From: Ollibium composti
GTDB taxonomy: Bacteria > Pseudomonadota > Alphaproteobacteria > Rhizobiales > Rhizobiaceae
NCBI RefSeq assembly: GCF_004801285.1
Contig: NZ_SSNY01000002.1
Coordinates: 124,001-188,000 of the forward strand
DNA length: 64,000 bases
Direction of reading: 5' to 3'
Part shown: positions 1 through 64,000 of the stretch, one piece after another
Position numbering within the stretch: the first letter of the stretch is position 1
Layout of the letters: each line of letters starts with the position of its first letter
Notes under the pieces: model-generated
What the model was told of the DNA's origin: nothing
Database searches by the model: none
What the model saw: the letters and a program-made list of their open reading frames with translations, nothing else
Program-made: the position numbers and the translations under genes

Positions 1-58
1 CCAGATCGCGCACCTCGATCAGCGGGGCATCCGTGGAGAGATTGACGGTGTCGTTCAT
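1..58 (-). CDS. sugar ABC transporter ATP-binding protein, N-terminal fragment
   Basis: Only the first 19 codons are in the window; the gene runs off the left edge. The visible N-terminus ends in LIEVRDL, the opening strand typical of ABC ATPases. It starts 11 bp after the stop of the permease gene on the same strand, so it is the third gene of the binding protein-permease-ATPase importer. By position it should energise inositol uptake. The family call rests on context plus this short peptide. Confidence 0.6.
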   Translation of the reverse strand, partial: MNDTVNLSTDAPLIEVRDL

Positions 59-69
59 GGCCCTCTCCC

Positions 70-1191
70 TCAGCGCTCGCCGGTGGCGCGGCGGCGGATG
101 TAGCTGTTGAACAGCACGGCCGTCAGCAGCATCAGGCCGAGGAACACTTGGAACCAGTCGTTCGGCGCGCCGGTGAACAGGATGCCCATCTGTACCACGC
201 CGAAGATCAGTGCGCCGAAGAAGGCGCCGACGACGGAGCCGTAGCCGCCGGTGAGCAGGCAGCCGCCGATGACGGCGGCGATGATCGCCTCGAATTCCTT
301 CAGCACGCCGCGGTCGGCGGCGGCCGAGCCGAATTCCATGACCTGGCAGGTGGCGTAGACGGTGGCGCAGAAAGCGGTGACCATGAACAGGGTGATCTTC
401 ACCCGCGCCACCGGCACGCCGACATTGCGCGCCGCATTGGCATCGCCGCCGGCACCGAAGATCCAGTTGCCGAAGCGGGTCCGGGTGAGCACGATGTGGC
501 CGACCAGCGCGATGACGAAAGCCCAGATCACCACGGCCGGAATGCCCTGAACCGAAGGCTGGCCGTTCGGCAGCGTGCCGATGATGCCCGCCTCCGCCAT
601 CCAGACGAACAGGCCGGGGAAGGCCTTGCCGGAAAACAGCGGCACGACGAACGAGTCGCCGGCGAAGTTCTTCACGCCCGAGACGATGGTGCGGTTGGCG
701 AACAGGATGGAGAGCGCGATCGTCATGCCGCGCAGGATATAGAGCGAGGCCAGCGTGACGATGAAGGACGGCAGGCGGGTGCGCACCACGATCAGCCCGT
801 TGAGAAAACCGATCAGCAACGCGCCGCAGAAGGCGAAGACCACGCTGATCTCGACCGGCCAGCCGAAATAGACGGTGGGGATGGCGATCATCATGCCAGC
901 GAAGCCGATCATCGAGCCGACCGAAAGATCGAACTCGCCGCCGACCATCAGCAATGCCGCGCCTGTGGCGATGATGGTGAGCTGCGCCGTGACGGTGATC
1001 CAGTTCATGATGCCGTCGGCGGCGAACATGCCGGTGCCGTGCGCGGTGGCGCCGAAGAACAGGAAGACCAGGACGGTGCCGGCGATGGCTCCCAGTTCAG
1101 GCCGTGACAACAGCTTGCGCAGGCCGGATTGCTTTTGCAGGCGTTCGTCGGCGGGCCGTCCGGCAGCCGCGACGGTTGGGTTCTCGGCCAT
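70..1191 (-). CDS. sugar (probably myo-inositol) ABC transporter permease
   Basis: A 373-residue hydrophobic protein of the RbsC/FrcC/IatP carbohydrate-uptake permease family. A charged N-terminal tail of about 30 residues is followed by some 8-10 membrane segments; the family signature region GGEFDLSVGSMIGFAG is near residue 85 and GGCLLTGGYGSVVGAFFGAL near residue 310. It forms the inner-membrane channel for the periplasmic binding protein encoded upstream. The binding-protein gene ends 77 bp before its start and the ATPase gene begins 11 bp after its stop, so the three form one operon. Inositol as substrate is inferred from the divergent iol genes; D-fructose or ribose would be the alternatives from sequence alone. 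Confidence 0.9.
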   Translation of the reverse strand: MAENPTVAAAGRPADERLQKQSGLRKLLSRPELGAIAGTVLVFLFFGATAHGTGMFAADGIMNWITVTAQLTIIATGAALLMVGGEFDLSVGSMIGFAGMMIAIPTVYFGWPVEISVVFAFCGALLIGFLNGLIVVRTRLPSFIVTLASLYILRGMTIALSILFANRTIVSGVKNFAGDSFVVPLFSGKAFPGLFVWMAEAGIIGTLPNGQPSVQGIPAVVIWAFVIALVGHIVLTRTRFGNWIFGAGGDANAARNVGVPVARVKITLFMVTAFCATVYATCQVMEFGSAAADRGVLKEFEAIIAAVIGGCLLTGGYGSVVGAFFGALIFGVVQMGILFTGAPNDWFQVFLGLMLLTAVLFNSYIRRRATGER

Positions 1192-1268
1192 CGCAGTCTC
1201 CCCGTCAGAAGATGAAGTGGATGCGCGCGGCCGCTGGCTTTTGCCGGCCGCGCGCGTCTCGCCGTTGC

Positions 1269-2225
1269 CTAGCGGTATTCGCCCGCCAGCTTCTCGACCA
1301 TCTCGATGTTCGCCTTGGTGACGAAGCCCGGCCCGGTGTTGACGTTGTTGGCCGGCAGCACGCCGTAGCGCTTGTATTCGGTCAGGAATATGACCGGCAG
1401 GTAGCCCTGCAGGTAGGGCTGCTGGTCGATGGCGGACTCCACGATGCCGTCCTTGATGCCCTGCGAGATGTCGGACGACAGGTCGAAGGTGATGAAGTTG
1501 TACTTCGACGTCTCGCCGGTGTCGCGCAGGAGCTTGATGGTCGGCTCGGCCGCGTTCGGGCCCAGCGTCAGGATGCCGTTGGTGCCCGGATGTGCGGTTA
1601 GGTACGCCTTGACCTTGTTGTAGACCCCCGTCGGGTCCTGGCCGGAATCGACCATGTGGTCGCCGAGCGGCACGCCGAGCCCGTCGGCATAGCCCTGGCA
1701 GCGCTCCACCGAGGCGGCGTTGGTGATGTAGTGGTTGACGCAGACGAAGTCGGTGACGCCCGCCGCCTTGGCGCGTTCGCCCGCACCCTTGCCGGCGTCG
1801 TATTCGGGCTGGCCGATATGCATCAGCGCGCCGAGCTGCTTGGACTGGTCGGCGGTGCCGGAATTGACGGTGATGACCGGGATGCCCTTGGCGATGGCGT
1901 CCTTGATGGCGCTCTGTAGCACGTCGAAGTCGGCGATGGTGGTGATGATGCCGTCAGGATTGGTGGCAGCCGCCTGCTGGATGATGCGCGCCATGTCGGC
2001 GATGTCGCCGGTCGGCGGGTTGCGGTAATCGACGGTGGACTTGGTGTCGGCGGCCGCGTTCTTCAGCGCGTTCTTGATGACGTTCCACCAGGAATCGGTG
2101 TCCGGCGCGTGGCTGACGAAGACGAAGTGCTCGCCGTCGGCATGTGCGGTGACGGCGCCGAGGCCGACCAGCAGCGGCACGGCGGCGACGGCCGCCGCCA
2201 GAAGTTTCTTCAACTGAGTTTTCAT
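1269..2225 (-). CDS. periplasmic sugar-binding protein (probably inositol)
   Basis: A 318-residue periplasmic-binding-protein-like (type I) solute receptor. The N-terminus has a classical signal peptide (KTQLKKLL, then a hydrophobic stretch, cleavage likely after AHA near residue 29). The mature part has the ribose-binding-protein fold pattern, including PDGIITTIAD and IPVITVNSG. A very strong ribosome site (GGGAGGAG on the minus strand) precedes the ATG. It is the first gene of the importer operon and diverges from the iolR/iolC side; two IolR-like boxes lie within 75 bp upstream. Comparable to IbpA of Caulobacter or IntA of Rhizobium by role, which I infer from context. Confidence 0.88.
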   Translation of the reverse strand: MKTQLKKLLAAAVAAVPLLVGLGAVTAHADGEHFVFVSHAPDTDSWWNVIKNALKNAAADTKSTVDYRNPPTGDIADMARIIQQAAATNPDGIITTIADFDVLQSAIKDAIAKGIPVITVNSGTADQSKQLGALMHIGQPEYDAGKGAGERAKAAGVTDFVCVNHYITNAASVERCQGYADGLGVPLGDHMVDSGQDPTGVYNKVKAYLTAHPGTNGILTLGPNAAEPTIKLLRDTGETSKYNFITFDLSSDISQGIKDGIVESAIDQQPYLQGYLPVIFLTEYKRYGVLPANNVNTGPGFVTKANIEMVEKLAGEYR

Positions 2226-2256
2226 GATCTCCTCCCTAGAGATTGCCGTGAAAATT

Positions 2257-2299
2257 GGAATTTCTCTACCAAAGTATCACTTTTTGGATTATGTATTCC
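2257..2299. promoter_or_regulatory. paired IolR-like operator boxes upstream of the importer
   Basis: Two imperfect matches to the GGAA-N6-TTCC motif reported for rhizobial IolR lie 29 bp apart, about three helical turns: GGAATTTCTCTACC at 2257-2270 and GGATTATGTATTCC at 2286-2299. They lie 32-74 bp upstream of the binding-protein start codon. The same two-box layout occurs before iolC, which supports a shared regulator. Confidence 0.55.
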
Positions 2300-2445
2300 A
2301 TTTTTTAGCGATACGTCAAGCGGATCGCGAGGAAATCGCGGGGAAGGGAATCGGCGGCTGTCGAAGCGCTCTTGCGCTGACCGGGCCGGGCATGATTTTC
2401 CTCAGGGAGACTGACTTTGGGCCGCGCGTTGCGGAAAGGAAAACG

Positions 2446-3297
2446 ATGAGCGACGTGGAAACGATCAACGCCCCTCGCGACTTCGATTCGTTGCGCGCCG
2501 CGATCCTAGAGCGGCGCGACAGTCTGCCGAAACGCATCGCCCAGGTCGCCGCCTATGCGCTCGACAATCCCGACGATATCGCCTTCGGCACCGCCGCCTC
2601 CATCGCGACTTTGGCGGGCGTGCAGCCGTCGACCCTCGTGCGCTTCGCCCAGCAGCTCGGCTTCGACGGGTTCACCGCCATGCAGGGGGTGTTCCGCGAG
2701 CGGCTGCGCGAGCGCACCTCTTCCTACGACGAGCGGCTGTCGACGCTGCGCGCCAAGGCTGACGCAGGCGCCGGCCACCGTGCCGTCTTCGACGGCTTCG
2801 TGACGGCAGCGTCGACCTCGCTGGCCGATATCGCGCGCAGCATCGACGAGGCGCACCTGGAGCAGGCCGTCGATCTGCTGGCCGGGGCGGGCACGGTCTA
2901 TATCCTCGCCAAGCGCCGCTCCTATCCGGTTGCCTCCTATCTCGCCTATGCGCTGGGCAAGCTGAAGATCCGCAGCCAGCTCATCGAATCGGCCGGCGGC
3001 CTGAATGCCGAGATGATCGGCTTCGCCACGCCGAAGGATGCCGCCATCGCCATTTCCTTCTCGCCTTACGCATCGGCCACCGTCGACGAGGCGCGCGCGA
3101 TCGCCAGGCAGGGCGTGCCGGTCGTCGCCATCACCGACAGCGCCTTTTCGCCGCTGGCGCAGGTCGCCACTGTCTGGTTCGAGGTTGCGGAAGCCGATTT
3201 CGGCGGTTTCCGCTCGCTTTCGGCCACCATGGCGCTGGCCATGGCCATCGCGGTTTCGGTTGCGGAGAAGCGCCGCTTGCTCGGCGGCAAGCGATAG
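2446..3297 (+). CDS. iolR: RpiR/MurR-family transcriptional regulator of inositol genes
   Basis: A 283-residue regulator with an N-terminal RpiR helix-turn-helix (residues about 15-90, including IATLAGVQPSTLVRFAQQLGF) and a C-terminal SIS sugar-phosphate-isomerase-like domain (about 120-260) that normally senses a phosphorylated sugar intermediate. The frame is open further upstream, but the ATG at 2446 is chosen because a good ribosome site (GGAAAGGA) lies 5 bp before it and the domain begins there. It lies between the importer and iolC, both of which carry GGAA-N6-TTCC-like boxes. Known S. meliloti IolR represses iol genes until a catabolic intermediate appears; the same role is inferred here. 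Confidence 0.85.
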   Translation: MSDVETINAPRDFDSLRAAILERRDSLPKRIAQVAAYALDNPDDIAFGTAASIATLAGVQPSTLVRFAQQLGFDGFTAMQGVFRERLRERTSSYDERLSTLRAKADAGAGHRAVFDGFVTAASTSLADIARSIDEAHLEQAVDLLAGAGTVYILAKRRSYPVASYLAYALGKLKIRSQLIESAGGLNAEMIGFATPKDAAIAISFSPYASATVDEARAIARQGVPVVAITDSAFSPLAQVATVWFEVAEADFGGFRSLSATMALAMAIAVSVAEKRRLLGGKR

Positions 3298-3320
3298 CAG
3301 TTACCGGCAATCCCTAGCAG

Positions 3321-3364
3321 GGAATGTATGTTCCATATTGACTGTAATATGGAATTGATATTTC
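3321..3364. promoter_or_regulatory. paired IolR operator boxes upstream of iolC
   Basis: An exact GGAA-N6-TTCC match (GGAATGTATGTTCC, 3321-3334) is followed 30 bp later by a one-mismatch copy (GGAATTGATATTTC, 3351-3364). Both fall between the iolR stop and the iolC start. The spacing mirrors the pair upstream of the importer. Confidence 0.65.
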
Positions 3365-3431
3365 ATCAGAGCAAATGTGCCGAGCAATGATCGGCAGCAC
3401 GAAGAAAAATCCAGGAAGCAGGGAGGTGCGG

Positions 3432-5357
3432 GTGAAAGAAGCTGCCGACAAGCCGCTTGATGTCATCGCCGTCGGCCGCGCCTCCGTCGATCTCTACGGC
3501 CAGCAGATCGGCTCGCGGCTGGAGGATATCGCCTCCTTCGCCAAGTCCGTCGGCGGCTGCCCGGCCAACATCGCCATCGGCACCGCCCGGCTCGGCCTGA
3601 AATCGGCGCTGCTGACGCGAGTCGGCGACGAACAGATGGGCCGCTTCATCCGCGAGCAGTTGGTGCGCGAGGGCGTCTCCGTCGCGGCGCTCAAGACCGA
3701 TCCGGATCGCCTGACGGCGCTGGTTCTGTTGTCGGTGGAGGACGAAGGCGTCTCGCCCATGATCTTCGTGCGTACCGACTGCGCCGACATGGCGCTGGAA
3801 CCGGACGACGTAGACGAGGCCTTCGTCGCCTCGGCGCGCGCCGTCGTCGTCACCGGCACGCATTTCTCGCGTGAAAATACCGCCGCCGCGCAGCGCAAGG
3901 CCATGCGCGTCATGAAGCAGAGCGGCGGCAAAGTCGTCTTCGACATCGACTATCGGCCGAACCTGTGGGGCCTTGCCGGCCACGCTGAGGGCTTCGGCCG
4001 CTACGTCAAGTCGGATCGCGTCTCGGCTGAAATGAAGGCGGTGCTGCCGAAGTGCGACCTGATCGTCGGCACCGAGGAGGAGGTGCTGATCGCCTCCGGC
4101 GAAAGCGACCTGTTGGCGGCGCTGAAGACGATCCGGACGCTCACGCCCGCCACCATCGTGCTCAAGCGCGGCGCCATGGGCTGCATTGTCTATGACGGGC
4201 CGATCCCGGACGATCTCGAAGCCGGCATAGTCGGCAAGGGGTTCCCGATCGAGGTCTACAATGTGCTCGGCGCAGGCGATGCCTTCATGTCCGGCTTCCT
4301 GCGCGGCTGGCTGGGCGGCGAAAGCCTGGAGACGGCGGCGACCTGGGCCAATGCCTGCGGGGCGTTTGCCGTATCGCGGCTTTTGTGTTCGCCAGAGTAC
4401 CCGACCTTCGAGGAACTGACCTTCTTCCTCGATCACGGGAGCAGGCATCATGCGCTGCGCAAGGACGAGGCGATCGCCCACATCCATTGGGCGACGACGC
4501 GCCGGCGCGAAATTCCCTCGCTGATGGCCTTCGCCATCGATCATCGCGTCCAGTTGGAAGCGGTGGCCGAGAAGGCCGGCGCCGACTTTTCCCGCATCGA
4601 CGCCTTCAAGGTGCTGGCGGTGAAGGCTGCGGCAAAGGTCGCCGAGGGCCGCGCAGGCTACGGCATGCTGATCGATGAACGATATGGCCGCGAAGCGCTG
4701 TTCGAATTTGCCCGCCATTCCTTTGCCTGGCTCGGCCGGCCGGTCGAACTGCCGGGCTCGCGACCGCTGCGCTTCGAATTTTCGCAGGACATCGGCTCGC
4801 AGCTTGTCGAATGGCCGGTGACGCACTGCATCAAGTGCCTGTGCTTCTACCATCCCGACGATCCGCCGGCGCTGAAGCAGGAGCAGCAGGAGAAACTGCG
4901 CGCTTTGTTCGACGCCGCCCGCAAGGTAGGACGCGAACTGCTCGTCGAGATTATCGCCTCGAAGAACGGAGCTGTCGACGGCCGCACCGTGCCGCGCGCG
5001 CTGGAAGAACTCTATGCGCTCGGCATCAAGCCGGACTGGTGGAAGCTGGAGCCGCAACGCTCGGCAGCTGCCTGGAAGGCCATCGAGGCGACGATCACCG
5101 GAAACGACCCGTGGTGCCGCGGCGTCGTGCTGCTCGGGCTGGAAGCGCCGCAGGACGAGCTGGAATTGGCCTTCGCCGCAACGGCGGACGTGCCGGTGGT
5201 CAAGGGTTTTGCGGTCGGCCGTACGCTTTTCATCGACGCAGCCGAGAAATGGTTCGCCGGCGCACTATCGGACGAGGAAGCGATTGGCGACATGGCCGCC
5301 CGCTTCGACGCGCTCACCCGTGCATGGCTTGCCGCGCGCGGCCGCAAGGCGGCATAA
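3432..5357 (+). CDS. iolC: bifunctional 5-dehydro-2-deoxygluconokinase / DUF2090 aldolase-like protein
   Basis: A two-domain inositol-catabolic enzyme of about 641 residues. The N-terminal half is a PfkB/ribokinase-type kinase: the first strand DVIAVGRASVDLYG, the sugar-contact region VGGCPANIA, and the catalytic GAGDAFMSGF motif around nucleotides 4269-4300. It phosphorylates 5-dehydro-2-deoxy-D-gluconate. The C-terminal half is DUF2090, a TIM-barrel-like domain that databases propose as the aldolase replacing IolJ. The GTG at 3432 is preferred to upstream in-frame ATGs because GGGAGG ends 5 bp before it. First gene of iolC-D-E-x-B; an exact IolR box lies upstream. The aldolase role of DUF2090 is inference. 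Confidence 0.93.
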   Translation: MKEAADKPLDVIAVGRASVDLYGQQIGSRLEDIASFAKSVGGCPANIAIGTARLGLKSALLTRVGDEQMGRFIREQLVREGVSVAALKTDPDRLTALVLLSVEDEGVSPMIFVRTDCADMALEPDDVDEAFVASARAVVVTGTHFSRENTAAAQRKAMRVMKQSGGKVVFDIDYRPNLWGLAGHAEGFGRYVKSDRVSAEMKAVLPKCDLIVGTEEEVLIASGESDLLAALKTIRTLTPATIVLKRGAMGCIVYDGPIPDDLEAGIVGKGFPIEVYNVLGAGDAFMSGFLRGWLGGESLETAATWANACGAFAVSRLLCSPEYPTFEELTFFLDHGSRHHALRKDEAIAHIHWATTRRREIPSLMAFAIDHRVQLEAVAEKAGADFSRIDAFKVLAVKAAAKVAEGRAGYGMLIDERYGREALFEFARHSFAWLGRPVELPGSRPLRFEFSQDIGSQLVEWPVTHCIKCLCFYHPDDPPALKQEQQEKLRALFDAARKVGRELLVEIIASKNGAVDGRTVPRALEELYALGIKPDWWKLEPQRSAAAWKAIEATITGNDPWCRGVVLLGLEAPQDELELAFAATADVPVVKGFAVGRTLFIDAAEKWFAGALSDEEAIGDMAARFDALTRAWLAARGRKAA

Positions 5358-5386
5358 CATAAATAATATGGCTCTCCGTCAAACAA

Positions 5387-5479
5387 CCCCCACCCCTAAC
5401 CCCTCCCCGCAGGGGGGAGGGGAAGCTGCCGCGCCCAAATCCCCCTCCCCCTTGCGGGGAGGGGTCAGGGGTGGGGGTA
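5387..5479. repeat. dispersed palindromic intergenic repeat, family A copy 1
   Basis: A GC-rich inverted repeat between iolC and iolD. The left arm begins CCCCCACCCCTAACCCC and the right arm ends GGGGTCAGGGGTGGGGGT, each arm also holding an inner CCTCCCC/GGGGAGG palindrome. The same unit recurs at 23120, 25853, 27778 and 51552. As RNA it would fold into a long hairpin inside the iol transcript. Confidence 0.85.
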
Positions 5480-5510
5480 TCGCCGCCGGCCCGATACCGG
5501 GAGGAATCTC

Positions 5511-7361
5511 GTGACCAAAACCATCCGCCTCACCATGGCGCAGGCGCTGACGCGCTTCCTTGCCCGGCAGATGACCGAGATCGATGGTGAGAAGCTGCCG
5601 ATCTTTGGCGGCGTCTGGGCAATCTTCGGCCATGGCAACGTCGCCGGCATCGGCGAGGCGCTGTACGGCGAGCGCGAGGCTTTGCCCACCTTCCGCGCCC
5701 ATAACGAGCAGGCGATGACGCATGCGGCCATCGCCTATGCCAAGGCGAATTTCCGCCGGCGCTTCATGGCCACCACGACCTCCATCGGGCCTGGCGCGCT
5801 CAATATGGTGACGGCGGCGGCCCTTGCCCATGTCAACCGGCTGCCGGTCCTGCTCCTGCCCGGCGATGTCTTCGCCAACCGCATTCCCGATCCGGTGTTG
5901 CAGCAGGCCGAGGACTTTTCCGACGGCACCGCCACCGTCAACGACTGCTTCCGTCCCGTTTCGCGCTATTTCGACCGCATCACCCGGCCCGAGCAGATCG
6001 TGCCGGCGCTCAACCGCGCCATGCAGGTGCTGACCGATCCGGCTGAATGCGGGCCGGTGACGCTGGCACTATGCCAGGACGTGCAGGCCGAGGCTTGTGA
6101 CTATCCCGAAAGCTTCTTCGCCGAGCGCCTCTGGACGCCGCGCCGGCAGCGTCCGGATCGAGGCGAACTGGCCGCTGCTGCGGCGGCGCTGAGGGCGGCG
6201 AGGAAGCCGCTGATCGTCGCCGGCGGCGGCGTGCTTTACTCCGGCGCTTCCGATGCGCTGGCCGATTTCGTCGAAGCGACCGGCATTCCCGTCTGCGAGA
6301 CGCAAGGCGGAAAATCCTCGCTGCCGGACGATCATCGCCTCAACATGGCTGCCGTCGGCGTCACCGGCACATCCGCCGCCAACCGTCTGGCCGAAGAGGC
6401 GGACGTGGTGCTGGCGGTGGGCACACGGTTGCAGGATTTCACCACCGGCTCATGGGCGCTGTTCAAGGGCGAGGGCAAGACGCTTGTCGGCCTCAACGTC
6501 CAGCCTTTCGATGCCGGTAAGCACCGCGCGCTGCCACTGGTCGCGGATGCGAAGGAAGGCTTGGCTGAACTGTTTACTGCTCTGAACGGCTGGAAGGCGC
6601 CTGCTGGCTGGACCGACAACGCCGTGAAAGGCAAGGCAGAATGGCAGGCCGAGGCCGGCAAGGTCACGGCATCGACCAACGTCGCCCTGCCGTCGGATGC
6701 GCAGGTGATCGGCGCCGTGCAGCGGGCGATGGGGTCCGGCGTCATCGCCCTGCACGCGGCCGGTGGCCTGCCGGGCGAGATGCACAAGCTCTGGCAGGCT
6801 GGCGCACCGGGCTCCTACCATGCCGAATACGGCTTCTCGACCATGGGCTACGAAATTGCCGGCGCGCTCGGCGTCAAGATGGCGCGGCCGGACAAGGAAG
6901 TCGTCGTCATGGTCGGCGACGGCTCCTACCTTATGCTCAATTCCGAGATCGCCACGTCCGTGATGCTCGGCCTGAAGCTCACCGTCGTGCTGCTCGACAA
7001 TCGCGGCTTCGGCTGCATCAACCGGCTACAGATGGCGACCGGTGGCGCCAACTTCAACAACCTGTTGAAGGATGCGCGCCACGAGACATTGCCCGATATC
7101 GACTTCCCCGCCCATGCCTCCAGCCTCGGCGCGATCGCGCAGAAAGTGTCGTCCATCTCGGAATTGGAGACGGCGCTGGCGGCGGCGAAGACCAATGAAC
7201 GCACCACCGTCCTCGTCATCGACACCGATCCGCTGGTATCGACCGAGGCCGGCGGCCATTGGTGGGATGTTGCCGTGCCGGAAGTGTCTTCGCGCCCGCA
7301 AGTCGTTGCCGCACGCAAAGAGTACGATGAAAAGCGCAAGGCGCAGCATGTCGGCGATTGA
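5511..7361 (+). CDS. iolD: 3D-trihydroxycyclohexane-1,2-dione hydrolase
   Basis: A 616-residue thiamine-diphosphate enzyme that opens the inositol ring by hydrolysing the cyclic dione to 5-deoxy-glucuronate. It has the acetolactate-synthase-like three-domain layout: pyrimidine-binding domain with the E in HNEQAMTHAAIAYAK, a central nucleotide-like domain, and a ThDP-binding domain with the GDG motif at 469-471 and LLDNRG near 494-499. It starts with GTG behind a strong GGGAGGAA site; no ATG nearby fits. It follows iolC after the palindromic repeat and precedes iolE by 36 bp. Length and motifs match the family. Confidence 0.95.
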   Translation: MTKTIRLTMAQALTRFLARQMTEIDGEKLPIFGGVWAIFGHGNVAGIGEALYGEREALPTFRAHNEQAMTHAAIAYAKANFRRRFMATTTSIGPGALNMVTAAALAHVNRLPVLLLPGDVFANRIPDPVLQQAEDFSDGTATVNDCFRPVSRYFDRITRPEQIVPALNRAMQVLTDPAECGPVTLALCQDVQAEACDYPESFFAERLWTPRRQRPDRGELAAAAAALRAARKPLIVAGGGVLYSGASDALADFVEATGIPVCETQGGKSSLPDDHRLNMAAVGVTGTSAANRLAEEADVVLAVGTRLQDFTTGSWALFKGEGKTLVGLNVQPFDAGKHRALPLVADAKEGLAELFTALNGWKAPAGWTDNAVKGKAEWQAEAGKVTASTNVALPSDAQVIGAVQRAMGSGVIALHAAGGLPGEMHKLWQAGAPGSYHAEYGFSTMGYEIAGALGVKMARPDKEVVVMVGDGSYLMLNSEIATSVMLGLKLTVVLLDNRGFGCINRLQMATGGANFNNLLKDARHETLPDIDFPAHASSLGAIAQKVSSISELETALAAAKTNERTTVLVIDTDPLVSTEAGGHWWDVAVPEVSSRPQVVAARKEYDEKRKAQHVGD

Positions 7362-7397
7362 GCCGTCACTGGCCACAAGCAAAAACCGGAGATCACC

Positions 7398-8315
7398 GTG
7401 AAGGCAAAACTGGGCATGTCGCCCATCGCGTGGTGGAACGACGACCTTGTCGAACTCTCCGACGACGTGTCGCTGGAGGAGTGTCTGCGCCAGTCCCGCT
7501 CGGCCGGCTTCACCGGCATGGAGAAGGGCCGCCGCTTCCCGGACGATCCGGACGTCATGCTGCCGATCCTGAAGGCGGCGGACGTGACGCTGTGCGGCGG
7601 CTGGTTCTCCGGCACGCTGACGGTCGAGGACCTAGCCGCCAACAAGGACCGCATCGCGCCGATGATCGCCCTGTTCAAGGCGGTCGGCGCGCCCTGTATC
7701 GTCTATGGCGAGGTCGGCCGCTCGATCCAGGGCGACCGGACGAAGCCGCTGGCACAAAAGGCCGTGCTCTCCGACGCCGAGATGAAAGCCTATGCCCGCA
7801 AGGTGACGGACTTCGGCGAATGGTGCGCGGGCCAGGGCATGCCGCTGGCCTACCATCACCATATGGCCGCCGTCGTGCAGTTCGAGCACGAACTGGACGC
7901 CTTCATGAACCAGTCGGGCGAAGGCATTCCGCTGCTGCTCGATGCCGGCCATCTCGCGTTCGCCGGCGGCGATGTGCTGCGCGCCATCGACAGGCACCAC
8001 AAACGCATCAGCCATGTCCATGTGAAGGATATCCGCCAGCCGGTGATCGATGCGCTGGACTGGAAAAAGCAATCCTTCCTCGATGCCGTGGCGCTCGGCG
8101 CCTTCACCGTGCCGGGCGACGGCTCGCTCGATTTCGGCGCCATCGTGCGGAAATTCGCCGACTATGGCTACGAGGGCTGGTTCGTGGTCGAGGCCGAGCA
8201 GGACCCGAAAAAGAATCCGCCGCTCAGGATGGCTGAGGTCGGCTACAAGGAACTGATGCGGGTGATGCTTGCTGCCGGCTATACGGTCGAGACTCAAGGT
8301 TTTCCGAAGGGTTGA
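7398..8315 (+). CDS. iolE: myo-inosose-2 dehydratase
   Basis: A 305-residue xylose-isomerase-like TIM-barrel protein. IolE removes water from 2-keto-myo-inositol to give the dione used by IolD. Characteristic family segments are the N-terminal GMSPIAWWNDDLVELSDDVSLEE, the metal-site strand PLAYHHHM near residue 152, LLLDAGHLAFAGGD near 178, HVHVKDIR near 205, and the terminal VVEAEQDP. It starts with GTG; a GGAG precedes it by 6 bp. It lies between iolD and a small membrane-protein gene in the iol operon. No irregularity seen. Confidence 0.94.
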   Translation: MKAKLGMSPIAWWNDDLVELSDDVSLEECLRQSRSAGFTGMEKGRRFPDDPDVMLPILKAADVTLCGGWFSGTLTVEDLAANKDRIAPMIALFKAVGAPCIVYGEVGRSIQGDRTKPLAQKAVLSDAEMKAYARKVTDFGEWCAGQGMPLAYHHHMAAVVQFEHELDAFMNQSGEGIPLLLDAGHLAFAGGDVLRAIDRHHKRISHVHVKDIRQPVIDALDWKKQSFLDAVALGAFTVPGDGSLDFGAIVRKFADYGYEGWFVVEAEQDPKKNPPLRMAEVGYKELMRVMLAAGYTVETQGFPKG

Positions 8316-8361
8316 GCGACGGCCGGGCGTGGCATAGGGATGGGATTTTCGGGAGCCGCAC

Positions 8362-8577
8362 ATGAAAGACGCCGATCATCCGTTTTTCCGGCCGCTGTGG
8401 CGGCGTGTCGCCCTGGTGGTCGTCTGCCTTTCGTGGGCGGGGCTGGAATTCTACAACGGCTCGCAGACCTGGGGCCTGATCGCGTTGGCCTTCGCCGCTT
8501 ACGGCGCCTGGCAATATCTGTGGCTCTACAAGCCGCCCTGCGATCAGCCGTCCGACCCGTCGCTTCCGAAGGAATGA
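8362..8577 (+). CDS. small two-helix membrane protein in the iol operon
   Basis: A 71-residue protein with two predicted membrane helices (residues about 15-31 and 35-53) and short polar tails; the N-terminus is MKDADHPFFRPLWRR. It may belong to DUF3329, but I cannot confirm that. A GGGAG site precedes the ATG by about 8 bp. It begins 46 bp after iolE, and its TGA overlaps an in-frame ATG of the iolB reading frame (8574), suggesting translational coupling. No enzymatic motif is visible and no role in inositol catabolism is established. Confidence 0.75.
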   Translation: MKDADHPFFRPLWRRVALVVVCLSWAGLEFYNGSQTWGLIALAFAAYGAWQYLWLYKPPCDQPSDPSLPKE

Positions 8578-8588
8578 TCGAGGACATC

Positions 8589-9401
8589 ATGCCGAACCTG
8601 ATCGTCAAGGCGAACCACGGCCACGGCCGCGTCGCCCACGTCACCCCGCAAAGCGCCGGCTGGACCTATGTCGGCTTCGACCTTCACCGGCTGCGTCCCG
8701 GCGAGACGGTGTCGGCGGAAACCGGCGCCAGCGAAGTCTGCCTCGTCTTCGTCACCGGCAAGGGCAGGGCCAGCGCCGGGCGCAAGGATTTTGGCTCGCT
8801 CGGCGAGCGCATGTCGGTCTTCGAAGGTAAGCCGTGGTCGCTCTATATCCCGCAAGATTCCGGCTGGTCGGTGACGGCCGAAACCGAACTGGAACTGGCG
8901 GTCTGCTCGGCGCCCGGCCTCGGCAGCGGCCTGCCCGCACGGGTGATTTCGCCCGACGATCTGGGCCAGGAAGTGCGCGGCAAGGGCACCAACACGCGCT
9001 ATGTCACCAACATCCTGCCCGAGGGCGAGCCGGCGGATTCGCTGCTGGTCGTCGAGGTCATCACGCCGGGCGGCCACACCTCCAGCTATCCGCCGCACAA
9101 GCACGACCGCGACGCTCTGCCGGCCGAATCCTATCTGGAAGAGACCTACTATCACCGTCTCAACCCGCCGCAGGGTTTCGCCTTCCAGCGCGTCTACACG
9201 GATGAGGACGCCAATGGCGTGCGCGAGCTGGACGAGACGATGGCGATCGAGGACGGCGACGTCGTGCTGGTGCCGAAAGGCTACCATCCCTGCGCCGCCT
9301 GCCACGGCTACGACCTCTATTACCTCAATGTCATGGCCGGGCCGAAGCGGACGTGGAAGTTCCATAACGCGCCCGAGCACGAATGGCTGTTGAAAGCCTG
9401 A
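8589..9401 (+). CDS. iolB: 5-deoxy-glucuronate isomerase
   Basis: A 270-residue double-cupin isomerase converting 5-deoxy-glucuronate to 5-dehydro-2-deoxygluconate, the IolC substrate. The C-terminal cupin carries the metal-ligand pattern in TSSYPPHKHDRDALPAES followed by EETYYH, and VPKGYHPCAACHGYDLYYLNVMAGP is the family's C-terminal signature. The start at 8589 (MPNLIVK) matches the usual N-terminus and has GAGGA 4 bp upstream; an alternative ATG at 8574 overlaps the preceding stop codon and would add five residues. It is the last gene of the iol operon and converges with the efflux-pump gene 4 bp downstream. Confidence 0.93.
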   Translation: MPNLIVKANHGHGRVAHVTPQSAGWTYVGFDLHRLRPGETVSAETGASEVCLVFVTGKGRASAGRKDFGSLGERMSVFEGKPWSLYIPQDSGWSVTAETELELAVCSAPGLGSGLPARVISPDDLGQEVRGKGTNTRYVTNILPEGEPADSLLVVEVITPGGHTSSYPPHKHDRDALPAESYLEETYYHRLNPPQGFAFQRVYTDEDANGVRELDETMAIEDGDVVLVPKGYHPCAACHGYDLYYLNVMAGPKRTWKFHNAPEHEWLLKA

Positions 9402-9405
9402 GGCA

Positions 9406-12400
9406 TCAGCCGGCCGGCGACGTTTCTCCGGCCGCCTCGTCCGATCCCTGTTCGTCCGCCGGCTTCGGCTCCTTCAGCCGGAACCAGGCGATGTAGAGCG
9501 ATGGCAGGAAGAGCAGCGTGATCGCCGTGCCGGCGAGGATGCCGCCCATCATGGCATAGGCCATCGGCCCCCAGAAGGATTCGCGCGCGATCGGGATCAG
9601 CGCCAGCGAGGCCGCCGCCGCCGTCAGCGCGATCGGCCGCATGCGGTGCTCGGAAGCATCCACGACCGCTTTCCAGCGGTCCATGCCGTCGCGCACTAGA
9701 TCCTCGATCTGCATGACCAGGATCACCGAATTGCGGATCAGGATGCCGATCAGGGCGAGGATGCCGAGGATGGCGACGAAGCCCATCGCCGAATTGCTGA
9801 GTAGCAGGCCGATGACGACGCCGACCAGCCCGAGCGGTGCCACGGCGACGACGAGGAACAGCCGCTGGAAGCTCTGCAACTGGATCATCAGGATGGTTGC
9901 CATGATGAACAGCATCAGCGGCACCACGGCGGCGATCGGCCCCTGGCTCTTGCCGCTTTCCTCGACCGAGCCGGCGGTGGCGAGCGTATAGCCTTCCGGC
10001 AGCTTGGCGGCGAAGGCATCGACCGACGGCTTCAGTTCCTTCACCACCGTGTCGGGCAGCGCGTCGCCGACAAGGCCCGCGCGCACGGTGATCGTCGGCA
10101 CGCGGCCACGCCGCCAGATCGCCGGTTGTTCCAGCGCGTAGTCGAAATTGGCCAGCGCCGCCAGCGGGATGGCCTCGCCGGTCGGTGTCGGAATCTGCAT
10201 GTTCCTGAGCGTATCCAGCGAGGCGCGGTCTGCCTCGCGCGAGCGCACGACGACATTGATGAGATAAGTGGAGTCGCGCACTTGGGTGATGGCCGCGCCG
10301 CCGACGGTTGTGTTCAGCGCGCTGGCGATGTCCTGCGAGGTGATGCCGAGCTGGCGCGCCTTGTCCTGCAGAACATCGACCTTCAAAACGCGCTCCGGCT
10401 CGTTCCAGTCGAAGGTGGGGGCTGCGACCTTGGGATTGGCGGCGATTATGCCGGCGAACTGCCGGGCGAGGTCGCGCACCTTCTGAATATCGGAACCGCC
10501 GACGCGGTACTGGATCGGCCGCCCGACCGGCGGGCCGAGCTCGAGCGTCTTGACGAAGGTGTCGGTGCCGACGAACTCATCGCGCAGGATCTTCTCCAGC
10601 GCCGGCTTCACCCGCTCGCGCGCCTCGATGCTCTTGGTGACGATGACGACCTGGCCGAAATAGGGATTGGCCGGCTGCAAGTCGAGCGTCAGCACGAAGC
10701 GCACCGCGCCCTGGCCGATATAGGACGACCAGTGGTCGATGTCGTCATTGCCGGCCAGCGCTATCTTTTCGAAACGCTCGACCTGTTCGCGTGTCTCGGC
10801 GATGGAGCTGTTCTGCGGCAATGTAAAATCGACGATCAGTTCCGACCGGTCGGAGGGCGGGAAGAACTGCTGCTGCACCAGCGTCATCCCGCCGAGCGAG
10901 ACGAGGAACAGCAGGATTGTGGCGACGATCGCCAGCCAGCGGTGCCGCACCGAAAAGAGCAGCACGCGCCGGAAGGCCCCGGTGAAGCGGCCGGGATTTT
11001 CGTGATGCGCCTTCATCGTCGCCGGCAGGAAGGTGATGCCGAGCAGTGGCGCGAACAGCACCGCGACGATCCACGACACCACGAGCGACACGGCGATGAC
11101 GACGAACAGCGTATAGGTGTATTCGCCGGCATTGGAGGAGTTGAGGCCGATGGGAATGAAGCCGGCCACCGTCACCAGCGTACCGGTCAGCATCGGGAAG
11201 GCGGTGGAGGTGTAGACATAGGTCGCCGCCTTGCGCAGCGGGTCGCCGGCCTCCAGCCGGGCGACCATCATCTCCACCGCGATCATGGCGTCGTCGACCA
11301 GCAGGCCGAGCGCGATGATGAGCGCGCCGAGCGAAACGCGCTGCAGCGATATGCCGAGATATTCCATCGCGACGAAGGTGATGGCCAGAACCAGCGGGAT
11401 CGACAACGACACGACGAAGCCTGCGCGCAGGCCGAGGCTGACGAAGGAGACGGCGAGGACGATGGCGACGGCCTCGAACAGCGCGCGGGTGAAGCCTGAC
11501 ACCGCCTCCTCGACGATCACTGGTTGGTCGGCCACCTTGTGCACGCCGACGCCGACCGGCAGTTCGGCAAGCACCGCGTCCATCTTGGCGTCCAGCGCCT
11601 TGCCGAAATCGAGCAGGTTGGCGTTCGGCTTCATGCCGATGGCGAGGCCTATGGCATCCTGCCCGTTGTAGCGGAACAGCCCGGCCGGAGGGTCGGTATA
11701 GCCGCGCCGTATCGTGGCGACGTCGCTCAGGCGGAAGAAGCGGTTGTCGATGCGCAAATTGATGGCGCGCAGGCTCTCTTCGGAAGTGAACTGGCCGGTC
11801 ACCCGCACGGCGACGCGCTCCGGCCCCGCCTCGATGACGCCGGACGGCGCGATGGCGTTCTGCGCCTGCAGGCTCTGCACGATCGCCTGTTCGTTGATGC
11901 CGAGCGCGGCGATCTGGCGGGTGGAAAATTCGAGGTAGATCACCTCGTCCTGCGCGCCGATCAGGTCGACCTTGCCGGCGTTCGGCACGGTCAGCACCTC
12001 GCTGCGCACTTTCTCGACATAGTCGCGCAGCTGCCGTCCGGTCAGCCCGTCGGAGGTGAAGGCATAGATGTTGCCGTAGACGTCGCCGAAGCGGTCGTTG
12101 AAAAACGGCCCCTGCACGCCTTGCGGGAACTGATACCAGATGTCGTTGATCATGTTGCGCACCTGCAACCAGGTGGGCACGACATCCTTTGCCTTGGTGC
12201 TGTCCTTCAGGTTGACGAACACGATGGTGCGCCCGGCGGTGGTGAGCGAGCGGGTGAAGTCGAGGCTGTCCAGTTCCTCCAGCTTCTTCTCGATGCGGTC
12301 GGTGACCTGCCTGGCCTGCTCGTTCACCGAGGCGCCCGGCCAGTTGGCCTGGATGATCATCGTCTTGATGGTGAAGGAAGGGTCTTCCTCGCGGCCGAGG

Positions 12401-12501
12401 TTCAGGTAGGAGGCGACGCCGGCGACGACGAACACCAGCATGAAATACCAGACCAGCGAGCGGTGCGAGAGCGCCCAGTCGGAGAGGTTGAAGCCTTTCA
12501 T
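9406..12501 (-). CDS. RND efflux pump inner-membrane transporter
   Basis: A 1031-residue AcrB/MexF-type resistance-nodulation-division transporter. It has the usual two repeats: an N-terminal helix, a large periplasmic loop (about 35-330), six helices, a second periplasmic loop (about 560-860) and a final six-helix bundle. The TM4 proton-relay motif is present in GLLVDDAMIAVEMM. It exports drugs or other hydrophobic compounds by proton antiport together with adaptor and outer-membrane proteins. Its ATG overlaps the stop of the upstream adaptor gene (ATGA), so both adaptors and the pump are translationally coupled. No outer-membrane TolC-like gene is next to it. Substrate unknown. Confidence 0.93.
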   Translation of the reverse strand: MKGFNLSDWALSHRSLVWYFMLVFVVAGVASYLNLGREEDPSFTIKTMIIQANWPGASVNEQARQVTDRIEKKLEELDSLDFTRSLTTAGRTIVFVNLKDSTKAKDVVPTWLQVRNMINDIWYQFPQGVQGPFFNDRFGDVYGNIYAFTSDGLTGRQLRDYVEKVRSEVLTVPNAGKVDLIGAQDEVIYLEFSTRQIAALGINEQAIVQSLQAQNAIAPSGVIEAGPERVAVRVTGQFTSEESLRAINLRIDNRFFRLSDVATIRRGYTDPPAGLFRYNGQDAIGLAIGMKPNANLLDFGKALDAKMDAVLAELPVGVGVHKVADQPVIVEEAVSGFTRALFEAVAIVLAVSFVSLGLRAGFVVSLSIPLVLAITFVAMEYLGISLQRVSLGALIIALGLLVDDAMIAVEMMVARLEAGDPLRKAATYVYTSTAFPMLTGTLVTVAGFIPIGLNSSNAGEYTYTLFVVIAVSLVVSWIVAVLFAPLLGITFLPATMKAHHENPGRFTGAFRRVLLFSVRHRWLAIVATILLFLVSLGGMTLVQQQFFPPSDRSELIVDFTLPQNSSIAETREQVERFEKIALAGNDDIDHWSSYIGQGAVRFVLTLDLQPANPYFGQVVIVTKSIEARERVKPALEKILRDEFVGTDTFVKTLELGPPVGRPIQYRVGGSDIQKVRDLARQFAGIIAANPKVAAPTFDWNEPERVLKVDVLQDKARQLGITSQDIASALNTTVGGAAITQVRDSTYLINVVVRSREADRASLDTLRNMQIPTPTGEAIPLAALANFDYALEQPAIWRRGRVPTITVRAGLVGDALPDTVVKELKPSVDAFAAKLPEGYTLATAGSVEESGKSQGPIAAVVPLMLFIMATILMIQLQSFQRLFLVVAVAPLGLVGVVIGLLLSNSAMGFVAILGILALIGILIRNSVILVMQIEDLVRDGMDRWKAVVDASEHRMRPIALTAAAASLALIPIARESFWGPMAYAMMGGILAGTAITLLFLPSLYIAWFRLKEPKPADEQGSDEAAGETSPAG

Positions 12502-13574
12502 GGCGTGGCCCCTTCGATCCTGACCTTCTGGCCTTCCTTGAGGCTGTGCACGCCGGCGGTGACCACGCGCGCGCCTGGCTCCAGCCCGCCGGCTACGGTG
12601 AAGGAACCGCTCGCCTTGCCGGAAACCTGAACGTCATGCGTGGCGACGGTCATGGCCTGCGGATCGACGACCCAGACCTTGGTCTTGCCGCCCGCTTCCA
12701 GCAGCGCCGACAGCGGCAGCTCGATGGCCGGCGTGGCGGCCGTGACGCGGGTGGCGGTGACGGTCGAGCCGAGCCGGAAGGATGCCGGCGGATCTATGAG
12801 GGTAAGCTTGACGCGGCGCGTGCGCGTCGCCCCTTCGGCCTGCGGCGCGATCTCGCGCAGCTTCGCCTCAGCCTTGATCGTCGGCAGCGATTGCAGTGTC
12901 ACTTCGAACGGCGTGCCGGCGATAAGATCGTCGGTCAACTGGTCGGGAATGTCGACCACCGCTTCGCGTACGTCGGCGCGCGCCACGGTGACGATCATCT
13001 GGCCGGGCGAGACGGTCTGCCCCACCTCGGCGCCGACCGCCGTGACCACGCCGTCGAAGTCGGAGAACAGGCGCGCATAGCCGAGCTGTTCCTGCGACTT
13101 CGCGAGTGCGGCTCGCGCTCGCTCGACATTGGCCTGCGCTGCCTGCATGGCCTGCCTGGCCGCGTCGTAGACCGCCTGCGAGGTGTTTTTCGATTCCAGC
13201 AGCTGGCGCTGGCGTTCCTCGCTGGCGGAGGCGTTGGCGAACTGCGCCTCGGCGTTGGAAAGCTCCGCCTTGGCCGCCTGCACGCCGAGGTCGAGCGCGG
13301 TCGGGTCGAGCGCTGCCAGCGTCTCGCCCTTCGTCACCAGGTCGCCGACCTCGACGTCGCGCGCCACCACGCGGCCGAGCAGGCGGAAGGCGAGGTTGGC
13401 GCTGAATTCCGGCTCCACCGTGCCGACGAAGCCGAGCGTGCGGCTGGCCGTCGGCGTCACCACCATTGACAGCACCGGCCGCACGACTTCCGGCGGCGGC
13501 GTTTCCTTTTCCTGCGAGCAGGCGGCGAGCGGCGCAAGGACACAGAGCGTTAGCAGCAGCGCGCGCCGCGTCAT
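12498..13574 (-). CDS. RND efflux periplasmic adaptor subunit (second copy)
   Basis: A 358-residue membrane-fusion protein. The N-terminus is a lipoprotein signal peptide with lipobox LAAC (Cys19). It is followed by the biotinyl-lipoyl hairpin segment (VVARDVEVGDLVTKGETLAALDPT), a coiled-coil hairpin rich in Ala/Gln/Glu (about 90-160), the returning lipoyl strand (FSDFDGVVTAVGAEVGQTVSPGQ) and beta-barrel domains. It bridges the RND pump to an outer-membrane channel. It overlaps the adaptor gene upstream and the pump gene downstream by 4 bp each. The open frame extends upstream, but that part is a shadow of the first adaptor. Confidence 0.92.
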   Translation of the reverse strand: MTRRALLLTLCVLAPLAACSQEKETPPPEVVRPVLSMVVTPTASRTLGFVGTVEPEFSANLAFRLLGRVVARDVEVGDLVTKGETLAALDPTALDLGVQAAKAELSNAEAQFANASASEERQRQLLESKNTSQAVYDAARQAMQAAQANVERARAALAKSQEQLGYARLFSDFDGVVTAVGAEVGQTVSPGQMIVTVARADVREAVVDIPDQLTDDLIAGTPFEVTLQSLPTIKAEAKLREIAPQAEGATRTRRVKLTLIDPPASFRLGSTVTATRVTAATPAIELPLSALLEAGGKTKVWVVDPQAMTVATHDVQVSGKASGSFTVAGGLEPGARVVTAGVHSLKEGQKVRIEGATP

Positions 13575-14704
13575 GGCTTGGCCTCCGCCACCTCGACCAC
13601 CTCCCCGGGACTGAGCAGCTGGCCGCCGGCGGTGACCACCTGCTGGCCCGCCTCCAGCCCCTTGTCGACGACGATGATGCCGGACTCGTAGGCAAGGATG
13701 CCGATCGGTGTCACCGTCACCGCCTTCGAGGCGGGATCGAGAAGCCAGACCGCCGGCTTGCCGTCCTGCGAGGTCAGCGCCTGCCACGGCAGGACGATGC
13801 CCTTTTGCGCCCTGGCCGAAACCGTGCCGACGACGGCAGCGCCCAATGGCAGCGCGGCCGGTGTCTCGGGGATCGCCACCTTGACGCGGATGGAGCCGGA
13901 AGCCGGATCGACGGCCGGCGAAATTTCACGCACCCTGCCCGTCGCCGTCACCTTCGGATCGGAAACCAGTGCGATCGTTACGGCCGGATCGGGCACGGTG
14001 CTGACCACCAGCGTTTCCTGCACGTTGAAGACGGCGTCGCGGTCGCCGTCCTCGGCGACGGTGAAGACGGTCTGCGCGGCCTGCACCACCTGGCCCGCCT
14101 CGACGGCGCGGGCGGTGACGACACCAGGGGCGCCGGCGCGCAACTCGGTGAAGGTCAGGTTCTCCTTGGCATTGGCGAGCGCGCTTTGGGCCGCGTCGAC
14201 GCTGCCCTGCGCAACCTTCGCCGCCTGCTCGGCAGCGTCGTAGTCACGCCGCGTGGTAAAGCCCTGCGCCAGCAGCGCCTTCTGCCGCTCGAAGGCGGCC
14301 TTGGCCTGCGTCAGGCTGGCATTGGCGGCATCGAGGTCGGCTTGTGCGGAACGCAGGTCCGATTCCTGTTCCTGCGGGTCGAGCAGGGCCAGCACCGTGT
14401 CCTTGTCGACATGCTGGCCGACCTCGACCAGCCGTTCGGCGACACGGCCGCCGACGCGGAAGGCGAGATTGTTCAACGTACGTGCCGCGATGACACCGGT
14501 CAGAGAGGTCTTCGGCGCGTAGTCGGTCACTTCGGTCGTGGCGACCTGCACCACCACCGGCAGCTTGGCTTCGGCGGTTTCCTTCTTCTGGCAACCGGCG
14601 ACGAGCAAGGCGGCCGCGCCGGCAAGCGCGAGGACGAGGGAACGGGGGACACGACGACGGAAGGGTGGCGATGACGTGGCAGACGATGGCACGCTTCCCC
14701 TCAT
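13571..14704 (-). CDS. RND efflux periplasmic adaptor subunit (first copy)
   Basis: A 377-residue membrane-fusion protein, first gene of the efflux operon. A basic N-region and hydrophobic stretch end in the lipobox VAGC (Cys38), so it should be a lipoprotein. Lipoyl-like strands (VGGRVAERLVEVGQHVDKDTVLALLDP and later GAPGVVTARAVEAGQVVQAAQTVF) flank an alpha-hairpin of about 80 residues. It is similar in layout to the next adaptor but clearly diverged, so it may form a heteromeric adaptor ring. The frame is open far upstream across the antisense of gabT, which is a GC-rich artefact; the ATG at 14704 precedes a proper signal sequence. Confidence 0.92.
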   Translation of the reverse strand: MRGSVPSSATSSPPFRRRVPRSLVLALAGAAALLVAGCQKKETAEAKLPVVVQVATTEVTDYAPKTSLTGVIAARTLNNLAFRVGGRVAERLVEVGQHVDKDTVLALLDPQEQESDLRSAQADLDAANASLTQAKAAFERQKALLAQGFTTRRDYDAAEQAAKVAQGSVDAAQSALANAKENLTFTELRAGAPGVVTARAVEAGQVVQAAQTVFTVAEDGDRDAVFNVQETLVVSTVPDPAVTIALVSDPKVTATGRVREISPAVDPASGSIRVKVAIPETPAALPLGAAVVGTVSARAQKGIVLPWQALTSQDGKPAVWLLDPASKAVTVTPIGILAYESGIIVVDKGLEAGQQVVTAGGQLLSPGEVVEVAEAKP

Positions 14705-14932
14705 GGCGGTCTCCGATCCGTCGCGCTTCGGCAAAGGATTGCCGCGGCGTTGCCGAAACAATACCCGTTCTCCATGCGATTGAAACCGGTCTTGTGGAGG
14801 AGACCGGAGTTGCGGGACCACCGGCAGGCCCAACGGACGGCGCACGGTGCCGGCTTGAGGAAACGGCGGAAAGAGGCCAGAAAGGCAGGGAAGCCGGCAT
14901 ATGTGTGCCATCGACCGTCCCGGAGAGAACCC

Positions 14933-16207
14933 ATGAAGAATTCCGACCTGTCCCAGCGCAAGAACGCCTCGATCGCCCGCGGCGTCGGCATGACGACGCA
15001 GATCTATGCCGACAAGGCGGAGAATTCGGAGATCTGGGACGTCGAGGGCCGGCGCTACATCGATTTCGCCGGCGGCATCGCCGTGGTCAATACCGGCCAC
15101 CGCCACCCCAAGGTAATCGAGGCAGTGAAGGCGCAGCTCGATCGCTTCACCCACACCTGCCACCAGGTCGTGCCGTACGAGAACTACGTGCATCTGGCCG
15201 AGCGGCTGAATGGCGTGCTGCCGGGTAATTTCGAGAAGAAGACCCTTTTCGTCACCACCGGCGCGGAAGCCGTGGAGAACGCCATCAAGATCGCCCGCCA
15301 CGCCACCGGCCGGCAGGCCGTCATCGCCTTCGCCGGCGGCTTCCACGGCCGCACCTTCATGGGCATGGCCCTGACCGGCAAGACGGCGCCCTACAAGCTT
15401 GGCTTCGGCGCCATGCCGGGCGATGTCTTCCATGCGCCCTTCCCGGTGCCGCTGCATGGTGTGACGGTGGCCGATTCGCTGGCCGCGCTCGACCGCCTGT
15501 TCAAGGCCGACGTCGATCCGTCGCGCGTGGCGGCCATTATCCTCGAGCCGGTGCAGGGCGAGGGCGGCTTCTACGAGGCGCCGCGCGACTTCACCTCGGC
15601 GCTGCGCAAGATCTGCGACCAGCACGGCATCCTGCTCATCGCCGACGAGGTGCAGACCGGTTTCGCCCGCACCGGCAAGATGTTCGCCATGCAGCATCAT
15701 GATGCTGTGCCCGACATCACCACCATGGCGAAAAGCCTTGCCGGCGGCTTCCCGCTCTCGGCCGTCACCGGCCGCGCCGAGCTGATGGATTCGCCCAACC
15801 CCGGCGGTCTCGGCGGCACCTATGCCGGCAATCCGCTGGGCATCGCCGCCGCCCACGCCGTTCTCGACGTGATCGAGGAGGAAAAGCTGGTGGACCGCGC
15901 CAACTTGCTCGGCTCCCGCCTCAAGCAGCGGCTGGAATCGCTGCGCGCCGACGTGCCCGAGATCGTCGACATCCGCGGCCCCGGCTTCATGAACGCCGTC
16001 GAGTTCAACGACGTGAAGAAAAACCTGCCGTCGGCGGAATTCGCTAATGCCGTGCGCCTCAAAGCACTGGACAAGGGCCTGATCCTGCTCACCTGCGGCG
16101 TCTACGGCAACGTCATCCGCTTCCTGTCGCCCATTACCATCCAGGACAATGTGATGACCGAGGCCCTGGACATTCTGGAAACGTCGATCCGCGAGGCGCG
16201 GGCCTGA
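14933..16207 (+). CDS. gabT: 4-aminobutyrate aminotransferase
   Basis: A 424-residue class-III PLP-dependent aminotransferase. It transfers the amino group of GABA to 2-oxoglutarate, giving succinate semialdehyde. Family signatures seen are the PLP-phosphate region TTGAEAVENAIKIAR near residue 106, FHGRTFMGMALTGK near 138, LLIADEVQTGFARTGKMFA near 235, and the Schiff-base lysine in TTMAKSLAGGFPLSA near 264. A GGAGAG site lies 5 bp before the ATG. No gabD neighbour is present. It diverges from the efflux operon across 228 bp. A related ornithine or beta-alanine transaminase activity cannot be excluded. Confidence 0.9.
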   Translation: MKNSDLSQRKNASIARGVGMTTQIYADKAENSEIWDVEGRRYIDFAGGIAVVNTGHRHPKVIEAVKAQLDRFTHTCHQVVPYENYVHLAERLNGVLPGNFEKKTLFVTTGAEAVENAIKIARHATGRQAVIAFAGGFHGRTFMGMALTGKTAPYKLGFGAMPGDVFHAPFPVPLHGVTVADSLAALDRLFKADVDPSRVAAIILEPVQGEGGFYEAPRDFTSALRKICDQHGILLIADEVQTGFARTGKMFAMQHHDAVPDITTMAKSLAGGFPLSAVTGRAELMDSPNPGGLGGTYAGNPLGIAAAHAVLDVIEEEKLVDRANLLGSRLKQRLESLRADVPEIVDIRGPGFMNAVEFNDVKKNLPSAEFANAVRLKALDKGLILLTCGVYGNVIRFLSPITIQDNVMTEALDILETSIREARA

Positions 16208-16212
16208 CCTTC

Positions 16213-16337
16213 CTTCTCCCCGCTTGCGGGGAGAAGGTGTCACGAAGTGACGGATGAGGGGCGGCGCGAACATTTCAGGACTTGGCGCCGCCCCTCACCT
16301 GCCTGCCGGCATCCTCTCCCCGTAAACGGGGCGAGGA
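16213..16337. repeat. dispersed palindromic repeat, family C copy 1
   Basis: Composite hairpin element between the convergent gabT and flavoprotein genes. It opens with a TTCTCCCC...GGGGAGAA palindrome, has a GGCGGCGC/GGCGCCGCCCC pair in the middle, and closes with CTCTCCCCGTAAACGGGGCGAG. Roughly the last 60 bases are nearly identical to a copy at 24859-24974. It may double as a bidirectional terminator, but no T-run follows the stems. Confidence 0.8.
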
Positions 16338-16349
16338 GCGCCGGCGTCT

Positions 16350-17591
16350 CTACTCCGCCTTCTCCTGAAAAGTCGCCAGCGCCGCCTTCAAATCCCCACC
16401 GCTGGCAATAAGGTCCGGGGCCGGAGAAAAGCCGGCGCCCATCATCTTGCGGCCCATCATGTGATCGGCTGGGCGATTGACGGATTCGATGCCGAGCAGC
16501 CGGTCGCCGAGATAGTGGTAGACCGAGAACCTGTTCTCGGCCGGTTCGCCGACGACGATCTCGCGGTTGCCTCCGGCGGTCAGGCCGACCATCTGCAGCT
16601 TCATGTCGCCGATGTCCGACCAGAACCACGGCACAGCCGCGTAAGGTTCCTCGTGGCCGAGGATGGTGCGGGCTGCCAGCTTGGCCTGGTCGGTGGCGTT
16701 CTGCACCGATTCCAGCCGCACGTCCTGCCCGGTGAACCAGTGCCGGTAGTTGACCGCGTCGCCCACCGCCAGAACCTCCGGGACGGAAGACCGCATCTGC
16801 GCATCGACGCGCACGCCGTTGGCTGTCTGGATGCCGGCAGCCTCGGCAAGCTCCGTCGCCGGCACCACGCCGACGCCGACGATGACCATCTGCGCTGGCA
16901 GTCTCTCGCCGTCCGAGGTGACGGCGGCGGCGACATGGCCGCCGGCATCGCCCTCCAGCTTCGAGACGGTCGTGCCGGTGAGGATGCGCACGCCCAACGC
17001 CTCCAGCCGCTGGCGCACATGCGCCGCCACCGCCGGCGCCACCGCGCGGCCGAGCAGGCGGCCCATTGCCTCGATCACCGTCACCTTGCAGCCCGCCGCG
17101 GTCAGCGTCGCGGCGATCTCCAGCCCGATGAAGCCGCCGCCGAGCACCACGACTTCCCGCGCGGTTGCGATCAGGTCGCGGATCAGCCGTGCATCGCCGA
17201 GCGTGCGCAGCGACAGCACGCCGGCAAGTTCCGTGCCCGGCAGCGGCAGTGCGCGCGGCCGCGAGCCGGTGGCCAGCACCAGACGGTCGAAGGGCAGCGC
17301 TGCACCGCCGGCGAGCTCCAGCTTGCGGCCGGCGAGGTCGATGCGTTCCACCCGCGTGCCGGGGCGGTAGTCGATGGCGCTGCCGGTATAGAACGCCTCC
17401 CCGCGTAGCGGCTGCGGCTTGGCCTGCGGGTCCTTGATGAAGGTCTTCGACAGCGGTGGCTTGTGGTAGGGCAGAGCCTCGGGTTCGTCGCCGAGCAGGA
17501 TGAGCGGGCCGTCATAGCCTTCCTCGCGCAGGCTGGCCGCAGCCTGCACCCCGCCATGTCCCGCGCCGACAATGACTACGCCGTTCTTCAT
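16350..17591 (-). CDS. NAD(P)H-dependent ferredoxin-reductase-like flavoprotein
   Basis: A 413-residue FAD/NAD(P)-binding oxidoreductase of the putidaredoxin/rhodocoxin reductase type. The N-terminal FAD dinucleotide motif GAGHGG is at residues 8-13, ATGSRPR near 106, the NAD motif LGGGFIGLE near 150, and the second FAD motif EVLAVGDAV near 272. The C-terminal reductase domain contains the W-F-WSDIGDMKLQMVG segment typical of this group. Such enzymes feed electrons from NADH to a 2Fe-2S ferredoxin serving a P450 or dioxygenase, but neither partner is adjacent. Convergent with gabT; its start faces the iron-locus promoter region. Confidence 0.88.
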   Translation of the reverse strand: MKNGVVIVGAGHGGVQAAASLREEGYDGPLILLGDEPEALPYHKPPLSKTFIKDPQAKPQPLRGEAFYTGSAIDYRPGTRVERIDLAGRKLELAGGAALPFDRLVLATGSRPRALPLPGTELAGVLSLRTLGDARLIRDLIATAREVVVLGGGFIGLEIAATLTAAGCKVTVIEAMGRLLGRAVAPAVAAHVRQRLEALGVRILTGTTVSKLEGDAGGHVAAAVTSDGERLPAQMVIVGVGVVPATELAEAAGIQTANGVRVDAQMRSSVPEVLAVGDAVNYRHWFTGQDVRLESVQNATDQAKLAARTILGHEEPYAAVPWFWSDIGDMKLQMVGLTAGGNREIVVGEPAENRFSVYHYLGDRLLGIESVNRPADHMMGRKMMGAGFSPAPDLIASGGDLKAALATFQEKAE

Positions 17592-17793
17592 CGCAACCCG
17601 TCCCCCATCGTTGGCGCTGCCGCACCGATGAAACTATGCCGAAGCACCACATGGCGATTGCCCGGCTGCGCCGCAAGACGCCTCGGGCGTCGCACCTGCG
17701 ACGGTGCGCTGTCAATCGGGTTGTGGGTCCGGTCGTCGGTCCCGCTGCCGGGCGACAGGCTTCGGCAGCAGCGCATAAACCTGACCGTATTAG

Positions 17794-17810
17794 TTTAGAA
17801 TAATTCTAAA
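17794..17810. promoter_or_regulatory. perfect Irr/ICE iron-control box
   Basis: TTTAGAA-TAA-TTCTAAA is an exact palindrome identical to the ICE motif bound by the iron-responsive regulator Irr in Rhizobiales. It sits 309 bp before the imelysin start, in an AT-rich patch of an otherwise GC-rich region. It implies iron (haem-linked) control of the downstream locus; whether Irr activates or represses depends on the transcription start. Confidence 0.85.
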
Positions 17811-17845
17811 CTCTTGTTTCAATTGGATTTTCCTGCCGATTTAAT

Positions 17846-17874
17846 TTGACTTTCCTTTTCTTCTCAACTTTATG
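17846..17874 (+). promoter_or_regulatory. candidate sigma-70 promoter of the iron locus
   Basis: TTGACT and TTTATG hexamers are separated by 17 bp. The ICE box ends 35 bp upstream of the -35, a position that in other Rhizobiales tends to go with Irr activation. This promoter is a reading of the sequence and has no other support. Confidence 0.35.
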
Positions 17875-17938
17875 GAGGGGCGCTTCTGGCGCATCCCTTT
17901 GATGTCTGGGCCTTGAACCCTTTCGATTGGAGGCTTCG

Positions 17939-18106
17939 GTGTTGTTCTTGCGCGCGAACCATGGCGTCGCGGCCGGTCAGCCGGCTGGGGATGCGAACTG
18001 CGTTGCGCTGTCGCCACCTTCCGCTTCCAGCCCTTTTGCCGATGCGCCGGCTTCGCCGCCGGGATCGCATCCATTTGCCATTTTCGAGGAGAGAGACGAA
18101 CGATGA
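17939..18106 (+). CDS. possible 55-residue leader peptide coupled to imelysin
   Basis: A GTG start with GGAGG 5 bp upstream opens a 55-codon frame whose TGA overlaps the imelysin ATG (ATGA). The predicted peptide is rich in Ala, Pro and Ser, begins MLFLRANHG and ends FAIFEERDER. I recognise no family. The ribosome site and the overlap favour translation; the biased composition argues that it may only be a GC-rich leader. The rest of the 511-bp interval between the flavoprotein and imelysin holds only the ICE box and promoter candidate. Confidence 0.35.
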   Translation: MLFLRANHGVAAGQPAGDANCVALSPPSASSPFADAPASPPGSHPFAIFEERDER

Positions 18107-19407
18107 TGAGGACGAAGGTTAATGCGCGATATGGCGGCAGGCTTGCCGCGGTGGGCGCCACGGCGTTGCTGACGGCCACCGCATTCGTGCTGCCTGCCCG
18201 CGCCGAAACCGATGCCAGGGCGGTGGTCAAGACCTACGCCGACATCGCGCTCGCCAAATACGAGGATTCGCTGGCGACGGCCAAGGCGCTGGATACCGCC
18301 GTCGACGCTTTCCTCGCCAAGCCGTCGGCCGAGACGCAACAGGCTGCCAAGGACGCCTGGAAGGCGGCGCGCATCCCCTACCAGCAGACCGAGGTCTACC
18401 GCTTCGGCAACCCGGTCGTCGACGACTGGGAAGGCAAGGTGAACGCCTGGCCGCTGGACGAGGGCCTGATCGATTACGTCGATGCCAGCTACGGCACCGA
18501 ATCCGACGAGAACGCGCTCTACACGGCCAACGTCATCGCCAACAAGGAGATCGAGATCGACGGCAAGAAGGTCGACGCTTCCGAGATCACGCCGGAATTC
18601 CTGTCCGGCACCTTACAGGAGGCCGGCGGCATCGAGGCCAACGTGGCGACCGGCTATCATGCCATCGAGTTCCTGCTGTGGGGCCAGGACCTGCATGGCA
18701 CCGGGCCGGGCGCCGGCGAACGGCCTTACACCGACTACGACCTTGCCAACTGCACGCACGACAACTGCGACCGTCGTGCCCAGTACCTGAAGTCCGCCAC
18801 CGACCTGCTGGTCTCCGATCTGGAGGAGATGGTCGGTGACTGGAAGGACGGCGGCGCGGCGCGCAAACATCTGGAAGAGATCGACGCCAATGCCGGCATT
18901 TCCACCATCCTGACCGGCATGGGCTCGCTCTCTTACGGTGAACTGGCGGGCGAGCGCATGAAACTCGGCCTCCTGCTGCACGACCCGGAGGAGGAGCACG
19001 ACTGCTTCTCCGACAACACCCACATATCGCATCTGGAAGACGCCGTCGGCATCCGCTCGGCCTATCTCGCCAGCTACAAGCGCGTCGACGGCACCGAGGT
19101 TTCCGGCCCGTCCGTCTCCGACATGGTCAAGGCGGCCGACGCCGCGCTTGACACCGAACTGAGGGGCAAGCTGGAGACGACCGTCGCCGCGATGGAAGCG
19201 ATCAAGGCGCGCGCCGACTCCGGCGAGGCCTATGACCAGCAGATCGCCGAGGGCAACACGGAAGGCAACGCCACCGTGCAGGCCGCCATCGACGCGCTGG
19301 TCGACCAGACCAAGTCGATCGAGCGAGCCGTTTCGGTGCTGAAGCTCGACGCCATCGCCTTCGAGGGTTCCGACAGCCTGGACGCGCCCGACAAGGTCTT
19401 CCAGTAA
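18103..19407 (+). CDS. imelysin-family iron-regulated periplasmic protein
   Basis: A 434-residue imelysin (peptidase M75 / IrpA-like) protein. It has a Sec signal peptide cleaved near ARA-ET (residue 35) and two four-helix-bundle-like halves. The family GxHxxE motif is present as GYHAIE at 184-189, followed by FLLWGQD. Imelysins are periplasmic or outer-membrane lipoproteins linked to iron acquisition; the exact activity is debated. Two ATGs in tandem start the gene, and GAGGAGAGA lies just upstream. It is the first large gene behind the ICE box and is followed by bfd and bfr, an unusual link between uptake-type and storage-type iron genes. Confidence 0.9.
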   Translation: MMRTKVNARYGGRLAAVGATALLTATAFVLPARAETDARAVVKTYADIALAKYEDSLATAKALDTAVDAFLAKPSAETQQAAKDAWKAARIPYQQTEVYRFGNPVVDDWEGKVNAWPLDEGLIDYVDASYGTESDENALYTANVIANKEIEIDGKKVDASEITPEFLSGTLQEAGGIEANVATGYHAIEFLLWGQDLHGTGPGAGERPYTDYDLANCTHDNCDRRAQYLKSATDLLVSDLEEMVGDWKDGGAARKHLEEIDANAGISTILTGMGSLSYGELAGERMKLGLLLHDPEEEHDCFSDNTHISHLEDAVGIRSAYLASYKRVDGTEVSGPSVSDMVKAADAALDTELRGKLETTVAAMEAIKARADSGEAYDQQIAEGNTEGNATVQAAIDALVDQTKSIERAVSVLKLDAIAFEGSDSLDAPDKVFQ

Positions 19408-19464
19408 CCATCAACGACAGCGAGCGGCGTGCAGGACGCGCCGCCAGCCATCCGGATCAGGGAC

Positions 19465-19776
19465 ATGCTCGTCTGCCATTGCAACATCATCACCGAGAAG
19501 GAGATCGAGCAGACGATCGTTCGGCTGCTCGACGAGGATCCCTGGCAACTCATCGTTCCGGCCAAGGTCTACCACGCGATGCATAAGCGCGGCCGCTGTT
19601 GCGGCTGTTTCCCAAATGTGGTGGAAACGATCATTCGGGTCACCGAGGACTACCACGCCCGTGTTCACACGGGCGGAGCCGACATCGTTTCACACCTCGA
19701 CCGCGTGAGGGAGTTGCGCGGCCAATACGGGAGCAGAACCCATGAAAGGCGACAAGCAGGTCATCGAGCGGCTTAA
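19465..19776 (+). CDS. bfd: bacterioferritin-associated ferredoxin
   Basis: A [2Fe-2S] protein of 103 residues that reduces ferric iron in bacterioferritin so it can be released. The cluster ligands are C4 and C6 (CHC) and C45/C48 (RCCGC), the exact Bfd spacing class. The ATG at 19465 starts directly at the conserved MLVCHC; an in-frame GTG upstream would add an unconserved tail. The C-terminus is about 30 residues longer than short Bfd proteins and overlaps the bfr start by 35 bp, so the two are tightly coupled. Cytoplasmic partner of the next gene. Confidence 0.92.
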
Positions 19777-20239
19777 CGAGGCGCTTTTTCTCGAACTCGG
19801 CGCCGTCAACCAGTACTGGGTGCATTTCAGGCTGCTGGAGGACTGGGGCTACACAAAGCTGGCAAAGAAGGAGCGGGCCGAATCCATCGAGGAAATGCAC
19901 CACGCCGACAGACTGGTGGCGCGCATCATCTTCCTCGAAGGCCATCCGAACCTGCAGTCGGTGGCGCCGTTGCGCATCGGCCAGAACGTCAAGGAAGTGC
20001 TGGAATCGGACCTCGAAGGCGAATACGACGCACGCACCGCCTACAAGCGCTCACGCGAGATCTGCAACGAACTGGGCGACTATGTGTCGATGAAATTGTT
20101 CGAGGAGCTGCTGGCGGACGAAGAAGGCCATATCGACTTCCTCGAGACCCAGCTCGACCTGCTCGCCTCCATCGGCGAGGAGAAATACGGCCTGCTCAAC
20201 GCCGAATCCGCCGACAACGCCGAGATCAACCAGGACTGA
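19742..20239 (+). CDS. bfr: bacterioferritin
   Basis: A 165-residue iron-storage haem ferritin. All diiron ferroxidase ligands are in place (E18, E51, H54, E94, E127, H130), and the haem-binding methionine M52 is present, so this is a full Bfr and not a bare ferritin. Twenty-four subunits form a cytoplasmic shell that oxidises and stores iron. Its start lies inside the end of bfd. Under an Irr box, rhizobial bfr is normally held down when iron is scarce; here it shares a locus with imelysins, whose expression is usually the reverse. Confidence 0.96.
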
Positions 20240-20251
20240 GGACATGGGTAA

Positions 20252-21817
20252 ATGCGGCGCGCCTTAGAACTGCTGCGCGCGCCGCGCCATCTCCCGTTCG
20301 GCTGCCTCATCGCCGGCCTCCTGCTGACGGCATGGCCGGCGACGATATTTGCCGACGCATGGGCCGATCTTTCCGCCACCCGCACAGACCTGACGCCTGA
20401 AGACCTTGCCCGCGTTGAGTCTGTCACTGCGCCGACCAAGGACTTCTCCAAGCCCGAAGACTACGAAACGATGCAGGGCGGTGCCGGCACGTCGAGGAAG
20501 CGCGTCAATGCAGACGCCTTCTCTCAAGCTTCGGCCAACATCACTTTCGCGCAGCAGGCCACCTTCAAGCTGGGCAACGCACTCTTTCGCAAGAACTGGG
20601 TGTCGTCGCCGTCCTCGACGCAGGCGTCCGACGGGCTGGGGCCGCTGTTCAACGAGCGCGCCTGTCAGAACTGCCATCTCAAGGACGGCCGCGGCCGGCC
20701 GCCGCTCGGCGCCGATGGCACCACCTCCATGTTCCTGCGGCTGGCGCGGGCGGCGAGCAACGCCGAGGAGCAGGCGACGATCGCTCGGCACGAGGCGCTG
20801 AATTTCCCCGATCCCGTCTACGGCACGCAATTGCAGGAACTGGCCGTGCCCGGTCTCGCCGGTGAAGGCCGCATGAGCGTGACCTATACGGAGGAGCCGG
20901 TGACGTTGGGCGACGGCGGGACAGTCTCGTTGCGCCGCCCCGCCTATTCTGTGAACGATCTTGCCTATGGCCCGCTCGATTCGGCCACCACACTGTCGCC
21001 GCGCCTGACGCCGCCGATGATCGGCCTCGGCCTCGTCGAGCAGATCCATCCCGCTGACATTCTCGCCCATGCCGATCCGGGTGACCGCGACGGCGACGGC
21101 ATTTCCGGCCGGCCGAACATCGTGCCGGCCGAGACGACCGGCAAGCCGGCGCTCGGTCGCTTCGGCTGGAAGGCTGAGGCCGCCTCGATCCGCCAGCAGT
21201 CGGCCGACGCGCTGGCGACCGACATCGGCATTTCCTCGCCGGAAGCGCCGCGCCATTGGGGCGACTGCACCGAGGCAGAGCCGGCCTGCCTTGCCATGGC
21301 GGATGGCGTGCAACCCCGCCTCGGCGACACTGAGGCGCCGGTGCCGGTGATGGACCTGATCACCTTCTATGCGCAGAACCTCGCCGTGCCGGCGCGCCGC
21401 GACGTCGGCGGCAAGGACGTTCTCGCCGGCAAGCGGGCTTTCTACGAAATGGGCTGCGCCGCCTGCCACACGCCGAAATTCGTTACCCGCCGCGATACGC
21501 CGGACAAGGCGCAGGCCTTCCAACTCATCTGGCCGTATTCGGATTTCCTGTTGCACGACATGGGTGAAGGCCTGGCCGACGGGCAGCCGGTGGGCGATGC
21601 CACCGGCAACGAATGGCGCACGCCGCCGCTCTGGGGCATAGGCCTGACCGGGCGGGTCGGCGGCGGCCATGCCTTCTTCCTGCACGACGGGCGCGCCCGC
21701 AATCTCACCGAGGCTATCCTGTGGCACGGCGGCGAGGGCACCAAGGCCCGCGACCGCTTCGCCGCCGCCGATGCCGCCACGCGCGCCGCGCTGATCAGGT
21801 TTCTGGAGTCGCTGTGA
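20252..21817 (+). CDS. di-haem oxidoreductase (DUF1111, thiol-oxidoreductase-like)
   Basis: A 521-residue secreted c-type cytochrome of the DUF1111/DHOR family. It carries a signal peptide (hydrophobic segment 16-34) and two haem attachment sites, CQNCH at 138-142 and CAACH at 402-406, plus the calcium-like loop DPGDRDGDGISGRPN. Family members resemble di-haem peroxidases and co-occur with imelysins. It starts 12 bp after bfr, with GAGGA 9 bp upstream; its stop overlaps the next ATG (TGATG). The electron donor and substrate are not known. Confidence 0.9.
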   Translation: MRRALELLRAPRHLPFGCLIAGLLLTAWPATIFADAWADLSATRTDLTPEDLARVESVTAPTKDFSKPEDYETMQGGAGTSRKRVNADAFSQASANITFAQQATFKLGNALFRKNWVSSPSSTQASDGLGPLFNERACQNCHLKDGRGRPPLGADGTTSMFLRLARAASNAEEQATIARHEALNFPDPVYGTQLQELAVPGLAGEGRMSVTYTEEPVTLGDGGTVSLRRPAYSVNDLAYGPLDSATTLSPRLTPPMIGLGLVEQIHPADILAHADPGDRDGDGISGRPNIVPAETTGKPALGRFGWKAEAASIRQQSADALATDIGISSPEAPRHWGDCTEAEPACLAMADGVQPRLGDTEAPVPVMDLITFYAQNLAVPARRDVGGKDVLAGKRAFYEMGCAACHTPKFVTRRDTPDKAQAFQLIWPYSDFLLHDMGEGLADGQPVGDATGNEWRTPPLWGIGLTGRVGGGHAFFLHDGRARNLTEAILWHGGEGTKARDRFAAADAATRAALIRFLESL

Positions 21818-23085
21818 TGATTGTAGATGTGATGGAAGAGCGGGACGTTTCCTGTCCAGGTGGCAAAGTCCCCCCTCTCCGTCTCGGCTTCGCCGAGCCA
21901 CCTCTCCGCCCGTTTCGGGTGGAGAGGATGCGCCGGCCGCAAGGCTTGGCACCCATCCTCTCCCCTACGAAGTGGGGGAGAGGTGGCTCGGCGAAGCCGA
22001 GACGGAGAGGGGGACTTGTCGTTGCCTTGACCGTTTTCCTCTCTTTCGCTGCTACCCAGCCAGCCCCAGCCGCTCCGGTGAAAACCGCCGACGTCATCGG
22101 CCGCGCCGTCGACGGTTTCGTGCGGCCCGCCTACGCCGCCTTGCACGAGAAGGCCTCCGCCGAGGCAAAAGCCGTCAAGGCGCTGTGCGCATCGCCCTCG
22201 CAGGCCAGTCTCGACGCCGCCCGTACCGATTTCTCCGCCCTCGTCGATGCCTGGTCGGCGATCGAGATCGTCCAGTTCGGGCCGATCCGCGAGGACAACC
22301 GGCTGGAGCGCATGCTGTTCTGGCCGGACCGCAAGTCGATCGGGCTGAAGCAGGTGCAGGCCGCTCTTGCCGCCAAGGACCCGACGGCCGCCGATCCCGC
22401 CGCCATCGCAGGCAAGAGCGTCGCCATGCAGGGGCTGGGCGCGCTGGAATACATTCTCCACGGCACCGGCGCCGATGCGCTGGCGAGCACTGATGGCGCC
22501 TATCGCTGCGCCTTCGGTGCGGCGGTAGCCGGCAACATCGAGACCATTGCCGCCGAAGTTGCAGCGGCCTGGAACAAGCCGGACGGCTTTGCCGCCATCT
22601 GGCGGAACCCGGGACCGGACAACTCGGTCTACCGCGACGGGCCGGAGGCGGTGACGGACCTGCTCGGCGTCCTCATCGACGGGCTGGAGCTTGTCCGCGA
22701 CGTGCGGGTGAAAGGCTTCCTCGGTGCGAATGCCGATGCCGACAGGCCGAAGCAGGCGATCTTCTGGCGCTCGGGCAAGACTGCCGATTCGCTGGCAGCC
22801 AACCTCGACGGCATGGACCGGCTGTTCACCGTCTCGCGCATCGGCGAGGCACTGTCCGACGACGCGCGCTGGATGGCCGAGTCGACGCATATCCAGCTCG
22901 CCAATGGCGTCGCCGACGCCCGTGCTGCCTCCGGTCCCATCGACGCCGTGCTGGCCGATCCCGAAAAGCGGGCGAAGCTGGAACATTTTCGCCTCGTCAC
23001 CAGCAGCCTCTCCAGCCTCGTCGGCACGCGCATGACGGCGGAATTCGGCCTGACAGCAGGGTTCTCCTCGCTGGACGGGGATTGA
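21817..23085 (+). CDS. second imelysin-family protein with a repeat-encoded N-terminus
   Basis: A frame of 422 codons. The body (from about residue 75) is an imelysin-like helical protein with the conserved DAWSAIEIVQFGPI and MQGLGALEYILHG segments. In the second motif the GxHxxE histidine is replaced by Gly (GLGALE), unlike the first imelysin. Residues about 18-67 are encoded by a 150-bp palindromic repeat lying in frame between the ATG and the signal-peptide-like core LVVALTVFLSFAA. The repeat's arginines (KPRRRGG) now supply the basic n-region. An in-frame TTG at 22027 is an alternative start. The overlapping TGATG with the upstream gene favours 21817. Confidence 0.8.
   Translation: MIVDVMEERDVSCPGGKVPPLRLGFAEPPLRPFRVERMRRPQGLAPILSPTKWGRGGSAKPRRRGGLVVALTVFLSFAATQPAPAAPVKTADVIGRAVDGFVRPAYAALHEKASAEAKAVKALCASPSQASLDAARTDFSALVDAWSAIEIVQFGPIREDNRLERMLFWPDRKSIGLKQVQAALAAKDPTAADPAAIAGKSVAMQGLGALEYILHGTGADALASTDGAYRCAFGAAVAGNIETIAAEVAAAWNKPDGFAAIWRNPGPDNSVYRDGPEAVTDLLGVLIDGLELVRDVRVKGFLGANADADRPKQAIFWRSGKTADSLAANLDGMDRLFTVSRIGEALSDDARWMAESTHIQLANGVADARAASGPIDAVLADPEKRAKLEHFRLVTSSLSSLVGTRMTAEFGLTAGFSSLDGD
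21868..22017. repeat. palindromic repeat (family B) inserted in frame in the second imelysin gene
   Basis: Two arms of about 41 bp, complementary except for a one-base difference in a C/G run, flank a 67-bp centre. Each arm contains the self-complementary CTCGGCTTCGCCGAG. It is open in the imelysin frame along its whole length and encodes about 50 residues. This type of unit, normally intergenic, behaves here like an exapted coding repeat. Confidence 0.88.
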
Positions 23086-23119
23086 GCGAGAGACAATGGC
23101 CGACCGTTCGCGTGATCGA

Positions 23120-23195
23120 CCCCCACCCCTAGCTCCTCCCCTCAAGGGGGAGGGGGACTTGGCTGGCGGCAGCTTCCCCTTGAGGGGTGGGGGTA
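23120..23195. repeat. palindromic repeat, family A copy 2 (shortened)
   Basis: The left arm is complete (CCCCCACCCCTAGCTCCT..., with inner CCTCAAGGGGGAGG). The right arm is shortened to CTTCCCCTTGAGGGGTGGGGGT. It lies between the second imelysin and the DUF1513 gene. Internal loss distinguishes it from the full copies. Confidence 0.8.
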
Positions 23196-23247
23196 CTGCG
23201 ACTTCAAAGCGGGCCGACTTCCGGTCAAGGCACAGGAGGTTCACCCC

Positions 23248-24348
23248 ATGCGCACCCCGCTGATCGACCGCCGTGACTTCCTGCGCGCCGCCGGCGCCGG
23301 CTTCGCGGCGGCCATGGCGCCATCCGCATGGGCGGCGACGCTTGCCGCCGATGCCGTCTTCGCCACCGCCTTCGTGCGCCGCGACGGCAGCTATGGCGCC
23401 GGCATCCTGTCGGAGGAAGGCAAGCTGCTCTACGCCGTGGACCTGCCCGACCGCGGCCACGGCATGACCCTCGACCCGGCCTCGCGCCGCGCCATCGTCT
23501 TCCCGCGCAAGCCGGGCACGCTGGCCGTGGCCTTCGACCATGGCGGCAAGGACGAACCGGTCACCATCGCCGCACCCGCCGGACGGCATTTCTACGGCCA
23601 TGGCGTCTTTTCGCCGGACGGCGCGCTGCTCTACGCCACCGAGAACGATTTCGACGCGGCGGCGGGCATGGTCGGCGTCTACGATGCCGGCGACCGCTTC
23701 CGCCGCGTCGGCGAGTTCGCCACCCATGGCGTCGGCCCGCACGAAATGGTGCTGCTCGGCGACGGCCGCACGCTTGCCGTGGCCAATGGCGGCATCGAGA
23801 CGCATCCCGACTTCGGCAAGGCCAAGCTCAATCTAGCCACCATGAAGCCGTCCTACGTGCTGATCGACCGGCTGACCGGCGACCTCCTCGAAAAGCACGA
23901 ACTGCCGGCCGACCTGCACAAGCTGTCGATCCGCCACATGGACATCGACGCGCAAGGCGCCGTCTGGTTCTCCTGCCAGTACGAGGGCGCGACGCTGGAT
24001 CGGCCGCCGCTGGTCGGCAAGGCCGAGCGCGGCAGGGAACTGCAACTGCTCGACATGCCGGAAAAGGTGCTGAACGGCTTGCGCAACTATATCGGCGCCA
24101 TGGCGGCCAACCGCGAGGCCGGCACGATGGCGGTGTCCTCGCCGGCCGGCAACAGCTACGTCGTCTTCGACACCGCAAGCGGCGGCATCGTCTCGGCCAT
24201 CAGCCTGACCGAAGTGTGCGGTATCGCGCCGGACCGCGCCGGCTTCATCGCCTCCAGCGGCGCCGGCGCCATCGTCGCGCCGCACCGGCCGGCCGTGTCG
24301 GAGCCGGACTATGTGTGGGACAACCACATGCTGCGGATAACAGCCTGA
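23248..24348 (+). CDS. DUF1513 Tat-exported beta-propeller-like protein
   Basis: A 366-residue protein with a twin-arginine signal (DRRDFLRAAGAGFAAAMAPSAWA, Arg pair at 8-9), so it should cross the membrane folded. The body matches DUF1513, with repeated blade-like segments (GRHFYGHGVFSPDG, GPHEMVLLGDGRTLAVANGG, SIRHMDIDAQGAVWFSCQ). An AGGAGG site precedes the ATG by 7 bp. It is last in the imelysin-bfd-bfr-DUF1111-imelysin locus; DUF1513, DUF1111 and paired imelysins often co-occur, which points to a common periplasmic iron function. No direct activity is known to me. Confidence 0.88.
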   Translation: MRTPLIDRRDFLRAAGAGFAAAMAPSAWAATLAADAVFATAFVRRDGSYGAGILSEEGKLLYAVDLPDRGHGMTLDPASRRAIVFPRKPGTLAVAFDHGGKDEPVTIAAPAGRHFYGHGVFSPDGALLYATENDFDAAAGMVGVYDAGDRFRRVGEFATHGVGPHEMVLLGDGRTLAVANGGIETHPDFGKAKLNLATMKPSYVLIDRLTGDLLEKHELPADLHKLSIRHMDIDAQGAVWFSCQYEGATLDRPPLVGKAERGRELQLLDMPEKVLNGLRNYIGAMAANREAGTMAVSSPAGNSYVVFDTASGGIVSAISLTEVCGIAPDRAGFIASSGAGAIVAPHRPAVSEPDYVWDNHMLRITA

Positions 24349-25077
24349 CCCTTTCCCGCTTGAGGGGGTCCGAAGGACGCCGGGCGTAGCCCGGTCGGGA
24401 GGGGTAACCTCAACCGCTCCGACGCACAGAAGCCTCGCTCTACGGCCAGCGACCCCTCTCCCTGGGTGAGCTTCTTCGTTGCCACGCCCGGATTTTCGTC
24501 CGTCTGGCCATTGTCAAAGAGCGGACCTTGCGAAAAAGGTCGGGAAGCGGGCGCGGGGGCCGTGCCTGCTAAGTTAAGGTATGGCGCGGCATCCCGCGCC
24601 CGCCGGTGTCTTGCCTCCCCGAGGGTCGCTGCCGCCTTTCTGGGGCGGCCCGCTGGCTCGGTCGAGGCCCGGACTTGGGGGCTCATCACCCAGCAGCGTA
24701 CCGTTACGCTGCCAGCCCGGCACCGTCCCCTGCCACAAGCGCCCGGTTCGCGACCCGCGTTCCCGCACAGGAGATAACGGGCAGTATGGAGCGGGTGAAA
24801 AGGACGGGGATAGATTTCGGGAAAATTCTTTGCGGAAGGAGGCGCGGCATGGGCGTCTCCCTCTCCCCGTTCACGGGGAGAGGGTAAGGGTGAGGGGCAG
24901 CGCCAACGTCGCAGAACGTGGCGCCGCCCCTCACCTGCCTGCCGGCATCCTCTCCCCGTAAACGGGGCGAGGAAAGCAGCTTCCGCGTTGCACTCCGTCC
25001 ACTCTGTCCGTCGCCAATGTTCTCATGCAAGGACTGGCGATGGCATGACGGGGCCGACAGGGCGGTCGCCCCGCGGC
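24349..25077. other. 729-bp intergenic region with a structured GC-rich block
   Basis: It lies between the convergent DUF1513 and ABC ATPase genes. The first 60 bp carry another GC-rich palindromic patch. From about 24540 to 24780 several perfect hairpins follow one another, for example GGCGCGG-CATC-CCGCGCC (24583-24600) and CAGCGTA-CCGT-TACGCTG (24693-24710). No frame there has a convincing start or family. I could not match the block to tmRNA, RNase P RNA, SRP RNA or 6S RNA by eye. The last part holds the family C repeat. Confidence 0.5.
24859..24974. repeat. dispersed palindromic repeat, family C copy 2
   Basis: CTCTCCCCGTTCACGGGGAGAG opens it and CTCTCCCCGTAAACGGGGCGAG closes it, with GGCGCCGCCCCTCACCTGCC between. 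The right half is nearly identical to the copy at 16213-16337, so both descend from one mobile or amplified unit. Confidence 0.82.
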
Positions 25078-25827
25078 TCACCCGGCGCGGGCGAATCCTT
25101 CCGAGGCCTTCAGCAGGCGCCTGGTGTAGTCGTTCTCGACGCGGTGCGCGGCGAGGTCGGGGGCCGCGAGCGTTTCGACCACCTCGCCGTTCTGCATCAC
25201 AGCCAGCCGTCCGCACATATGGGTGACGACGGCGAGGTCGTGGCTGACCATCAGGAAGGTGAGGCCGCGCGCGCGGCGCACCTGCTCCAGAAGGTTCAAC
25301 ACTTCGGCCTGCACCGAGGCGTCGAGCGCCGAGGTCGGCTCGTCGAGCAGGAGGATCGACGGTTCGAGGATCAGCGCACGCGCAATCGCCACGCGCTGGC
25401 GCTGGCCGCCGGACAACTGGTGCGAATAGCGGAAGCGGAAGCCGGACCCCAGCCCCACCTCGTCCAGCGCGCGGCGGATGCGCTGTTCGCCGTCGCCGAT
25501 GCCGTGGATGGCGAGCGGCTCCTGCAACAGCCGGTCCACCGTCTGGCGCGGATGCAGCGAGCCGTAGGGGTCCTGGAACACCATCTGCACCTGTCGGTAG
25601 AAGGCTTTGTCGCGACGGCGGCCGAGCTGTTTGCCGTCCAGCGCAATGGTTCCGGCTGTGACCGGCGCCAGCCCGGCGACGGCCCTGAGCAGCGTCGATT
25701 TGCCGGAGCCGGATTCGCCGACCAGCCCGAAGGATTCGCCGGGCTGCACGGCGATGCTGACGCCCTTGAGCGCGCGGAAGCGGTCGAAGACGACTTCGAG
25801 GTCGGTGACGGCGAGGGCGTGGGTCAT
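25078..25827 (-). CDS. oligopeptide/nickel-type ABC transporter ATPase (DppF-like)
   Basis: A 249-residue ABC ATPase: Walker A GESGSGKST, Q-loop QMVFQDPYGSLHP, signature LSGGQRQR, Walker B ILLLDEPTSALD, and the H-loop in MVSHDLAVV. It is the second ATPase of the five-gene importer. The frame is open 24 codons further upstream, but that extension is translated from the family A palindromic repeat; MTHALAVTDLEVVF is the natural N-terminus. It lacks the long C-terminal oligopeptide-specific tail of some DppF proteins. The repeat and 139 bp separate it from the other ATPase. Confidence 0.9.
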   Translation of the reverse strand: MTHALAVTDLEVVFDRFRALKGVSIAVQPGESFGLVGESGSGKSTLLRAVAGLAPVTAGTIALDGKQLGRRRDKAFYRQVQMVFQDPYGSLHPRQTVDRLLQEPLAIHGIGDGEQRIRRALDEVGLGSGFRFRYSHQLSGGQRQRVAIARALILEPSILLLDEPTSALDASVQAEVLNLLEQVRRARGLTFLMVSHDLAVVTHMCGRLAVMQNGEVVETLAAPDLAAHRVENDYTRRLLKASEGFARAG

Positions 25828-25852
25828 CGCGCCAACCCGTGAATGAAAGTAG

Positions 25853-25944
25853 CCCCACCCCTGACCCCTCCCCGCAAGGGGGAGGGGGAGCTGCCGCATG
25901 CCAAGTCCCCCTCCCCCTTGAGGGGAGGGGCTAGGGGTGGGGGT
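25853..25944. repeat. palindromic repeat, family A copy 3
   Basis: A full-length copy: left CCCCACCCCTGACCCC, inner CCTCCCCGCAAGGGGGAGG, right ending GGGGCTAGGGGTGGGGGT. It separates the two ATPase genes of the peptide importer and extends the reading frame of the downstream ATPase. Confidence 0.85.
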
Positions 25945-25966
25945 AGCTTACTGCGAAGATTTCCCC

Positions 25967-26818
25967 TCACTGCGCCCACTCCGCCTGCCGTTGCAGCACC
26001 GGCAGCGGGTGCCGGTCGGCGCCGATCTTGGGCATGCAGTCGAGCAGGCCGCGCGTGTAGGGATGCTCAGCCCGCGACAGTTCCGATGCCTTCAGCTGCT
26101 CGACCACCTTGCCGGCATACATGACGACGACGCGGTCGCAGAAGGAGGAAACCAGCCGCAGGTCGTGCGAGATGAAGATCAGCCCCATGCCGCGCTCCGC
26201 CACCAGCCGGTCGAGGATGGCGAGCACGTCGAGCTGCACGGTGACATCGAGCGCCGAGGTCGGTTCGTCGGCGATCATCAGTTCCGGCCCGGCGATCAGC
26301 ATCATGGCGATCATGGCGCGCTGGCCCATGCCGCCGGAGACTTCGTGCGGGTGCAGGTCGAAGACGCGTTTGGGGTCGCGGATCTGCACGGCCGCCAGCA
26401 TGTCCAATGCCCGCTCGCGCGCCTCGGCCTTCGTCACCCTCTCATGGGTGCGCAGCGTCTCGATGATCTGCCGGCCGATGGTCATCACCGGGTCGAGCGA
26501 ATATTTCGGGTCCTGCAGGATCATGGCGATGCGTTTTCCCCGCAGCGCGCGGCGCTCGCGCGGCGGCAGCGCAAGCAGGTCGAGCCCGTCGAAGGCGAGT
26601 GTCTTCGCCAAGACCTCGGCCTGCGGCGGCGTCAGCCCCATGATGGCGCGGCCGGTCTGCGACTTGCCCGAGCCGCTCTCGCCGACGATGCCCAGCCGCT
26701 CGCGGCCGAGCGCGAAGGAGACGCCGCGTACCGCCTCGATGCGGCCGGTGCGTGTCGGGAAGGTGACGCGCAGGTCCTCGATGTCCAGCAGGTTGCCGCT
26801 CATTGCCGCCTTGTTCAT
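25967..26818 (-). CDS. oligopeptide/nickel-type ABC transporter ATPase (DppD-like)
   Basis: A 283-residue ABC ATPase: Walker A GESGSGKSQ near residue 51, MILQDPKYSLDPVM Q-loop, signature VSGGMGQR, Walker B LMIADEPTSALD, and FISHDLRLV. The C-terminal HPYTRGLLDCMP segment is diagnostic of Opp/Dpp ATPases. The ATG at 26818 overlaps the TGA of the permease gene upstream (ATGA); a second ATG six codons in (MSGNLL) is also possible. It drives import through the DppB/DppC-like permeases. Confidence 0.92.
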   Translation of the reverse strand: MNKAAMSGNLLDIEDLRVTFPTRTGRIEAVRGVSFALGRERLGIVGESGSGKSQTGRAIMGLTPPQAEVLAKTLAFDGLDLLALPPRERRALRGKRIAMILQDPKYSLDPVMTIGRQIIETLRTHERVTKAEARERALDMLAAVQIRDPKRVFDLHPHEVSGGMGQRAMIAMMLIAGPELMIADEPTSALDVTVQLDVLAILDRLVAERGMGLIFISHDLRLVSSFCDRVVVMYAGKVVEQLKASELSRAEHPYTRGLLDCMPKIGADRHPLPVLQRQAEWAQ

Positions 26819-27741
26819 TGGTCGCCGCTCCGCGGGTCGAGCGCGTCGCGCAGGCCGTCGCCGAGCAGGTTGAAACCCAGCGAGACGATCAGGATGGCGA
26901 CGCCCGGCGCGCCGGCCACCCACCACTGGTCGAGGATGAAGCGGCGGCCCGACGCGATCATCGCGCCCCATTCGGGCAGCGGCGGCTGTGCGCCCAGCCC
27001 CAGGAAGCCGAGGCCGGCGGCGGTCAGGATGATGCCGGCCATGTCGAGGGTGACGCGCACGATCAGCGAGGAGAGGCACAGCGGCATGATGTGGCGAAGC
27101 ACGATGCGGAAGGGCGAGGCGCCCATCAGTTCCACCGCCTTGATGAAATCGGAATTGCGCACCGTCAGCGTCTCGGCACGGGCGATACGTGCGTAGGGCG
27201 GCCACGACGTGATGGCGATCGCCAGCACCGCGTTCTCGATGCCGGGGCCGAGTGCCGCGACGAAGGCCAGCGCCAGCACCAGCTTGGGGAAGGCGAGGAA
27301 GATGTCGGTGATGCGCATCAGGACGGCGTCGATCCAGCCGCCGGCATAGCCGGAGACGGTGCCGACGGCCAGGCCGACGGGGGCCGCGATGATCGCCACC
27401 AGAACCACCACGAAGAGCGTCAGCCGCGAGCCGTGGACGATGCGCGAATAGATGTCGCGGCCGAGATCGTCGGTGCCGAACCAGTAGTCGGCGGACGGCG
27501 GCAGAAGCCGCGCGTTTTTCAGGTCGCCGATATAGGGCGAATGGGTGGCGAGCACGTCCGCGAGGGCGGCCACCACCAGAAGGGCGATGATGATGAACAG
27601 CCCGACCATGGCGAGCCTGTTGGCCGAGAAACGCCGCCAGGTGACATAGGCGCGGCCGAGCCGCGCCTGCATGCGCGAGGCCGGACGTTCCGACAGCAGC
27701 CATTCGCGGCGGGAAAGGGGGGCAGCGTCGGAGGTGGTCAT
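26815..27741 (-). CDS. peptide-type ABC transporter permease (DppC-like)
   Basis: A 308-residue inner-membrane permease. An N-terminal cytoplasmic tail and the OppC_N region (RFSANRLAMVGLFII) lead into six membrane segments; the EAA-type loop ARIARAETLTVRNSDFIKAVELMGASPFRIVLRHIMP contacts the ATPases. It overlaps the ATPase gene by 4 bp and is separated from the DppB-like gene by a palindromic repeat. Substrate class (di/oligopeptide, nickel or other) cannot be fixed from sequence alone. Confidence 0.92.
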   Translation of the reverse strand: MTTSDAAPLSRREWLLSERPASRMQARLGRAYVTWRRFSANRLAMVGLFIIIALLVVAALADVLATHSPYIGDLKNARLLPPSADYWFGTDDLGRDIYSRIVHGSRLTLFVVVLVAIIAAPVGLAVGTVSGYAGGWIDAVLMRITDIFLAFPKLVLALAFVAALGPGIENAVLAIAITSWPPYARIARAETLTVRNSDFIKAVELMGASPFRIVLRHIMPLCLSSLIVRVTLDMAGIILTAAGLGFLGLGAQPPLPEWGAMIASGRRFILDQWWVAGAPGVAILIVSLGFNLLGDGLRDALDPRSGDQ

Positions 27742-27777
27742 GGTAGGGCCTCCGGCGAGAGATGGTTGCGCGAAATA

Positions 27778-27870
27778 CCCCCACCCCTAGCCCCTCCGCT
27801 CAAGGGGGAGGGGGAGTTGGCATGCGGCAGCTCTCCCTCCCCCTTGAGCGGAGGGGCTAGGGGTGGGGGT
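27778..27870. repeat. palindromic repeat, family A copy 4
   Basis: The cleanest copy: CCCCCACCCCTAGCCCCTCC on the left is matched by its complement GGAGGGGCTAGGGGTGGGGG on the right, with CTCAAGGGGGAGGGGGAG and its partner inside. It lies within the importer operon between the two permease genes. Confidence 0.88.
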
Positions 27871-27889
27871 GGCCAATGAAGTTCCGCCC

Positions 27890-28954
27890 TCATCGCACCT
27901 TCGTCCTCGGGTCGAGCAGCTTGTAGAGCAGGTCGGAGAACAGGTTGATGGCGATGAAGACCGAGCCGATGACGATGGTGCCGCCGAGCACGGCGTTCAT
28001 GTCGGCGTTCTGCAACGAATCGGTGATGTAGAGGCCGATCCCGGGCCAGGAAAACACCGTCTCGGTCAGCACCGAGCCTTCCAGCAGCCCGGCATAGGAG
28101 AGCGCGATCACCGTCACCATGGGGACTGCCGCGTTGCGCAGCGCGTGGCCCCAGATGATGCGCGTTTCCGACAGGCCCTTGGCGCGCGCGGCGACGACGT
28201 ATTCCTGGCTGAGCTCGTTCAGCATGAAGGAGCGCGTCATGCGGCTGATATAGGCGAGCGAAAAATAGCCGAGCAGCGCGCCGGGCAGGACGATGTGGCG
28301 GAACACGTCCCAGAACACGTCCCACTGGCCCTGCAGGGCCGAATCCAGCAGGTAGAAGCCGGTGACCGGCGTGAAGGTGTACTGATAGACGATGTCGATG
28401 CGGCCGGGGAACGCCACCCATTGCAGCTTGGCGTAGAACAGCACCAGCGCCAGCAGGGCCAGCCAGAAGATCGGCACCGAATAGCCGACGAGGCCGACGA
28501 CGCGCACGAACTGGTCGGCGAGACTGCCGCGCTTCACCGCCGCCAGCACGCCGAGCGGGATGCCGAGGACGGTGCCGATCAGGGTGCCGACCGTCGCCAG
28601 CTCGATCGTCGCGGGGAAGACGCGGCGGATGTCGGCCATCACCGGGTTGGTGGTCAGCACCGAGGTGCCGAAATCGCCGTTCAGCGCCGCCTTGATGTAG
28701 ATCCAGAATTGCTCGATCAGCGGCAGATCCAGCCCCATCTCGCGGCGGGTGCGCTCGACCACGCTCTCGGGCGCGCGGTCGCCCAGCACCGCCAGCACCG
28801 GATCGATCGGGATGACGCGGCCGATGAAGAAGGTCACGGCGAGCAGGCCGAGATAGGTCGTTGCCGCAATCAGCAGGAAGCGGCCGATGCCGCCCGCAAT
28901 GGCAAGCGCGCGGCCGCTGCCGCGCGCCCCCGCCTGTTGTTCAACCGCGCTCAA
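27890..28954 (-). CDS. peptide-type ABC transporter permease (DppB-like)
   Basis: A 354-residue permease with an atypical 30-residue polar N-terminus, then six predicted helices. Family signatures include RRVFPATIELATVGTLIGTVLGIPLGVLAA and the EAA loop EYVVAARAKGLSETRIIWGHALRNAAVP, followed by GSVLTETVFSWPGIGLYI. Longer than the usual 306-340 because a large periplasmic stretch carries FPGRIDIVYQYTFTPVTGFYLLDSAL. It starts 16 bp after the binding-protein stop. Confidence 0.92.
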   Translation of the reverse strand: MSAVEQQAGARGSGRALAIAGGIGRFLLIAATTYLGLLAVTFFIGRVIPIDPVLAVLGDRAPESVVERTRREMGLDLPLIEQFWIYIKAALNGDFGTSVLTTNPVMADIRRVFPATIELATVGTLIGTVLGIPLGVLAAVKRGSLADQFVRVVGLVGYSVPIFWLALLALVLFYAKLQWVAFPGRIDIVYQYTFTPVTGFYLLDSALQGQWDVFWDVFRHIVLPGALLGYFSLAYISRMTRSFMLNELSQEYVVAARAKGLSETRIIWGHALRNAAVPMVTVIALSYAGLLEGSVLTETVFSWPGIGLYITDSLQNADMNAVLGGTIVIGSVFIAINLFSDLLYKLLDPRTKVR

Positions 28955-28970
28955 GGAAACGGCCTTCCGG

Positions 28971-30611
28971 CTATTCCTTGGAAACCTGACTGACGAAGTT
29001 GGTGTCGAAGCTGGGGCCCAGCTTGAAGTCCTTCAGGTTGGCGCGCAGGCCGGCGACTTCGAGCTGCTGGTGGATGATGACGAAGGGGCTTTCCTCCAGC
29101 GCCTTCTTCTGCAGCTCCTGGTACATCGCCGCGCGCTTGGCCGTGTCCTTCTCCAAAAGGGCGGCTTCCGTCTGCTTGGTCAGTTCCGGGATGTCCCAGG
29201 CGTTGCGCCAAGCCAGCGTCTTGGTCTTGCCGTCGTCGGAATTGTCGGGGTTGGAGACGAAGGTCTGCGCGTTCGAGTTCGGATCGAAATAGTCCTGCCC
29301 CCACTGGCCGATATAGATGTCGTGGTTGCGGGCGCGGTACTTGGTCAGGGTCTGCTTGCCGTCGCCGGGGATGATCTCGATCTTGACGCCGGCCTGCGCC
29401 GCCGTCTGCTGGATCGATTCGGCCATGGCCGTCGTCGGCTGGCCGTTGCGCACGTCCATGGTGACGCTGAAGCCGTCCTTCAGCCCGGCTTTCTCCAGCA
29501 GTTCCTTGGCTTTGGCGACATCGAGCTTGAAGGGGTTCTCGTCCAATTCGCCGAGGTCGCCCTTGGGCAGGAAGGTCTGGTGGATCTCGCCGATGCCCTT
29601 GAGGATGGTCGAGCCCAGCGCGTCGTAGTCGACGAGGTACTTGAACGCCTGGCGCACTTCCGGCTTGGCCAGCTTCTCGTTCTTCTGGTTGAGGCTGATG
29701 TACCAGACCGTGCCCTTGGGTGCGCTCACCGTGGCGAGGTCCTTGTTGTCGGCGATGGCGTTGAGGTCGTTCGGCTCGAGGTTGCGGGCGACGTCGATGT
29801 CGCCGGCCTGCAGGGCCAGGCGCTGCGCCGAGCTTTCCTTCATGTGGCGATAGATGACGCGGGCGAGCTTGGGCTTCTCGCCCCAGTAATTGTCGTTGCG
29901 CTCCATGACGACGGCCTCGTTGGCCTTCCATTCGCGCAGCTTGAAGGGGCCGGAGCCGGCGTAGCCGGTCTTCATCCAGCCGTTGCCGAAGTCGTTGTCC
30001 CACTTATGGTCGGCGTCCGGCGTCACCGCCACGGCGTGTTCCTTGACCAGCTTGGAATCGACCACGGAGCCTACCGTGGAGGACAGGCAGTTCAGCACGA
30101 AGCTCGGCGCATAGGACTTGTCGACGGTGAACTGGAAGGTGGTGTCGTCCACGGCCTTGGCCTTTTCGGCGACGTTGTCGCCGGTGATGCCGAACTGGTT
30201 GATGATGAAGGCCGGGCTCAGGTCGAGCTTGACGACGCGCTCGAAGGAGTAGGCGACGTCGGCGGCGGTGATCGGGTTGCCGGAGGCGAACTTCAGGCCG
30301 GGCTTGAGCTTGAAGGTGTAGACGAGGCCGTCGTCCGAGATCGTCCAGCTCTCGGCGAGGTCGCCCTTGACCTTGGAGGTGTCGTTGAGGTCGATGCGGA
30401 TCAGAAGGTCGTAGGTGTTGCCCGTCACTTCCGCCGTCGACAGTTCGAACGCCTCGGCCGGGTCGACGCTGATGATGTCGTCGATGGCGAAGCCCTCGAC
30501 CAGCGTGTCGGCCGGCGTCACGGCGAAGGCGGGCGATGCCGCCACGAAAGCGGACAGGGCGGCGCCTGCCAGCCACATGCGGGAGCGCAGGGCGATCTTT
30601 TCCATCATCAT
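28971..30611 (-). CDS. extracellular solute-binding protein family 5
   Basis: A 546-residue periplasmic receptor of the SBP_bac_5 (peptide/nickel) family and first gene of the importer operon. The signal peptide spans about residues 1-30 (cleavage near AFA-VT). Family landmarks are the early LVEGFAIDDIISVDPAEAFEL segment, the TFKLKPGLKFASGNPITAADVAYSFERV core and GSGPFKLREWKANEAVVMERNDNYWG. A GGGAACAC region precedes the ATG, and about 118 bp upstream is free for a promoter. The ligand is not predictable; members bind peptides, nickel, opines or glutathione. Confidence 0.92.
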   Translation of the reverse strand: MMMEKIALRSRMWLAGAALSAFVAASPAFAVTPADTLVEGFAIDDIISVDPAEAFELSTAEVTGNTYDLLIRIDLNDTSKVKGDLAESWTISDDGLVYTFKLKPGLKFASGNPITAADVAYSFERVVKLDLSPAFIINQFGITGDNVAEKAKAVDDTTFQFTVDKSYAPSFVLNCLSSTVGSVVDSKLVKEHAVAVTPDADHKWDNDFGNGWMKTGYAGSGPFKLREWKANEAVVMERNDNYWGEKPKLARVIYRHMKESSAQRLALQAGDIDVARNLEPNDLNAIADNKDLATVSAPKGTVWYISLNQKNEKLAKPEVRQAFKYLVDYDALGSTILKGIGEIHQTFLPKGDLGELDENPFKLDVAKAKELLEKAGLKDGFSVTMDVRNGQPTTAMAESIQQTAAQAGVKIEIIPGDGKQTLTKYRARNHDIYIGQWGQDYFDPNSNAQTFVSNPDNSDDGKTKTLAWRNAWDIPELTKQTEAALLEKDTAKRAAMYQELQKKALEESPFVIIHQQLEVAGLRANLKDFKLGPSFDTNFVSQVSKE

Positions 30612-30729
30612 CGGAGTGTTCCCTTTGTTTTGTTAGAGGGTTCGATCAGGGTGCGTTCAGGCCGGATCGAACGATGGCCCGAACCATAGCGGGCGGTTTC
30701 GTCGCCAGCAACAGCGCTTTTGACGGTCA

Positions 30730-31788
30730 TCACAGGCGGCCGGTGAGCCGGTTGGCGGCGGTCGCCGCCATCGCCTCGGGCAGGCTCATCGCCCAGCGAT
30801 CGCGGCAATAGGCGCGGAAATCGAAGCAGGGCAGGCCGGGACAGACCTCGAATTCGATGAGGTGGAGCGTGTCGTCGGCCTCGACGCGCAGGTCGAGCGA
30901 AAAGACGTCGCGCAGGCCGAGCCCTTGCATCAGCCTGCCGGCAAGCGTGCGAATGCGGGCGTCGGCGCCGGGCTGGCTGCGCGCCACCGGCTCCAGCACC
31001 GGTTCGGTGTAGCGGCCTTGCGCCTTCGCCGCTGTGCCGGTGTTGCCGTAGAGGGCGAGACTGTCTTCCATGGTCTGGAAGTCGGCGCCGGAATCGACGA
31101 AGGAGATGCCCAGCGCCTCCGTGCCGGCGGCAGGTTCGACGGCGAGGAAGGAGGCGCGCGCGTTGCGGCCTGCGACATAGGGCTGGACGATGGCGTCGTC
31201 ACGGTAATAAGCGAAGATGCGCCGGCTAAGTTCAAGCGCGTGATCCAGCTCAAAACAGCGGGAATCCGGCCAGATGCCGATCTTGGCGCCGAGCCGGTTC
31301 GGCTTGACGAACCAGCCTTGCGGCGATGCGGGCGGCGGCGCCAGCCATTTGCCGTCGCGCGCCAGGCCGGCGGGCGGAACCGGCAGGGCGAGAGCTGAAA
31401 GCACGGCGCCGGCGCGGAACTTGTCCTGGCACAGCGCGAACACCGAATCCTCGGCGCCGATGGTCCCGAAACCGCCCAGCCGCGCCAGCGCCGGCGCCGC
31501 CCCGCCACGGAAATAGGCGATGCCGTCGGTCAGCGTCCACACGAGCGTCGATGCCGGATCGCGCTGGGCAAGGGCCGCCGCCGCATCGTCCAGTTCCACC
31601 GGCGCAAAGCGCAGGCCACGCTCCGCGCAGGCGGCGGCGATGGCGTCGAATTCGACGGCGAGATCGGTCGATTGCGCGAGATAGGAGGCGATCTCGGCAG
31701 CGCGCTGCGCTTCGAAACCCTCGGCGGCCAGCCGGTCGAGGCAGGCCCGTTCGGGCTCATGGATCAGGACGAGTTCCGGGCTGGGCAT
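30730..31788 (-). CDS. ATP-grasp protein of unknown substrate
   Basis: A 352-residue protein with a RimK/D-Ala-D-Ala-ligase-like ATP-grasp fold. A Rossmann-like N-terminal part is followed by the conserved lysine segment GWFVKPNRLGAKIGIWPD (about 160), the strand DDAIVQPYVAGRNARASFLAV, and the terminal acidic metal site LHLIEFEVCPGLPCFDF. Such enzymes join a carboxylate to an amine using ATP. No biosynthetic partner is adjacent; it is followed in the same direction by nothing related. Function unknown. Confidence 0.7.
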   Translation of the reverse strand: MPSPELVLIHEPERACLDRLAAEGFEAQRAAEIASYLAQSTDLAVEFDAIAAACAERGLRFAPVELDDAAAALAQRDPASTLVWTLTDGIAYFRGGAAPALARLGGFGTIGAEDSVFALCQDKFRAGAVLSALALPVPPAGLARDGKWLAPPPASPQGWFVKPNRLGAKIGIWPDSRCFELDHALELSRRIFAYYRDDAIVQPYVAGRNARASFLAVEPAAGTEALGISFVDSGADFQTMEDSLALYGNTGTAAKAQGRYTEPVLEPVARSQPGADARIRTLAGRLMQGLGLRDVFSLDLRVEADDTLHLIEFEVCPGLPCFDFRAYCRDRWAMSLPEAMAATAANRLTGRL

Positions 31789-31883
31789 GCTTCTTGGGGG
31801 TCCGATGATCCGGTCAGTCTCGCATTCGCGCAGGGCTCGGCATCCGATAAAACCGACGCGGGATCACCAGCGGCGCGACATGC

Positions 31884-32759
31884 TCAGATCAGCACGCGCG
31901 GCTCGAAGCGGCCGCGCACCGGCAGGTCGATCAGGAAGGTCTTGCCGGCTTGCGGGTCGGCGGCGCGCTGGTCGGCGTCCATGTCCGCCCAGGCCGAGGT
32001 GACGGCGAGCCGGTCGGCCTTGGGGCCGTAGAAGGCAGGGCAGGAGGGCTGCCTTGTCGGCATGCGGACCGAGCGCGTCAGCTTGCCGTCGGGAGAATAG
32101 GCGTTGACGCACGCCTCGCCCCAGCGGGCGTTCCACAGCGTCCCGTCGAGATCGACCACCGAGCCGTCGTGGTCGCCGCTGCCGTCGCCACGGTCGGCGA
32201 ACACTTTCGGCTCTCCGGCCGGCAGGCCGGTGGCGGGGTCGCAGGCGGTGCGCATGATGAGGCCGGTCTTGGAATCGGTGTAGTAGGCGATCGCGCCGTC
32301 GGCGGTGAAGGCGATGGAATTGGGGATGGAGATGTCGGCGAACAGCCGCCGCAACTCGCCCTTGAAGAACCAGTAGATCGAGCCGGCGCCCGTCTCGGCC
32401 TTCTTGCCCATGGTGCTGAGCCAGAAGGCGCCGCAGGGATGGACGCGGGCGTCGTTGGAGCGCGTCACCGCATTGTCGGCCTCGACCGGCATGTGCAGCG
32501 TGAGTTTGCCGGTGGCGGTGTCGCGCAGGTAAAGCCCGTCCTCGGCTGAAATGAGCTGCCGGTCGCCGTCGACGATGGCGATGGCGCTGGCCATGCGGCC
32601 GAGCGGATGGGTCTTCGTTTCGGTTCCGGAACGATGCTCGACCAACAGGCCATTGACGATATCGAACCAGTAGAGCGTGTCGGTTCCCGGATCGTAGCTC
32701 GGGCCTTCGCCGAGTTCGCAGACGGTGTTCGACAGGGCCGTGACGGCAGGTCCGCTCAT
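31884..32759 (-). CDS. SMP-30/gluconolactonase-family lactonase
   Basis: A 291-residue six-bladed beta-propeller lactonase. Metal-site residues typical of the family are visible: the early E in LGEGPSYD, N in RSNDARVHPCGAFWLSTMG, N in FADISIPNSIAFTADG, and D in GSGDHDGSVVDLDG. It would hydrolyse a sugar acid lactone such as galactono-1,4-lactone. Its start overlaps the KDPGal aldolase stop, tying it to the De Ley-Doudoroff cluster as the second step. L-arabinonolactone is an alternative. Confidence 0.88.
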   Translation of the reverse strand: MSGPAVTALSNTVCELGEGPSYDPGTDTLYWFDIVNGLLVEHRSGTETKTHPLGRMASAIAIVDGDRQLISAEDGLYLRDTATGKLTLHMPVEADNAVTRSNDARVHPCGAFWLSTMGKKAETGAGSIYWFFKGELRRLFADISIPNSIAFTADGAIAYYTDSKTGLIMRTACDPATGLPAGEPKVFADRGDGSGDHDGSVVDLDGTLWNARWGEACVNAYSPDGKLTRSVRMPTRQPSCPAFYGPKADRLAVTSAWADMDADQRAADPQAGKTFLIDLPVRGRFEPRVLI

Positions 32760-33397
32760 GTGCTTCTCCCGAAGACGGAATCCCAGGCGGCGACGGCGGC
32801 GCGGGCCTTCGCCGCCACTTCGGCCACCGTCATGCCCGGCTTGAACAGGCCAGAGCCCAGCCCGAACACGCTGACGCCCGCTGCCTTGTAACCGGCGAAA
32901 TCCTTGTCGGAGACGCCGCCGACGGCGCCGACTAGCGTTTCGCGCGGCAGCACGGCGCGCATCGCCGCGATGCCGCCCGGCCCGAGCACGCTGGCCGGGA
33001 AGAATTTCAGCGCCGAGGCGCCGAGGCGGATCGCCTGGAAGGCCTCGCTCGAGCTGAACACGCCGGGCATCGTCACCATGGCATGGCGCGCGGCGCGCTT
33101 CATCACGTCCGCGTCGATGTTGGGGCTGACCAGCAGGCGCCCGCCGGCACCGTGCAGGCGGTCCACGTCGGCTTCCGTCAGCACGGTGCCAGCGCCGATC
33201 AGCGCGGTGGCTGGCAGGGCGGCCGCCAGCCGCTCGATCGACACGAACGGATCGGGCGAATTGAGCGGCACTTCGATCGCCTCGATGCCGGCGGCGAAAA
33301 CCGCCTCGCCGATGGCCACGGCCTCGTCCGGCTTCAGTCCACGCAGGATGGCGACCAGCCCGCGTGCGAGTTTCGGAAAGGGGGCGGTTTGTGTCAT
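32756..33397 (-). CDS. dgoA: 2-dehydro-3-deoxy-6-phosphogalactonate aldolase
   Basis: A 213-residue class-I KDPG/KDPGal aldolase. The Schiff-base lysine is K131 in LKFFPASVLGPGG, the catalytic Glu is E42 in IEVPLNSP, and GAGTVLT (69-75) forms the phosphate loop. The PLNSP form of the motif and the FFPAS sequence fit the galactonate branch (DgoA) more than Eda. It splits 2-keto-3-deoxy-6-phosphogalactonate into pyruvate and glyceraldehyde-3-phosphate. It overlaps its neighbours on both sides by 4 bp. Confidence 0.92.
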   Translation of the reverse strand: MTQTAPFPKLARGLVAILRGLKPDEAVAIGEAVFAAGIEAIEVPLNSPDPFVSIERLAAALPATALIGAGTVLTEADVDRLHGAGGRLLVSPNIDADVMKRAARHAMVTMPGVFSSSEAFQAIRLGASALKFFPASVLGPGGIAAMRAVLPRETLVGAVGGVSDKDFAGYKAAGVSVFGLGSGLFKPGMTVAEVAAKARAAVAAWDSVFGRST

Positions 33398-34338
33398 GCG
33401 GGCTCCTGCGTCGAAGCGATCATGCCGTTCTCCCGTGCCGCGGCAAACAGCCCGGCGCGCACCGCCTCGTCGGCATCGACCGGCCGGATCGTGTGTCCGG
33501 CCAAGCCGAGGGCAGCGCCATAGAGCACACCCAGCGCTCCCGAGGCGACGAGCGCGACCGGCTCCTTGCCGGCCGGGTATCGCCGGTTCGCCGAGGCGAT
33601 CTCGGCGCCGATCAAGAGGCCGGAAAGGCAGGCGGCGGCATCGTCCGGCCCCAGCCCATGCAGCAGGCCGGCGGCGCGGATGGAAAACAGCCGGCCCATG
33701 ATGTCGCCGCCTTCGGCAAGCGCTGCCTCGCACCAGCGCCGGAACGCCGGGCTGTCGGCGGTCACGGCGGTGGGATGCTCTCCCAGCGAATGGCGCAGGA
33801 TGGAGTGCGCGGCCAGAACGGAAAACAGTTCGCCCGTCGGCCATGTGCCGAAGCCGGTCACCGCCCCGTCCTCGACCGCGACCCATTTGGAATGCGTGCC
33901 GGGCATGCAGACGATGTGCCGGCCACGCCCCGCCAGCCCGGCGCCGGCAAGCTGTGTCTCCTCGCCGCGCATGACGTCCGGCGCATCCGCCAGCCGTTGC
34001 GCCATGCCGGGCACGATGCGGATGTCGCGGCCGGCGTCCGGCACGCTCAGCGCGCCGCGCAGCACGGCCGAAAGCGGCGAAGGCACGTCGACATAAGGGG
34101 CTTCCAGCCAGCCCTGGCGGGCGCCGACCATGCCGCACATGATGACCGGCAGGCCGGCCGGCGCGCCGGCCGCCGCTAGATGCTTTTCCAGCACCGTGGC
34201 AAAGCCTTTGTCGCGCGCGCTGATGAGGCCGTCGTCGCCGCGCCGCTCGGCCAGCACCGTGCCGGCGCCGTCGAGCAGCCAGAGCCTCAGCCGCGTCGTG
34301 CCCCAGTCGACCGCAGCGATGGCCGGTGCGGCGCTCAC
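33394..34338 (-). CDS. dgoK: 2-dehydro-3-deoxygalactonokinase
   Basis: A 314-residue sugar-acid kinase. The N-terminal IAAVDWGTTRLRLWLLD is the ATP-binding opening of the DgoK family; CGMVGARQGW, GEETQLAGA and CMPGTHSKWV are further signatures. It phosphorylates 2-keto-3-deoxygalactonate at C6. The start is GTG at 34338, whose bases overlap the SDR stop (GTGA); there is no better ATG. The frame runs further upstream only as a shadow of the SDR gene. Confidence 0.92.
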   Translation of the reverse strand: MSAAPAIAAVDWGTTRLRLWLLDGAGTVLAERRGDDGLISARDKGFATVLEKHLAAAGAPAGLPVIMCGMVGARQGWLEAPYVDVPSPLSAVLRGALSVPDAGRDIRIVPGMAQRLADAPDVMRGEETQLAGAGLAGRGRHIVCMPGTHSKWVAVEDGAVTGFGTWPTGELFSVLAAHSILRHSLGEHPTAVTADSPAFRRWCEAALAEGGDIMGRLFSIRAAGLLHGLGPDDAAACLSGLLIGAEIASANRRYPAGKEPVALVASGALGVLYGAALGLAGHTIRPVDADEAVRAGLFAAARENGMIASTQEPA

Positions 34339-35099
34339 AGCACCCCTCCGTCGACGATCAGCGTCTGCGCCGTCAGCATCGCCGAGGCGTCGGAGGCGAG
34401 GAACAGGCAGGGTCCGACCATGTCGTCGGCCACCATCATGCGCGGGATCGCCTGGCGCGCGATGTGGCTGTCGAGATTGTCTCCCTTCACCCACAGCTTC
34501 CGCTGCCGTTCGGTGACGACCCAGCCCGGCGCGATGGCGTTGACGCGGATACCTTGCCGGCCGTAGCGCCCGGCCATGCCCTTGGTCAGGCCGACGATAC
34601 CCGCCTTGGCGATCGTATAGGCCGGCATGTCGCCCATGTTGAGCATGAAGGAGGTCGAGGTGAAGTTGACGATGGCGCCGTGGCCCGCCTCTTTCATGCC
34701 CGGCACCACCGCCTGCACGGTGAAGAAATGCGGCCTGAGGTTGACGGCGAGGTTGGCGTCCCATTCCTCCGGCGTGACGTCTTCGGCGGCGTGGCGGTCG
34801 TCGCGCGCTGCATTGTTGACCAGCACGGTCGCCGGGCCGTGGCGGGCTGCCGCCTCTGCCACCGCCGCGCGCAGGGCGCCGACATCGGCGAGGTCGGCCT
34901 TGAGATGGAGCGGGCGGTTTCCGGTTTCGGCGAGCGCCTCGCACAGCGCCCGGCTGGGTTCCTCGGCGATGTCGATGAAGGCCACCCTGGCGCCCTGCCG
35001 CACGAAGCCTTCGGTCAGCGCCGCGCCGATGCCGGAGCCGCCGCCGGTGATCAGCACCGAGGCGCCCTCAAGGTCGGCGAACCGCGCCGATGGCATCAT
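34335..35099 (-). CDS. SDR-family dehydrogenase, probable D-galactose 1-dehydrogenase
   Basis: A 254-residue classical short-chain dehydrogenase: NAD motif TGGGSGIG, NNAA at about 88, catalytic Ser in NFTSTSF, and YTIAK (Tyr-x3-Lys). The ATG pair at 35099/35096 follows GGAGGGA and begins MMPSARFADLEG; an upstream frame start would add an unlikely basic tail. It is the first gene of the run SDR-dgoK-dgoA-lactonase, so oxidation of galactose (or a related aldose) to the lactone is the likely step. The substrate is inferred from context. Confidence 0.85.
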   Translation of the reverse strand: MMPSARFADLEGASVLITGGGSGIGAALTEGFVRQGARVAFIDIAEEPSRALCEALAETGNRPLHLKADLADVGALRAAVAEAAARHGPATVLVNNAARDDRHAAEDVTPEEWDANLAVNLRPHFFTVQAVVPGMKEAGHGAIVNFTSTSFMLNMGDMPAYTIAKAGIVGLTKGMAGRYGRQGIRVNAIAPGWVVTERQRKLWVKGDNLDSHIARQAIPRMMVADDMVGPCLFLASDASAMLTAQTLIVDGGVL

Positions 35100-35249
35100 G
35101 ATTGTCTCCCTCCACCGGCGGCGACAGGCCGCGATGCGCGGGCGCATCCTAGCCGGCCGCGATGCGCGGGCAAGCGCGAAAAGCAGCACCTGGCCTGTTT
35201 TGTCGGACAAAATCGCGGGAACGGCGGCTCGGTCGCCTTCCGGCTGTCG

Positions 35250-36599
35250 TCACACCGCCTTGATGCGTTGCGCGCCACGGAAGGAATCACGCAGGTAGCC
35301 GAGCGTGGCCTCAGCGTCGGCCGGCTTGCCGAACAGGTAGCCCTGGCCGCCGCCGCAGCCGAACTGGATGAGCCTGTCGGCCTGCGCCTCCTCCTCGATG
35401 CCCTCGGCCACCACGTCCATGCCCAGCCCCTCGCACATGGCCAGGATGGCGCGGATGATGTGCTCTGACGGTTTGTCCTCCAGGATGGAAGAGACGAAGG
35501 CGCGGTCGATCTTGAGCTTGTCGAAATGGAATTCGCGCAGGCGGCCGAGCGACGACTGGCCGGTGCCGAAATCGTCCAGCGAGACGCGGATGCCCACCCG
35601 CTTCAGGTCCTCGACGATCTTCTCGGCCGAGGCCGGGTCGTTCATCAGGCCGGTTTCGGTGATCTCGACCTCCAGCCGGCGCGGATCGAAGCCGTTGCGG
35701 TCGAGGATCGACAGGATGTGCAGGCCGGTGTTCTGGTCGACGAGCTGCGAAGGCGACAGGTTGAACGACAGGAAAAGGTCCTTCGGCCAGGCGCGCGCGG
35801 CTTCCGTCGCCTTGCGCAGGATCAGCTGCGACAGCGGCCCGATGATGCCGCGTTCCTCGGCGATCGGGATGAAGACGGCCGGCGAGATAGGCCCGAGGTC
35901 GCGATCGGTCCAGCGCGCCAGCGTTTCGAAGCCGATGACGCGGCGCGTAGCAAGATCGACGATGGGCTGGAAGTGCGGCTCCACTTCGCCCGCCGAGACG
36001 GCGCGGCGCAGCGCCTGCTCGATGCGGGTGACGTGCTTGGCCGCCTCCTCCATCTCGCGCGTATAGACCATCACCTTGCCGCGCCCCGAGCGCTTGGCGT
36101 GGTAGAGCGCGGTCTCGGCCTTGTTGACCAGGATTTCGGTCGTTTCGTCGCCGGAATAAAACAGCGAGCAGCCGACGGAGGCCGAAAGGCGGGCGGTGCG
36201 CTCGCCGACGTCGTAGGGCGCCGACAGGATCTCGATCAGCATGCGCGCCCTCTCGGCGGCCGCTTCCTCGGAAAACACCATCGGATAGAGGAAGGCGAAC
36301 TCGTCGGCGCCGATGCGGCAGACGCTGGAATGCGAATCCATCGAGGCGCGCAGGCGCATCGCCACCTGGATGAGGATGTCGTCGCCGGCCTTGTGGCCGA
36401 ACAGGTCGTTGATGGGCTTGAAGCCGTCGAGGTCGACGATGCCGACGGCAAAGGGTGCGGGGTCATCGGCACGGTCGGCGATCAGCCGCTCCACCTTGTC
36501 GAAGAAGCGGCGGTGATTGCCCAGTCCCGTCAGCGGATCGGTGAAGGCCAGATCCGTTCCATCCCTGTATGCCTGCCCGGTGCCAAACGAAGTTTGCAT
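35250..36599 (-). CDS. GGDEF/EAL-domain cyclic-di-GMP protein
   Basis: A 449-residue cytoplasmic protein with no sensor or membrane segment. The GGDEF domain (about 15-180) has GADEF at 97-101 in place of GGDEF. The EAL domain (about 195-440) reads ETL at 225-227 and keeps the residues needed for phosphodiesterase activity: FNLSPSQL, EITETGL, DDFGTG at 342-347, KIDRAF and AEG with E399. It is probably a phosphodiesterase, with the cyclase half weak or GTP-sensing. The ATG at 36599 (after AGGAAAA) is preferred to one 13 codons upstream. Confidence 0.9.
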   Translation of the reverse strand: MQTSFGTGQAYRDGTDLAFTDPLTGLGNHRRFFDKVERLIADRADDPAPFAVGIVDLDGFKPINDLFGHKAGDDILIQVAMRLRASMDSHSSVCRIGADEFAFLYPMVFSEEAAAERARMLIEILSAPYDVGERTARLSASVGCSLFYSGDETTEILVNKAETALYHAKRSGRGKVMVYTREMEEAAKHVTRIEQALRRAVSAGEVEPHFQPIVDLATRRVIGFETLARWTDRDLGPISPAVFIPIAEERGIIGPLSQLILRKATEAARAWPKDLFLSFNLSPSQLVDQNTGLHILSILDRNGFDPRRLEVEITETGLMNDPASAEKIVEDLKRVGIRVSLDDFGTGQSSLGRLREFHFDKLKIDRAFVSSILEDKPSEHIIRAILAMCEGLGMDVVAEGIEEEAQADRLIQFGCGGGQGYLFGKPADAEATLGYLRDSFRGAQRIKAV

Positions 36600-36823
36600 C
36601 GGTTTTCCTGTTCTGATGCCGGAAATTGCGGCGACCATGGCAGAAAACCGTTTAGGAAAAGTATCTCCGGCGCATTTCTATGACGAAATACGCCGGATTG
36701 TGGACAGATGTGTCCGGTTCCTCGTTTCACGCTGCTGACGGCAACGTTCAAAACGGAACGATTGGCAGCGCCCCGCCAAGCCTGTAGAGCAGGGCGCACC
36801 GCCAGCCGGAGACTGAGACCGCC

Positions 36824-37765
36824 ATGCCGCTCGATATCGCCGTCCAGATGGACCATGTCAGAACCGTCAACATCGTCGGCGACACGACGTTCGCGCTGTC
36901 GCTGGAGGCGCAAAGGCGCGGCCACAGGCTTTATCATTACACGCCCGACCGGCTGGCGATGGTCGGCGGCAAGGTCTTCGCCCGTCTCGAGCCGATGACG
37001 GTGCGCGACGAGAAGGGCGACCACTTCTCGCTCGGCGAGCCGGTGCGCACCGATTTGTCCGAGATGGACGTGGTGCTGCTGCGCCAGGACCCGCCCTTCG
37101 ACATGAACTACATCACCACCACGCACATGCTGGACCGCATCCATCCGAAGACGCTGGTGGTCAACGACCCGGCCTGGGTGCGCAACAGCCCGGAAAAGAT
37201 CTTCGTCACCGAGTTTCCCGACCTGATGCCGGAAACGCTGATCACCAAGGACCCGGCCGAAGTCGCCGCCTTCCGCCGGGAGCATGGCGACATCATCGTC
37301 AAGCCGCTCTACGGCAACGGCGGCGCCGGCGTCTTCCACCTTCCCGAGGCCGACCGCAACCTCGCCTCGCTCTTGGAGATGTTCGCCCAGCTTTTCCGCG
37401 AGCCGTTCATCGTCCAGCGCTACCTGAAGGATGTGCGCCAGGGCGACAAGCGCATCATCCTCATCGACGGCGAGCCGGTCGGCGCCGTCAACCGTGTGCC
37501 GGCCGAGACCGAATCGCGCTCCAACATGCATATCGGCGGCCGCGCCGAGAAGACCGAGCTGACGCCGCGCGAGCGCGACATCTGCGCCGCCATCGGCCCG
37601 GAATTGCGGCGCCGCGGCTTCATCCTCGTCGGCATCGACGTGATCGGCGACTATATGACCGAGATCAACGTCACCTCGCCGACCGGCATCCGCGAGATCA
37701 AGCGCTTCGGCGGCGCCGACGTCGCCGCCCTGTTCTGGGACGCGGTGGAAGCCAAGCGCACGTAA
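36824..37765 (+). CDS. gshB: glutathione synthetase
   Basis: A 313-residue ATP-grasp ligase that joins gamma-glutamylcysteine and glycine in the cytoplasm. N-terminal [17 protein letters not shown], substrate-loop [21 protein letters not shown]-grasp [15 protein letters not shown] (P-loop-like) and the terminal [13 protein letters not shown] are all characteristic. Length is typical. It diverges from the GGDEF/EAL gene. In related genomes comM commonly follows; here an IS1595 element has landed between them. Confidence 0.95.
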
Positions 37766-37832
37766 GGCATTATGTCGAAAAGTTGATGCCGGTTTTCGGC
37801 AAAAGCGATGCGGAAACAGAAGCTGCGCCTGG

Positions 37833-37858
37833 TGCGCCGGATTTGTTCCACCGGCGCA
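37833..37858. terminator. stem-loop after gshB
   Basis: TGCGCCGG and CCGGCGCA form an 8-bp stem with a 10-base loop, 68 bp after the gshB stop. There is no T-run, so intrinsic termination is uncertain; it may be a REP-like hairpin. Confidence 0.35.
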
Positions 37859-37946
37859 ACCGGATGCAACCGCGCTACAGCTTCGGCGCGAAATTGTTCT
37901 TGAAATGTTCTTGATCTGATCGGGCGATTATATATTTGACAAACCC

Positions 37947-38412
37947 GCTTCCGAGCGCATAAAGACATCCGCATATCTGCAAAATGAAATATGCAATGAA
38001 CTCAGCGGGTTACGAATCACCCGCGCCGATTCGGTCGTGCGGCACCGCACAAACTGGACTGCCCAGCGAGAATCACGGTAACGTAGCCCATTCAGACGCC
38101 TTGGCGCCTGTGGAAAACGGCTTATGGGAGGAACCTTAAGCCATTGAATTTAAGAGTTTTTGTCACGACAGTTTGGGATGCATCCCAAACTGCGGTGGTT
38201 GAGCATTGACTCGAACATAAGCCGCGCCTCATATCCAAGTGTCTTATGAACAAAGAAACCGCCGCCAACTCCCCAGCCGGCGACGGTCCTTTCTAAGTTC
38301 ATATCCCGCTCATTTGTCGATGGGCGCGGGACACGGCTATATTGCAAGCTGGTTTTGAGTCAAAAACCGGCCGTGGTCAAGCCCATCGTCTTCACAAACG
38401 GAGACAAGGCCA
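37947..38412. other. left non-coding part of the IS1595 element
   Basis: 466 bp between the left terminal repeat and the HTH gene. One 65-codon minus-strand frame (38150-38347) exists but has no family resemblance or ribosome site that I can see. I see nothing else in it. Confidence 0.5.
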
Positions 38413-38622
38413 GTGGCCATCTTCCCCAATGAACCGAGCTACAAGCTCACATTTGACGACGCTGTTGAAGTCCACCGCATGTTGTGGGAGGGCTGGTTTC
38501 AGAACCGCATCGCCGCTCATTTCGATGTAAACCCTGCTCGCGTCTCTGACGTGAAACATAAGCGAACGCACATGGGCAGTTACGAAGCCGCTCGGAGCAA
38601 GTATGGCGGGCGCGCAGCCTAG
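38413..38622 (+). CDS. small helix-turn-helix passenger protein of the IS
   Basis: A 69-residue protein starting at GTG, with GGAG and AAGG upstream. The centre, VHRMLWEGWFQNRIAAHFDVNPARVSDVKHKRTH, reads as a helix-turn-helix similar to resolvase or Xre-like DNA-binding segments. It may regulate the transposase or passengers. A strong terminator follows directly. The GC content is lower than the chromosome's, as for the other IS genes. Confidence 0.7.
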   Translation: MAIFPNEPSYKLTFDDAVEVHRMLWEGWFQNRIAAHFDVNPARVSDVKHKRTHMGSYEAARSKYGGRAA

Positions 38623-38628
38623 CTGCTT

Positions 38629-38666
38629 GGAAGCCCGTCATTTACTGGCGGGCTTCTTTTCCTTTT
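38629..38666 (+). terminator. rho-independent terminator
   Basis: GGAAGCCCG pairs with CGGGCTTC across a short loop and is followed by TTTTCCTTTT. It lies 7 bp after the HTH gene and overlaps the 3' end of the opposing small gene, so it marks the end of the plus-strand transcript. Confidence 0.8.
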
Positions 38667-38799
38667 GTCGCGATGCCGTAGCTATCTTCTTCAGCTGCGC
38701 ATCAAAGGCTTCTTCGCTGTCGTCAGCCTTTAGCTCACGGGCAGCTTCCTTAAATTTCTGATATTGTGACAAATCAGATTCTTTTGGCTTGTGTGTCAT
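38638..38799 (-). CDS. small basic/acidic passenger protein of the IS
   Basis: A 53-residue protein beginning MTHKPKESDLSQYQKFKEAAREL and ending EKKPASK: an amphipathic helix rich in Lys, Glu and Ala with a Lys-Pro tail. Short proteins of this style (KPK...FxExARxLxxDES...FxxxLxKI) commonly accompany DUF3800 genes on IS elements, from memory. Its start codon overlaps the start of the divergent DUF3800 gene (CATGA), leaving no room for separate upstream sequences. Function unknown. Confidence 0.55.
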   Translation of the reverse strand: MTHKPKESDLSQYQKFKEAARELKADDSEEAFDAQLKKIATASRQKEKKPASK

Positions 38800-39454
38800 G
38801 AGTGAACACTTTGTTTTTGCCGACGAGGCGGGATGTTTTAAATTTGAGGCTGGCAACCATGCCAGTCGATACTTCATTCTTTGCACCGTCCGCATGCAAT
38901 CTTGCGAAGTTGGTGCAGACCTTTTGGATCTTCGCCGCCGCCTCATGGCGAAGAAGCAAATAGATGACGAAGGCTTCCATTGTACCACGGATAAGCAGCG
39001 TGTCCGTGACCAGGTTTTCGCTATTCTTGGCAACCACAAATTCGAGATAGACGCGACGATCCTGGAAAAGGCGAAGGCGCTTCCAAAGACGCGTCCGGAC
39101 GAGCCGACCTTCTATAAATACGCGTGGTACTACCATGCCAAAGACTTACTGCCTCGCCGGTTCAAGGATGGCGACAACGTGCTGATTTCGGCAGCGGCGC
39201 TAGACACAGCGAAGGGCAAGGCTGCATTCCGCAACGCCTTCAATGAAGTGATTCAGCAAACGGGGAAGCATCTAGAACATACGACCGTTTTCCACCTCGC
39301 CAAAACAGACCCGTGTCTGCAAGTCGCTGACTACTGCGCGTGGGCATTGCAGCGAAAATGGGAAAGAGATGACAAGCGTTCTTACGATTTAATCGCTGAC
39401 AAGGTCACGTCAGAGTTCGATCTTTGGCGCTTTGGGAAGACGCTACACTACTAA
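38798..39454 (+). CDS. DUF3800 passenger protein of the IS
   Basis: A 218-residue protein of the DUF3800 family (RNase-H-like fold). The N-terminal acidic strand is FVFADEAG, and the C-terminal QVADYCAWALQRKWER carries the other conserved acidic residue. Such proteins are frequent passengers of IS1595 elements and some sit in defence islands; a nuclease role is suspected, not shown. The start is the ATG that overlaps the opposing small gene; no clear ribosome site precedes it. The 233 bp after it hold only hairpins. Confidence 0.82.
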   Translation: MSEHFVFADEAGCFKFEAGNHASRYFILCTVRMQSCEVGADLLDLRRRLMAKKQIDDEGFHCTTDKQRVRDQVFAILGNHKFEIDATILEKAKALPKTRPDEPTFYKYAWYYHAKDLLPRRFKDGDNVLISAAALDTAKGKAAFRNAFNEVIQQTGKHLEHTTVFHLAKTDPCLQVADYCAWALQRKWERDDKRSYDLIADKVTSEFDLWRFGKTLHY

Positions 39455-39687
39455 AAAGTTGTGCGCCCCGCTATCCCGATTATCTCCTTTTCAGGAGCGG
39501 CCCGTTTGGGCTTTTCGTCAGGCAAGGGGCGCACGAACCGTCGATAATATAATCGATGCTAAAGAATCTGGCAACCGGTCATGGCTGCTTTTTCCGTTTC
39601 GGACTCGAAACAGCCGTTGAAAAAGGCCGATTTTTGCCCTCGTATCTCCAAAGCGGAAGCTTTAGCTGTATCGGCTTCCGATAGTGA

Positions 39688-40653
39688 TCATGCTTCGCCG
39701 TGGCGAGGTCCATGATAGGTAAGCCGCTTGCCCTTGGCGCCTTTCAAGGCAACCAGCGAACGTACGGCATCGTCAATGCCCATCGCCGAACGGTGCGAAT
39801 AGCGGAAATCAAACTCCGCCAGATAGCGGTGTAGGTGGTGTTCGGCACAATGCTGGTAGACGCCCTTCATGCCGCGCTTGAAGATCGAATAGAAGCCTTC
39901 GACGGTGTTGGTGTTGACCTTCACGTCACCTTCGGTGCGGCCATACTCATTCGCGGAATGCTCGACGCGGCCATGAGAGGCAAACTCACCGCCGACGCGG
40001 ACGTAGTGACGGGCTTCGTCGGTCATGAGCGCGCTTTCCTTGGCAATGTTGGCGCGGACAATTGGGACGATACGGGCAACCGTGGTGCCGTCGATATGGA
40101 AGGAACGGGCGATGCCGCCGCGCTCGACAAGAGTAAGCACCGTGTTCTTGTGGGCGCGGCTGTCACGGAGCTTGGGCATACCGGAAAGGCGACCGATGAA
40201 CGTCTCATCCACTTCCACGGTCTTGCCGTTGCCGCCCATGGGCGTGAAGTCATCGGAGCGCATGGCTTCGCGAATACGGTGCGCAAGGAACCATGCGGTC
40301 TTGTAGGTGCATTCCAGAACGCGGTGAAGCTGGTGGGCGGAAATGCCCTTCTTCGAGGAACACATGAGGTGGATCGCCTGCAACCACTTGTGCAGCGGCA
40401 GGTGAGTTTCCTCGAAGATCGTACCCATGCGCACGGTGAACTGCTTGCGGCAGGCGGCGCACTTGTAGAGGCCGTGACGTTCGACACCATGCGGGTTCTT
40501 CTTCGAAGGCTTCGTGCGAACGCCCTTTAATGCGTAGTGCTTGTCCATTGAGCCGCAATGGAAGCAAACCGGACCCTGCGGCCACATCATCGCCTCGACA
40601 TGCTCGAAGGCGGCGGCTTCGTCGTGGAAGTAGGGACGGGACAGAACGGACAT
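39688..40653 (-). CDS. IS1595-family (ISXO2-like) transposase
   Basis: A 321-residue transposase. The N-terminus has a zinc ribbon (CFHCG near 32-36 and CAACRKQF near 70), then a helical HTH region (HKWLQAIHLMCSSKKGISAHQLHRVL), and an ISXO2-type DDE domain with VDETFIGR, MTDEARHY and NTNTVEGFYSIFKRG. It appears intact and full length. It lies 39 bp inside the right terminal repeat and reads toward the element centre. Confidence 0.95.
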   Translation of the reverse strand: MSVLSRPYFHDEAAAFEHVEAMMWPQGPVCFHCGSMDKHYALKGVRTKPSKKNPHGVERHGLYKCAACRKQFTVRMGTIFEETHLPLHKWLQAIHLMCSSKKGISAHQLHRVLECTYKTAWFLAHRIREAMRSDDFTPMGGNGKTVEVDETFIGRLSGMPKLRDSRAHKNTVLTLVERGGIARSFHIDGTTVARIVPIVRANIAKESALMTDEARHYVRVGGEFASHGRVEHSANEYGRTEGDVKVNTNTVEGFYSIFKRGMKGVYQHCAEHHLHRYLAEFDFRYSHRSAMGIDDAVRSLVALKGAKGKRLTYHGPRHGEA

Positions 40654-40815
40654 GGCGATAACTCCTTGAAACGGTTATCGCTCAATCCGTTGGGTTTGTC
40701 AAATATATAATCGCCTCTGATCGGCGATCCATGCTTGTCTTGCATGGGGTTGCGCCGGCAAGGCGCAGGTCCCATCGGGCGGGTGCGGACGGTTCCGCAT
40801 CGGGATGGGGACGAA

Positions 40816-41466
40816 ATGGTTTCTCGCGTGCGCACGGTCGCATTTCAGGGCATCGAGGCGGTGCCGGTGGATGTGCAGGTGATGGTCGCGCCCGGCAAGG
40901 TCGGCATCTCCATCGTCGGCCTGCCGGACAAGGCGGTGGCCGAGAGCCGCGAGCGGGTGCAGGCCGCGCTGCATGCCTCCGGCCTGTCGATGCCGGCCAG
41001 GAAGGTGACCGTCAATCTCGCCCCGGCGGACCTGCCGAAGGAAGGCAGCCATTACGATCTGCCCATCGCGCTCGGCCTGATGGCGGCGCTCGGCGCCATA
41101 CCGGGCGATGCGCTGGCCGGCTATGTCGTGCTCGGCGAACTGTCGCTCGACGGCACCATCGCGGCTGTGGCCGGCGCGCTGCCGGCGGCCATCGGCGCCA
41201 ATGCCGAGGGCAAGGGCCTGATCTGCCCGCACGCCTGTGGCCCGGAGGCGGCGTGGGCGGGTAGCGACATCGATATCCTGGCGCCGCGCAGCCTGATTGC
41301 CATGGCCAACCATTTTCGCGGCTCGCAGGTGCTGTCGCGGCCGGTGGCGGGGGTGCGCGCCGCGCCCGGCGACCTGCCGGACCTCGCCGACATCAAGGGA
41401 CAGGAAAGCGCCCGCCGTGCGCTGGAAGTGGCCGCGGCGGGCGGCCACAACATGCTCACATTGTGA
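40816..41466 (+). pseudogene. comM: comM N-terminal part, interrupted
   Basis: Codes for the first 214 residues of a YifB/ComM-type AAA+ protein (Mg-chelatase-like helicase promoting branch migration in transformation). The N-terminal domain GIEAVPVDVQVMVAPGKVGISIVGLPDKAVAESRERV is intact. The gene is broken after GGHNML, just before the Walker A motif; the final Thr-Leu and the stop come from the inserted element. The rest is at 49942-50838. Joining at the shared CATGCT gives an uninterrupted 510-codon frame. The fragment lacks ATPase motifs and should be inactive. Confidence 0.93.
41451..41456. repeat. attL core of the comM element
   Basis: CATGCT at the left junction, repeated at 49941-49946. 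To the left lies comM sequence, to the right foreign DNA. A short identity like this fits a large serine recombinase; the exact crossover dinucleotide cannot be seen. Confidence 0.75.
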
Positions 41467-41522
41467 ACAAAAGACCCGCCGGGTAAAGTTGCCATTGCTG
41501 TTGGTTTAGCGGCCTACTCGAT

Positions 41523-42479
41523 CTAGTCCAAAACCCGCGTCTCTTGGATGGCGGAGACGAGCGCGCCTATGTCTGACGGGTCTGGCAATCTGTGGATCAT
41601 CTTGTGGCAGTTTGAGCACAAGACCGCGAAGTCGGTCGCAACGTCATAGGTCACCGTCGTACCCTGGTTCAACGAAGCTATTGGGGTGAGGTGGTGGGCT
41701 TCAATGAAGCCGGCGCCAATCGTGCCGTAGTGCCGCTGGAAGTCGAAGCCGCAAGCCTGACACACCGTCCCGTGAAATGCCTTAGCCAGTTTGGATGCCT
41801 TTGGGTTCCGCTCTATCCGGCGGTGCATTCGGTAGCGCCTCTCTTCGTCGACCGTAGCCCCTTGCTCAGGCTGGTCGTTATTCGTCAACCCAAAGTCGAG
41901 ACCGCCTCGAAAGATCAGCGCGCGGTAGCAGTCAATCATCGTTGCCAGGTCGAAGGCTAGACGACCTTCGTCGGGCAATTGGTTGACGTTGTAGCTGAGC
42001 CCCAAAGCGTGGCCAGCCGCGTAGTCACCTGCCAGCGTCTGACCTTTGCCGAGGTTGATGTTCAACTCTGGTAGTTGCGACAAGTAGTCAGACGTTCGCT
42101 TACGCATAAGTGCCGCACGATCTAACAAGACCTGTTGGGTAAGTCGCCCGAACTCCTGTCGTACCGTGGTCGTTCCTTGGTTTAGGCTGAGGTGGACCTG
42201 CTCCCCCGCAATGTCGAACAAATACACGGGATAGAAGCCGCGTGTGGCGCTCGTCGTGATGCTCGGTTCAAAGATGGCGACCCAAGGAACCCTTGCCCAA
42301 TTCCCTTGCCCAGGGCTGCCCTCAACCAACAAGCCGGTGCGGCGGGCGCCCAGCGTGGTTTCTATAGCAACCGCCAAATCTACTCGAATTGCGGCCGCTA
42401 CGGGGTGGTTTGTCAGTGCCTCTCGTGAGGCGGCTGAGTAAGACGCTGCTATGAATTGAAGTGTGTCGCGGAATGCCAT
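41523..42479 (-). CDS. McrB N-domain/HNH endonuclease, type IV restriction-like
   Basis: A 318-residue two-domain protein. Residues about 1-190 resemble the McrB-N/DUF3578 domain (WVAIFEPSITTSATRGFYPVYLFD, VHLSLNQGTT), which reads modified cytosine in McrBC-type enzymes. The C-terminal 90 residues are an HNH nuclease: CQACGF, EAHHLTPI and DFAVLCSNCHKMIH supply the zinc and catalytic residues. The architecture predicts cleavage of modified, for example phage, DNA without a separate GTPase. It reads outward to the left junction, transcribed from the minus strand, and ends 67 bp from attL. Modification specificity is not visible. Confidence 0.88.
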   Translation of the reverse strand: MAFRDTLQFIAASYSAASREALTNHPVAAAIRVDLAVAIETTLGARRTGLLVEGSPGQGNWARVPWVAIFEPSITTSATRGFYPVYLFDIAGEQVHLSLNQGTTTVRQEFGRLTQQVLLDRAALMRKRTSDYLSQLPELNINLGKGQTLAGDYAAGHALGLSYNVNQLPDEGRLAFDLATMIDCYRALIFRGGLDFGLTNNDQPEQGATVDEERRYRMHRRIERNPKASKLAKAFHGTVCQACGFDFQRHYGTIGAGFIEAHHLTPIASLNQGTTVTYDVATDFAVLCSNCHKMIHRLPDPSDIGALVSAIQETRVLD

Positions 42480-42800
42480 GAAGTACCCCTCCCTTGGGGA
42501 TTTGTACGTCTGAGCATGGGTGCGAAGTCAAGCGTCGGCAGATCAGCCTATCCAAATTGGACACCGTAAGGAGTATTCAGGGGCAGCCCAGGACTGTCCT
42601 TGCCGTCCTGCTCGGGAAGCCGCCGCAGCTTCCGCGGCGACGGCCTTATACATGGGAGCGTGAATAGCCGCCCTATCTCAACGCCCTCAAACCCCTGCAT
42701 TTCCGGGCTTATTCACCATTCACCAACTAGAGTTGATTGAATTGTGAATGAATGGATGGCCAGCGAAGAAGGCAGAGCCTCCTTCTGAGCGCCACGCGCC
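42480..42800. other. 321-bp interval with nested inverted repeats
   Basis: Non-coding gap between the RepA-like gene and the HNH gene, both on the minus strand. It holds a nested palindrome at 42717-42750: outer arms CATTCAC/GTGAATG around inner CAACT-AG-AGTTG. A GAAGC...GCTTC hairpin lies near 42617. Candidates are a terminator, an operator for the nuclease promoter or an origin; no gene is evident. Confidence 0.5.
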
Positions 42801-43862
42801 CTAGAACTCCTCATTGATGCCCGGCAAAACTTCTTCGGCTGGTTCCGCTGTGTCGGCGAACGGGTCCTTCTCCGCCCGCCGCATTTCACGTGCTTTGATG
42901 AACAGGCGTTCCACCTCATCCTTTCGCGGCGCACCAAGAGCCGCCGCTCGGGTAAGGGCACGTGACACCGTGGGTTGGGACATTCCCAGCGCCTTGGCGA
43001 GTTCCGCTTGATTGACGTATCGCAGCGTTTCCAGTGCTGCGACGACACGCCCGTTCACGCTGTCGGCATCCTCCTCGACCGACCATCCGGCTTCACTCAG
43101 CGACCACGTTCGCGGGCTGAGACTGTCGTCCCCGCGCCCTCGGAACTTGCCGAACGTCGTGACGAAGGCCGCGCTGCCGGGCTTGGAAACGGCGGGCCGC
43201 TGCAATCCCAGCTTGACCTCGAACGTCGCTTCAAGGGCCGTTGACCCCCGGGCATCCGTCCCGGTCTTGTTGGCATAGTGGACAACGATTGCCGTCTTGT
43301 CGGCCTGCTTCATCTTCATCAGGAACGACATAATGGATCGAAAGGCCGTCGCCGCGTTCTCGTCGTCGAGCCCATCGGCGCATGTCGTCAGATTGTCGAT
43401 GATGATGGCCTCTGCTTCCTGCTCTTCCATCAAAGCCAAGATACGGTGCTGGTCGTCCGTATTCGTGATGTCGAAGAAAGTTGACCGTGGGTCCTGATAC
43501 TGGCGCGGCATGAACAGGATGTTGCGATCCAGTTCACGGCGATCCACGCCGTCCACTCCACGGGTGTCAAGAAGGAACCGGACGCGCTCTTGAAGGTCCT
43601 GAACGTTCATTTCTCCATCGATGATCAGGACCTTGCGGGGCTTGCTGGCTTTCCATTCCCAGACACGCCCGCCGCCCGCTATTGCCATCGCAAGGGACAG
43701 CGTGAGCCACGTCTTACCGACACCGGTCGCGGCCCAGATCAAGGCGCTCTCCCCGGTCCGCAGCCACGGGTCTATGACGAACTCGCGCGGCGGGAATTGG
43801 CGGGCCAGCAGTTGCGCCGCCGTCAGTCCCTTCAGCGCCGGTTCTGTGTGGCGCGCCGTCAT
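42801..43862 (-). CDS. RepA-like RecA-fold ATPase/helicase
   Basis: A 353-residue AAA_25/RepA-type ATPase. Walker A AATGVGKT is at 44-51; IDGEM near 86, the Walker B strand AEAIIIDNLTTC near 150, and the VVHYANKTG sensor near 200 match hexameric RepA helicases of IncQ plasmids and satellites. The C-terminal 90 residues contain a winged-helix-like segment (VNQAELAKALGMSQPTVSRALTRAA), so DNA binding is likely. It overlaps the zinc-finger gene by 4 bp (ATGA). It suggests autonomous replication of the excised element. Confidence 0.88.
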   Translation of the reverse strand: MTARHTEPALKGLTAAQLLARQFPPREFVIDPWLRTGESALIWAATGVGKTWLTLSLAMAIAGGGRVWEWKASKPRKVLIIDGEMNVQDLQERVRFLLDTRGVDGVDRRELDRNILFMPRQYQDPRSTFFDITNTDDQHRILALMEEQEAEAIIIDNLTTCADGLDDENAATAFRSIMSFLMKMKQADKTAIVVHYANKTGTDARGSTALEATFEVKLGLQRPAVSKPGSAAFVTTFGKFRGRGDDSLSPRTWSLSEAGWSVEEDADSVNGRVVAALETLRYVNQAELAKALGMSQPTVSRALTRAAALGAPRKDEVERLFIKAREMRRAEKDPFADTAEPAEEVLPGINEEF

Positions 43863-44542
43863 GCTGCGCCCTCGGCATTCTGATCGTCCCCGAAGAAAGC
43901 CGCGCGTTCGCGCTTAACCTCCCGCTGCCGGGCTTCCCTTGCCGCCGCCTCGCGCACGGCTATCTCCCCGCCGTAGCCGACGAAGCCAGTGCCGTGAACG
44001 ATGGCCCAAAGTGCCCTGATGGTGCCCGGACGGACATCACGGTAGACGCTACGCTCCATTTTGCCATCATGCCATTTGTAGGCGGCCTCTCTCGGATTGA
44101 GGCGCAACAACATGCGCACGGTCTGGAAACGAAATCCGTCGTCGTGTCGCCAGAAACGCGGCTGATCCTGGTACCAGTAGCCCATAGCGATAAGCAGGAC
44201 CCCGATGGTATCGGCGTCTTGCTCCTCGGCAAGGGACAAGACCGCTTGGTAGGCTTCCCGGTCGTAGACCGACTGCGCACGGCCCTGATAGGCTTGGTCC
44301 ATGAACCGTCGCGCCTCCCGCACGGTGCGGTCCCATGCCCCTTGGATAACGGTTTGAGCTTTGCCAGGATGATTGCGCTCGAGGAACGCGCGAACTGCTT
44401 TGATGTAGGGTTTGAGATCGGCCTTGGTCACGCCGGTCTGGTGAGGATGCCCGTGACGGGCCATAGTGCGTTTATGTCGCTCGCAATAGGAGCTGTAGCC
44501 CTTGGTCTGCGCATGGCAGCCATCGGCCTTGCAGGTTCTCAT
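43859..44542 (-). CDS. zinc-finger protein, possible replication factor
   Basis: A 227-residue protein of no family I recognise. The N-terminus CKADGCHAQTKGYSSYCERHK is a Cys/His cluster (C4, C9, C20, H23) typical of small zinc fingers on phage and plasmid proteins. The remainder is helical and basic, with a conserved-looking FWRHDDGFRFQTVRMLLRLNP segment and a charged C-terminus (AREARQREVKRERAAFFGDD). It is translationally coupled to the RepA-like ATPase downstream, so a primase-like or initiator role is possible but only inferred. Confidence 0.7.
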   Translation of the reverse strand: MRTCKADGCHAQTKGYSSYCERHKRTMARHGHPHQTGVTKADLKPYIKAVRAFLERNHPGKAQTVIQGAWDRTVREARRFMDQAYQGRAQSVYDREAYQAVLSLAEEQDADTIGVLLIAMGYWYQDQPRFWRHDDGFRFQTVRMLLRLNPREAAYKWHDGKMERSVYRDVRPGTIRALWAIVHGTGFVGYGGEIAVREAAAREARQREVKRERAAFFGDDQNAEGAA

Positions 44543-45273
44543 GTGTGAGTTCGTTCTCGTCGATTTGGGAAAGGTCTATCGCGGACGCTTGGGCGCGCCC
44601 GTTCATGCGCTATACGCATGGCCGCATCCGTACCTAGACCCACAGGCACGGGGGCGAAGACTTATTTGAGCAGTTCGGTGATCTAAGCTGTCGTGGTGTT
44701 GAAGGTAACGCCGATGTCGCTGGTTCTCCGCCATGCACCGTCCAGTCGCCGCGTCAGCAACCAGCATCGGTTTCAATGCAGATGGAACACTACGAGAGCA
44801 AGGGTTGCCTCTCGATCTTCCAGTGTTCGCTGCACAGTTCAGCTTCCCGGTTAACCGACCGGGCTGCCTTGCCACCGCTGACGGCTCTCCGAGCCGCCCC
44901 TGCTTCGCGTCCTGCTATTCCCCTTCTGGCGGGGCAGGCTTTGGTTCCGCTCTACAGGAACGGCCAGCACCGTCCCCTGCGCCAGGGTGTTGTCCCCGGT
45001 CCCATCCGACTGGGCGTCGTTTGGTGGGACAGATATGAGCTATCCGGGCGGCCCCCGCAAGCCATGGAAGGCGAAGAATAATTCCGACAAGATGGGGAAC
45101 TAGATCATAGTTCCAGTGCAGAGGGATTATACATCCCTTGGGAAGATAATCGGCTCAAAGGCTTGCGATCCCGTTGTGGGAATTTGTGGCAGAGCTTGTG
45201 ACAATTCCGGTGACAAACTAAGTTCAAAACATGCCAATTTGTCGCACCCTTGGCGCCCTTTGCGGAGGCGGCG
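44543..45273. other. 731-bp non-coding interval with iteron-like repeats
   Basis: Between the zinc-finger gene and the small resolvase gene. Open frames here have no family match or good ribosome site. Features seen: a GGAACTA-GATCA-TAGTTCC palindrome at 45097-45115, and three GTGRCA copies at 45186, 45198 and 45210 with exact 12-bp spacing. Next to a RepA-type helicase operon, this is the most likely place for a replication origin. Confidence 0.5.
45186..45215. repeat. three iteron-like GTGRCA repeats
   Basis: GTGGCA, GTGACA and GTGACA begin at 45186, 45198 and 45210, a regular 12-bp period close to one helical turn. The pattern suggests cooperative binding of an initiator or recombinase. 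Confidence 0.5.
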
Positions 45274-45921
45274 CTACATACCCCATGATGCCAACGCCTT
45301 CTCAGCACCGGCCCGCTCTTCCCTGATCCTGAGAACGGTCTGCCTGGTCAACCCCGTCTCCTTGGCGATGGCCGATGCCCCGGCATCCATGTCCAGCATG
45401 GCGGTTACCTTCTCGAAGACCTCACGGTCATAGCTAGGTTTCCTGCCCCGGTACGCTGGCGCGCCCTTCTTCGGATGCACCTTGGCCAATTCAATCCCAG
45501 CCTTCTGAGCTTCCTTGGTGGCAACCGCCTGTGCCTCTGCCGTCGCCGCCATGAAGGCTATCAAAGCGTCCCGCACGGCCTGTTGTATCGGGTCCGTGGT
45601 CGCGCCATCGAACACCATGCCGTTGATGACAGTCTTGATCACCACGCCGTCGCGCATGAAATGGCGGATACTGTCCGATACATCCCGGTAGTCGCGGCCC
45701 AGCCGGTCGACCCAGCGCACCACCAGAGTGTCGCCGGGGCGGAGGATGTCGAATAGGCGCTTTCCTTCCGACCGTTCTGCCAGCTTGGTCGAGACGCCCG
45801 ACACGCCATGGTCAGCCACCACCTGATCAATCTTGAAGCCAGCGGCCTCGGCCTGCTTCCTCTGGTGTTCAAGTGTCTGATCGGCAGTCGAGACGCGGGC
45901 GTAAAGGACAGTCTTGGACAT
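45274..45921 (-). CDS. small serine recombinase (resolvase/invertase family)
   Basis: A 215-residue Hin/TnpR-type recombinase. The N-terminus VLYARVSTADQTLEHQR contains the catalytic serine; WVDRLGRDYRDV carries the Arg pair. The C-terminal ASAIAKETGLTRQTVLRIREE is the HTH_7 DNA-binding domain. The ATG at 45921 follows GGAG by 6 bp; an earlier in-frame ATG adds 11 residues without a better site. A palindromic binding site lies 43 bp upstream. It could resolve multimers of the excised element or invert DNA, separate from the integrase. Confidence 0.93.
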   Translation of the reverse strand: MSKTVLYARVSTADQTLEHQRKQAEAAGFKIDQVVADHGVSGVSTKLAERSEGKRLFDILRPGDTLVVRWVDRLGRDYRDVSDSIRHFMRDGVVIKTVINGMVFDGATTDPIQQAVRDALIAFMAATAEAQAVATKEAQKAGIELAKVHPKKGAPAYRGRKPSYDREVFEKVTAMLDMDAGASAIAKETGLTRQTVLRIREERAGAEKALASWGM

Positions 45922-45963
45922 GGGGTCTCCGATGTACGAAAGGGTTGTGTCCATTGTCTATCC

Positions 45964-45995
45964 TGTCCGTTGACCATCGTCAACCCTAACGGACA
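45964..45995. promoter_or_regulatory. nested palindrome upstream of the resolvase (candidate res site/operator)
   Basis: Arms TGTCCGTT and AACGGACA enclose a second inverted repeat GTTGAC-CATC-GTCAAC. It lies 43 bp before the resolvase start, where resolvases usually bind and self-regulate. Confidence 0.6.
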
Positions 45996-46800
45996 TCCTC
46001 TCGGCCACCTTTCGGAATGACCGCTAGGCTATACCCTTGCGGACGTGCCTCGCCTCCCATCCATTACTAAGCGAACTCGTAACCCCGATCCTCCACTTAT
46101 CCCTGCGTGACCCCGAGGGTCGCCGGAGAGGGTGGCGCCTCATAGGGGGGCTGGGGCGAATTAAGGAGAACACGGCGGGGGTGCGGGGGAGGTATAGCGC
46201 GTTCTATAATCAGATGGGGCGCTCAGAAATTATTGCTCAAAATTTCGGCCCTGGTTGCCCTGACAGACGCAACCGTTATCTCCCGCCAACGCGGGGAGTG
46301 ACAAAGGATGGTTGCTCGTAGCTGCGCAAACGATGGAAATTACTGCGCCGAGTACGCGCCCGGCATAACAAGCAGCAAACATGCATCGAGGAAACCGGTC
46401 GTGTGCTGATTGTTGTGGGAAACGCTAAGAATAAGTATTTCCTCTATTGAAACGCGGACTTCTGCGCGCCATTTTGTAGTGACGCTACTTTACGTGGTGG
46501 CGCTATCCGATCACGAAAGGCTTGTTTGCTTGGGGGGACCGGAGAGATAGTTGAAACTGTCAAGCCCGAAGTGAGCCAGCAGTATCAGAGTGACGAGGTC
46601 CATTATGATCTCCATGAGATACCGGCAGCGACGGACTGCACACGAGCTTCGTGCCGTGCCGATAGTATACAACGTTATGTCGTTATTTAGTGCCGAAAGA
46701 GCTTATGGCTCGTTTTTAACGGTGTGGGGCAGGAGACTATGGTCAAGGCACTTGGCTATCCTGCCCCCTCTCGACATCCATCCCCCTCTTCACATCTAGA
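45996..46800. ncRNA. long non-coding leader of the reverse transcriptase, candidate template RNA
   Basis: About 800 bp with no convincing gene between the resolvase promoter and the RT. From about 46200 the base composition drops to that of the RT gene, so the two probably arrived together. It contains several hairpins: CACGA-GCT-TCGTG (about 46642-46654), AACG/CGTT (about 46671-46684), GAGC-TTATG-GCTC followed by GTTTTT (about 46700-46718), and the strong stem-loop at 46726-46767. Defence RTs such as DRT2 and DRT9 use an RNA encoded next to the RT. That this is one is inference; the RNA's ends are unknown. Confidence 0.4.
46726..46767 (+). other. stem-loop directly upstream of the RT gene
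   Basis: GGGGCAGGA pairs perfectly with TCCTGCCCC; an inner CAAG-GCA-CTTG stem tops it. It ends 33 bp before the RT ATG. With the pyrimidine-rich stretch that follows, it leaves no ribosome-binding site visible for the RT. Confidence 0.75.
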
Positions 46801-48240
46801 ATGACGATTGAGTGGAAACCCGCGCTTAAGGGCTATTGTCACTTTGATGGGCATATGTCCGTTAAAGATGCCGTACTTCTAGCCACTGATCCTGTGCGGG
46901 TTGCCCGACATCCGTTCTATCCTTTCATCAGATACCATCAGCGCTGGACAAAATACGCGGAGAAAGGGCAGTCCGGTAAAGAAAAAATCCGTCCTATTCG
47001 ATATGCTGCGCGCGCGGACGCATATATCTTTAGCTACTATCGATATTTATTATCTAGGGATTACGAGGCGAGATTGCAAAATGAGAACCTTACTGAAAAT
47101 GTACTCGCGTATAGACGCATATTAGACAGTTCAGGTAGCGGTAAATGTAATATCCATTTCGCGATGGATGGTATTAAAAAGATAAGAAACTTAGGAAGAT
47201 GCTGCGCAATTGCTATGGACATTAGTAATTTCTTTGAGAGTATCGATCACGGAGTACTCAAAGAGGCTTGGAAAGATGTTATTGGTGGATCGCGCCTGCC
47301 GCCTGACCATTATGCTGTATACAAAGCAATAACTGCCTATTCTGTTGTTGATAAAGAGAAACTTTACGAGCGCCTAGGATACTACGGCGTCAAAGGCCAC
47401 AACAAAACCGGAGACCCTATAAAGGGGTATTTGAAACCTCCAAGAGATATCCCGACGAAATTGACGACTGGCGCCGAGTTTCGCCGCGCTGTCGCTGGCG
47501 GAAATGGCTATCGCTCACTTATAGATCAAAATCGAAAGCCTTTTGGCGTGCCCCAAGGGGCTCCGATCTCGGACCTTCTAGCTAATCTGTACTTGCTCAA
47601 GTTCGACATGGAAGTTCGTGATCGCGTGGCAGCGTTGGGGGGTGCTTATTACCGCTACTCTGATGATATTCTTATTGTTACTCCTCAGGAGCCAAATGAG
47701 GCATCTGATTTAGAGGCCTGGGTTCGGAATACTATCAGGAAATATGGCGACAAGATAAAAATAAAACCGGAAAAATCAGCGCTATTCCATTTTCAACCCA
47801 GTGGAGATAACCAACTCTGGACCAGAGTTAGCGGAGATCAGGGAAAAAATGGTTTAGAATACTTGGGGTTTCGATACGATGGTCGATATATGTACCTCAG
47901 GGACAGCACTATCAGCAACTTTCTTCGCAAAGTGACTAGAGGTGCCAAGCGCGCCGCCCATTTCGCTGCGAGGCGATATCCGAATAAATCAGCGGTCCAG
48001 ATATTTGACCTCTTCGATGTTGATGGTTTCATACAGAGATACGGGCGAGTAGAGGACTTTGAGAGCAAAGCTGGCGATGTCCACAACTGGACATTTTGGA
48101 CTTATGTCACACATGCGGCAGATGTGTGCGGACCATTGGGACGGCCAATATTCAAGCAACTAAGGCACCAGCGCGGCGCGATCTCGGGCCGAATAATGGG
48201 TGCAATCGTGAATGCGGTGAAGTGGAGAGATCGGGCTTAA
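46801..48240 (+). CDS. stand-alone defence-type reverse transcriptase
   Basis: A 479-residue RT without intron-maturase, HNH or nitrilase domains. Conserved blocks in order: KPALKGYCHFDGHMSVKDAV and VARHPFYPFIRY (16-45), RPIRYAARADAYIFSYY (64-80), the first catalytic Asp D140 in AIAMDISNFFESIDH, GVPQGAPISDLLANLY (249-264), the YSDD box with D288/D289, and GLEYLGFRYDG (351-361). About 110 helical C-terminal residues follow. The HxFYPFI/RPIxYAA pattern is that of unknown-group (Abi/DRT) RTs; DRT2-like is my best guess. The AT-rich composition differs from its neighbours. No Shine-Dalgarno precedes the ATG. Confidence 0.88.
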   Translation: MTIEWKPALKGYCHFDGHMSVKDAVLLATDPVRVARHPFYPFIRYHQRWTKYAEKGQSGKEKIRPIRYAARADAYIFSYYRYLLSRDYEARLQNENLTENVLAYRRILDSSGSGKCNIHFAMDGIKKIRNLGRCCAIAMDISNFFESIDHGVLKEAWKDVIGGSRLPPDHYAVYKAITAYSVVDKEKLYERLGYYGVKGHNKTGDPIKGYLKPPRDIPTKLTTGAEFRRAVAGGNGYRSLIDQNRKPFGVPQGAPISDLLANLYLLKFDMEVRDRVAALGGAYYRYSDDILIVTPQEPNEASDLEAWVRNTIRKYGDKIKIKPEKSALFHFQPSGDNQLWTRVSGDQGKNGLEYLGFRYDGRYMYLRDSTISNFLRKVTRGAKRAAHFAARRYPNKSAVQIFDLFDVDGFIQRYGRVEDFESKAGDVHNWTFWTYVTHAADVCGPLGRPIFKQLRHQRGAISGRIMGAIVNAVKWRDRA

Positions 48241-48372
48241 AATACCGATCGGGCAGTCACAGCCACTCATGGCTCACCTCGGCAGGCCATCGGCTGAGGA
48301 TAGCTTGGCGTGAGACCCAGGGTGATCCGCAGCACCTTCCTCATCGTCCGTGCCACTGTGATCTTGTTGCCG

Positions 48373-49902
48373 TCACTCGGCTGTATCTTCCGCCGGCCAA
48401 GCAAACATAACCTCTATCGTCTCATCTGGGACATGCCGCCAGTGGAACGTTAGGTTCCCGCTTCGCCAGTCCACAACCGTCGTGTTGAATAGGCTCCGAA
48501 GCTGCACGTTTGCCGTCCCCACGTCATCCGCTTCAAGGGCCTCGACAAGCCGCCCCACGGTGTTTTGAGTACGGTGGGTCAGGGCGGCGGCTATTTCCCT
48601 CTCGACTTGGTCAAGTTGGTCATTGTGATTGTCCTTGTCGGCTTCCAGCAGGGCGAGCCGGTCAAGCAACGCCTGGCTATGGCCTGCCCGCCCCACGGCC
48701 TCTACGATTTTGTCAATCGCGTCCTCTATGCCGCCGATCGCTGCTTGCAGTCGGGACCGTTCGACCTCCAACTCTGCATCGGCTGACGGTAACTCCACGT
48801 CGAACCTGTACGCATTCCCCTGTATGGCGTCCTGCACGTCTTCAACCGGCACGGATTTGTAGGGCCTGCACAGCCCGCCTTTTGCCCTGACACAAACGAA
48901 CGATGGCCTTGACCTCTTCCCCTTGTTCATCCGCGTCATGGTCGCCCCGCACAGCGGGCAGCTGGCGAGGCCGGCAAGAATGTTCTGTAGCGCGTCCGCT
49001 GTCGAGGATGAGCGCCCGGAACCAAGGGCTTGCACCCGTTCCCACACAGCCATGTCGACCACGGCGGGGAAATAGCCTTCAACCGGCGTCTCGGGTATGC
49101 GCCTGCCGTTGACCTTTCGGTGCGGTGTATACCTCCCCACGGTCGAGGGGTCTGCCAGCATCTTCTTGATGTACGAACGGTGCCACATTACTCCTCGCCC
49201 AAAGACCGGAACTCCTTCCCTGTTCAGGGTGTCAGCAATCCAGTGCTGCCCTTTACCCTCCAAGGTCCAGGCGAACACCTGACGCACTATAGCCTCGCGC
49301 TCGCCTATCGGGTCGTATCCGCTCTTATCTTCCCGGAGCCGTAACCAGCCGGGACATAGGCGCGTCATAGGGCGTCCTTCCGACATGGCCTTGGTGCGCT
49401 TGGCCGCCCATGCTTCTTTGAGACGTCGTGCCTTAGTTTCACTTTCTTCGTTCGCGCGCATGAACATCATGACGGCGACCATTAGGTCTATCGGGTTCCT
49501 ACGAAGGCTTTCGTGGGTGTATTCCCTGCCGTCGTTCAGCGTGACGACTGTAATGCCCGCCTTAGCGATGTCTTTGAGCGTGTCGAGAGCGTCTAGCGCG
49601 TTCTCGCGGGAAACACGGTCTAGGTTCTCAACTAGAAGGTATGATCCCTTGGCAATGTCGCCGGATCGAACAAAAGACAGAAATTCCCCGAGCATCCCCT
49701 CGGCTTTGTTTCGACCTTGAAACGCAGACATACCCAGATCGTGGAATGAGAACTTGTCATCCAACATCAGACCATGCGTAGCCGCGTATCTGGCGGCGGC
49801 CTCAGTCTGTCGCCGGAAGCTGTCCCCCTTTGCCTGCTCGGGGGTCGAGAAACGCACGTAAGAGTAGGCTCGTGGCCGGTCTGTGTTGTGTGTGTCGGTC
49901 AT
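48373..49902 (-). CDS. large serine recombinase (integrase of the comM element)
   Basis: A 509-residue integrase. Catalytic domain: YVRFSTPEQAKGDSF with nucleophile Ser19 and ENLDRVSRENALDAL. Then the recombinase domain (about 165-300, including IADTLNREGVPVFGRGVMWHRSYIKKML), a zinc ribbon (CPLCGATMTRMNKG...VCVRAKGGLC, about 325-355) and a coiled coil (VERSRLQAAIGGIEDAIDKIVEAVG). The start lies 39 bp from the right CATGCT copy, the usual place for the gene beside attP. It converges with the RT gene across a 132-bp gap. It should catalyse insertion into comM. Confidence 0.95.
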   Translation of the reverse strand: MTDTHNTDRPRAYSYVRFSTPEQAKGDSFRRQTEAAARYAATHGLMLDDKFSFHDLGMSAFQGRNKAEGMLGEFLSFVRSGDIAKGSYLLVENLDRVSRENALDALDTLKDIAKAGITVVTLNDGREYTHESLRRNPIDLMVAVMMFMRANEESETKARRLKEAWAAKRTKAMSEGRPMTRLCPGWLRLREDKSGYDPIGEREAIVRQVFAWTLEGKGQHWIADTLNREGVPVFGRGVMWHRSYIKKMLADPSTVGRYTPHRKVNGRRIPETPVEGYFPAVVDMAVWERVQALGSGRSSSTADALQNILAGLASCPLCGATMTRMNKGKRSRPSFVCVRAKGGLCRPYKSVPVEDVQDAIQGNAYRFDVELPSADAELEVERSRLQAAIGGIEDAIDKIVEAVGRAGHSQALLDRLALLEADKDNHNDQLDQVEREIAAALTHRTQNTVGRLVEALEADDVGTANVQLRSLFNTTVVDWRSGNLTFHWRHVPDETIEVMFAWPAEDTAE

Positions 49903-49940
49903 TGAGGAGCTCTATCAGGGTTAAGGTCTTCCGTCCATAC

Positions 49941-49946
49941 CATGCT
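49941..49946. repeat. attR core of the comM element
   Basis: CATGCT at the right junction; the next base resumes comM in frame (ATG-CTG-ATG-GTC, then GPPGSGKS). Identical to the left copy. Confidence 0.75.
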
Positions 49947-50838
49947 GATGGTCGGCCCGCCCGGCTCCGGCAAGTCGATGCTGGCGCAACGCCTGCCATC
50001 GATCCTGCCGCCGCTGACGCCGAAGGAACTGCTGGAAGTCTCGATGATCGCCTCCGTCGCCGGCGAGCTGGCGGAAGGCCGGCTGACCGACCGGCGGCCG
50101 TTCCGCGCGCCGCACCACTCGGCCTCGATGGCGGCACTTGTCGGCGGCGGCCTGCGCGCCCGGCCCGGCGAGGTTTCGCTCGCCCATCATGGTGTGCTGT
50201 TCCTCGACGAACTGCCGGAGTTTTCGCCGCAGACGCTGGATGCGCTGCGCCAGCCGCTGGAAACCGGCGAATGCATGATCGCGCGAGCCAACCACCGCAT
50301 CACCTATCCGGCCCGCATCCAGTTGGTGGCGGCGATGAATCCGTGCCGCTGCGGCATGGCCGGCGAGCCGGGCTACCGCTGTGCGCGCGGCGAACGGTGC
50401 CGCAGCGATTATCAGGCGCGCATTTCCGGTCCGCTGCTCGACCGCATCGACCTCAGGGTCGAGGTGCCGGCGGTCTCGGCCGGCGACCTGATCCGCTCCG
50501 AGCGCGCGGAAGAAAGTGCGGCTGTGGCCGCCAGGGTGGCGCGGGCGCGCGCCGTCCAGCGCGAGCGCTTCGAGCAGAACGGCGCCGGCGCGGTGGCCTG
50601 CAACGCGCAATGTCCGGCCGGCCTGATCGAGACGCTCGCCGCACCCGATGCGGCGGGCGTGGCCCTGTTGCGCGACGCCAGCGAGAAGCTCGGCTTCTCG
50701 GCGCGCGCCTATCACCGCGTGCTGAAGGTGGCGCGCACGCTGGCTGACCTCGACGGCAGCGACACCGTCGGCCGCATCCATCTGGCCGAAGCGATCTCCT
50801 ACCGCATGGCGTCCGAAAGGCTGGCGCAGGCGGCGTAG
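49942..50838 (+). pseudogene. comM: comM C-terminal part, interrupted
   Basis: Codes for the last 298 residues of ComM: Walker A GPPGSGKSMLAQRLP, Walker B LFLDELPEF, the zinc-like CRCGMAGEPGYRCARGERC loop, the arginine finger region SGPLLDRIDLRVEVP and the Mg_chelatase_C domain. An ATG happens to sit at the junction, but no ribosome site precedes it, and the N-terminal domain is absent. It is in frame with the 40816-41456 part once the element is removed. Confidence 0.93.
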
Positions 50839-51070
50839 GGTGCACTGTCTCTGCGGCACGGATGGTCCGGCCTCGGCAAGACCGTTGGGACGAGGCGGCA
50901 AGAGAGCGTCCCTGCTTGAGCCTGTTCCCTGTCTAGCTGCATTCGTGCGACGCCGGACATTCCGTCTGGCTGCAAAATGCCCTGCCTTTTTGGTTTGGGC
51001 GCATTTCGGGGCGCGAAGCCGTTTCACGCTTTCGCTGGAAATGCTCTCCGCGACCGGTCCATAGTCGGCC

Positions 51071-51589
51071 ATGTCCGGCGATCCGCATGAAGCAGTCGAA
51101 TATCGTGAAGCCGTCGAGAAGGACTTCGACGGTATCGCGCATGTCTGGCGCGAAGGTGCCCGTTCCGCGCTGGGGCCGGCCATGGAGCCTCCCTCCGTCG
51201 ATGAGCTGCGATCCCGGATCGACGGGGAACTGGCCTCGGGATGGGTGCTGACGGTGGCTGTCCGCAGTGGCGGCGTCGTCGGATTCCTCGCGCTGAAACC
51301 GAGGCTTGGCATTCTGGATCAGCTGTTCGTCCTGCCGTCCGCGCAGGGACAGGGAATAGGCACGGCGCTTCTGGATCGGGCGAAACGTGAGATGCCGGGC
51401 GGCTTCCGGCTCCGAACGGCTGCCGCCAACGAGAAGGCACGCCGATTCTACCTTCGCTCAGGGCTTTCCTTCATCGGGGAGGGAATCCATCCGAAAAACG
51501 GCACCGCCGTCTGCCACTACGGATGGCAGGACAATCGGATATGGCGCGGTACCCCCACCCCTGTCCCCTCCCCGCAAGGGGGAGGGTGA
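51071..51589 (+). CDS. GNAT-family N-acetyltransferase with repeat-encoded tail
   Basis: A 172-residue acetyltransferase. The acetyl-CoA motif is LDQLFVLPSAQGQGIGTALLDRA, followed by the motif-B helix NEKARRFYLRSGLSFIGEG. Substrate unknown. The last 14 residues or so (GTPTPVPSPQGGG) and the stop codon come from the left arm of a family A palindromic repeat, so the native C-terminus was probably replaced. The 232 bp between comM and this gene show nothing further. Confidence 0.85.
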   Translation: MSGDPHEAVEYREAVEKDFDGIAHVWREGARSALGPAMEPPSVDELRSRIDGELASGWVLTVAVRSGGVVGFLALKPRLGILDQLFVLPSAQGQGIGTALLDRAKREMPGGFRLRTAAANEKARRFYLRSGLSFIGEGIHPKNGTAVCHYGWQDNRIWRGTPTPVPSPQGGG

Positions 51590-51689
51590 CGCCGACACCC
51601 TGTTTCATTCGGACTCGGCAAGGTCGGCGGTCTGTAGTCGCGCCGCAAAGTCCCCCTCCCCCTTGCGGGGAGGGGTTAGGGGTGGGGGT
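51552..51689. repeat. palindromic repeat, family A copy 5
   Basis: Arms CCCCCACCCCTGTCCCC and GGGGTTAGGGGTGGGGGT with inner CCCCGCAAGGGGGAGG and CCTCCCCCTTGCGGGG, but with a longer 63-bp centre than the other copies. Its left arm runs into the GNAT gene and supplies the TGA. Confidence 0.85.
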
Positions 51690-51795
51690 AAACGCTGGCC
51701 GGAATCGAAAATACTCCATATGCGATTGCCCTGCATGGATGGAGCGTCGCCAAGGATTGAGCGGGACCTGTGCTGTGCCGTGCTTCGGCGCGCGG

Positions 51796-52419
51796 CTACT
51801 GCACCGAGCCGACCAGTACCTGCTGGCCGTCGCGGATGGAAACCCAGCGGCCGGTGTTGTTGATCGCCTGCCGCTTGAGGTAGCGGTAGCCGGTCTGGTC
51901 CCACGCCCGCACCTTGTCCGTCAGGTTGTCGAGGATGTAGTCGCCCTTGTCGGTGCGCACCGTCAGCACCGCATGGCCTTCGCCGTCCGGCTTGCGCACC
52001 ACGGTGATCAGAAGATCGGCCAGCGACATGCCGAGCCGGTTCAGCCGCCGGCGCTTTTCCAGCACATAGTCCTCGCAGTCGCCGACACCCTTGTCGGGAT
52101 AGGCCCAGACCTCGTCCTTGCCGTAGATCTCGAGATCGCTCATCGGCTTGACGGCGGCGTTGACGGCGGCGTTGACGCTGCCGAGCTGGCGCCACAGCGC
52201 GGTCGTCATCCTGGCCGGGCCGAGATCGCTGGGCCGGATCGAGCACTCGCCGGGATTGGCCTTGCAGAACTCATAGTGGCCGATCGGCTGCGAGGTCAGC
52301 CCGCCGGTCGCCATGCCGCCCGCTGCCGAAGCCACGCCACCGGCCCATCCGGCTGTCGCCAGTGCCGCCGCAGCCGTCGCAAGAAGGCGCAGACCCAGCG
52401 CCACCGGTGAGGAATGCAT
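51796..52419 (-). CDS. transglutaminase-like cysteine peptidase (BTLCP)
   Basis: A 207-residue exported protein. The signal peptide covers about residues 1-33. The catalytic triad of bacterial transglutaminase-like cysteine peptidases is complete: C115 in GDCEDYVLEKRRRL, H149 in GEGHAVLTV and D164 in YILDN. These proteins process periplasmic or surface targets (as LapG does for adhesins); a LapD-like partner is not in the window. A CtrA-type box lies 22 bp upstream of the start, suggesting cell-cycle control. Confidence 0.9.
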   Translation of the reverse strand: MHSSPVALGLRLLATAAAALATAGWAGGVASAAGGMATGGLTSQPIGHYEFCKANPGECSIRPSDLGPARMTTALWRQLGSVNAAVNAAVKPMSDLEIYGKDEVWAYPDKGVGDCEDYVLEKRRRLNRLGMSLADLLITVVRKPDGEGHAVLTVRTDKGDYILDNLTDKVRAWDQTGYRYLKRQAINNTGRWVSIRDGQQVLVGSVQ

Positions 52420-52440
52420 GATCCCCGTTCACCCCTGTTG

Positions 52441-52455
52441 TTAACGAAACGTTAA
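52441..52455. promoter_or_regulatory. CtrA-type box upstream of the BTLCP gene
   Basis: TTAACGAAACGTTAA is a perfect TTAA-N7-TTAA match to the consensus of the alphaproteobacterial cell-cycle regulator CtrA and is itself palindromic. It lies 22 bp before the BTLCP ATG; the PHA depolymerase gene ends about 155 bp away on the same strand and is unlikely to be its target. Confidence 0.6.
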
Positions 52456-52610
52456 GGGGAGTTTACACTTCGTGTCAATTAACGCCTTCGGCCGATTGGC
52501 GGCATGGTTACTCACATCGCCGTGAGAGCGGCACTTGTGCAACAGTGCCCTGAGCGCCCCGTCTCTATGTGCGAGGGGTTTGCCGCCATGGCCCGGCGAG
52601 CGGCCCTGTT

Positions 52611-53888
52611 TCAGGCTCCGTTCGAGCGGACCAGCCGCGGCTTGGCCCTGGCGCGCTCGCCGCGACCATGGCTTGCCATGAAGGAAACGATGCGCGGCAC
52701 GATCTGGGCGCGGAAGCGCGAGCCGTTGAAGACGCCGTAGTGGCCGACGTCGGGCTGCATGTAATGCGCCTTCATGGCGTCGGGGATGTTGGCGCACAGC
52801 GCGTGCGCCGCCCGCGTCTGGCCGATGCCGGAAATGTCGTCGTTCTCGCCTTCGACGGTCAGCAGCGCCGTGTTGCGGATCGCCGCCGGCTCCACCGGCA
52901 CGCCGCGATGCGTCAGCTCGCCCTTCGGCAGGGCGTGGCGCACGAAGACGGTGTCCACCGTCTGCAGGTAGAATTCGGCGGTCAGGTCCATCACCGCCAG
53001 ATATTCGTCGTAGAACTCGCGGTGCTTGTCGGCGCCGTCGCCGTCGTTCTTCACCAGGTGAACGAAGAAGTCCTTGTGCGCGATGATGTGTCGGTCGAGG
53101 TTCATGCTCATGAAGCCGGACAGTTGCAGGAAGCCCGGATAGACCATGCGCCCGCAGCCCGGCACCGGCCAGGGCGCCGGCATGATGACGTTGTCGCGGA
53201 ACCATTCCGTGCCCTTTTCCTTGGCCAGCACGTTCACCGCCGTCGGGTGGCTGCGGGTGTCGATCGGCCCGCCCATAAGGGTCATGGTGGCCGGCGCGAA
53301 GCGGTCGCCCCTGGCCTCCATCAGCGCCACCGCCGCCAGCACCGGCACGGACGGCTGGCACACGGCCATGACGTGGATGTCGGGGCCGAGCTTGTGCAGC
53401 ATGGCGATGACGTAGTCGATATAGTCGTCGAGGTCGAAGCGGCCCTCCGTCATCGGCACCATGCGGGCGTCGACCCAGTCGGTGATGTAGACGTCGGCAT
53501 GCGGCAGCATGGCCTCCACCGTGCCGCGCAGGAGGGTGGCGTAGTGGCCCGACATCGGCGCCACGATCAGCAGCCTGGGATCGGACTGGCGGCCGGCGGG
53601 CAGGGCGCGTTCGAAATGCAGGAGGTTGCAGAACGGCCGCGACCAGACGGTCTTCTGGGCCACCGGCACGGTCTTGCCGTCGACGGTCGTGGCGTCGAGG
53701 CCGAAGGCCGGCTTGCCATAGCGGCGGGTGGTGCGCTCGAACAGTTCCGCCATGGCGGCGACGGAACGCCCCCAGGTGGTGTGGGCGACGGGGTTAAGCG
53801 GATTGGAATAGAAGATGCGCGTCGCATCGGCCAGCGCGCGTGCCGGCTGCAGCGCGGCATGGTTCATTTCATAAAGCTGATAGAACAT
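52611..53888 (-). CDS. phaZ: intracellular polyhydroxyalkanoate depolymerase
   Basis: A 425-residue PhaZ-type depolymerase that mobilises stored polyhydroxybutyrate. The nucleophile region is AVCQPSVPVLAA with Cys177 in place of the usual Ser, as in Ralstonia PhaZa1. MFYQLYEMNHA is the family's typical N-terminus, and GHYGVFNGSRFR holds the catalytic His. The ATG at 53888 is chosen by this N-terminus; the frame extends 19 codons upstream without a ribosome site. A GAGGTC lies just upstream. Confidence 0.94.
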   Translation of the reverse strand: MFYQLYEMNHAALQPARALADATRIFYSNPLNPVAHTTWGRSVAAMAELFERTTRRYGKPAFGLDATTVDGKTVPVAQKTVWSRPFCNLLHFERALPAGRQSDPRLLIVAPMSGHYATLLRGTVEAMLPHADVYITDWVDARMVPMTEGRFDLDDYIDYVIAMLHKLGPDIHVMAVCQPSVPVLAAVALMEARGDRFAPATMTLMGGPIDTRSHPTAVNVLAKEKGTEWFRDNVIMPAPWPVPGCGRMVYPGFLQLSGFMSMNLDRHIIAHKDFFVHLVKNDGDGADKHREFYDEYLAVMDLTAEFYLQTVDTVFVRHALPKGELTHRGVPVEPAAIRNTALLTVEGENDDISGIGQTRAAHALCANIPDAMKAHYMQPDVGHYGVFNGSRFRAQIVPRIVSFMASHGRGERARAKPRLVRSNGA

Positions 53889-54146
53889 CGAGACCTCTGC
53901 TGTCCGCCACGACCAAAAGGTCGACGCGCGGCGCCGAGCCCTCATTACGCTACAGGAAAGTTAACGCGAAATTGCTGCGGCGCAATACGTTACGGTGCGT
54001 AAGTGGGTCGATACTTTGGTCCAACGGCCGGATTTCTCTGCGATTTGGCCGCAGCCGGCTAGGAATTCGTGGCGCGCGGATGCGGCAGCGCAAAACGAAG
54101 ACGCCGCCCGATGGCCGCGTCTTCGTTGATTCGGCCCGCCGAAGCG

Positions 54147-54506
54147 TCAGATACGGGCGGAGCAGACGGGCGCGTGGCCGGAGCCGATCATGCCGATCTG
54201 CCTGGCGGCGGCGCGCGAGAGGTCGAGCACGCGGCCCTTGATGAACGGTCCGCGATCGTTGATGCGCACCACCACGCTCTTGCCGTTGCGCTGGTTGGTC
54301 ACCTTCAGGCGGGTGCCGAAGGGCAGGGTGCGATGGGCGGCCGTCAGCGCGGCGGGATTCATGCGCTCGCCCGAGGCCGTGCGCGAATGCAGTGCGTACC
54401 AGGAGGCGCGGCCGCATTGGGCGGCGGCGGGGCTGACGGAGGCGCCGAGCGTCAGGCCGGCGGCGACGGTCGCCACGGCGAGCGCGGCTGGTGTGCAGAT
54501 CTTCAT
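54147..54506 (-). CDS. RlpA-like double-psi beta-barrel septal protein
   Basis: A 119-residue exported protein: signal peptide 1-30 (cleavage near AAA-QC), then an RlpA double-psi barrel with [47 protein letters not shown] and [14 protein letters not shown]. The catalytic-type residues of RlpA lytic transglycosylases (the Asp in NDRGPF and the His region near HRTLPFG) are present. It lacks the SPOR domain of classical RlpA, so septal targeting is uncertain. An alternative in-frame TTG lies 8 codons upstream. Confidence 0.9.
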
Positions 54507-54941
54507 TCCTTGGGAGGGCTCCGTTGACAATTACGGAGGCGCGTAGGGTCAAATGAGGCGGCAAATGGGGCGAGTTTCTGTCGGTTCCGTGGCAGAGGCA
54601 CACGTTTGGAGTCGCCGCGAAACAGTATGTCAGGAGTCCAGGTGTCCTAGACTGGCCGGATTTATCAAATTGTTAACGCTTCATCCAACGCCAGGACAGC
54701 GGCGTTGCTGTTCAATTCGCGGTCTCGATTGTCCGAAACTCCCCTTTTGCTTCCAACGCGGAAGCGGGAGGCCGGCACATCCGAAAGCGGCATATCCATT
54801 GCTCTTTCGGACGAATGTCCGGCTCGCTTGGGCCTCTATACTGTAGCGCTGCCACCGTATGCGGGGACAGATGCCGAGAACGCCGCTGCCGCCCGTGCCG
54901 TGTCTCAAACCGGACACTGTCGGCCTCGGGACGAGGTAGTC
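54507..54941. other. 435-bp divergent intergenic region
   Basis: Separates the RlpA-like gene from the ATP-grasp gene. The plus frame of the ATP-grasp protein stays open back to 54705 but has no family resemblance there. An AT-richer patch near 54660-54680 could hold promoters. Nothing else is evident. Confidence 0.4.
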
Positions 54942-56318
54942 ATGAAGCCGCGCGTTTTGTTCCTGTCGCTGCTCAACAATGTCGGGCTGGGCCGTATCAT
55001 TTGCGCCATGGCGTCCAGCGGATGCGAATGCGGCATCCTCAGCCCGCCCGGCTTCTACTATGCCCAGACCCGTTTTGCCGAACGCAGGTTCCAACTGCCG
55101 CGCCATCTCGGTGTGTGGCGGGGGCTGCTGGCGGTCCAGTACGCGCTGGAGACCCTCCTTTGGCAATGGCCTCCGGACGTCGTCTTCCCGTTGGACGATG
55201 TCGCGTCGTGGCTGCTGAGGGGCATGGTGCTCGGCGGCCTCACATCGATCAGGCTGACGCAAGTGATCGAACGATCGCTGGGACCCTCGAAAGGCTATTC
55301 AGCCTGCCTCAGCCGCTTCGAACTGATGTCGTTGGCTTCCGGACTAGGGGTAAGAACGCCGCACACGGTACAGGCGCGCACACGCGCTGCGTTCTTCGAC
55401 GCCGTCGAATCCTGGGGATATCCGGTCGTGGTGAAGTCGGAATTCACCTGCGGCGGCGCCGGCGTGACCGTGGCCGCGGATCGTGGTGAACTGGAAAATT
55501 GCGCGGCGAGGTATTTTCCCGCATCGCCGGCCCGGCTGCGTTCCCTGAGGAGCGGGGTCAGGAAAATGATATGGCGCCGCGCCGGCATTCCGCAACCGCG
55601 CGGCAATGCGCCGGTGTTGCAGAGCCATATAGCGGGCGGGCCGGCCATGACGATGGTCGCCGCGCGGGAGGGCCATGTCCTGGAAAGTGTCAGCTTCGTC
55701 GCCGAGCGCGTCAATCCGGCGGTCACCGGTGTCAGCACCGTCGTCCGCCACATCGAGCACGAGGAGATGAGGCAGACGGCCCGGCGGATCGTCGCCGCCC
55801 TTGGCTGCTCCGGCTTCATCAGCTTCGATTTCATGCTGAGCCCGGGAGCCCGGGAGGCCTTCCTGATCGAGATGAACGCCCGCGCCATCGGCACGGGCCA
55901 TCTCGGGGCCATGTTCGGTCACGACGTCTGCGGAGCCTTGGCCGCCGACCTTGGCGGGTGGCCTCGGCCGATGCCGCGTCCGCTCTGGGATAAGGAAAAA
56001 TCGATCGCCCTGTTCCCCAGGGACCTCGAGCGCGAGCCGGAAAACCTTGCGCGGTACAAGGCGGGAGACATCCATCTCGACCTGCCAACCGACGATCCGG
56101 CCCTTGTCGAGGCCTATCTCGGCTACCTGGCCAAACAGGTGCCCGGCGGCGTCGACGGGATCCGGACGGCGCTGGCCCTGCCGCCCGGCCAGCCGAAATG
56201 GAGAAGCACCGTTGCGGCCGGGCTGAAGCGGCTCGCGGGTCCTGGCCCGTTGGCCGGCGAATCCCCCGATGTCGCGCTCGGAGCCTCGCGGCCCAAGAAA
56301 GCCGAAGACCGGGGATGA
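54942..56318 (+). CDS. ATP-grasp domain protein, function unknown
   Basis: A 458-residue protein with an N-terminal Rossmann-like region (KPRVLFLSLLNNVGLGRIICAMASSG) and a carbamoyl-phosphate-synthase-like ATP-grasp core: GYPVVVKSEFTCGGAGVTVAAD near 165, VLQSHIAGGPAMTMVA near 225, and the metal-site strand EAFLIEMNARAIGTGHLG near 310. ATP-grasp enzymes of this style make peptides or modify cell-envelope compounds. GAGG lies 6 bp before the ATG. It reads toward the tRNA-Leu gene; no partner gene tells the substrate. Confidence 0.75.
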   Translation: MKPRVLFLSLLNNVGLGRIICAMASSGCECGILSPPGFYYAQTRFAERRFQLPRHLGVWRGLLAVQYALETLLWQWPPDVVFPLDDVASWLLRGMVLGGLTSIRLTQVIERSLGPSKGYSACLSRFELMSLASGLGVRTPHTVQARTRAAFFDAVESWGYPVVVKSEFTCGGAGVTVAADRGELENCAARYFPASPARLRSLRSGVRKMIWRRAGIPQPRGNAPVLQSHIAGGPAMTMVAAREGHVLESVSFVAERVNPAVTGVSTVVRHIEHEEMRQTARRIVAALGCSGFISFDFMLSPGAREAFLIEMNARAIGTGHLGAMFGHDVCGALAADLGGWPRPMPRPLWDKEKSIALFPRDLEREPENLARYKAGDIHLDLPTDDPALVEAYLGYLAKQVPGGVDGIRTALALPPGQPKWRSTVAAGLKRLAGPGPLAGESPDVALGASRPKKAEDRG

Positions 56319-56474
56319 CCCGCTCAGCCTCGGCTTTCCGTCCATCACGGTGAACCGGCCGTCTCTGCCCGCATGACCGTCGAAAACCATCGCGTCCGGC
56401 GGCGTTGCCATCCGGATTCGGCTGCTCGAACAAAACGGTGGAAAGCGGAAAAAACCGTCACCCCTGAAAAGGGA

Positions 56475-56559
56475 TGGTGCCCAGAAGAGGACTCGAACCT
56501 CCACTCCTTGCGGAACACGGACCTGAACCGTGCGCGTCTACCAATTCCGCCATCTGGGC
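56475..56559 (-). tRNA. tRNA-Leu (CAG)
   Basis: 85 nt with encoded CCA. The acceptor stem GCCCAGA pairs with TCTGGGC; discriminator A; D-loop with GGCGGAATTGGTAGAC; anticodon stem CACGG/CCGTG around loop TTCAGGT (anticodon CAG); a long variable arm as in class II tRNAs; and the T-arm GAGGTTCGAGTCCTC. No integration scar or duplicated 3' end is seen nearby. Confidence 0.96.
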
Positions 56560-56692
56560 TGGTGGGCGCTCATGTAAGCGGGCAGGCGATGCCTGTCAAC
56601 GCGCTTTTTTCGGGCAACGCGCGGCCCGCTCGCGGCGGCACCGAATATTAGCCTTTGCGCGCTAGCCTGGCTGCAACAGACAAGGACAGGCG

Positions 56693-58066
56693 ATGGCGAC
56701 GGAACCGGCCGGCCCGCTGCGGGCATGGAGACGCTGGCGGCTGCCGGGGCGCGGCGGCGACGGCGCCGATTCCGAGCGCGGCATTCGCCGCGCCGCCGGC
56801 TCGGCATTCCTCATCCGCATCGCCAATGCCGGGCTCGCCTATGTGTCGCAGATCCTCATGGCGCGCTGGATGGGCACCTTCGAATATGGCGTCTACGTCT
56901 ATGTCTGGACCTGGGTGCTCCTGGTCGGCACCGTGGCCGACCTCGGCTTCGCGGTCACCGCGCAGCGCTTCATTCCGCGCTACACGCAGGAAGGCGATCT
57001 CGACCGTGTGCGCGGCTTCATCCTCGCCAGCCGCTGGGTGCCGGGCTTCTTCGTCACGCTTCTGGCCGTCGTCGCGGCAGTGTCGATCTGGCTGCTCGAC
57101 GGCAGGATCGACGCCTATCTGGTCTTCCCGCTCTATCTCGCCTGCCTTGCACTGCCGCCCTACGGCCTGACCGGCGCTCAGGACGGCGTGGCGCGCGCCT
57201 TCGGCTGGATCAACCTGGCGCTGGTGCCGCCATTCATCCTGAGGCCGCTGCTGCTGCTCGCCATCATGCTCGGCCTGTTCGCCGCCGGCCTGCCGCTCGA
57301 CGCGACGGCCGCCATGTGGGCGGCGGTGGCGGCCACATGGCTGACCTCCATCGGCCAGATCGCGATCCTGGACCGGCGTGTCGGCGCACGGCTGGAAAGC
57401 GGGCCGCGACGTTATGCGCACCGGCTGTGGGTGGTCTCGGCGTTGCCGATCCTGTTCGCCAACATCTTCCAGTTCATGCTGAGCTATGTCGGCGTGATCC
57501 TGTTGCAGGCCTATCGCTCGCCCACCGACGTCGCCATCTTCTATGCCGCCACCAAGGTCACGGCGATCGTCTCGATGGTCTATTTCGCCGTCTCGGCCTC
57601 GGCCACGCACCGCTTCGCCGCGTTCGAGGCGGCGGGCGACCGGCCGGGCCTCGCCGCCTTCTATGCCGGGTCGATCCGCTGGATGTTCTGGCCGACGGTT
57701 CTCGTCGGCACCGTCATCCTTGCGTTCGGCAAGCCGCTTCTGTGGCTGTTCGGCGCCGAGTTCATGGCCGGCTACTGGCTGATGTGGGTGCTGGTCGCCG
57801 GGCTCGCGCTCCGCGCGGCGATAGGGCCGGGCGAGCAGTTCCTCAACATGATGGGCCGGCAACGGCTCTGCGCGGCCATTTATGCCGCCGCCTTCGCCTT
57901 CAACCTGGCGCTCTGTCTGGCGCTGGTTCCCGGCTGGGGCGCCATGGGTGCGGCGGTCGCCGCCACCGCATCCATCGCGCTGGAATCGCTGCTGATCTTC
58001 CTCGCCATCCGGCAAAACTTCGCCATCCGGGCCTTCATCGGCCTTGCCGGAGCAACGCGAGGCTGA
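56693..58066 (+). CDS. oligosaccharide flippase (MATE/Wzx-like)
   Basis: A 457-residue membrane protein with about 12-14 predicted helices after a basic, Gly-rich N-tail (to about residue 35). The AGSAFLIRIANAGLAYVSQILMARWMGTFEYGVYVYVWTW opening is typical of the polysaccharide flippase superfamily (Wzx/RfbX, PF01943/PF13440). It should move a lipid-linked sugar across the inner membrane. No glycosyltransferases lie beside it, so the glycan is unknown. It converges with gpmA, 15 bp away. Confidence 0.88.
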   Translation: MATEPAGPLRAWRRWRLPGRGGDGADSERGIRRAAGSAFLIRIANAGLAYVSQILMARWMGTFEYGVYVYVWTWVLLVGTVADLGFAVTAQRFIPRYTQEGDLDRVRGFILASRWVPGFFVTLLAVVAAVSIWLLDGRIDAYLVFPLYLACLALPPYGLTGAQDGVARAFGWINLALVPPFILRPLLLLAIMLGLFAAGLPLDATAAMWAAVAATWLTSIGQIAILDRRVGARLESGPRRYAHRLWVVSALPILFANIFQFMLSYVGVILLQAYRSPTDVAIFYAATKVTAIVSMVYFAVSASATHRFAAFEAAGDRPGLAAFYAGSIRWMFWPTVLVGTVILAFGKPLLWLFGAEFMAGYWLMWVLVAGLALRAAIGPGEQFLNMMGRQRLCAAIYAAAFAFNLALCLALVPGWGAMGAAVAATASIALESLLIFLAIRQNFAIRAFIGLAGATRG

Positions 58067-58081
58067 CGCGTGTGCGGCCGG

Positions 58082-58699
58082 TCAGGCCAGCACTTCCTTC
58101 GAGGCGACCGTGGAATCGGCGTTGAGCCGGTAGACGATCGGCACGCCGGTTCCGAGTTCCATGCCGACGACCTCTTCGCCGGAGAGCCCGTCGAGCGCCA
58201 TGATGAGGGCGCGCAGCGAGTTGCCGTGCGCGGCCACCAGAACCGTGCCGCCGGCAAGCACATGCGGCTGCAGGTCGTGCAGGTAGTAGGGCCAGACGCG
58301 CGCGCCGGTATCCTTCAGGCTTTCGCCGCCGGGCGGCTGCACGTCGTAGGAGCGGCGCCAGATGTGCACCTGTTCCTCGCCCCACTTCTTGCGCGCGTCG
58401 TCCTTGTTGAGGCCGGAAAGGTCGCCGTAGTCGCGTTCGTTGAGCGCCTGGTCGCGCACCGTCTTCAAATCGCCCTGGCCGACGCCGTCGAGGATGAGCT
58501 GGCAGGTCCTCTGCGCCCGCTTCAGCGCCGAGGTGAAGGCGATGTCGAATTTCAGGCCGCGCGCCTTCAGCTTTTCGCCGGCGGCCTTGGCTTCCGCCAC
58601 GCCCTGTTCGGTCAGGTCGACGTCACGCCAGCCGGTGAACAGGTTCTTCAGGTTCCATTCGCTCTGGCCGTGGCGCACGAGCACGAGGGTTCGCGACAT
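58082..58699 (-). CDS. gpmA: 2,3-bisphosphoglycerate-dependent phosphoglycerate mutase
   Basis: A 205-residue glycolytic mutase interconverting 3- and 2-phosphoglycerate. [18 protein letters not shown] gives the phosphohistidine (H10); [34 protein letters not shown] and PPGGESLKD hold substrate residues; AAHGNSLRA holds the second His. It is shorter than E. coli GpmA (250 aa), as usual for alphaproteobacteria. The ATG at 58699 has GGGAGAAAA before it. It starts 29 bp after dapB and ends the minus-strand run. Confidence 0.95.
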
Positions 58700-58728
58700 T
58701 TTTTCTCCCTTCACGATTGCGCGGGGCG

Positions 58729-59568
58729 TCAGCTCAGGCCGAGCACGTCCCGCATCGAATACAATCCCGGCTTGCGGCTGCGCGCCCACAGCGCCGCCTT
58801 GACGGCGCCGCGCGCGAAGATGGCGCGGTCCTCTGCCTGGTGCGTCAGCGCGATGCGCTCGCCCTGTCCCGACAGAAAGACCGTGTGCTCGCCGACCACG
58901 GAACCGCCGCGCAGCGAGGCGAAGCCGATGGCGCCGGTGCGGCGCGCGCCGGTGAGGCCGTCGCGTCCGCGCTCGCTGTTCTCGGCAAGGGCGATGGCGC
59001 GGCCTTCCGCCGCCGCCTCGCCGAGCAGAAGTGCCGTGCCCGACGGCGCATCGACCTTGTGGCGGTGATGCATCTCCAGCACCTCGATGTCGAAATCCTC
59101 CGGAGCGAGCGCGCGTGCGGCCTGTTCCACCAGCACCGCAAGCAGGTTGACGCCGAGGCTCATATTACCGGACTTGACGATGGTGGCGTGGCGCGCGGCG
59201 GCGGCGATCGCCGCGTCGTCCTGCGGCGTGCAACCGGTGGTGCCGACGACATGGACGATGCGCGCCTGCGCCGCGTAGCCGGCGAATTCGACCGACGCCG
59301 CGGGCTGGGTGAAGTCGAGTACGCCGTCGGCTTTCGCGAAGGCGGGCAGCGGATCGTCGCCGATGACGATGCCGTTGGCGCCGATGCCGGCGAGTTCGCC
59401 GGCATCCCGGCCGAGCGCCGGCGAGCCTGTCCTCTCGATGGCGGCGGCGAGGCGCGCGCCGGGAATGGCGGCGATGGTGCGGATCAGCGTCTGTCCCATG
59501 CGTCCGCCGGCGCCGACGACGACGAGGCCCATATCTGTGGCTTGCGGCGTGGCTTCCTGGGCACTCAT
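58729..59568 (-). CDS. dapB: 4-hydroxy-tetrahydrodipicolinate reductase
   Basis: A 279-residue lysine/diaminopimelate enzyme. NAD(P)H motif GAGGRMGQ at 19-26; VGTTG near 108; catalytic [15 protein letters not shown] with H167/H168/K171; [16 protein letters not shown] near 230. All fit DapB of normal length. Its ATG overlaps the stop of the ABC exporter gene upstream by 4 bp, so it is co-translated. Essential for cell-wall diaminopimelate and lysine synthesis. Confidence 0.97.
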
Positions 59569-61466
59569 GCCTTGCTCCTCGCGGTCTTGCGGCCGCGTCC
59601 CTGTTCGGGGGCCTGCGGCGCCGGTTCTTCGACTTCCGCGCGATCGTCGACGAGGCCGAGCCCGTGGCCGCCTTGCAGGCGGTGGAAGCGGGCGTAGACG
59701 CCGTCGGCGTCCGCCAGCAGCTGCGCGTGGGTGCCCTGTTCGGCCAGCCGCCCTTCCTCCAGCACGACGATATGGTCGGCGTTGACCACGGTCGACAGGC
59801 GGTGCGCAATGACGATGGTGGTGCGCCCCTGCATGATTTCGCCGAGCGCCTGCTGCACGCGCGCTTCCGATTCGTTGTCGAGCGCCGACGTCGCTTCGTC
59901 GAGCAGCAGGATCGGCGCGTCGCGCACGATGGCGCGCGCGATCGACAGGCGCTGGCGCTGGCCGCCCGAAAGCGTGACGCCGTTCTCGCCGACCTCGGTG
60001 TCGTATCCCTGCGGCTGCTGGCGGATGAACTCGTCCGCCGCCGCCAGCCCGGCCGCCTGTTCGATTTCGCCGTCGGTGGCGTCGAGGCGACCGTAGCGGA
60101 TGTTGTCGCGGATGGTGCCTTCGAACAGGTAGGGCTGCTGCGAGACATAGGCGATGGCGCCGCGCAGCGACTTCTTCGTCACCTTCGAGATGTCCTGCCC
60201 GTCGACGGAGATGGTGCCGGCGTCGACATCGTAGAAGCGCTGCAGCAGCGCCACCAGCGTCGACTTGCCGGCGCCCGAGGCGCCGACGATGGCCGTCGTC
60301 TTGCCGGCGGCGGCGACAAAACTCAGGTCGCGCAGCACCGGCGCGTCCTCGGCATAGCCGAAGCGGATGGCGTCGAAGCGCACCTCGCCGTTCTTGACGT
60401 GCAGGGCGGTAGCGCCCGCCGAATCACCCTGTTGCGGCTCGAGGTCGAGGATCTCGTAGATCATGCGGGCGTTGACCAGCGCGCGCTCCATGCCGACCTG
60501 CACGCGCGCCAGCCGCCTGGCCGGGTCGTAGGCGAGCAGCAGCGCGGTGATGAAGGCGAAGATCGTTCCGGGCGGCTCGCCGGCGACTGTGGCGCGGTAG
60601 CCGGCATAGGCGATGACGCCGGAAACGGCGAAGCCGGCGAGGATCTCGGCGATCGGGTTCAGCCGCTCGGAGACGCGGGCGATGCGGTTGGCGCGCTGCT
60701 CGGCGGCGCTCACCAGCTCGCTGATGCGCCGCGACAGCACGTCCTCCATGGTGAAGGCCTTGACGATGGCGATGCCCTGCGTCGCCTCCTGCATGGCGCC
60801 GATCAGCCGCGAATTGATCTGCACGGCCTCGCGCGTCGCCCGCCTCAGTCGCTTCATCAGGTAGACCACGGCATAGATCAGCGGCGGGCCGATGAGCAGC
60901 GACATCAGCGACAGGAACGGATCCTGCACCACCATCACCGCGATCAGGCCGACCAGCGAGACGGCGTCGCGGGCGACGGAGGTGAGAGTCATGGAGAGCA
61001 GATCGCGCACGCCGTTGACGTTCTCGTTGATCTGGGCGGCGAGGCGGCCGGAGCGCGTGTCGTTGTAGAAGCCCATGCCGAGGCGCATGAGATGGTCGAA
61101 CAGGCGCCGCTGGTAGCGGGCGACGAGATTGTTGCCGATCTTGGCCAGCGTCACCGCCTGGCCGTAGGTCGCCAGCCCCCGGATGACGAAGGCGGCGAAG
61201 AGCGACAGGCAGATGAGGGCGACGAGGTCGCCGCGCTGGCGATAGAAGATCTCGTTGATGACGTCGCGCATGATCCATGCGGTGAAGGCCGTCGTGGCGG
61301 CCACCGCGACCAGGCAGACGATGGCGAAGACGTAGTGCCAGACATAGTCGCGGCCGTTCTCGGCGAGGATGCGGCGGATGACCGTCGCGATCTCGCGGGA
61401 TTTCGTCTGCGGTGCCTTATCTGCGTTCAAGGAGCCGTTCCGTGTCTTGGGCCGGGCGCCCCTCAT
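59565..61466 (-). CDS. ABC exporter with fused permease and ATPase (MsbA-like)
   Basis: A 633-residue half-transporter. Six membrane helices span about 40-330 ([23 protein letters not shown] first). The nucleotide-binding domain follows: Walker [12 protein letters not shown]-loop YVSQQPYLF, signature TLSGGQRQR, Walker [14 protein letters not shown]-loop IAHRLST. It resembles MsbA/LmrA-type lipid or drug exporters and would act as a dimer in the inner membrane. A charged C-terminal extension is rich in Glu, Pro and Arg. Substrate unknown; its position between glk and dapB appears fixed by synteny, not by function. Confidence 0.92.
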
Positions 61467-61509
61467 AACGCCCCGAAAGCGGATTGCCTATGCCCCGAAG
61501 CCGAAAAGC

Positions 61510-62550
61510 TCAGCCCCGCCAGCGGCGGCCGTCGGTCTGGACGCCGAACAGCGACGGCGCGCGCGCATAGGCGGCGAGACCCAGCAGGGCGGCGAGCGGA
61601 TGGGTGATGACGTAGACCGGCATGTCGCGCATCAGCGCGCTGTGCGGCGCCTTGTCCTCGAAGGCGGCGCGGAAGTTGCCGGCCTTCAGCGCCGGCACGA
61701 TCTTCTGCGCGATGCCGCCGGTGAGGAAGACGCCGCCGCGGCTCATGAACACCAGCGCGAGATCGCCGGCGGTGCGGCCGAGGCAGGTGACGAACAGCGA
61801 AAGCGCTTCCTCGGCCACCGCGTCGGTGCCGGCGAGAGCCGCCGCCGTCACCTCCGACGGCTTGGTGAAGGGCGCGGCCTTGCCGTCCGCCGCGGCCACC
61901 GCGCGATAGACGTTGACGAGCCCGCGTCCGCACAGGATCTGCTCGCCCGAGATGCGCCCCTCGATCGTCTCGATATGCGGAAACACTTCGAAGTCGCGCG
62001 GCGTGCGCGGGCCGATGTCCATGTGGCCGCCCTCGCCGGGCACCGGAATCCAATGGTCTAACGCATGAATGAGGCCGGCGACGCCGAGGCCGGTGCCCGG
62101 TCCCAGCACGACCCGGCCGGCATTGGGCTCGGGCGTGCCGCCGCCGATCTTTTCCATATGCTCTTCGCCGAGCGCCACCACGGCCAGCGCCTGCGCCTCG
62201 AAATCGTTGAGCACGACGATGTCGGCGAGGCCGAGATTGGCGATCATCTCCTTCGGCCGCACCACCCATGGGCAGTTGGTCAGTTCGATCTCGTCGCCGT
62301 CGACGGGGCCGGCGACGGCCAGCACGGCGGATTTCGGCTGGACCGAAGAGCGGTCGAGCACGGCGGCCTGGATGGCGGCGTCGATGGTGGGAAAGTCCGC
62401 CGTCTGCACGATCCGCGGCTCGCCGGCCTCGGAATTGGCGTCGAGCACGACGGAAAACCGCGCATTGGTGCCGCCGATGTCGCCGATCAGGATCGGAAAC
62501 CGCAGGCCCGTTCCGTCCTCGCTCGCGCCCTGCATCCTGTCCCGCTCCAT
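61510..62550 (-). CDS. glk: glucokinase
   Basis: A 346-residue hexokinase-type glucokinase (Glk family, not ROK). The ATP motif [16 protein letters not shown] is near residue 20; [13 protein letters not shown] near 110 holds the catalytic Asp; [13 protein letters not shown] near 146 is the second phosphate loop; [19 protein letters not shown] follows. It phosphorylates cytosolic glucose. The ATG at 62550 is chosen; another five codons in (62535) is possible. It ends 43 bp before the ABC exporter start. Confidence 0.94.
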
Positions 62551-62605
62551 GGTTCGCTTTCGCGTCGCTATAGCCAAACCATGGCCGCTGCGGAAGACGC
62601 CTCGC

Positions 62606-63709
62606 TCACGGACCCGGCCGCGGACGCGGCACCGGCACGCCGATCTGCGGCGTTTCGGCGAAGGCGCTGAAAGCCGGCAGGCCGGTCGTGCCGGCCAGGA
62701 CGGGAGCGGGCGGCGAAGCCGGCTCCGGCACGACGGCTTCCGGCGCCGGAGCGGTCGCCACCGCGACCGGGGCGCGGCCACCTTTGAACAGGGCCGCCTC
62801 GAAGGAAGGCGGGCTCGGCTGGGTCAGCACCGCCTGGCACTGCTTCGGCAGCGCCGCCATCGTCATGATGTCGCGCGCCTTCGGCGCGTCGGGGTTCTTC
62901 GCCGGCCGCCATGGTTCCTCGGTGAACCACCACGCAAGCTCCTTGCCGCAGCCGTCGCCCCTGCCGGTATCGTGCTGCGGCTTGCAGTTCGGTGAGCCCG
63001 GCTGGCAGCCGATGCGGACGTGGAAATGCTCGTCATGGCCCCAGAACGGCCTGATCTTGTTCAGCCAGCTGCGGTCGCCGCTGACCGTATCGCACAGCTT
63101 CTTCTTGATGCCGGGATGCACGAAGATGCGCTCCACCTCCGGATAGCTGGCGGCGCGCTTCAGCAGGCGGGCGCGCGACTCGGTCCAGCGGCGGTCGTCG
63201 ACGACAAGCGATTTCGGCTTCAGCATGGAGACGGCGCCGATCTTCTCGCGCCCGCTCATCGAATAGGGCTGGTCCGGCATCGGGCTGAACCAGATATCGG
63301 CATCCAGCCCGAGCTGGTGCGAGGCGTGGCCGGTGCGCATCGGGCCGCCGCGCGGCTGCGAGATGTCGCCGACCAGAAGGCCGCGCCAGCCGTCCTGCAC
63401 CGCATCGCGCGACAGCTTTTCCAAAAGCGCGATCATCGCCGGATGGCCCCAGTTGCGGTTGCGCGAAGGGCGCATGACCTGCCAGGTCGGCCCGTCCAGC
63501 GGCAGGCCGACGCCGCCGGCGAAGCAGCCCTTGGAATAGAAACCGTAGGATTGCGGGGCCACCGCCGAGGGCAGCGCCTCCGCGCCGAACAGGTTCTTCG
63601 CCAGTTCGGCAGCACCAGCCGTGTCCGCGCCGGACAACAGGCCGGTCAGCGCCACCGTCATTGCCAGCAGGACCGACCGGGGCGCGGAGAGCCATTTCGA
63701 CTGTGTCAT
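62606..63709 (-). CDS. mepA: penicillin-insensitive murein endopeptidase
   Basis: A 367-residue M74-family metallopeptidase cleaving peptidoglycan cross-links in the periplasm. It has a signal peptide (about 1-33, AGA-AE), the zinc site H128/H131/D138 in [15 protein letters not shown] and the later [11 protein letters not shown]. Cysteines in [19 protein letters not shown] and GDGC match the disulphide pattern of MepA. The C-terminus has an extra Pro/Ala-rich tail of about 80 residues not found in E. coli. The ATG at 63709 begins a proper signal; the open frame upstream does not. Confidence 0.94.
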
Positions 63710-63797
63710 GCGATTTCCCCTGCCTGCCCGTCCGCCGCAAGTCGCCGCCGAAGCGGCCGGTTCGCGAATCATAGCACGGCCTGCCCTGTCGGGGCGA

Positions 63798-64000
63798 TCA
63801 CGACCGTTTCATCGCGCTGCGCGCCGCCCCGTCCGCCCAGTCGCCCGCCGCCCATAGGGCATCGAAGGCGACGCGGTAGTCTGGGAAGCGGAAGGCGTAG
63901 CCCGTCTTCCTGATCGCGGCGTTGGAGACGCGCTTGTTCTCGCCGTAGAAAGACCGCGCCATGGGCGAAAGTTGGGCGGTTTCGAAGGGAATTTCCGGCG
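63798..64000 (-). CDS. SDR-family NAD(P)-binding protein, C-terminal fragment
   Basis: The last 66 codons of a gene entering from the right edge. The visible part PFETAQLSPMARSFYGENKRVSNAAI and YAFRFPDYRVAFDAL matches the C-terminus of YeeZ-like extended SDR/epimerase proteins, where ENKRVSN is characteristic. It ends in MKRS. The catalytic part lies outside the window. Confidence 0.7.
   Translation of the reverse strand, partial: PEIPFETAQLSPMARSFYGENKRVSNAAIRKTGYAFRFPDYRVAFDALWAAGDWADGAARSAMKRS

What the first reader, a model, noticed from the sequence alone, without database searches (positions are those of the whole stretch)
45996..48240. Stand-alone reverse transcriptase with a long non-coding leader on an integrative element
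The 479-residue RT has intact catalytic residues (D140, D288/D289 in YSDD) and none of the accessory domains of group II introns, retrons with effectors or DGRs. About 0.8 kb upstream has no convincing gene but several hairpins, and it shares the RT's AT-richer composition. DRT2 and DRT9 are known systems in which an RT uses an adjacent RNA to make defensive DNA. This locus has the same layout in an alphaproteobacterial element.
Basis: partly seen in the sequence, partly recalled or inferred. Interest (0 to 1): 0.9.

Follow-up and report, generated by a model that had tools for sequence, protein, structure and literature searches.

The report
Hidden-gene-making reverse transcriptase (DRT2 type)
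A bacterial mobile element carries a reverse transcriptase and a small RNA that, by close analogy with the known DRT2 anti-virus system, should be copied round and round into DNA to create a new gene for a growth-stopping protein; this group of bacteria appears to use a different copying signal from the known system.

Summary
The 479-aa RT is a divergent DRT2 (UG2) enzyme: PADLOC Drt2 436 bits against 75 for the next class; predicted fold matches KpnDRT2 at Z 36.4. About 270 nt of the leader (about 46503-46773) is a conserved, pseudoknotted RNA. It holds a 129-nt template (46550-46678). Reverse-complemented and joined head to tail, it gives a -35/-10 pair at 17 bp across the junction, a Shine-Dalgarno and ATG, and a stop-free 43-codon repeat, as in the published neo gene. 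Template edges in relatives were set without using frame. Of 58 units less than 80% alike, 51 are multiples of three, and all 51 are open in the same frame. Departures from KpnDRT2: ACA/ACA jump motifs are replaced by GTT/GTY (first two bases shared in 54 of 57), and the RT falls below NCBIfam's Drt2 cut-off. Six scattered relatives lack the multiple of three; their ORF crosses the junction and stops near the next start codon: finite Neo, decay or assembly error. The RT rides an 8.5-kb serine-integrase element in comM. No activity is shown. New variant of a known kind.

The parts
46801..48240 (+). DRT2-type reverse transcriptase, 479 aa, YSDD; catalytic D140, D288, D289
46503..46773 (+). conserved ncRNA (5' boundary inferred from conservation; 3' end at the conserved CCTCTCG)
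   Evidence: no RNA data
46550..46678 (+). template region, 129 nt, one repeat unit of the predicted concatemeric cDNA
46550..46552 (+). jump motif 1 (GTT), first bases of the template; same place as ACA-1 of KpnDRT2
   Evidence: first two bases shared with motif 2 in 54 of 57 loci
46679..46681 (+). jump motif 2 (GTC), directly after the template; same place as ACA-2 of KpnDRT2
46558..46563 (-). -35 element TTGACA of the promoter formed across the repeat junction
46664..46669 (-). -10 element TATACT of the junction promoter (17-bp spacing only after concatenation)
46610..46613 (-). Shine-Dalgarno GGAG of neo
46601..46603 (-). predicted neo start codon ATG; the frame runs through every repeat (unit ITLYTIGTARSSCAVRRCRYLMEIIMDLVTLILLAHFGLDSFN)
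46689..46694 (+). pseudoknot strand 1 (AGTGCC)
46699..46711 (+). short hairpin GAGCTTATGGCTC (buttress-like)
   Evidence: alignment; also called terminator-like by the pattern scan
46726..46767 (+). long tower-like hairpin GGGGCAGGA...TCCTGCCCC
46747..46752 (+). pseudoknot strand 2 (GGCACT) in the tower loop
48373..49902 (-). large serine recombinase (Resolvase + Recombinase + Zn ribbon), likely integrase of the element
45274..45954 (-). small serine resolvase/invertase, divergent from the ncRNA
41451..41456 (.). left copy of the 6-bp att core CATGCT in comM
49941..49946 (.). right copy of the att core CATGCT in comM
   Evidence: empty site in relatives

Best explanation
This is a DRT2-type anti-phage system, variant 'GTY-jump'. 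The ncRNA upstream of the RT is bound by the RT through its 3' pseudoknot/tower region (inferred from KpnDRT2). On phage infection the RT copies the 129-nt template. On reaching GTT at the template's 5' end, the cDNA end re-pairs with the GTC just 3' of the template, and copying starts again. The resulting tandem cDNA, once double-stranded, joins a TTGACA at the end of one repeat to a TATACT at the start of the next (17 bp). That drives an mRNA with a Shine-Dalgarno, an ATG and an endless hydrophobic ORF of 43-residue repeats (Neo), which stops growth and aborts infection. Shown here by sequence: RT class and fold, conserved RNA, pseudoknot covariation, unit length in threes, open frame, junction promoter, paired jump motifs. 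Inferred from the KpnDRT2 work: transcription, priming, jumping, phage trigger, toxicity.
For: RT class: PADLOC Drt2 436 bits against 75 for the next class; NCBIfam Drt2 352 bits, E 5e-105; profile against KpnDRT2 chains 417 bits, E 6e-124; model pLDDT 94.5, best PDB match 9c0i Z 36.4, rmsd 2.4 over 413 residues, next 23.2. Template: 9 of 9 first loci have unit %3 = 0 and the same frame open. With edges from two nucleotide profiles, 61 of 66. With eight further loci, edges set by eye from the motifs, 67 of 74. Among 58 units less than 80% alike, 51 have %3 = 0, and all 51 are open in frame 0 against 2 and 0 in the other two frames; shuffled interiors are open in 25%. In the window alone, a scan asking only for two shared bases at the edges and a -35/-10 pair across the junction gave 48 candidates; of the five with the top promoter score (11 of 12), only the GTT..GTC 129-nt unit is open. 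A Shine-Dalgarno plus start codon with an endless or one-unit ORF is present in 61 of 67 units. Neo GRAVY +0.67 (51 units) against -0.16 for shuffled open units; window 0.78. Jump motifs share the first two bases in 54 of 57, with CTT/CTC co-change. Pseudoknot complementarity of own partners 5.65 against 4.40 for swapped, 0 of 5000 permutations.
Against: No RNA, cDNA, protein or phage data. The curated NCBIfam Drt2 cut-off is not reached (352 < 390). The ACA/ACA motifs of the published jump are absent, and the basal stem SL2 shows no signal (own 3.04 against 2.96, 1203 of 5000). There is no excess of synonymous changes between close units (0.32 against 0.27 +/- 0.04, 128 of 1000, 11 pairs), so constraint lies on frame and hydrophobicity rather than on exact sequence. 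Leader folding is not unusual (z -0.61). No sigma-70-like promoter was found for the ncRNA itself. Six of 67 units lack a Shine-Dalgarno plus start in the right frame: five have none (L005, L051, L063, L085, L095) and L074 has one only in another frame. Seven of 58 representative units (7 of 74 in all) break the multiple-of-three rule: six stop near the next start codon, and one (L077) has unsure edges.
Confidence: 0.87

Rival explanations
1. The RT is DRT2-like and makes concatemeric cDNA, but the DNA or RNA itself is the effector; the open frame is a by-product of avoiding TTA, CTA and TCA in the structured RNA.
For: No excess of synonymous changes. DRT9, a neighbouring class, works with a non-coding product, and the role of DRT10's repeat DNA is unclear (PMC12483538 and PMC12632851, passages seen).
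Against: 51 of 58 lengths are multiples of three across thirteen different lengths, and the same frame is open in all 51. A Shine-Dalgarno and start codon fit the frame in 61 of 67 units. Hydrophobicity far exceeds shuffled open units. None of these is expected of a non-coding product.
Confidence: 0.07
2. A DRT9-like system: RT plus upstream RNA giving poly-dA.
For: Same gene layout; the DRT9 model is among the weaker hits (51 bits) and DRT9 chains are among the Foldseek matches.
Against: DRT2 scores 436 bits and Z 36.4 against 17.2 for DRT9. The leader carries a neo-type template.
Confidence: 0.02
3. A decayed DRT2 locus without function, carried on a mobile element.
For: No expression data; AT-richer than the rest of the window; only one copy in the genome.
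Against: RT open and catalytic residues intact. Template, promoter, Shine-Dalgarno, ATG, frame and pseudoknot all intact in the window.
Confidence: 0.04

Closest known systems
DRT2 of Klebsiella pneumoniae (KpnDRT2, UG2; PDB 9c0i; PMC11100668, PMC12039810)
   Same: RT fold (Z 36.4) and active site; about 270-280-nt ncRNA directly upstream; template in the middle, pseudoknot and tower 3' of it; junction-made TTGACA/TATAAT-like promoter; repeat in threes; endless hydrophobic Neo.
   Different: 34% identity over the structural alignment; RT 479 against 425 aa with insertions, the largest near residues 195-215; YSDD, not YCDD; GTT/GTY in place of ACA-1/ACA-2; no support for the SL2 basal stem; unit 129 nt, not 120 (96-150 among in-frame relatives).
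Second alphaproteobacterial DRT2 subfamily seen here (L007, L008, L009, L010, L035, L036, L038)
   Same: 7 of 7 units are multiples of three and open, with GT-type motifs at both edges set by eye.
   Different: RT about 430 aa, about 30% identical; a separate clade in the tree.
DRT9 (UG28) and DRT10 (UG17)
   Same: Class 2 UG RTs with an upstream template RNA (papers, passages seen).
   Different: DRT9 makes non-coding poly-dA; DRT10 makes short tandem repeats of unclear role; RT scores far lower (51 and 75 bits).

Membership tests
DRT2 / UG2 | RT closer to DRT2 than to any other RT class | tested here: met
   PADLOC Drt2 436 bits, next class 75; fold Z 36.4, next 23.2
DRT2 / UG2 | reaches NCBI's curated Drt2 equivalog cut-off (NF041746, 390 bits) | tested here: not met
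   352 bits, E 4.9e-105: a relative outside the narrow named family
DRT2 / UG2 | conserved pseudoknotted ncRNA directly upstream of the RT | tested here: met
   (tower found in 49 of 56 loci; pairing own over swapped, 0 of 5000)
DRT2 / UG2 | template unit a multiple of three with one endless frame | tested here: met
   window 129 nt, open; 51 of 58 representatives
DRT2 / UG2 | promoter rebuilt across the repeat junction, then Shine-Dalgarno and start codon | tested here: met
   TTGACA-17-TATACT, GGAG, ATG; edges in relatives were seeded on the promoter motifs, so their conservation there is partly circular
DRT2 / UG2 | ACA-1/ACA-2 flanking the template (KpnDRT2-like clade) | tested here: not met
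   GTT/GTC in the window; matching GT- or CT-type pairs in 54 of 57
DRT2 / UG2 | SL2 basal stem at the template | tested here: inconclusive
   no excess complementarity (1203 of 5000 permutations)
DRT2 / UG2 | phage-triggered concatemeric cDNA, Neo toxicity, abortive infection | not testable with these tools
   needs experiments
DRT9 (UG28) | RT best matched by DRT9 models | tested here: not met
   51 bits against 436 for Drt2
Group II intron maturase | reaches the curated model cut-off | tested here: not met
   TIGR04416 63.6 against 300 bits
DGR RT | template repeat / variable repeat pair and a DGR-type RT | not tested
   no search for a TR/VR pair was made; the DGR chain 8ub7 is second by fold at Z 23.2

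The most novel reading that the evidence does not exclude
Neo need not be endless. In several separate lineages of this clade (best cases L106, Aureimonas sp. AU12, and L110, a Caulobacterales MAG) the concatemer encodes a row of complete, stop-terminated, single-unit Neo proteins. Each ORF starts at the SD-ATG of one repeat, crosses the junction, and ends at or near the next start codon (ATGA overlap in L110). The published pipeline used absence of in-frame stops to call Neo, so such systems would have been missed. Alongside this, the jump signal is an evolvable microhomology: ACA in KpnDRT2, GTY or CTY here.
Probability: 0.22. Interest if true: 0.75.

Novelty: new variant of a known kind. 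Interest (0 to 1): 0.6.

Why it matters
The first DRT2 paper (PMC11100668) predicted ncRNAs in divergent DRT2 clades, found Neo harder to annotate there, and raised the possibility of other mechanisms. Here one large, mostly alphaproteobacterial clade, plus a second smaller one, is predicted to make Neo after all, with a different template-jump signal and unit lengths of 96-150 nt. That gives exact, testable junctions for dozens of genomes. It suggests that the hidden-gene strategy reaches beyond the ACA-type systems, and it offers a natural series of jump motifs for working out how an RT re-primes on its own template, the step shared in concept with telomerase.

Tried and rejected
Folding energy of the leader (z -0.61): no help. 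A basal stem like SL2: not seen. Excess of synonymous changes in Neo: not seen. The MAFFT alignment A2 of 27 scaffolds misaligned the pseudoknot strands, so no covariation count was made on it; own-versus-swapped pairing was used instead (49 of 56 loci, the other 7 gave no hairpin under the rules set). One genome-contig scan and one viral-contig scan with the single protein gave nothing; alignment A1 worked, but one search kept only the best 80 of 104 confirmed places, so the clade is larger than the set studied. Rfam has no match here at gathering thresholds apart from a tRNA. Of 101 loci, five near-copies (L047, L049, L081, L088, L101) were dropped; 66 of the remaining 96 gave both edges, and 30 did not. 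Of those 30, six were given edges by eye (L004, L069, L077, L091, L103, L104), and seven belong to the second subfamily. L006 (upstream masked as N), L048 (only 36 nt upstream), L062 and L090 (unclear edges) were left out; the rest are distant DRT2s. Of six further loci (L130-L135) four repeat known ones and two (L131, L132) were added. L077 was left out because its edges are unsure; it counts among the seven exceptions. The tree is the quick kind, its outgroup RTs were not classified, and three loci gave no intact ORF for it (L005, L100, L117).

The six finite-ORF cases: random indels put in open units give such a stop position in 3441 of 17803 (19%), so six of six would be unlikely by chance (0.193 to the sixth, about 5e-5), but the window of -11 to +13 nt was chosen after seeing five cases. 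Five of the six are MAGs, none has a relative in the set sharing the state (6 changes on the tree), and in four of them a single-base length change at many positions would give back an endless frame. Two of the ORFs are not hydrophobic (L103 GRAVY -0.64, L096 -0.12). Decay or assembly error therefore remains likely for most.

Literature searches; nothing in the titles and abstract beginnings listed describes GTY motifs, Alphaproteobacteria or a finite Neo for DRT2. What I saw: PMC11100668 parts 1-4 and 7 of 8 plus passages; PMC12039810 outline, Main Text parts 1-2 of 3, Discussion and Bioinformatics; PMC12596737 abstract and outline only; PMC12483538 and PMC12632851 passages. The journal version of the first paper (DOI given from recall) is not held, and no supplement was read, so I cannot exclude that they cover this clade.

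Full report
Observation. The RT ORF (46801-48240, +, 479 aa) is real and intact. It matches only RVT_1 in Pfam, and D140, D288 and D289 are invariant in an alignment of 65 sequences, the window's included. The genome holds one copy of the RT and one of the leader RNA.

RT class. PADLOC's best Drt2 model gives 436 bits (E 5e-131); the next class, UG17, gives 75, Drt3a 66 and Drt9 51. NCBIfam's Drt2 gives 352 bits, below its cut-off of 390; the group II maturase model gives 64 against a cut-off of 300. The best PDB sequences are KpnDRT2 (220 bits alone; 417 bits with the profile). The AlphaFold2 model (pLDDT 94.5) matches the KpnDRT2 structure 9c0i at TM 0.77/0.86 and at Z 36.4, rmsd 2.4 over 413 residues, 34% identity; the next entry is a DGR RT at Z 23.2. 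In a quick tree of 84 RTs the window's RT pairs with L132 (SH-aLRT 98) inside a large, mostly alphaproteobacterial group, apart from seven outgroup RTs whose class I did not determine. The group also holds MAGs labelled Gammaproteobacteria and single records labelled Acidobacteriota and Actinomycetota.

How common. Counts include the window's own genome: in 397 genomes of the order, 30 match at E <= 1e-3, 20 of them only weakly (probably other RTs); in 385 of the class, 6 at 1e-30; in 398 of the phylum, 3 at 1e-30. Further, 28 plasmid records and 3 phage records. With alignment A1, the genome-contig scan confirmed 104 of 134 stretches and kept the best 80, 79 loci; viral contigs gave 3 of 25.

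The RNA. BLAST of 700 nt upstream in nine loci found convincing similarity only within about the last 270 nt before the RT. Profiles of the 5' and 3' parts found the same RNA in most of the group. In the window it runs from about 46503 to the conserved CCTCTCG ending at 46773. Its 3' part has a long hairpin whose loop pairs with a strand just after the template. Among 49 of 56 loci where the hairpin was found, the pairing strands vary widely (AGTGCC/GGCACT, TTGCGG/CCGCAA, GCATATT/AATATGC, TCTTCA/TGAAGA, AACGCAC/GTGCGTT). On average each RNA fits its own partner better than others' partners (5.65 against 4.40, 0 of 5000 permutations). This corresponds to the pseudoknotted scaffold described for KpnDRT2 (PMC12039810). 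Folding energy alone is unremarkable.

The hidden gene. In KpnDRT2 the template is bounded by two ACA motifs. The reverse complement carries a -10 near its start and a -35 near its end, so a promoter arises only across repeats, and the repeat length is a multiple of three with one endless frame (PMC11100668, PMC12039810). In the window the corresponding pieces are GTT at 46550, TGTCAA at 46558 (reverse complement TTGACA), AGTATA at 46664 (reverse complement TATACT) and GTC at 46679. The unit is 129 nt, the spacing across the junction is 17 bp, and the ORF is open with a Shine-Dalgarno and ATG. I saw the open frame of the window by hand first. The junction for the other eight loci was then fixed by motif and spacing, and all 9 of 9 were multiples of three with the same frame open. 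For the wide set, edges came from nucleotide profiles seeded on 43 loci chosen by edge motifs, without using frame: 61 of 66. With eight loci whose edges I set by eye from the motifs (L004, L069, L077, L091, L103, L104, L131, L132), 67 of 74. Taking one unit per group of 80% identity, 51 of 58; all 51 are open in frame 0, against 2 and 0 in the other cDNA-strand frames and 20, 9 and 3 on the RNA strand; shuffled interiors are open in 25%. In-frame lengths run from 96 to 150 nt, thirteen different values. A scan of the window's own leader that asks only for two shared bases at the edges and a promoter pair across the junction gave 48 candidates, 8 of them open; of the five with the top promoter score, the GTT..GTC unit is the only open one. 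A Shine-Dalgarno and start codon fit the frame in 61 of 67 units, five of these being the finite cases below. Neo units are hydrophobic (GRAVY +0.67 against -0.16 for shuffled open units, 51 units; window +0.78), as reported for Kpn Neo (PMC12039810). The exact residues show no excess of synonymous changes in 11 close pairs. Because the edges were seeded on TGTCAA and an A..ATA motif, the strong promoter scores in relatives (51 of 57 exact TTGACA; 55 of 57 with at least 9 of 12 matches) are partly circular; lengths, frames, Shine-Dalgarno and hydrophobicity are not.

Jump motif. The first two bases at the template start and directly after the template agree in 54 of 57 loci: GTT/GTC 30, GTT/GTT 13, GTT/GTA 6, CTT/CTC 3, GTA/GTT 2; exceptions GTT/ATC 2 and CTT/GTC 1. 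The co-change in the CTT/CTC loci is what a re-pairing model predicts. No basal stem like SL2 was supported. A second alphaproteobacterial DRT2 subfamily has GT-type motifs at both edges and 7 of 7 open units in threes, edges set by eye. In two more distant loci the best-scoring candidates had other repeated motifs (L039, L123, suggestive only).

Exceptions. Six loci (L076, L093, L096, L103, L106, L110) have units not divisible by three. In each, the ORF from the SD-ATG crosses the junction and stops between 11 nt past the next start and 13 nt before it. Their RTs are open: L076, L093, L096, L106 and L110, and L103 was taken into the tree as an intact ORF. They are scattered on the tree (6 changes, at least 5 forced by starred branches). 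This may be a finite Neo, recent decay, or assembly error; L106 (not a MAG) and L110 are the best cases for a finite Neo. L077 has unsure edges.

Element. comM is interrupted at CATGCT (41451 and 49941), giving an insert of 8.49 kb with a large serine recombinase at its right end. The joined flanks match without interruption in 17 of the 18 other same-genus genomes searched. The eighteenth, G1410, has the two halves about 7.7 kb apart, with a similar large serine recombinase and other cargo between them (L139, read from its ORFs). So this is probably a comM-targeting element with exchangeable cargo. Besides the RT, the window's copy carries a protein with an McrB N-terminal domain and a weak HNH match (below Pfam's cut-off), a possible type IV restriction gene.

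Verdict. It is a new variant (GTY-jump, longer RT, below the curated cut-off) of a known kind. Function is inferred from KpnDRT2 and untested here.

Noticed in passing
L076, L093, L096, L103, L106, L110: DRT2 relatives whose repeat unit is not a multiple of three; the neo ORF crosses the junction and stops at or near the next start codon (ATGA overlap in L110). Possible finite Neo, decay or assembly error.
   Followed up: partly
L007, L008, L009, L010, L035, L036, L038: A second DRT2 subfamily (RT about 430 aa) with GT-type jump motifs and open units in 7 of 7; L036 has a unit of only 66 nt.
   Followed up: partly
41451-49946: 8.5-kb serine-integrase element inserted in comM at CATGCT; a same-genus genome has a different insert at the same site (L139, cargo includes an unrelated protein at 5879-7123).
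   Followed up: partly
41523-42479: Protein with an McrB N-terminal domain and a weak HNH match on the same element: a possible type IV restriction gene.
   Followed up: no
43859-44542: 227-aa protein next to the AAA_25 ATPase, without a Pfam, NCBIfam, PADLOC or PHROGs match at E 0.01.
   Followed up: no
L005 / L037: A DRT2 RT about 50% identical to the window's, broken into two reading frames although its template unit (123 nt) is still in three and open.
   Followed up: no
L123 (viral contig): A distant DRT2 on a viral contig: best candidate unit 150 nt, open, with a 12-of-12 junction promoter and a longer repeated motif at the edges.
   Followed up: no
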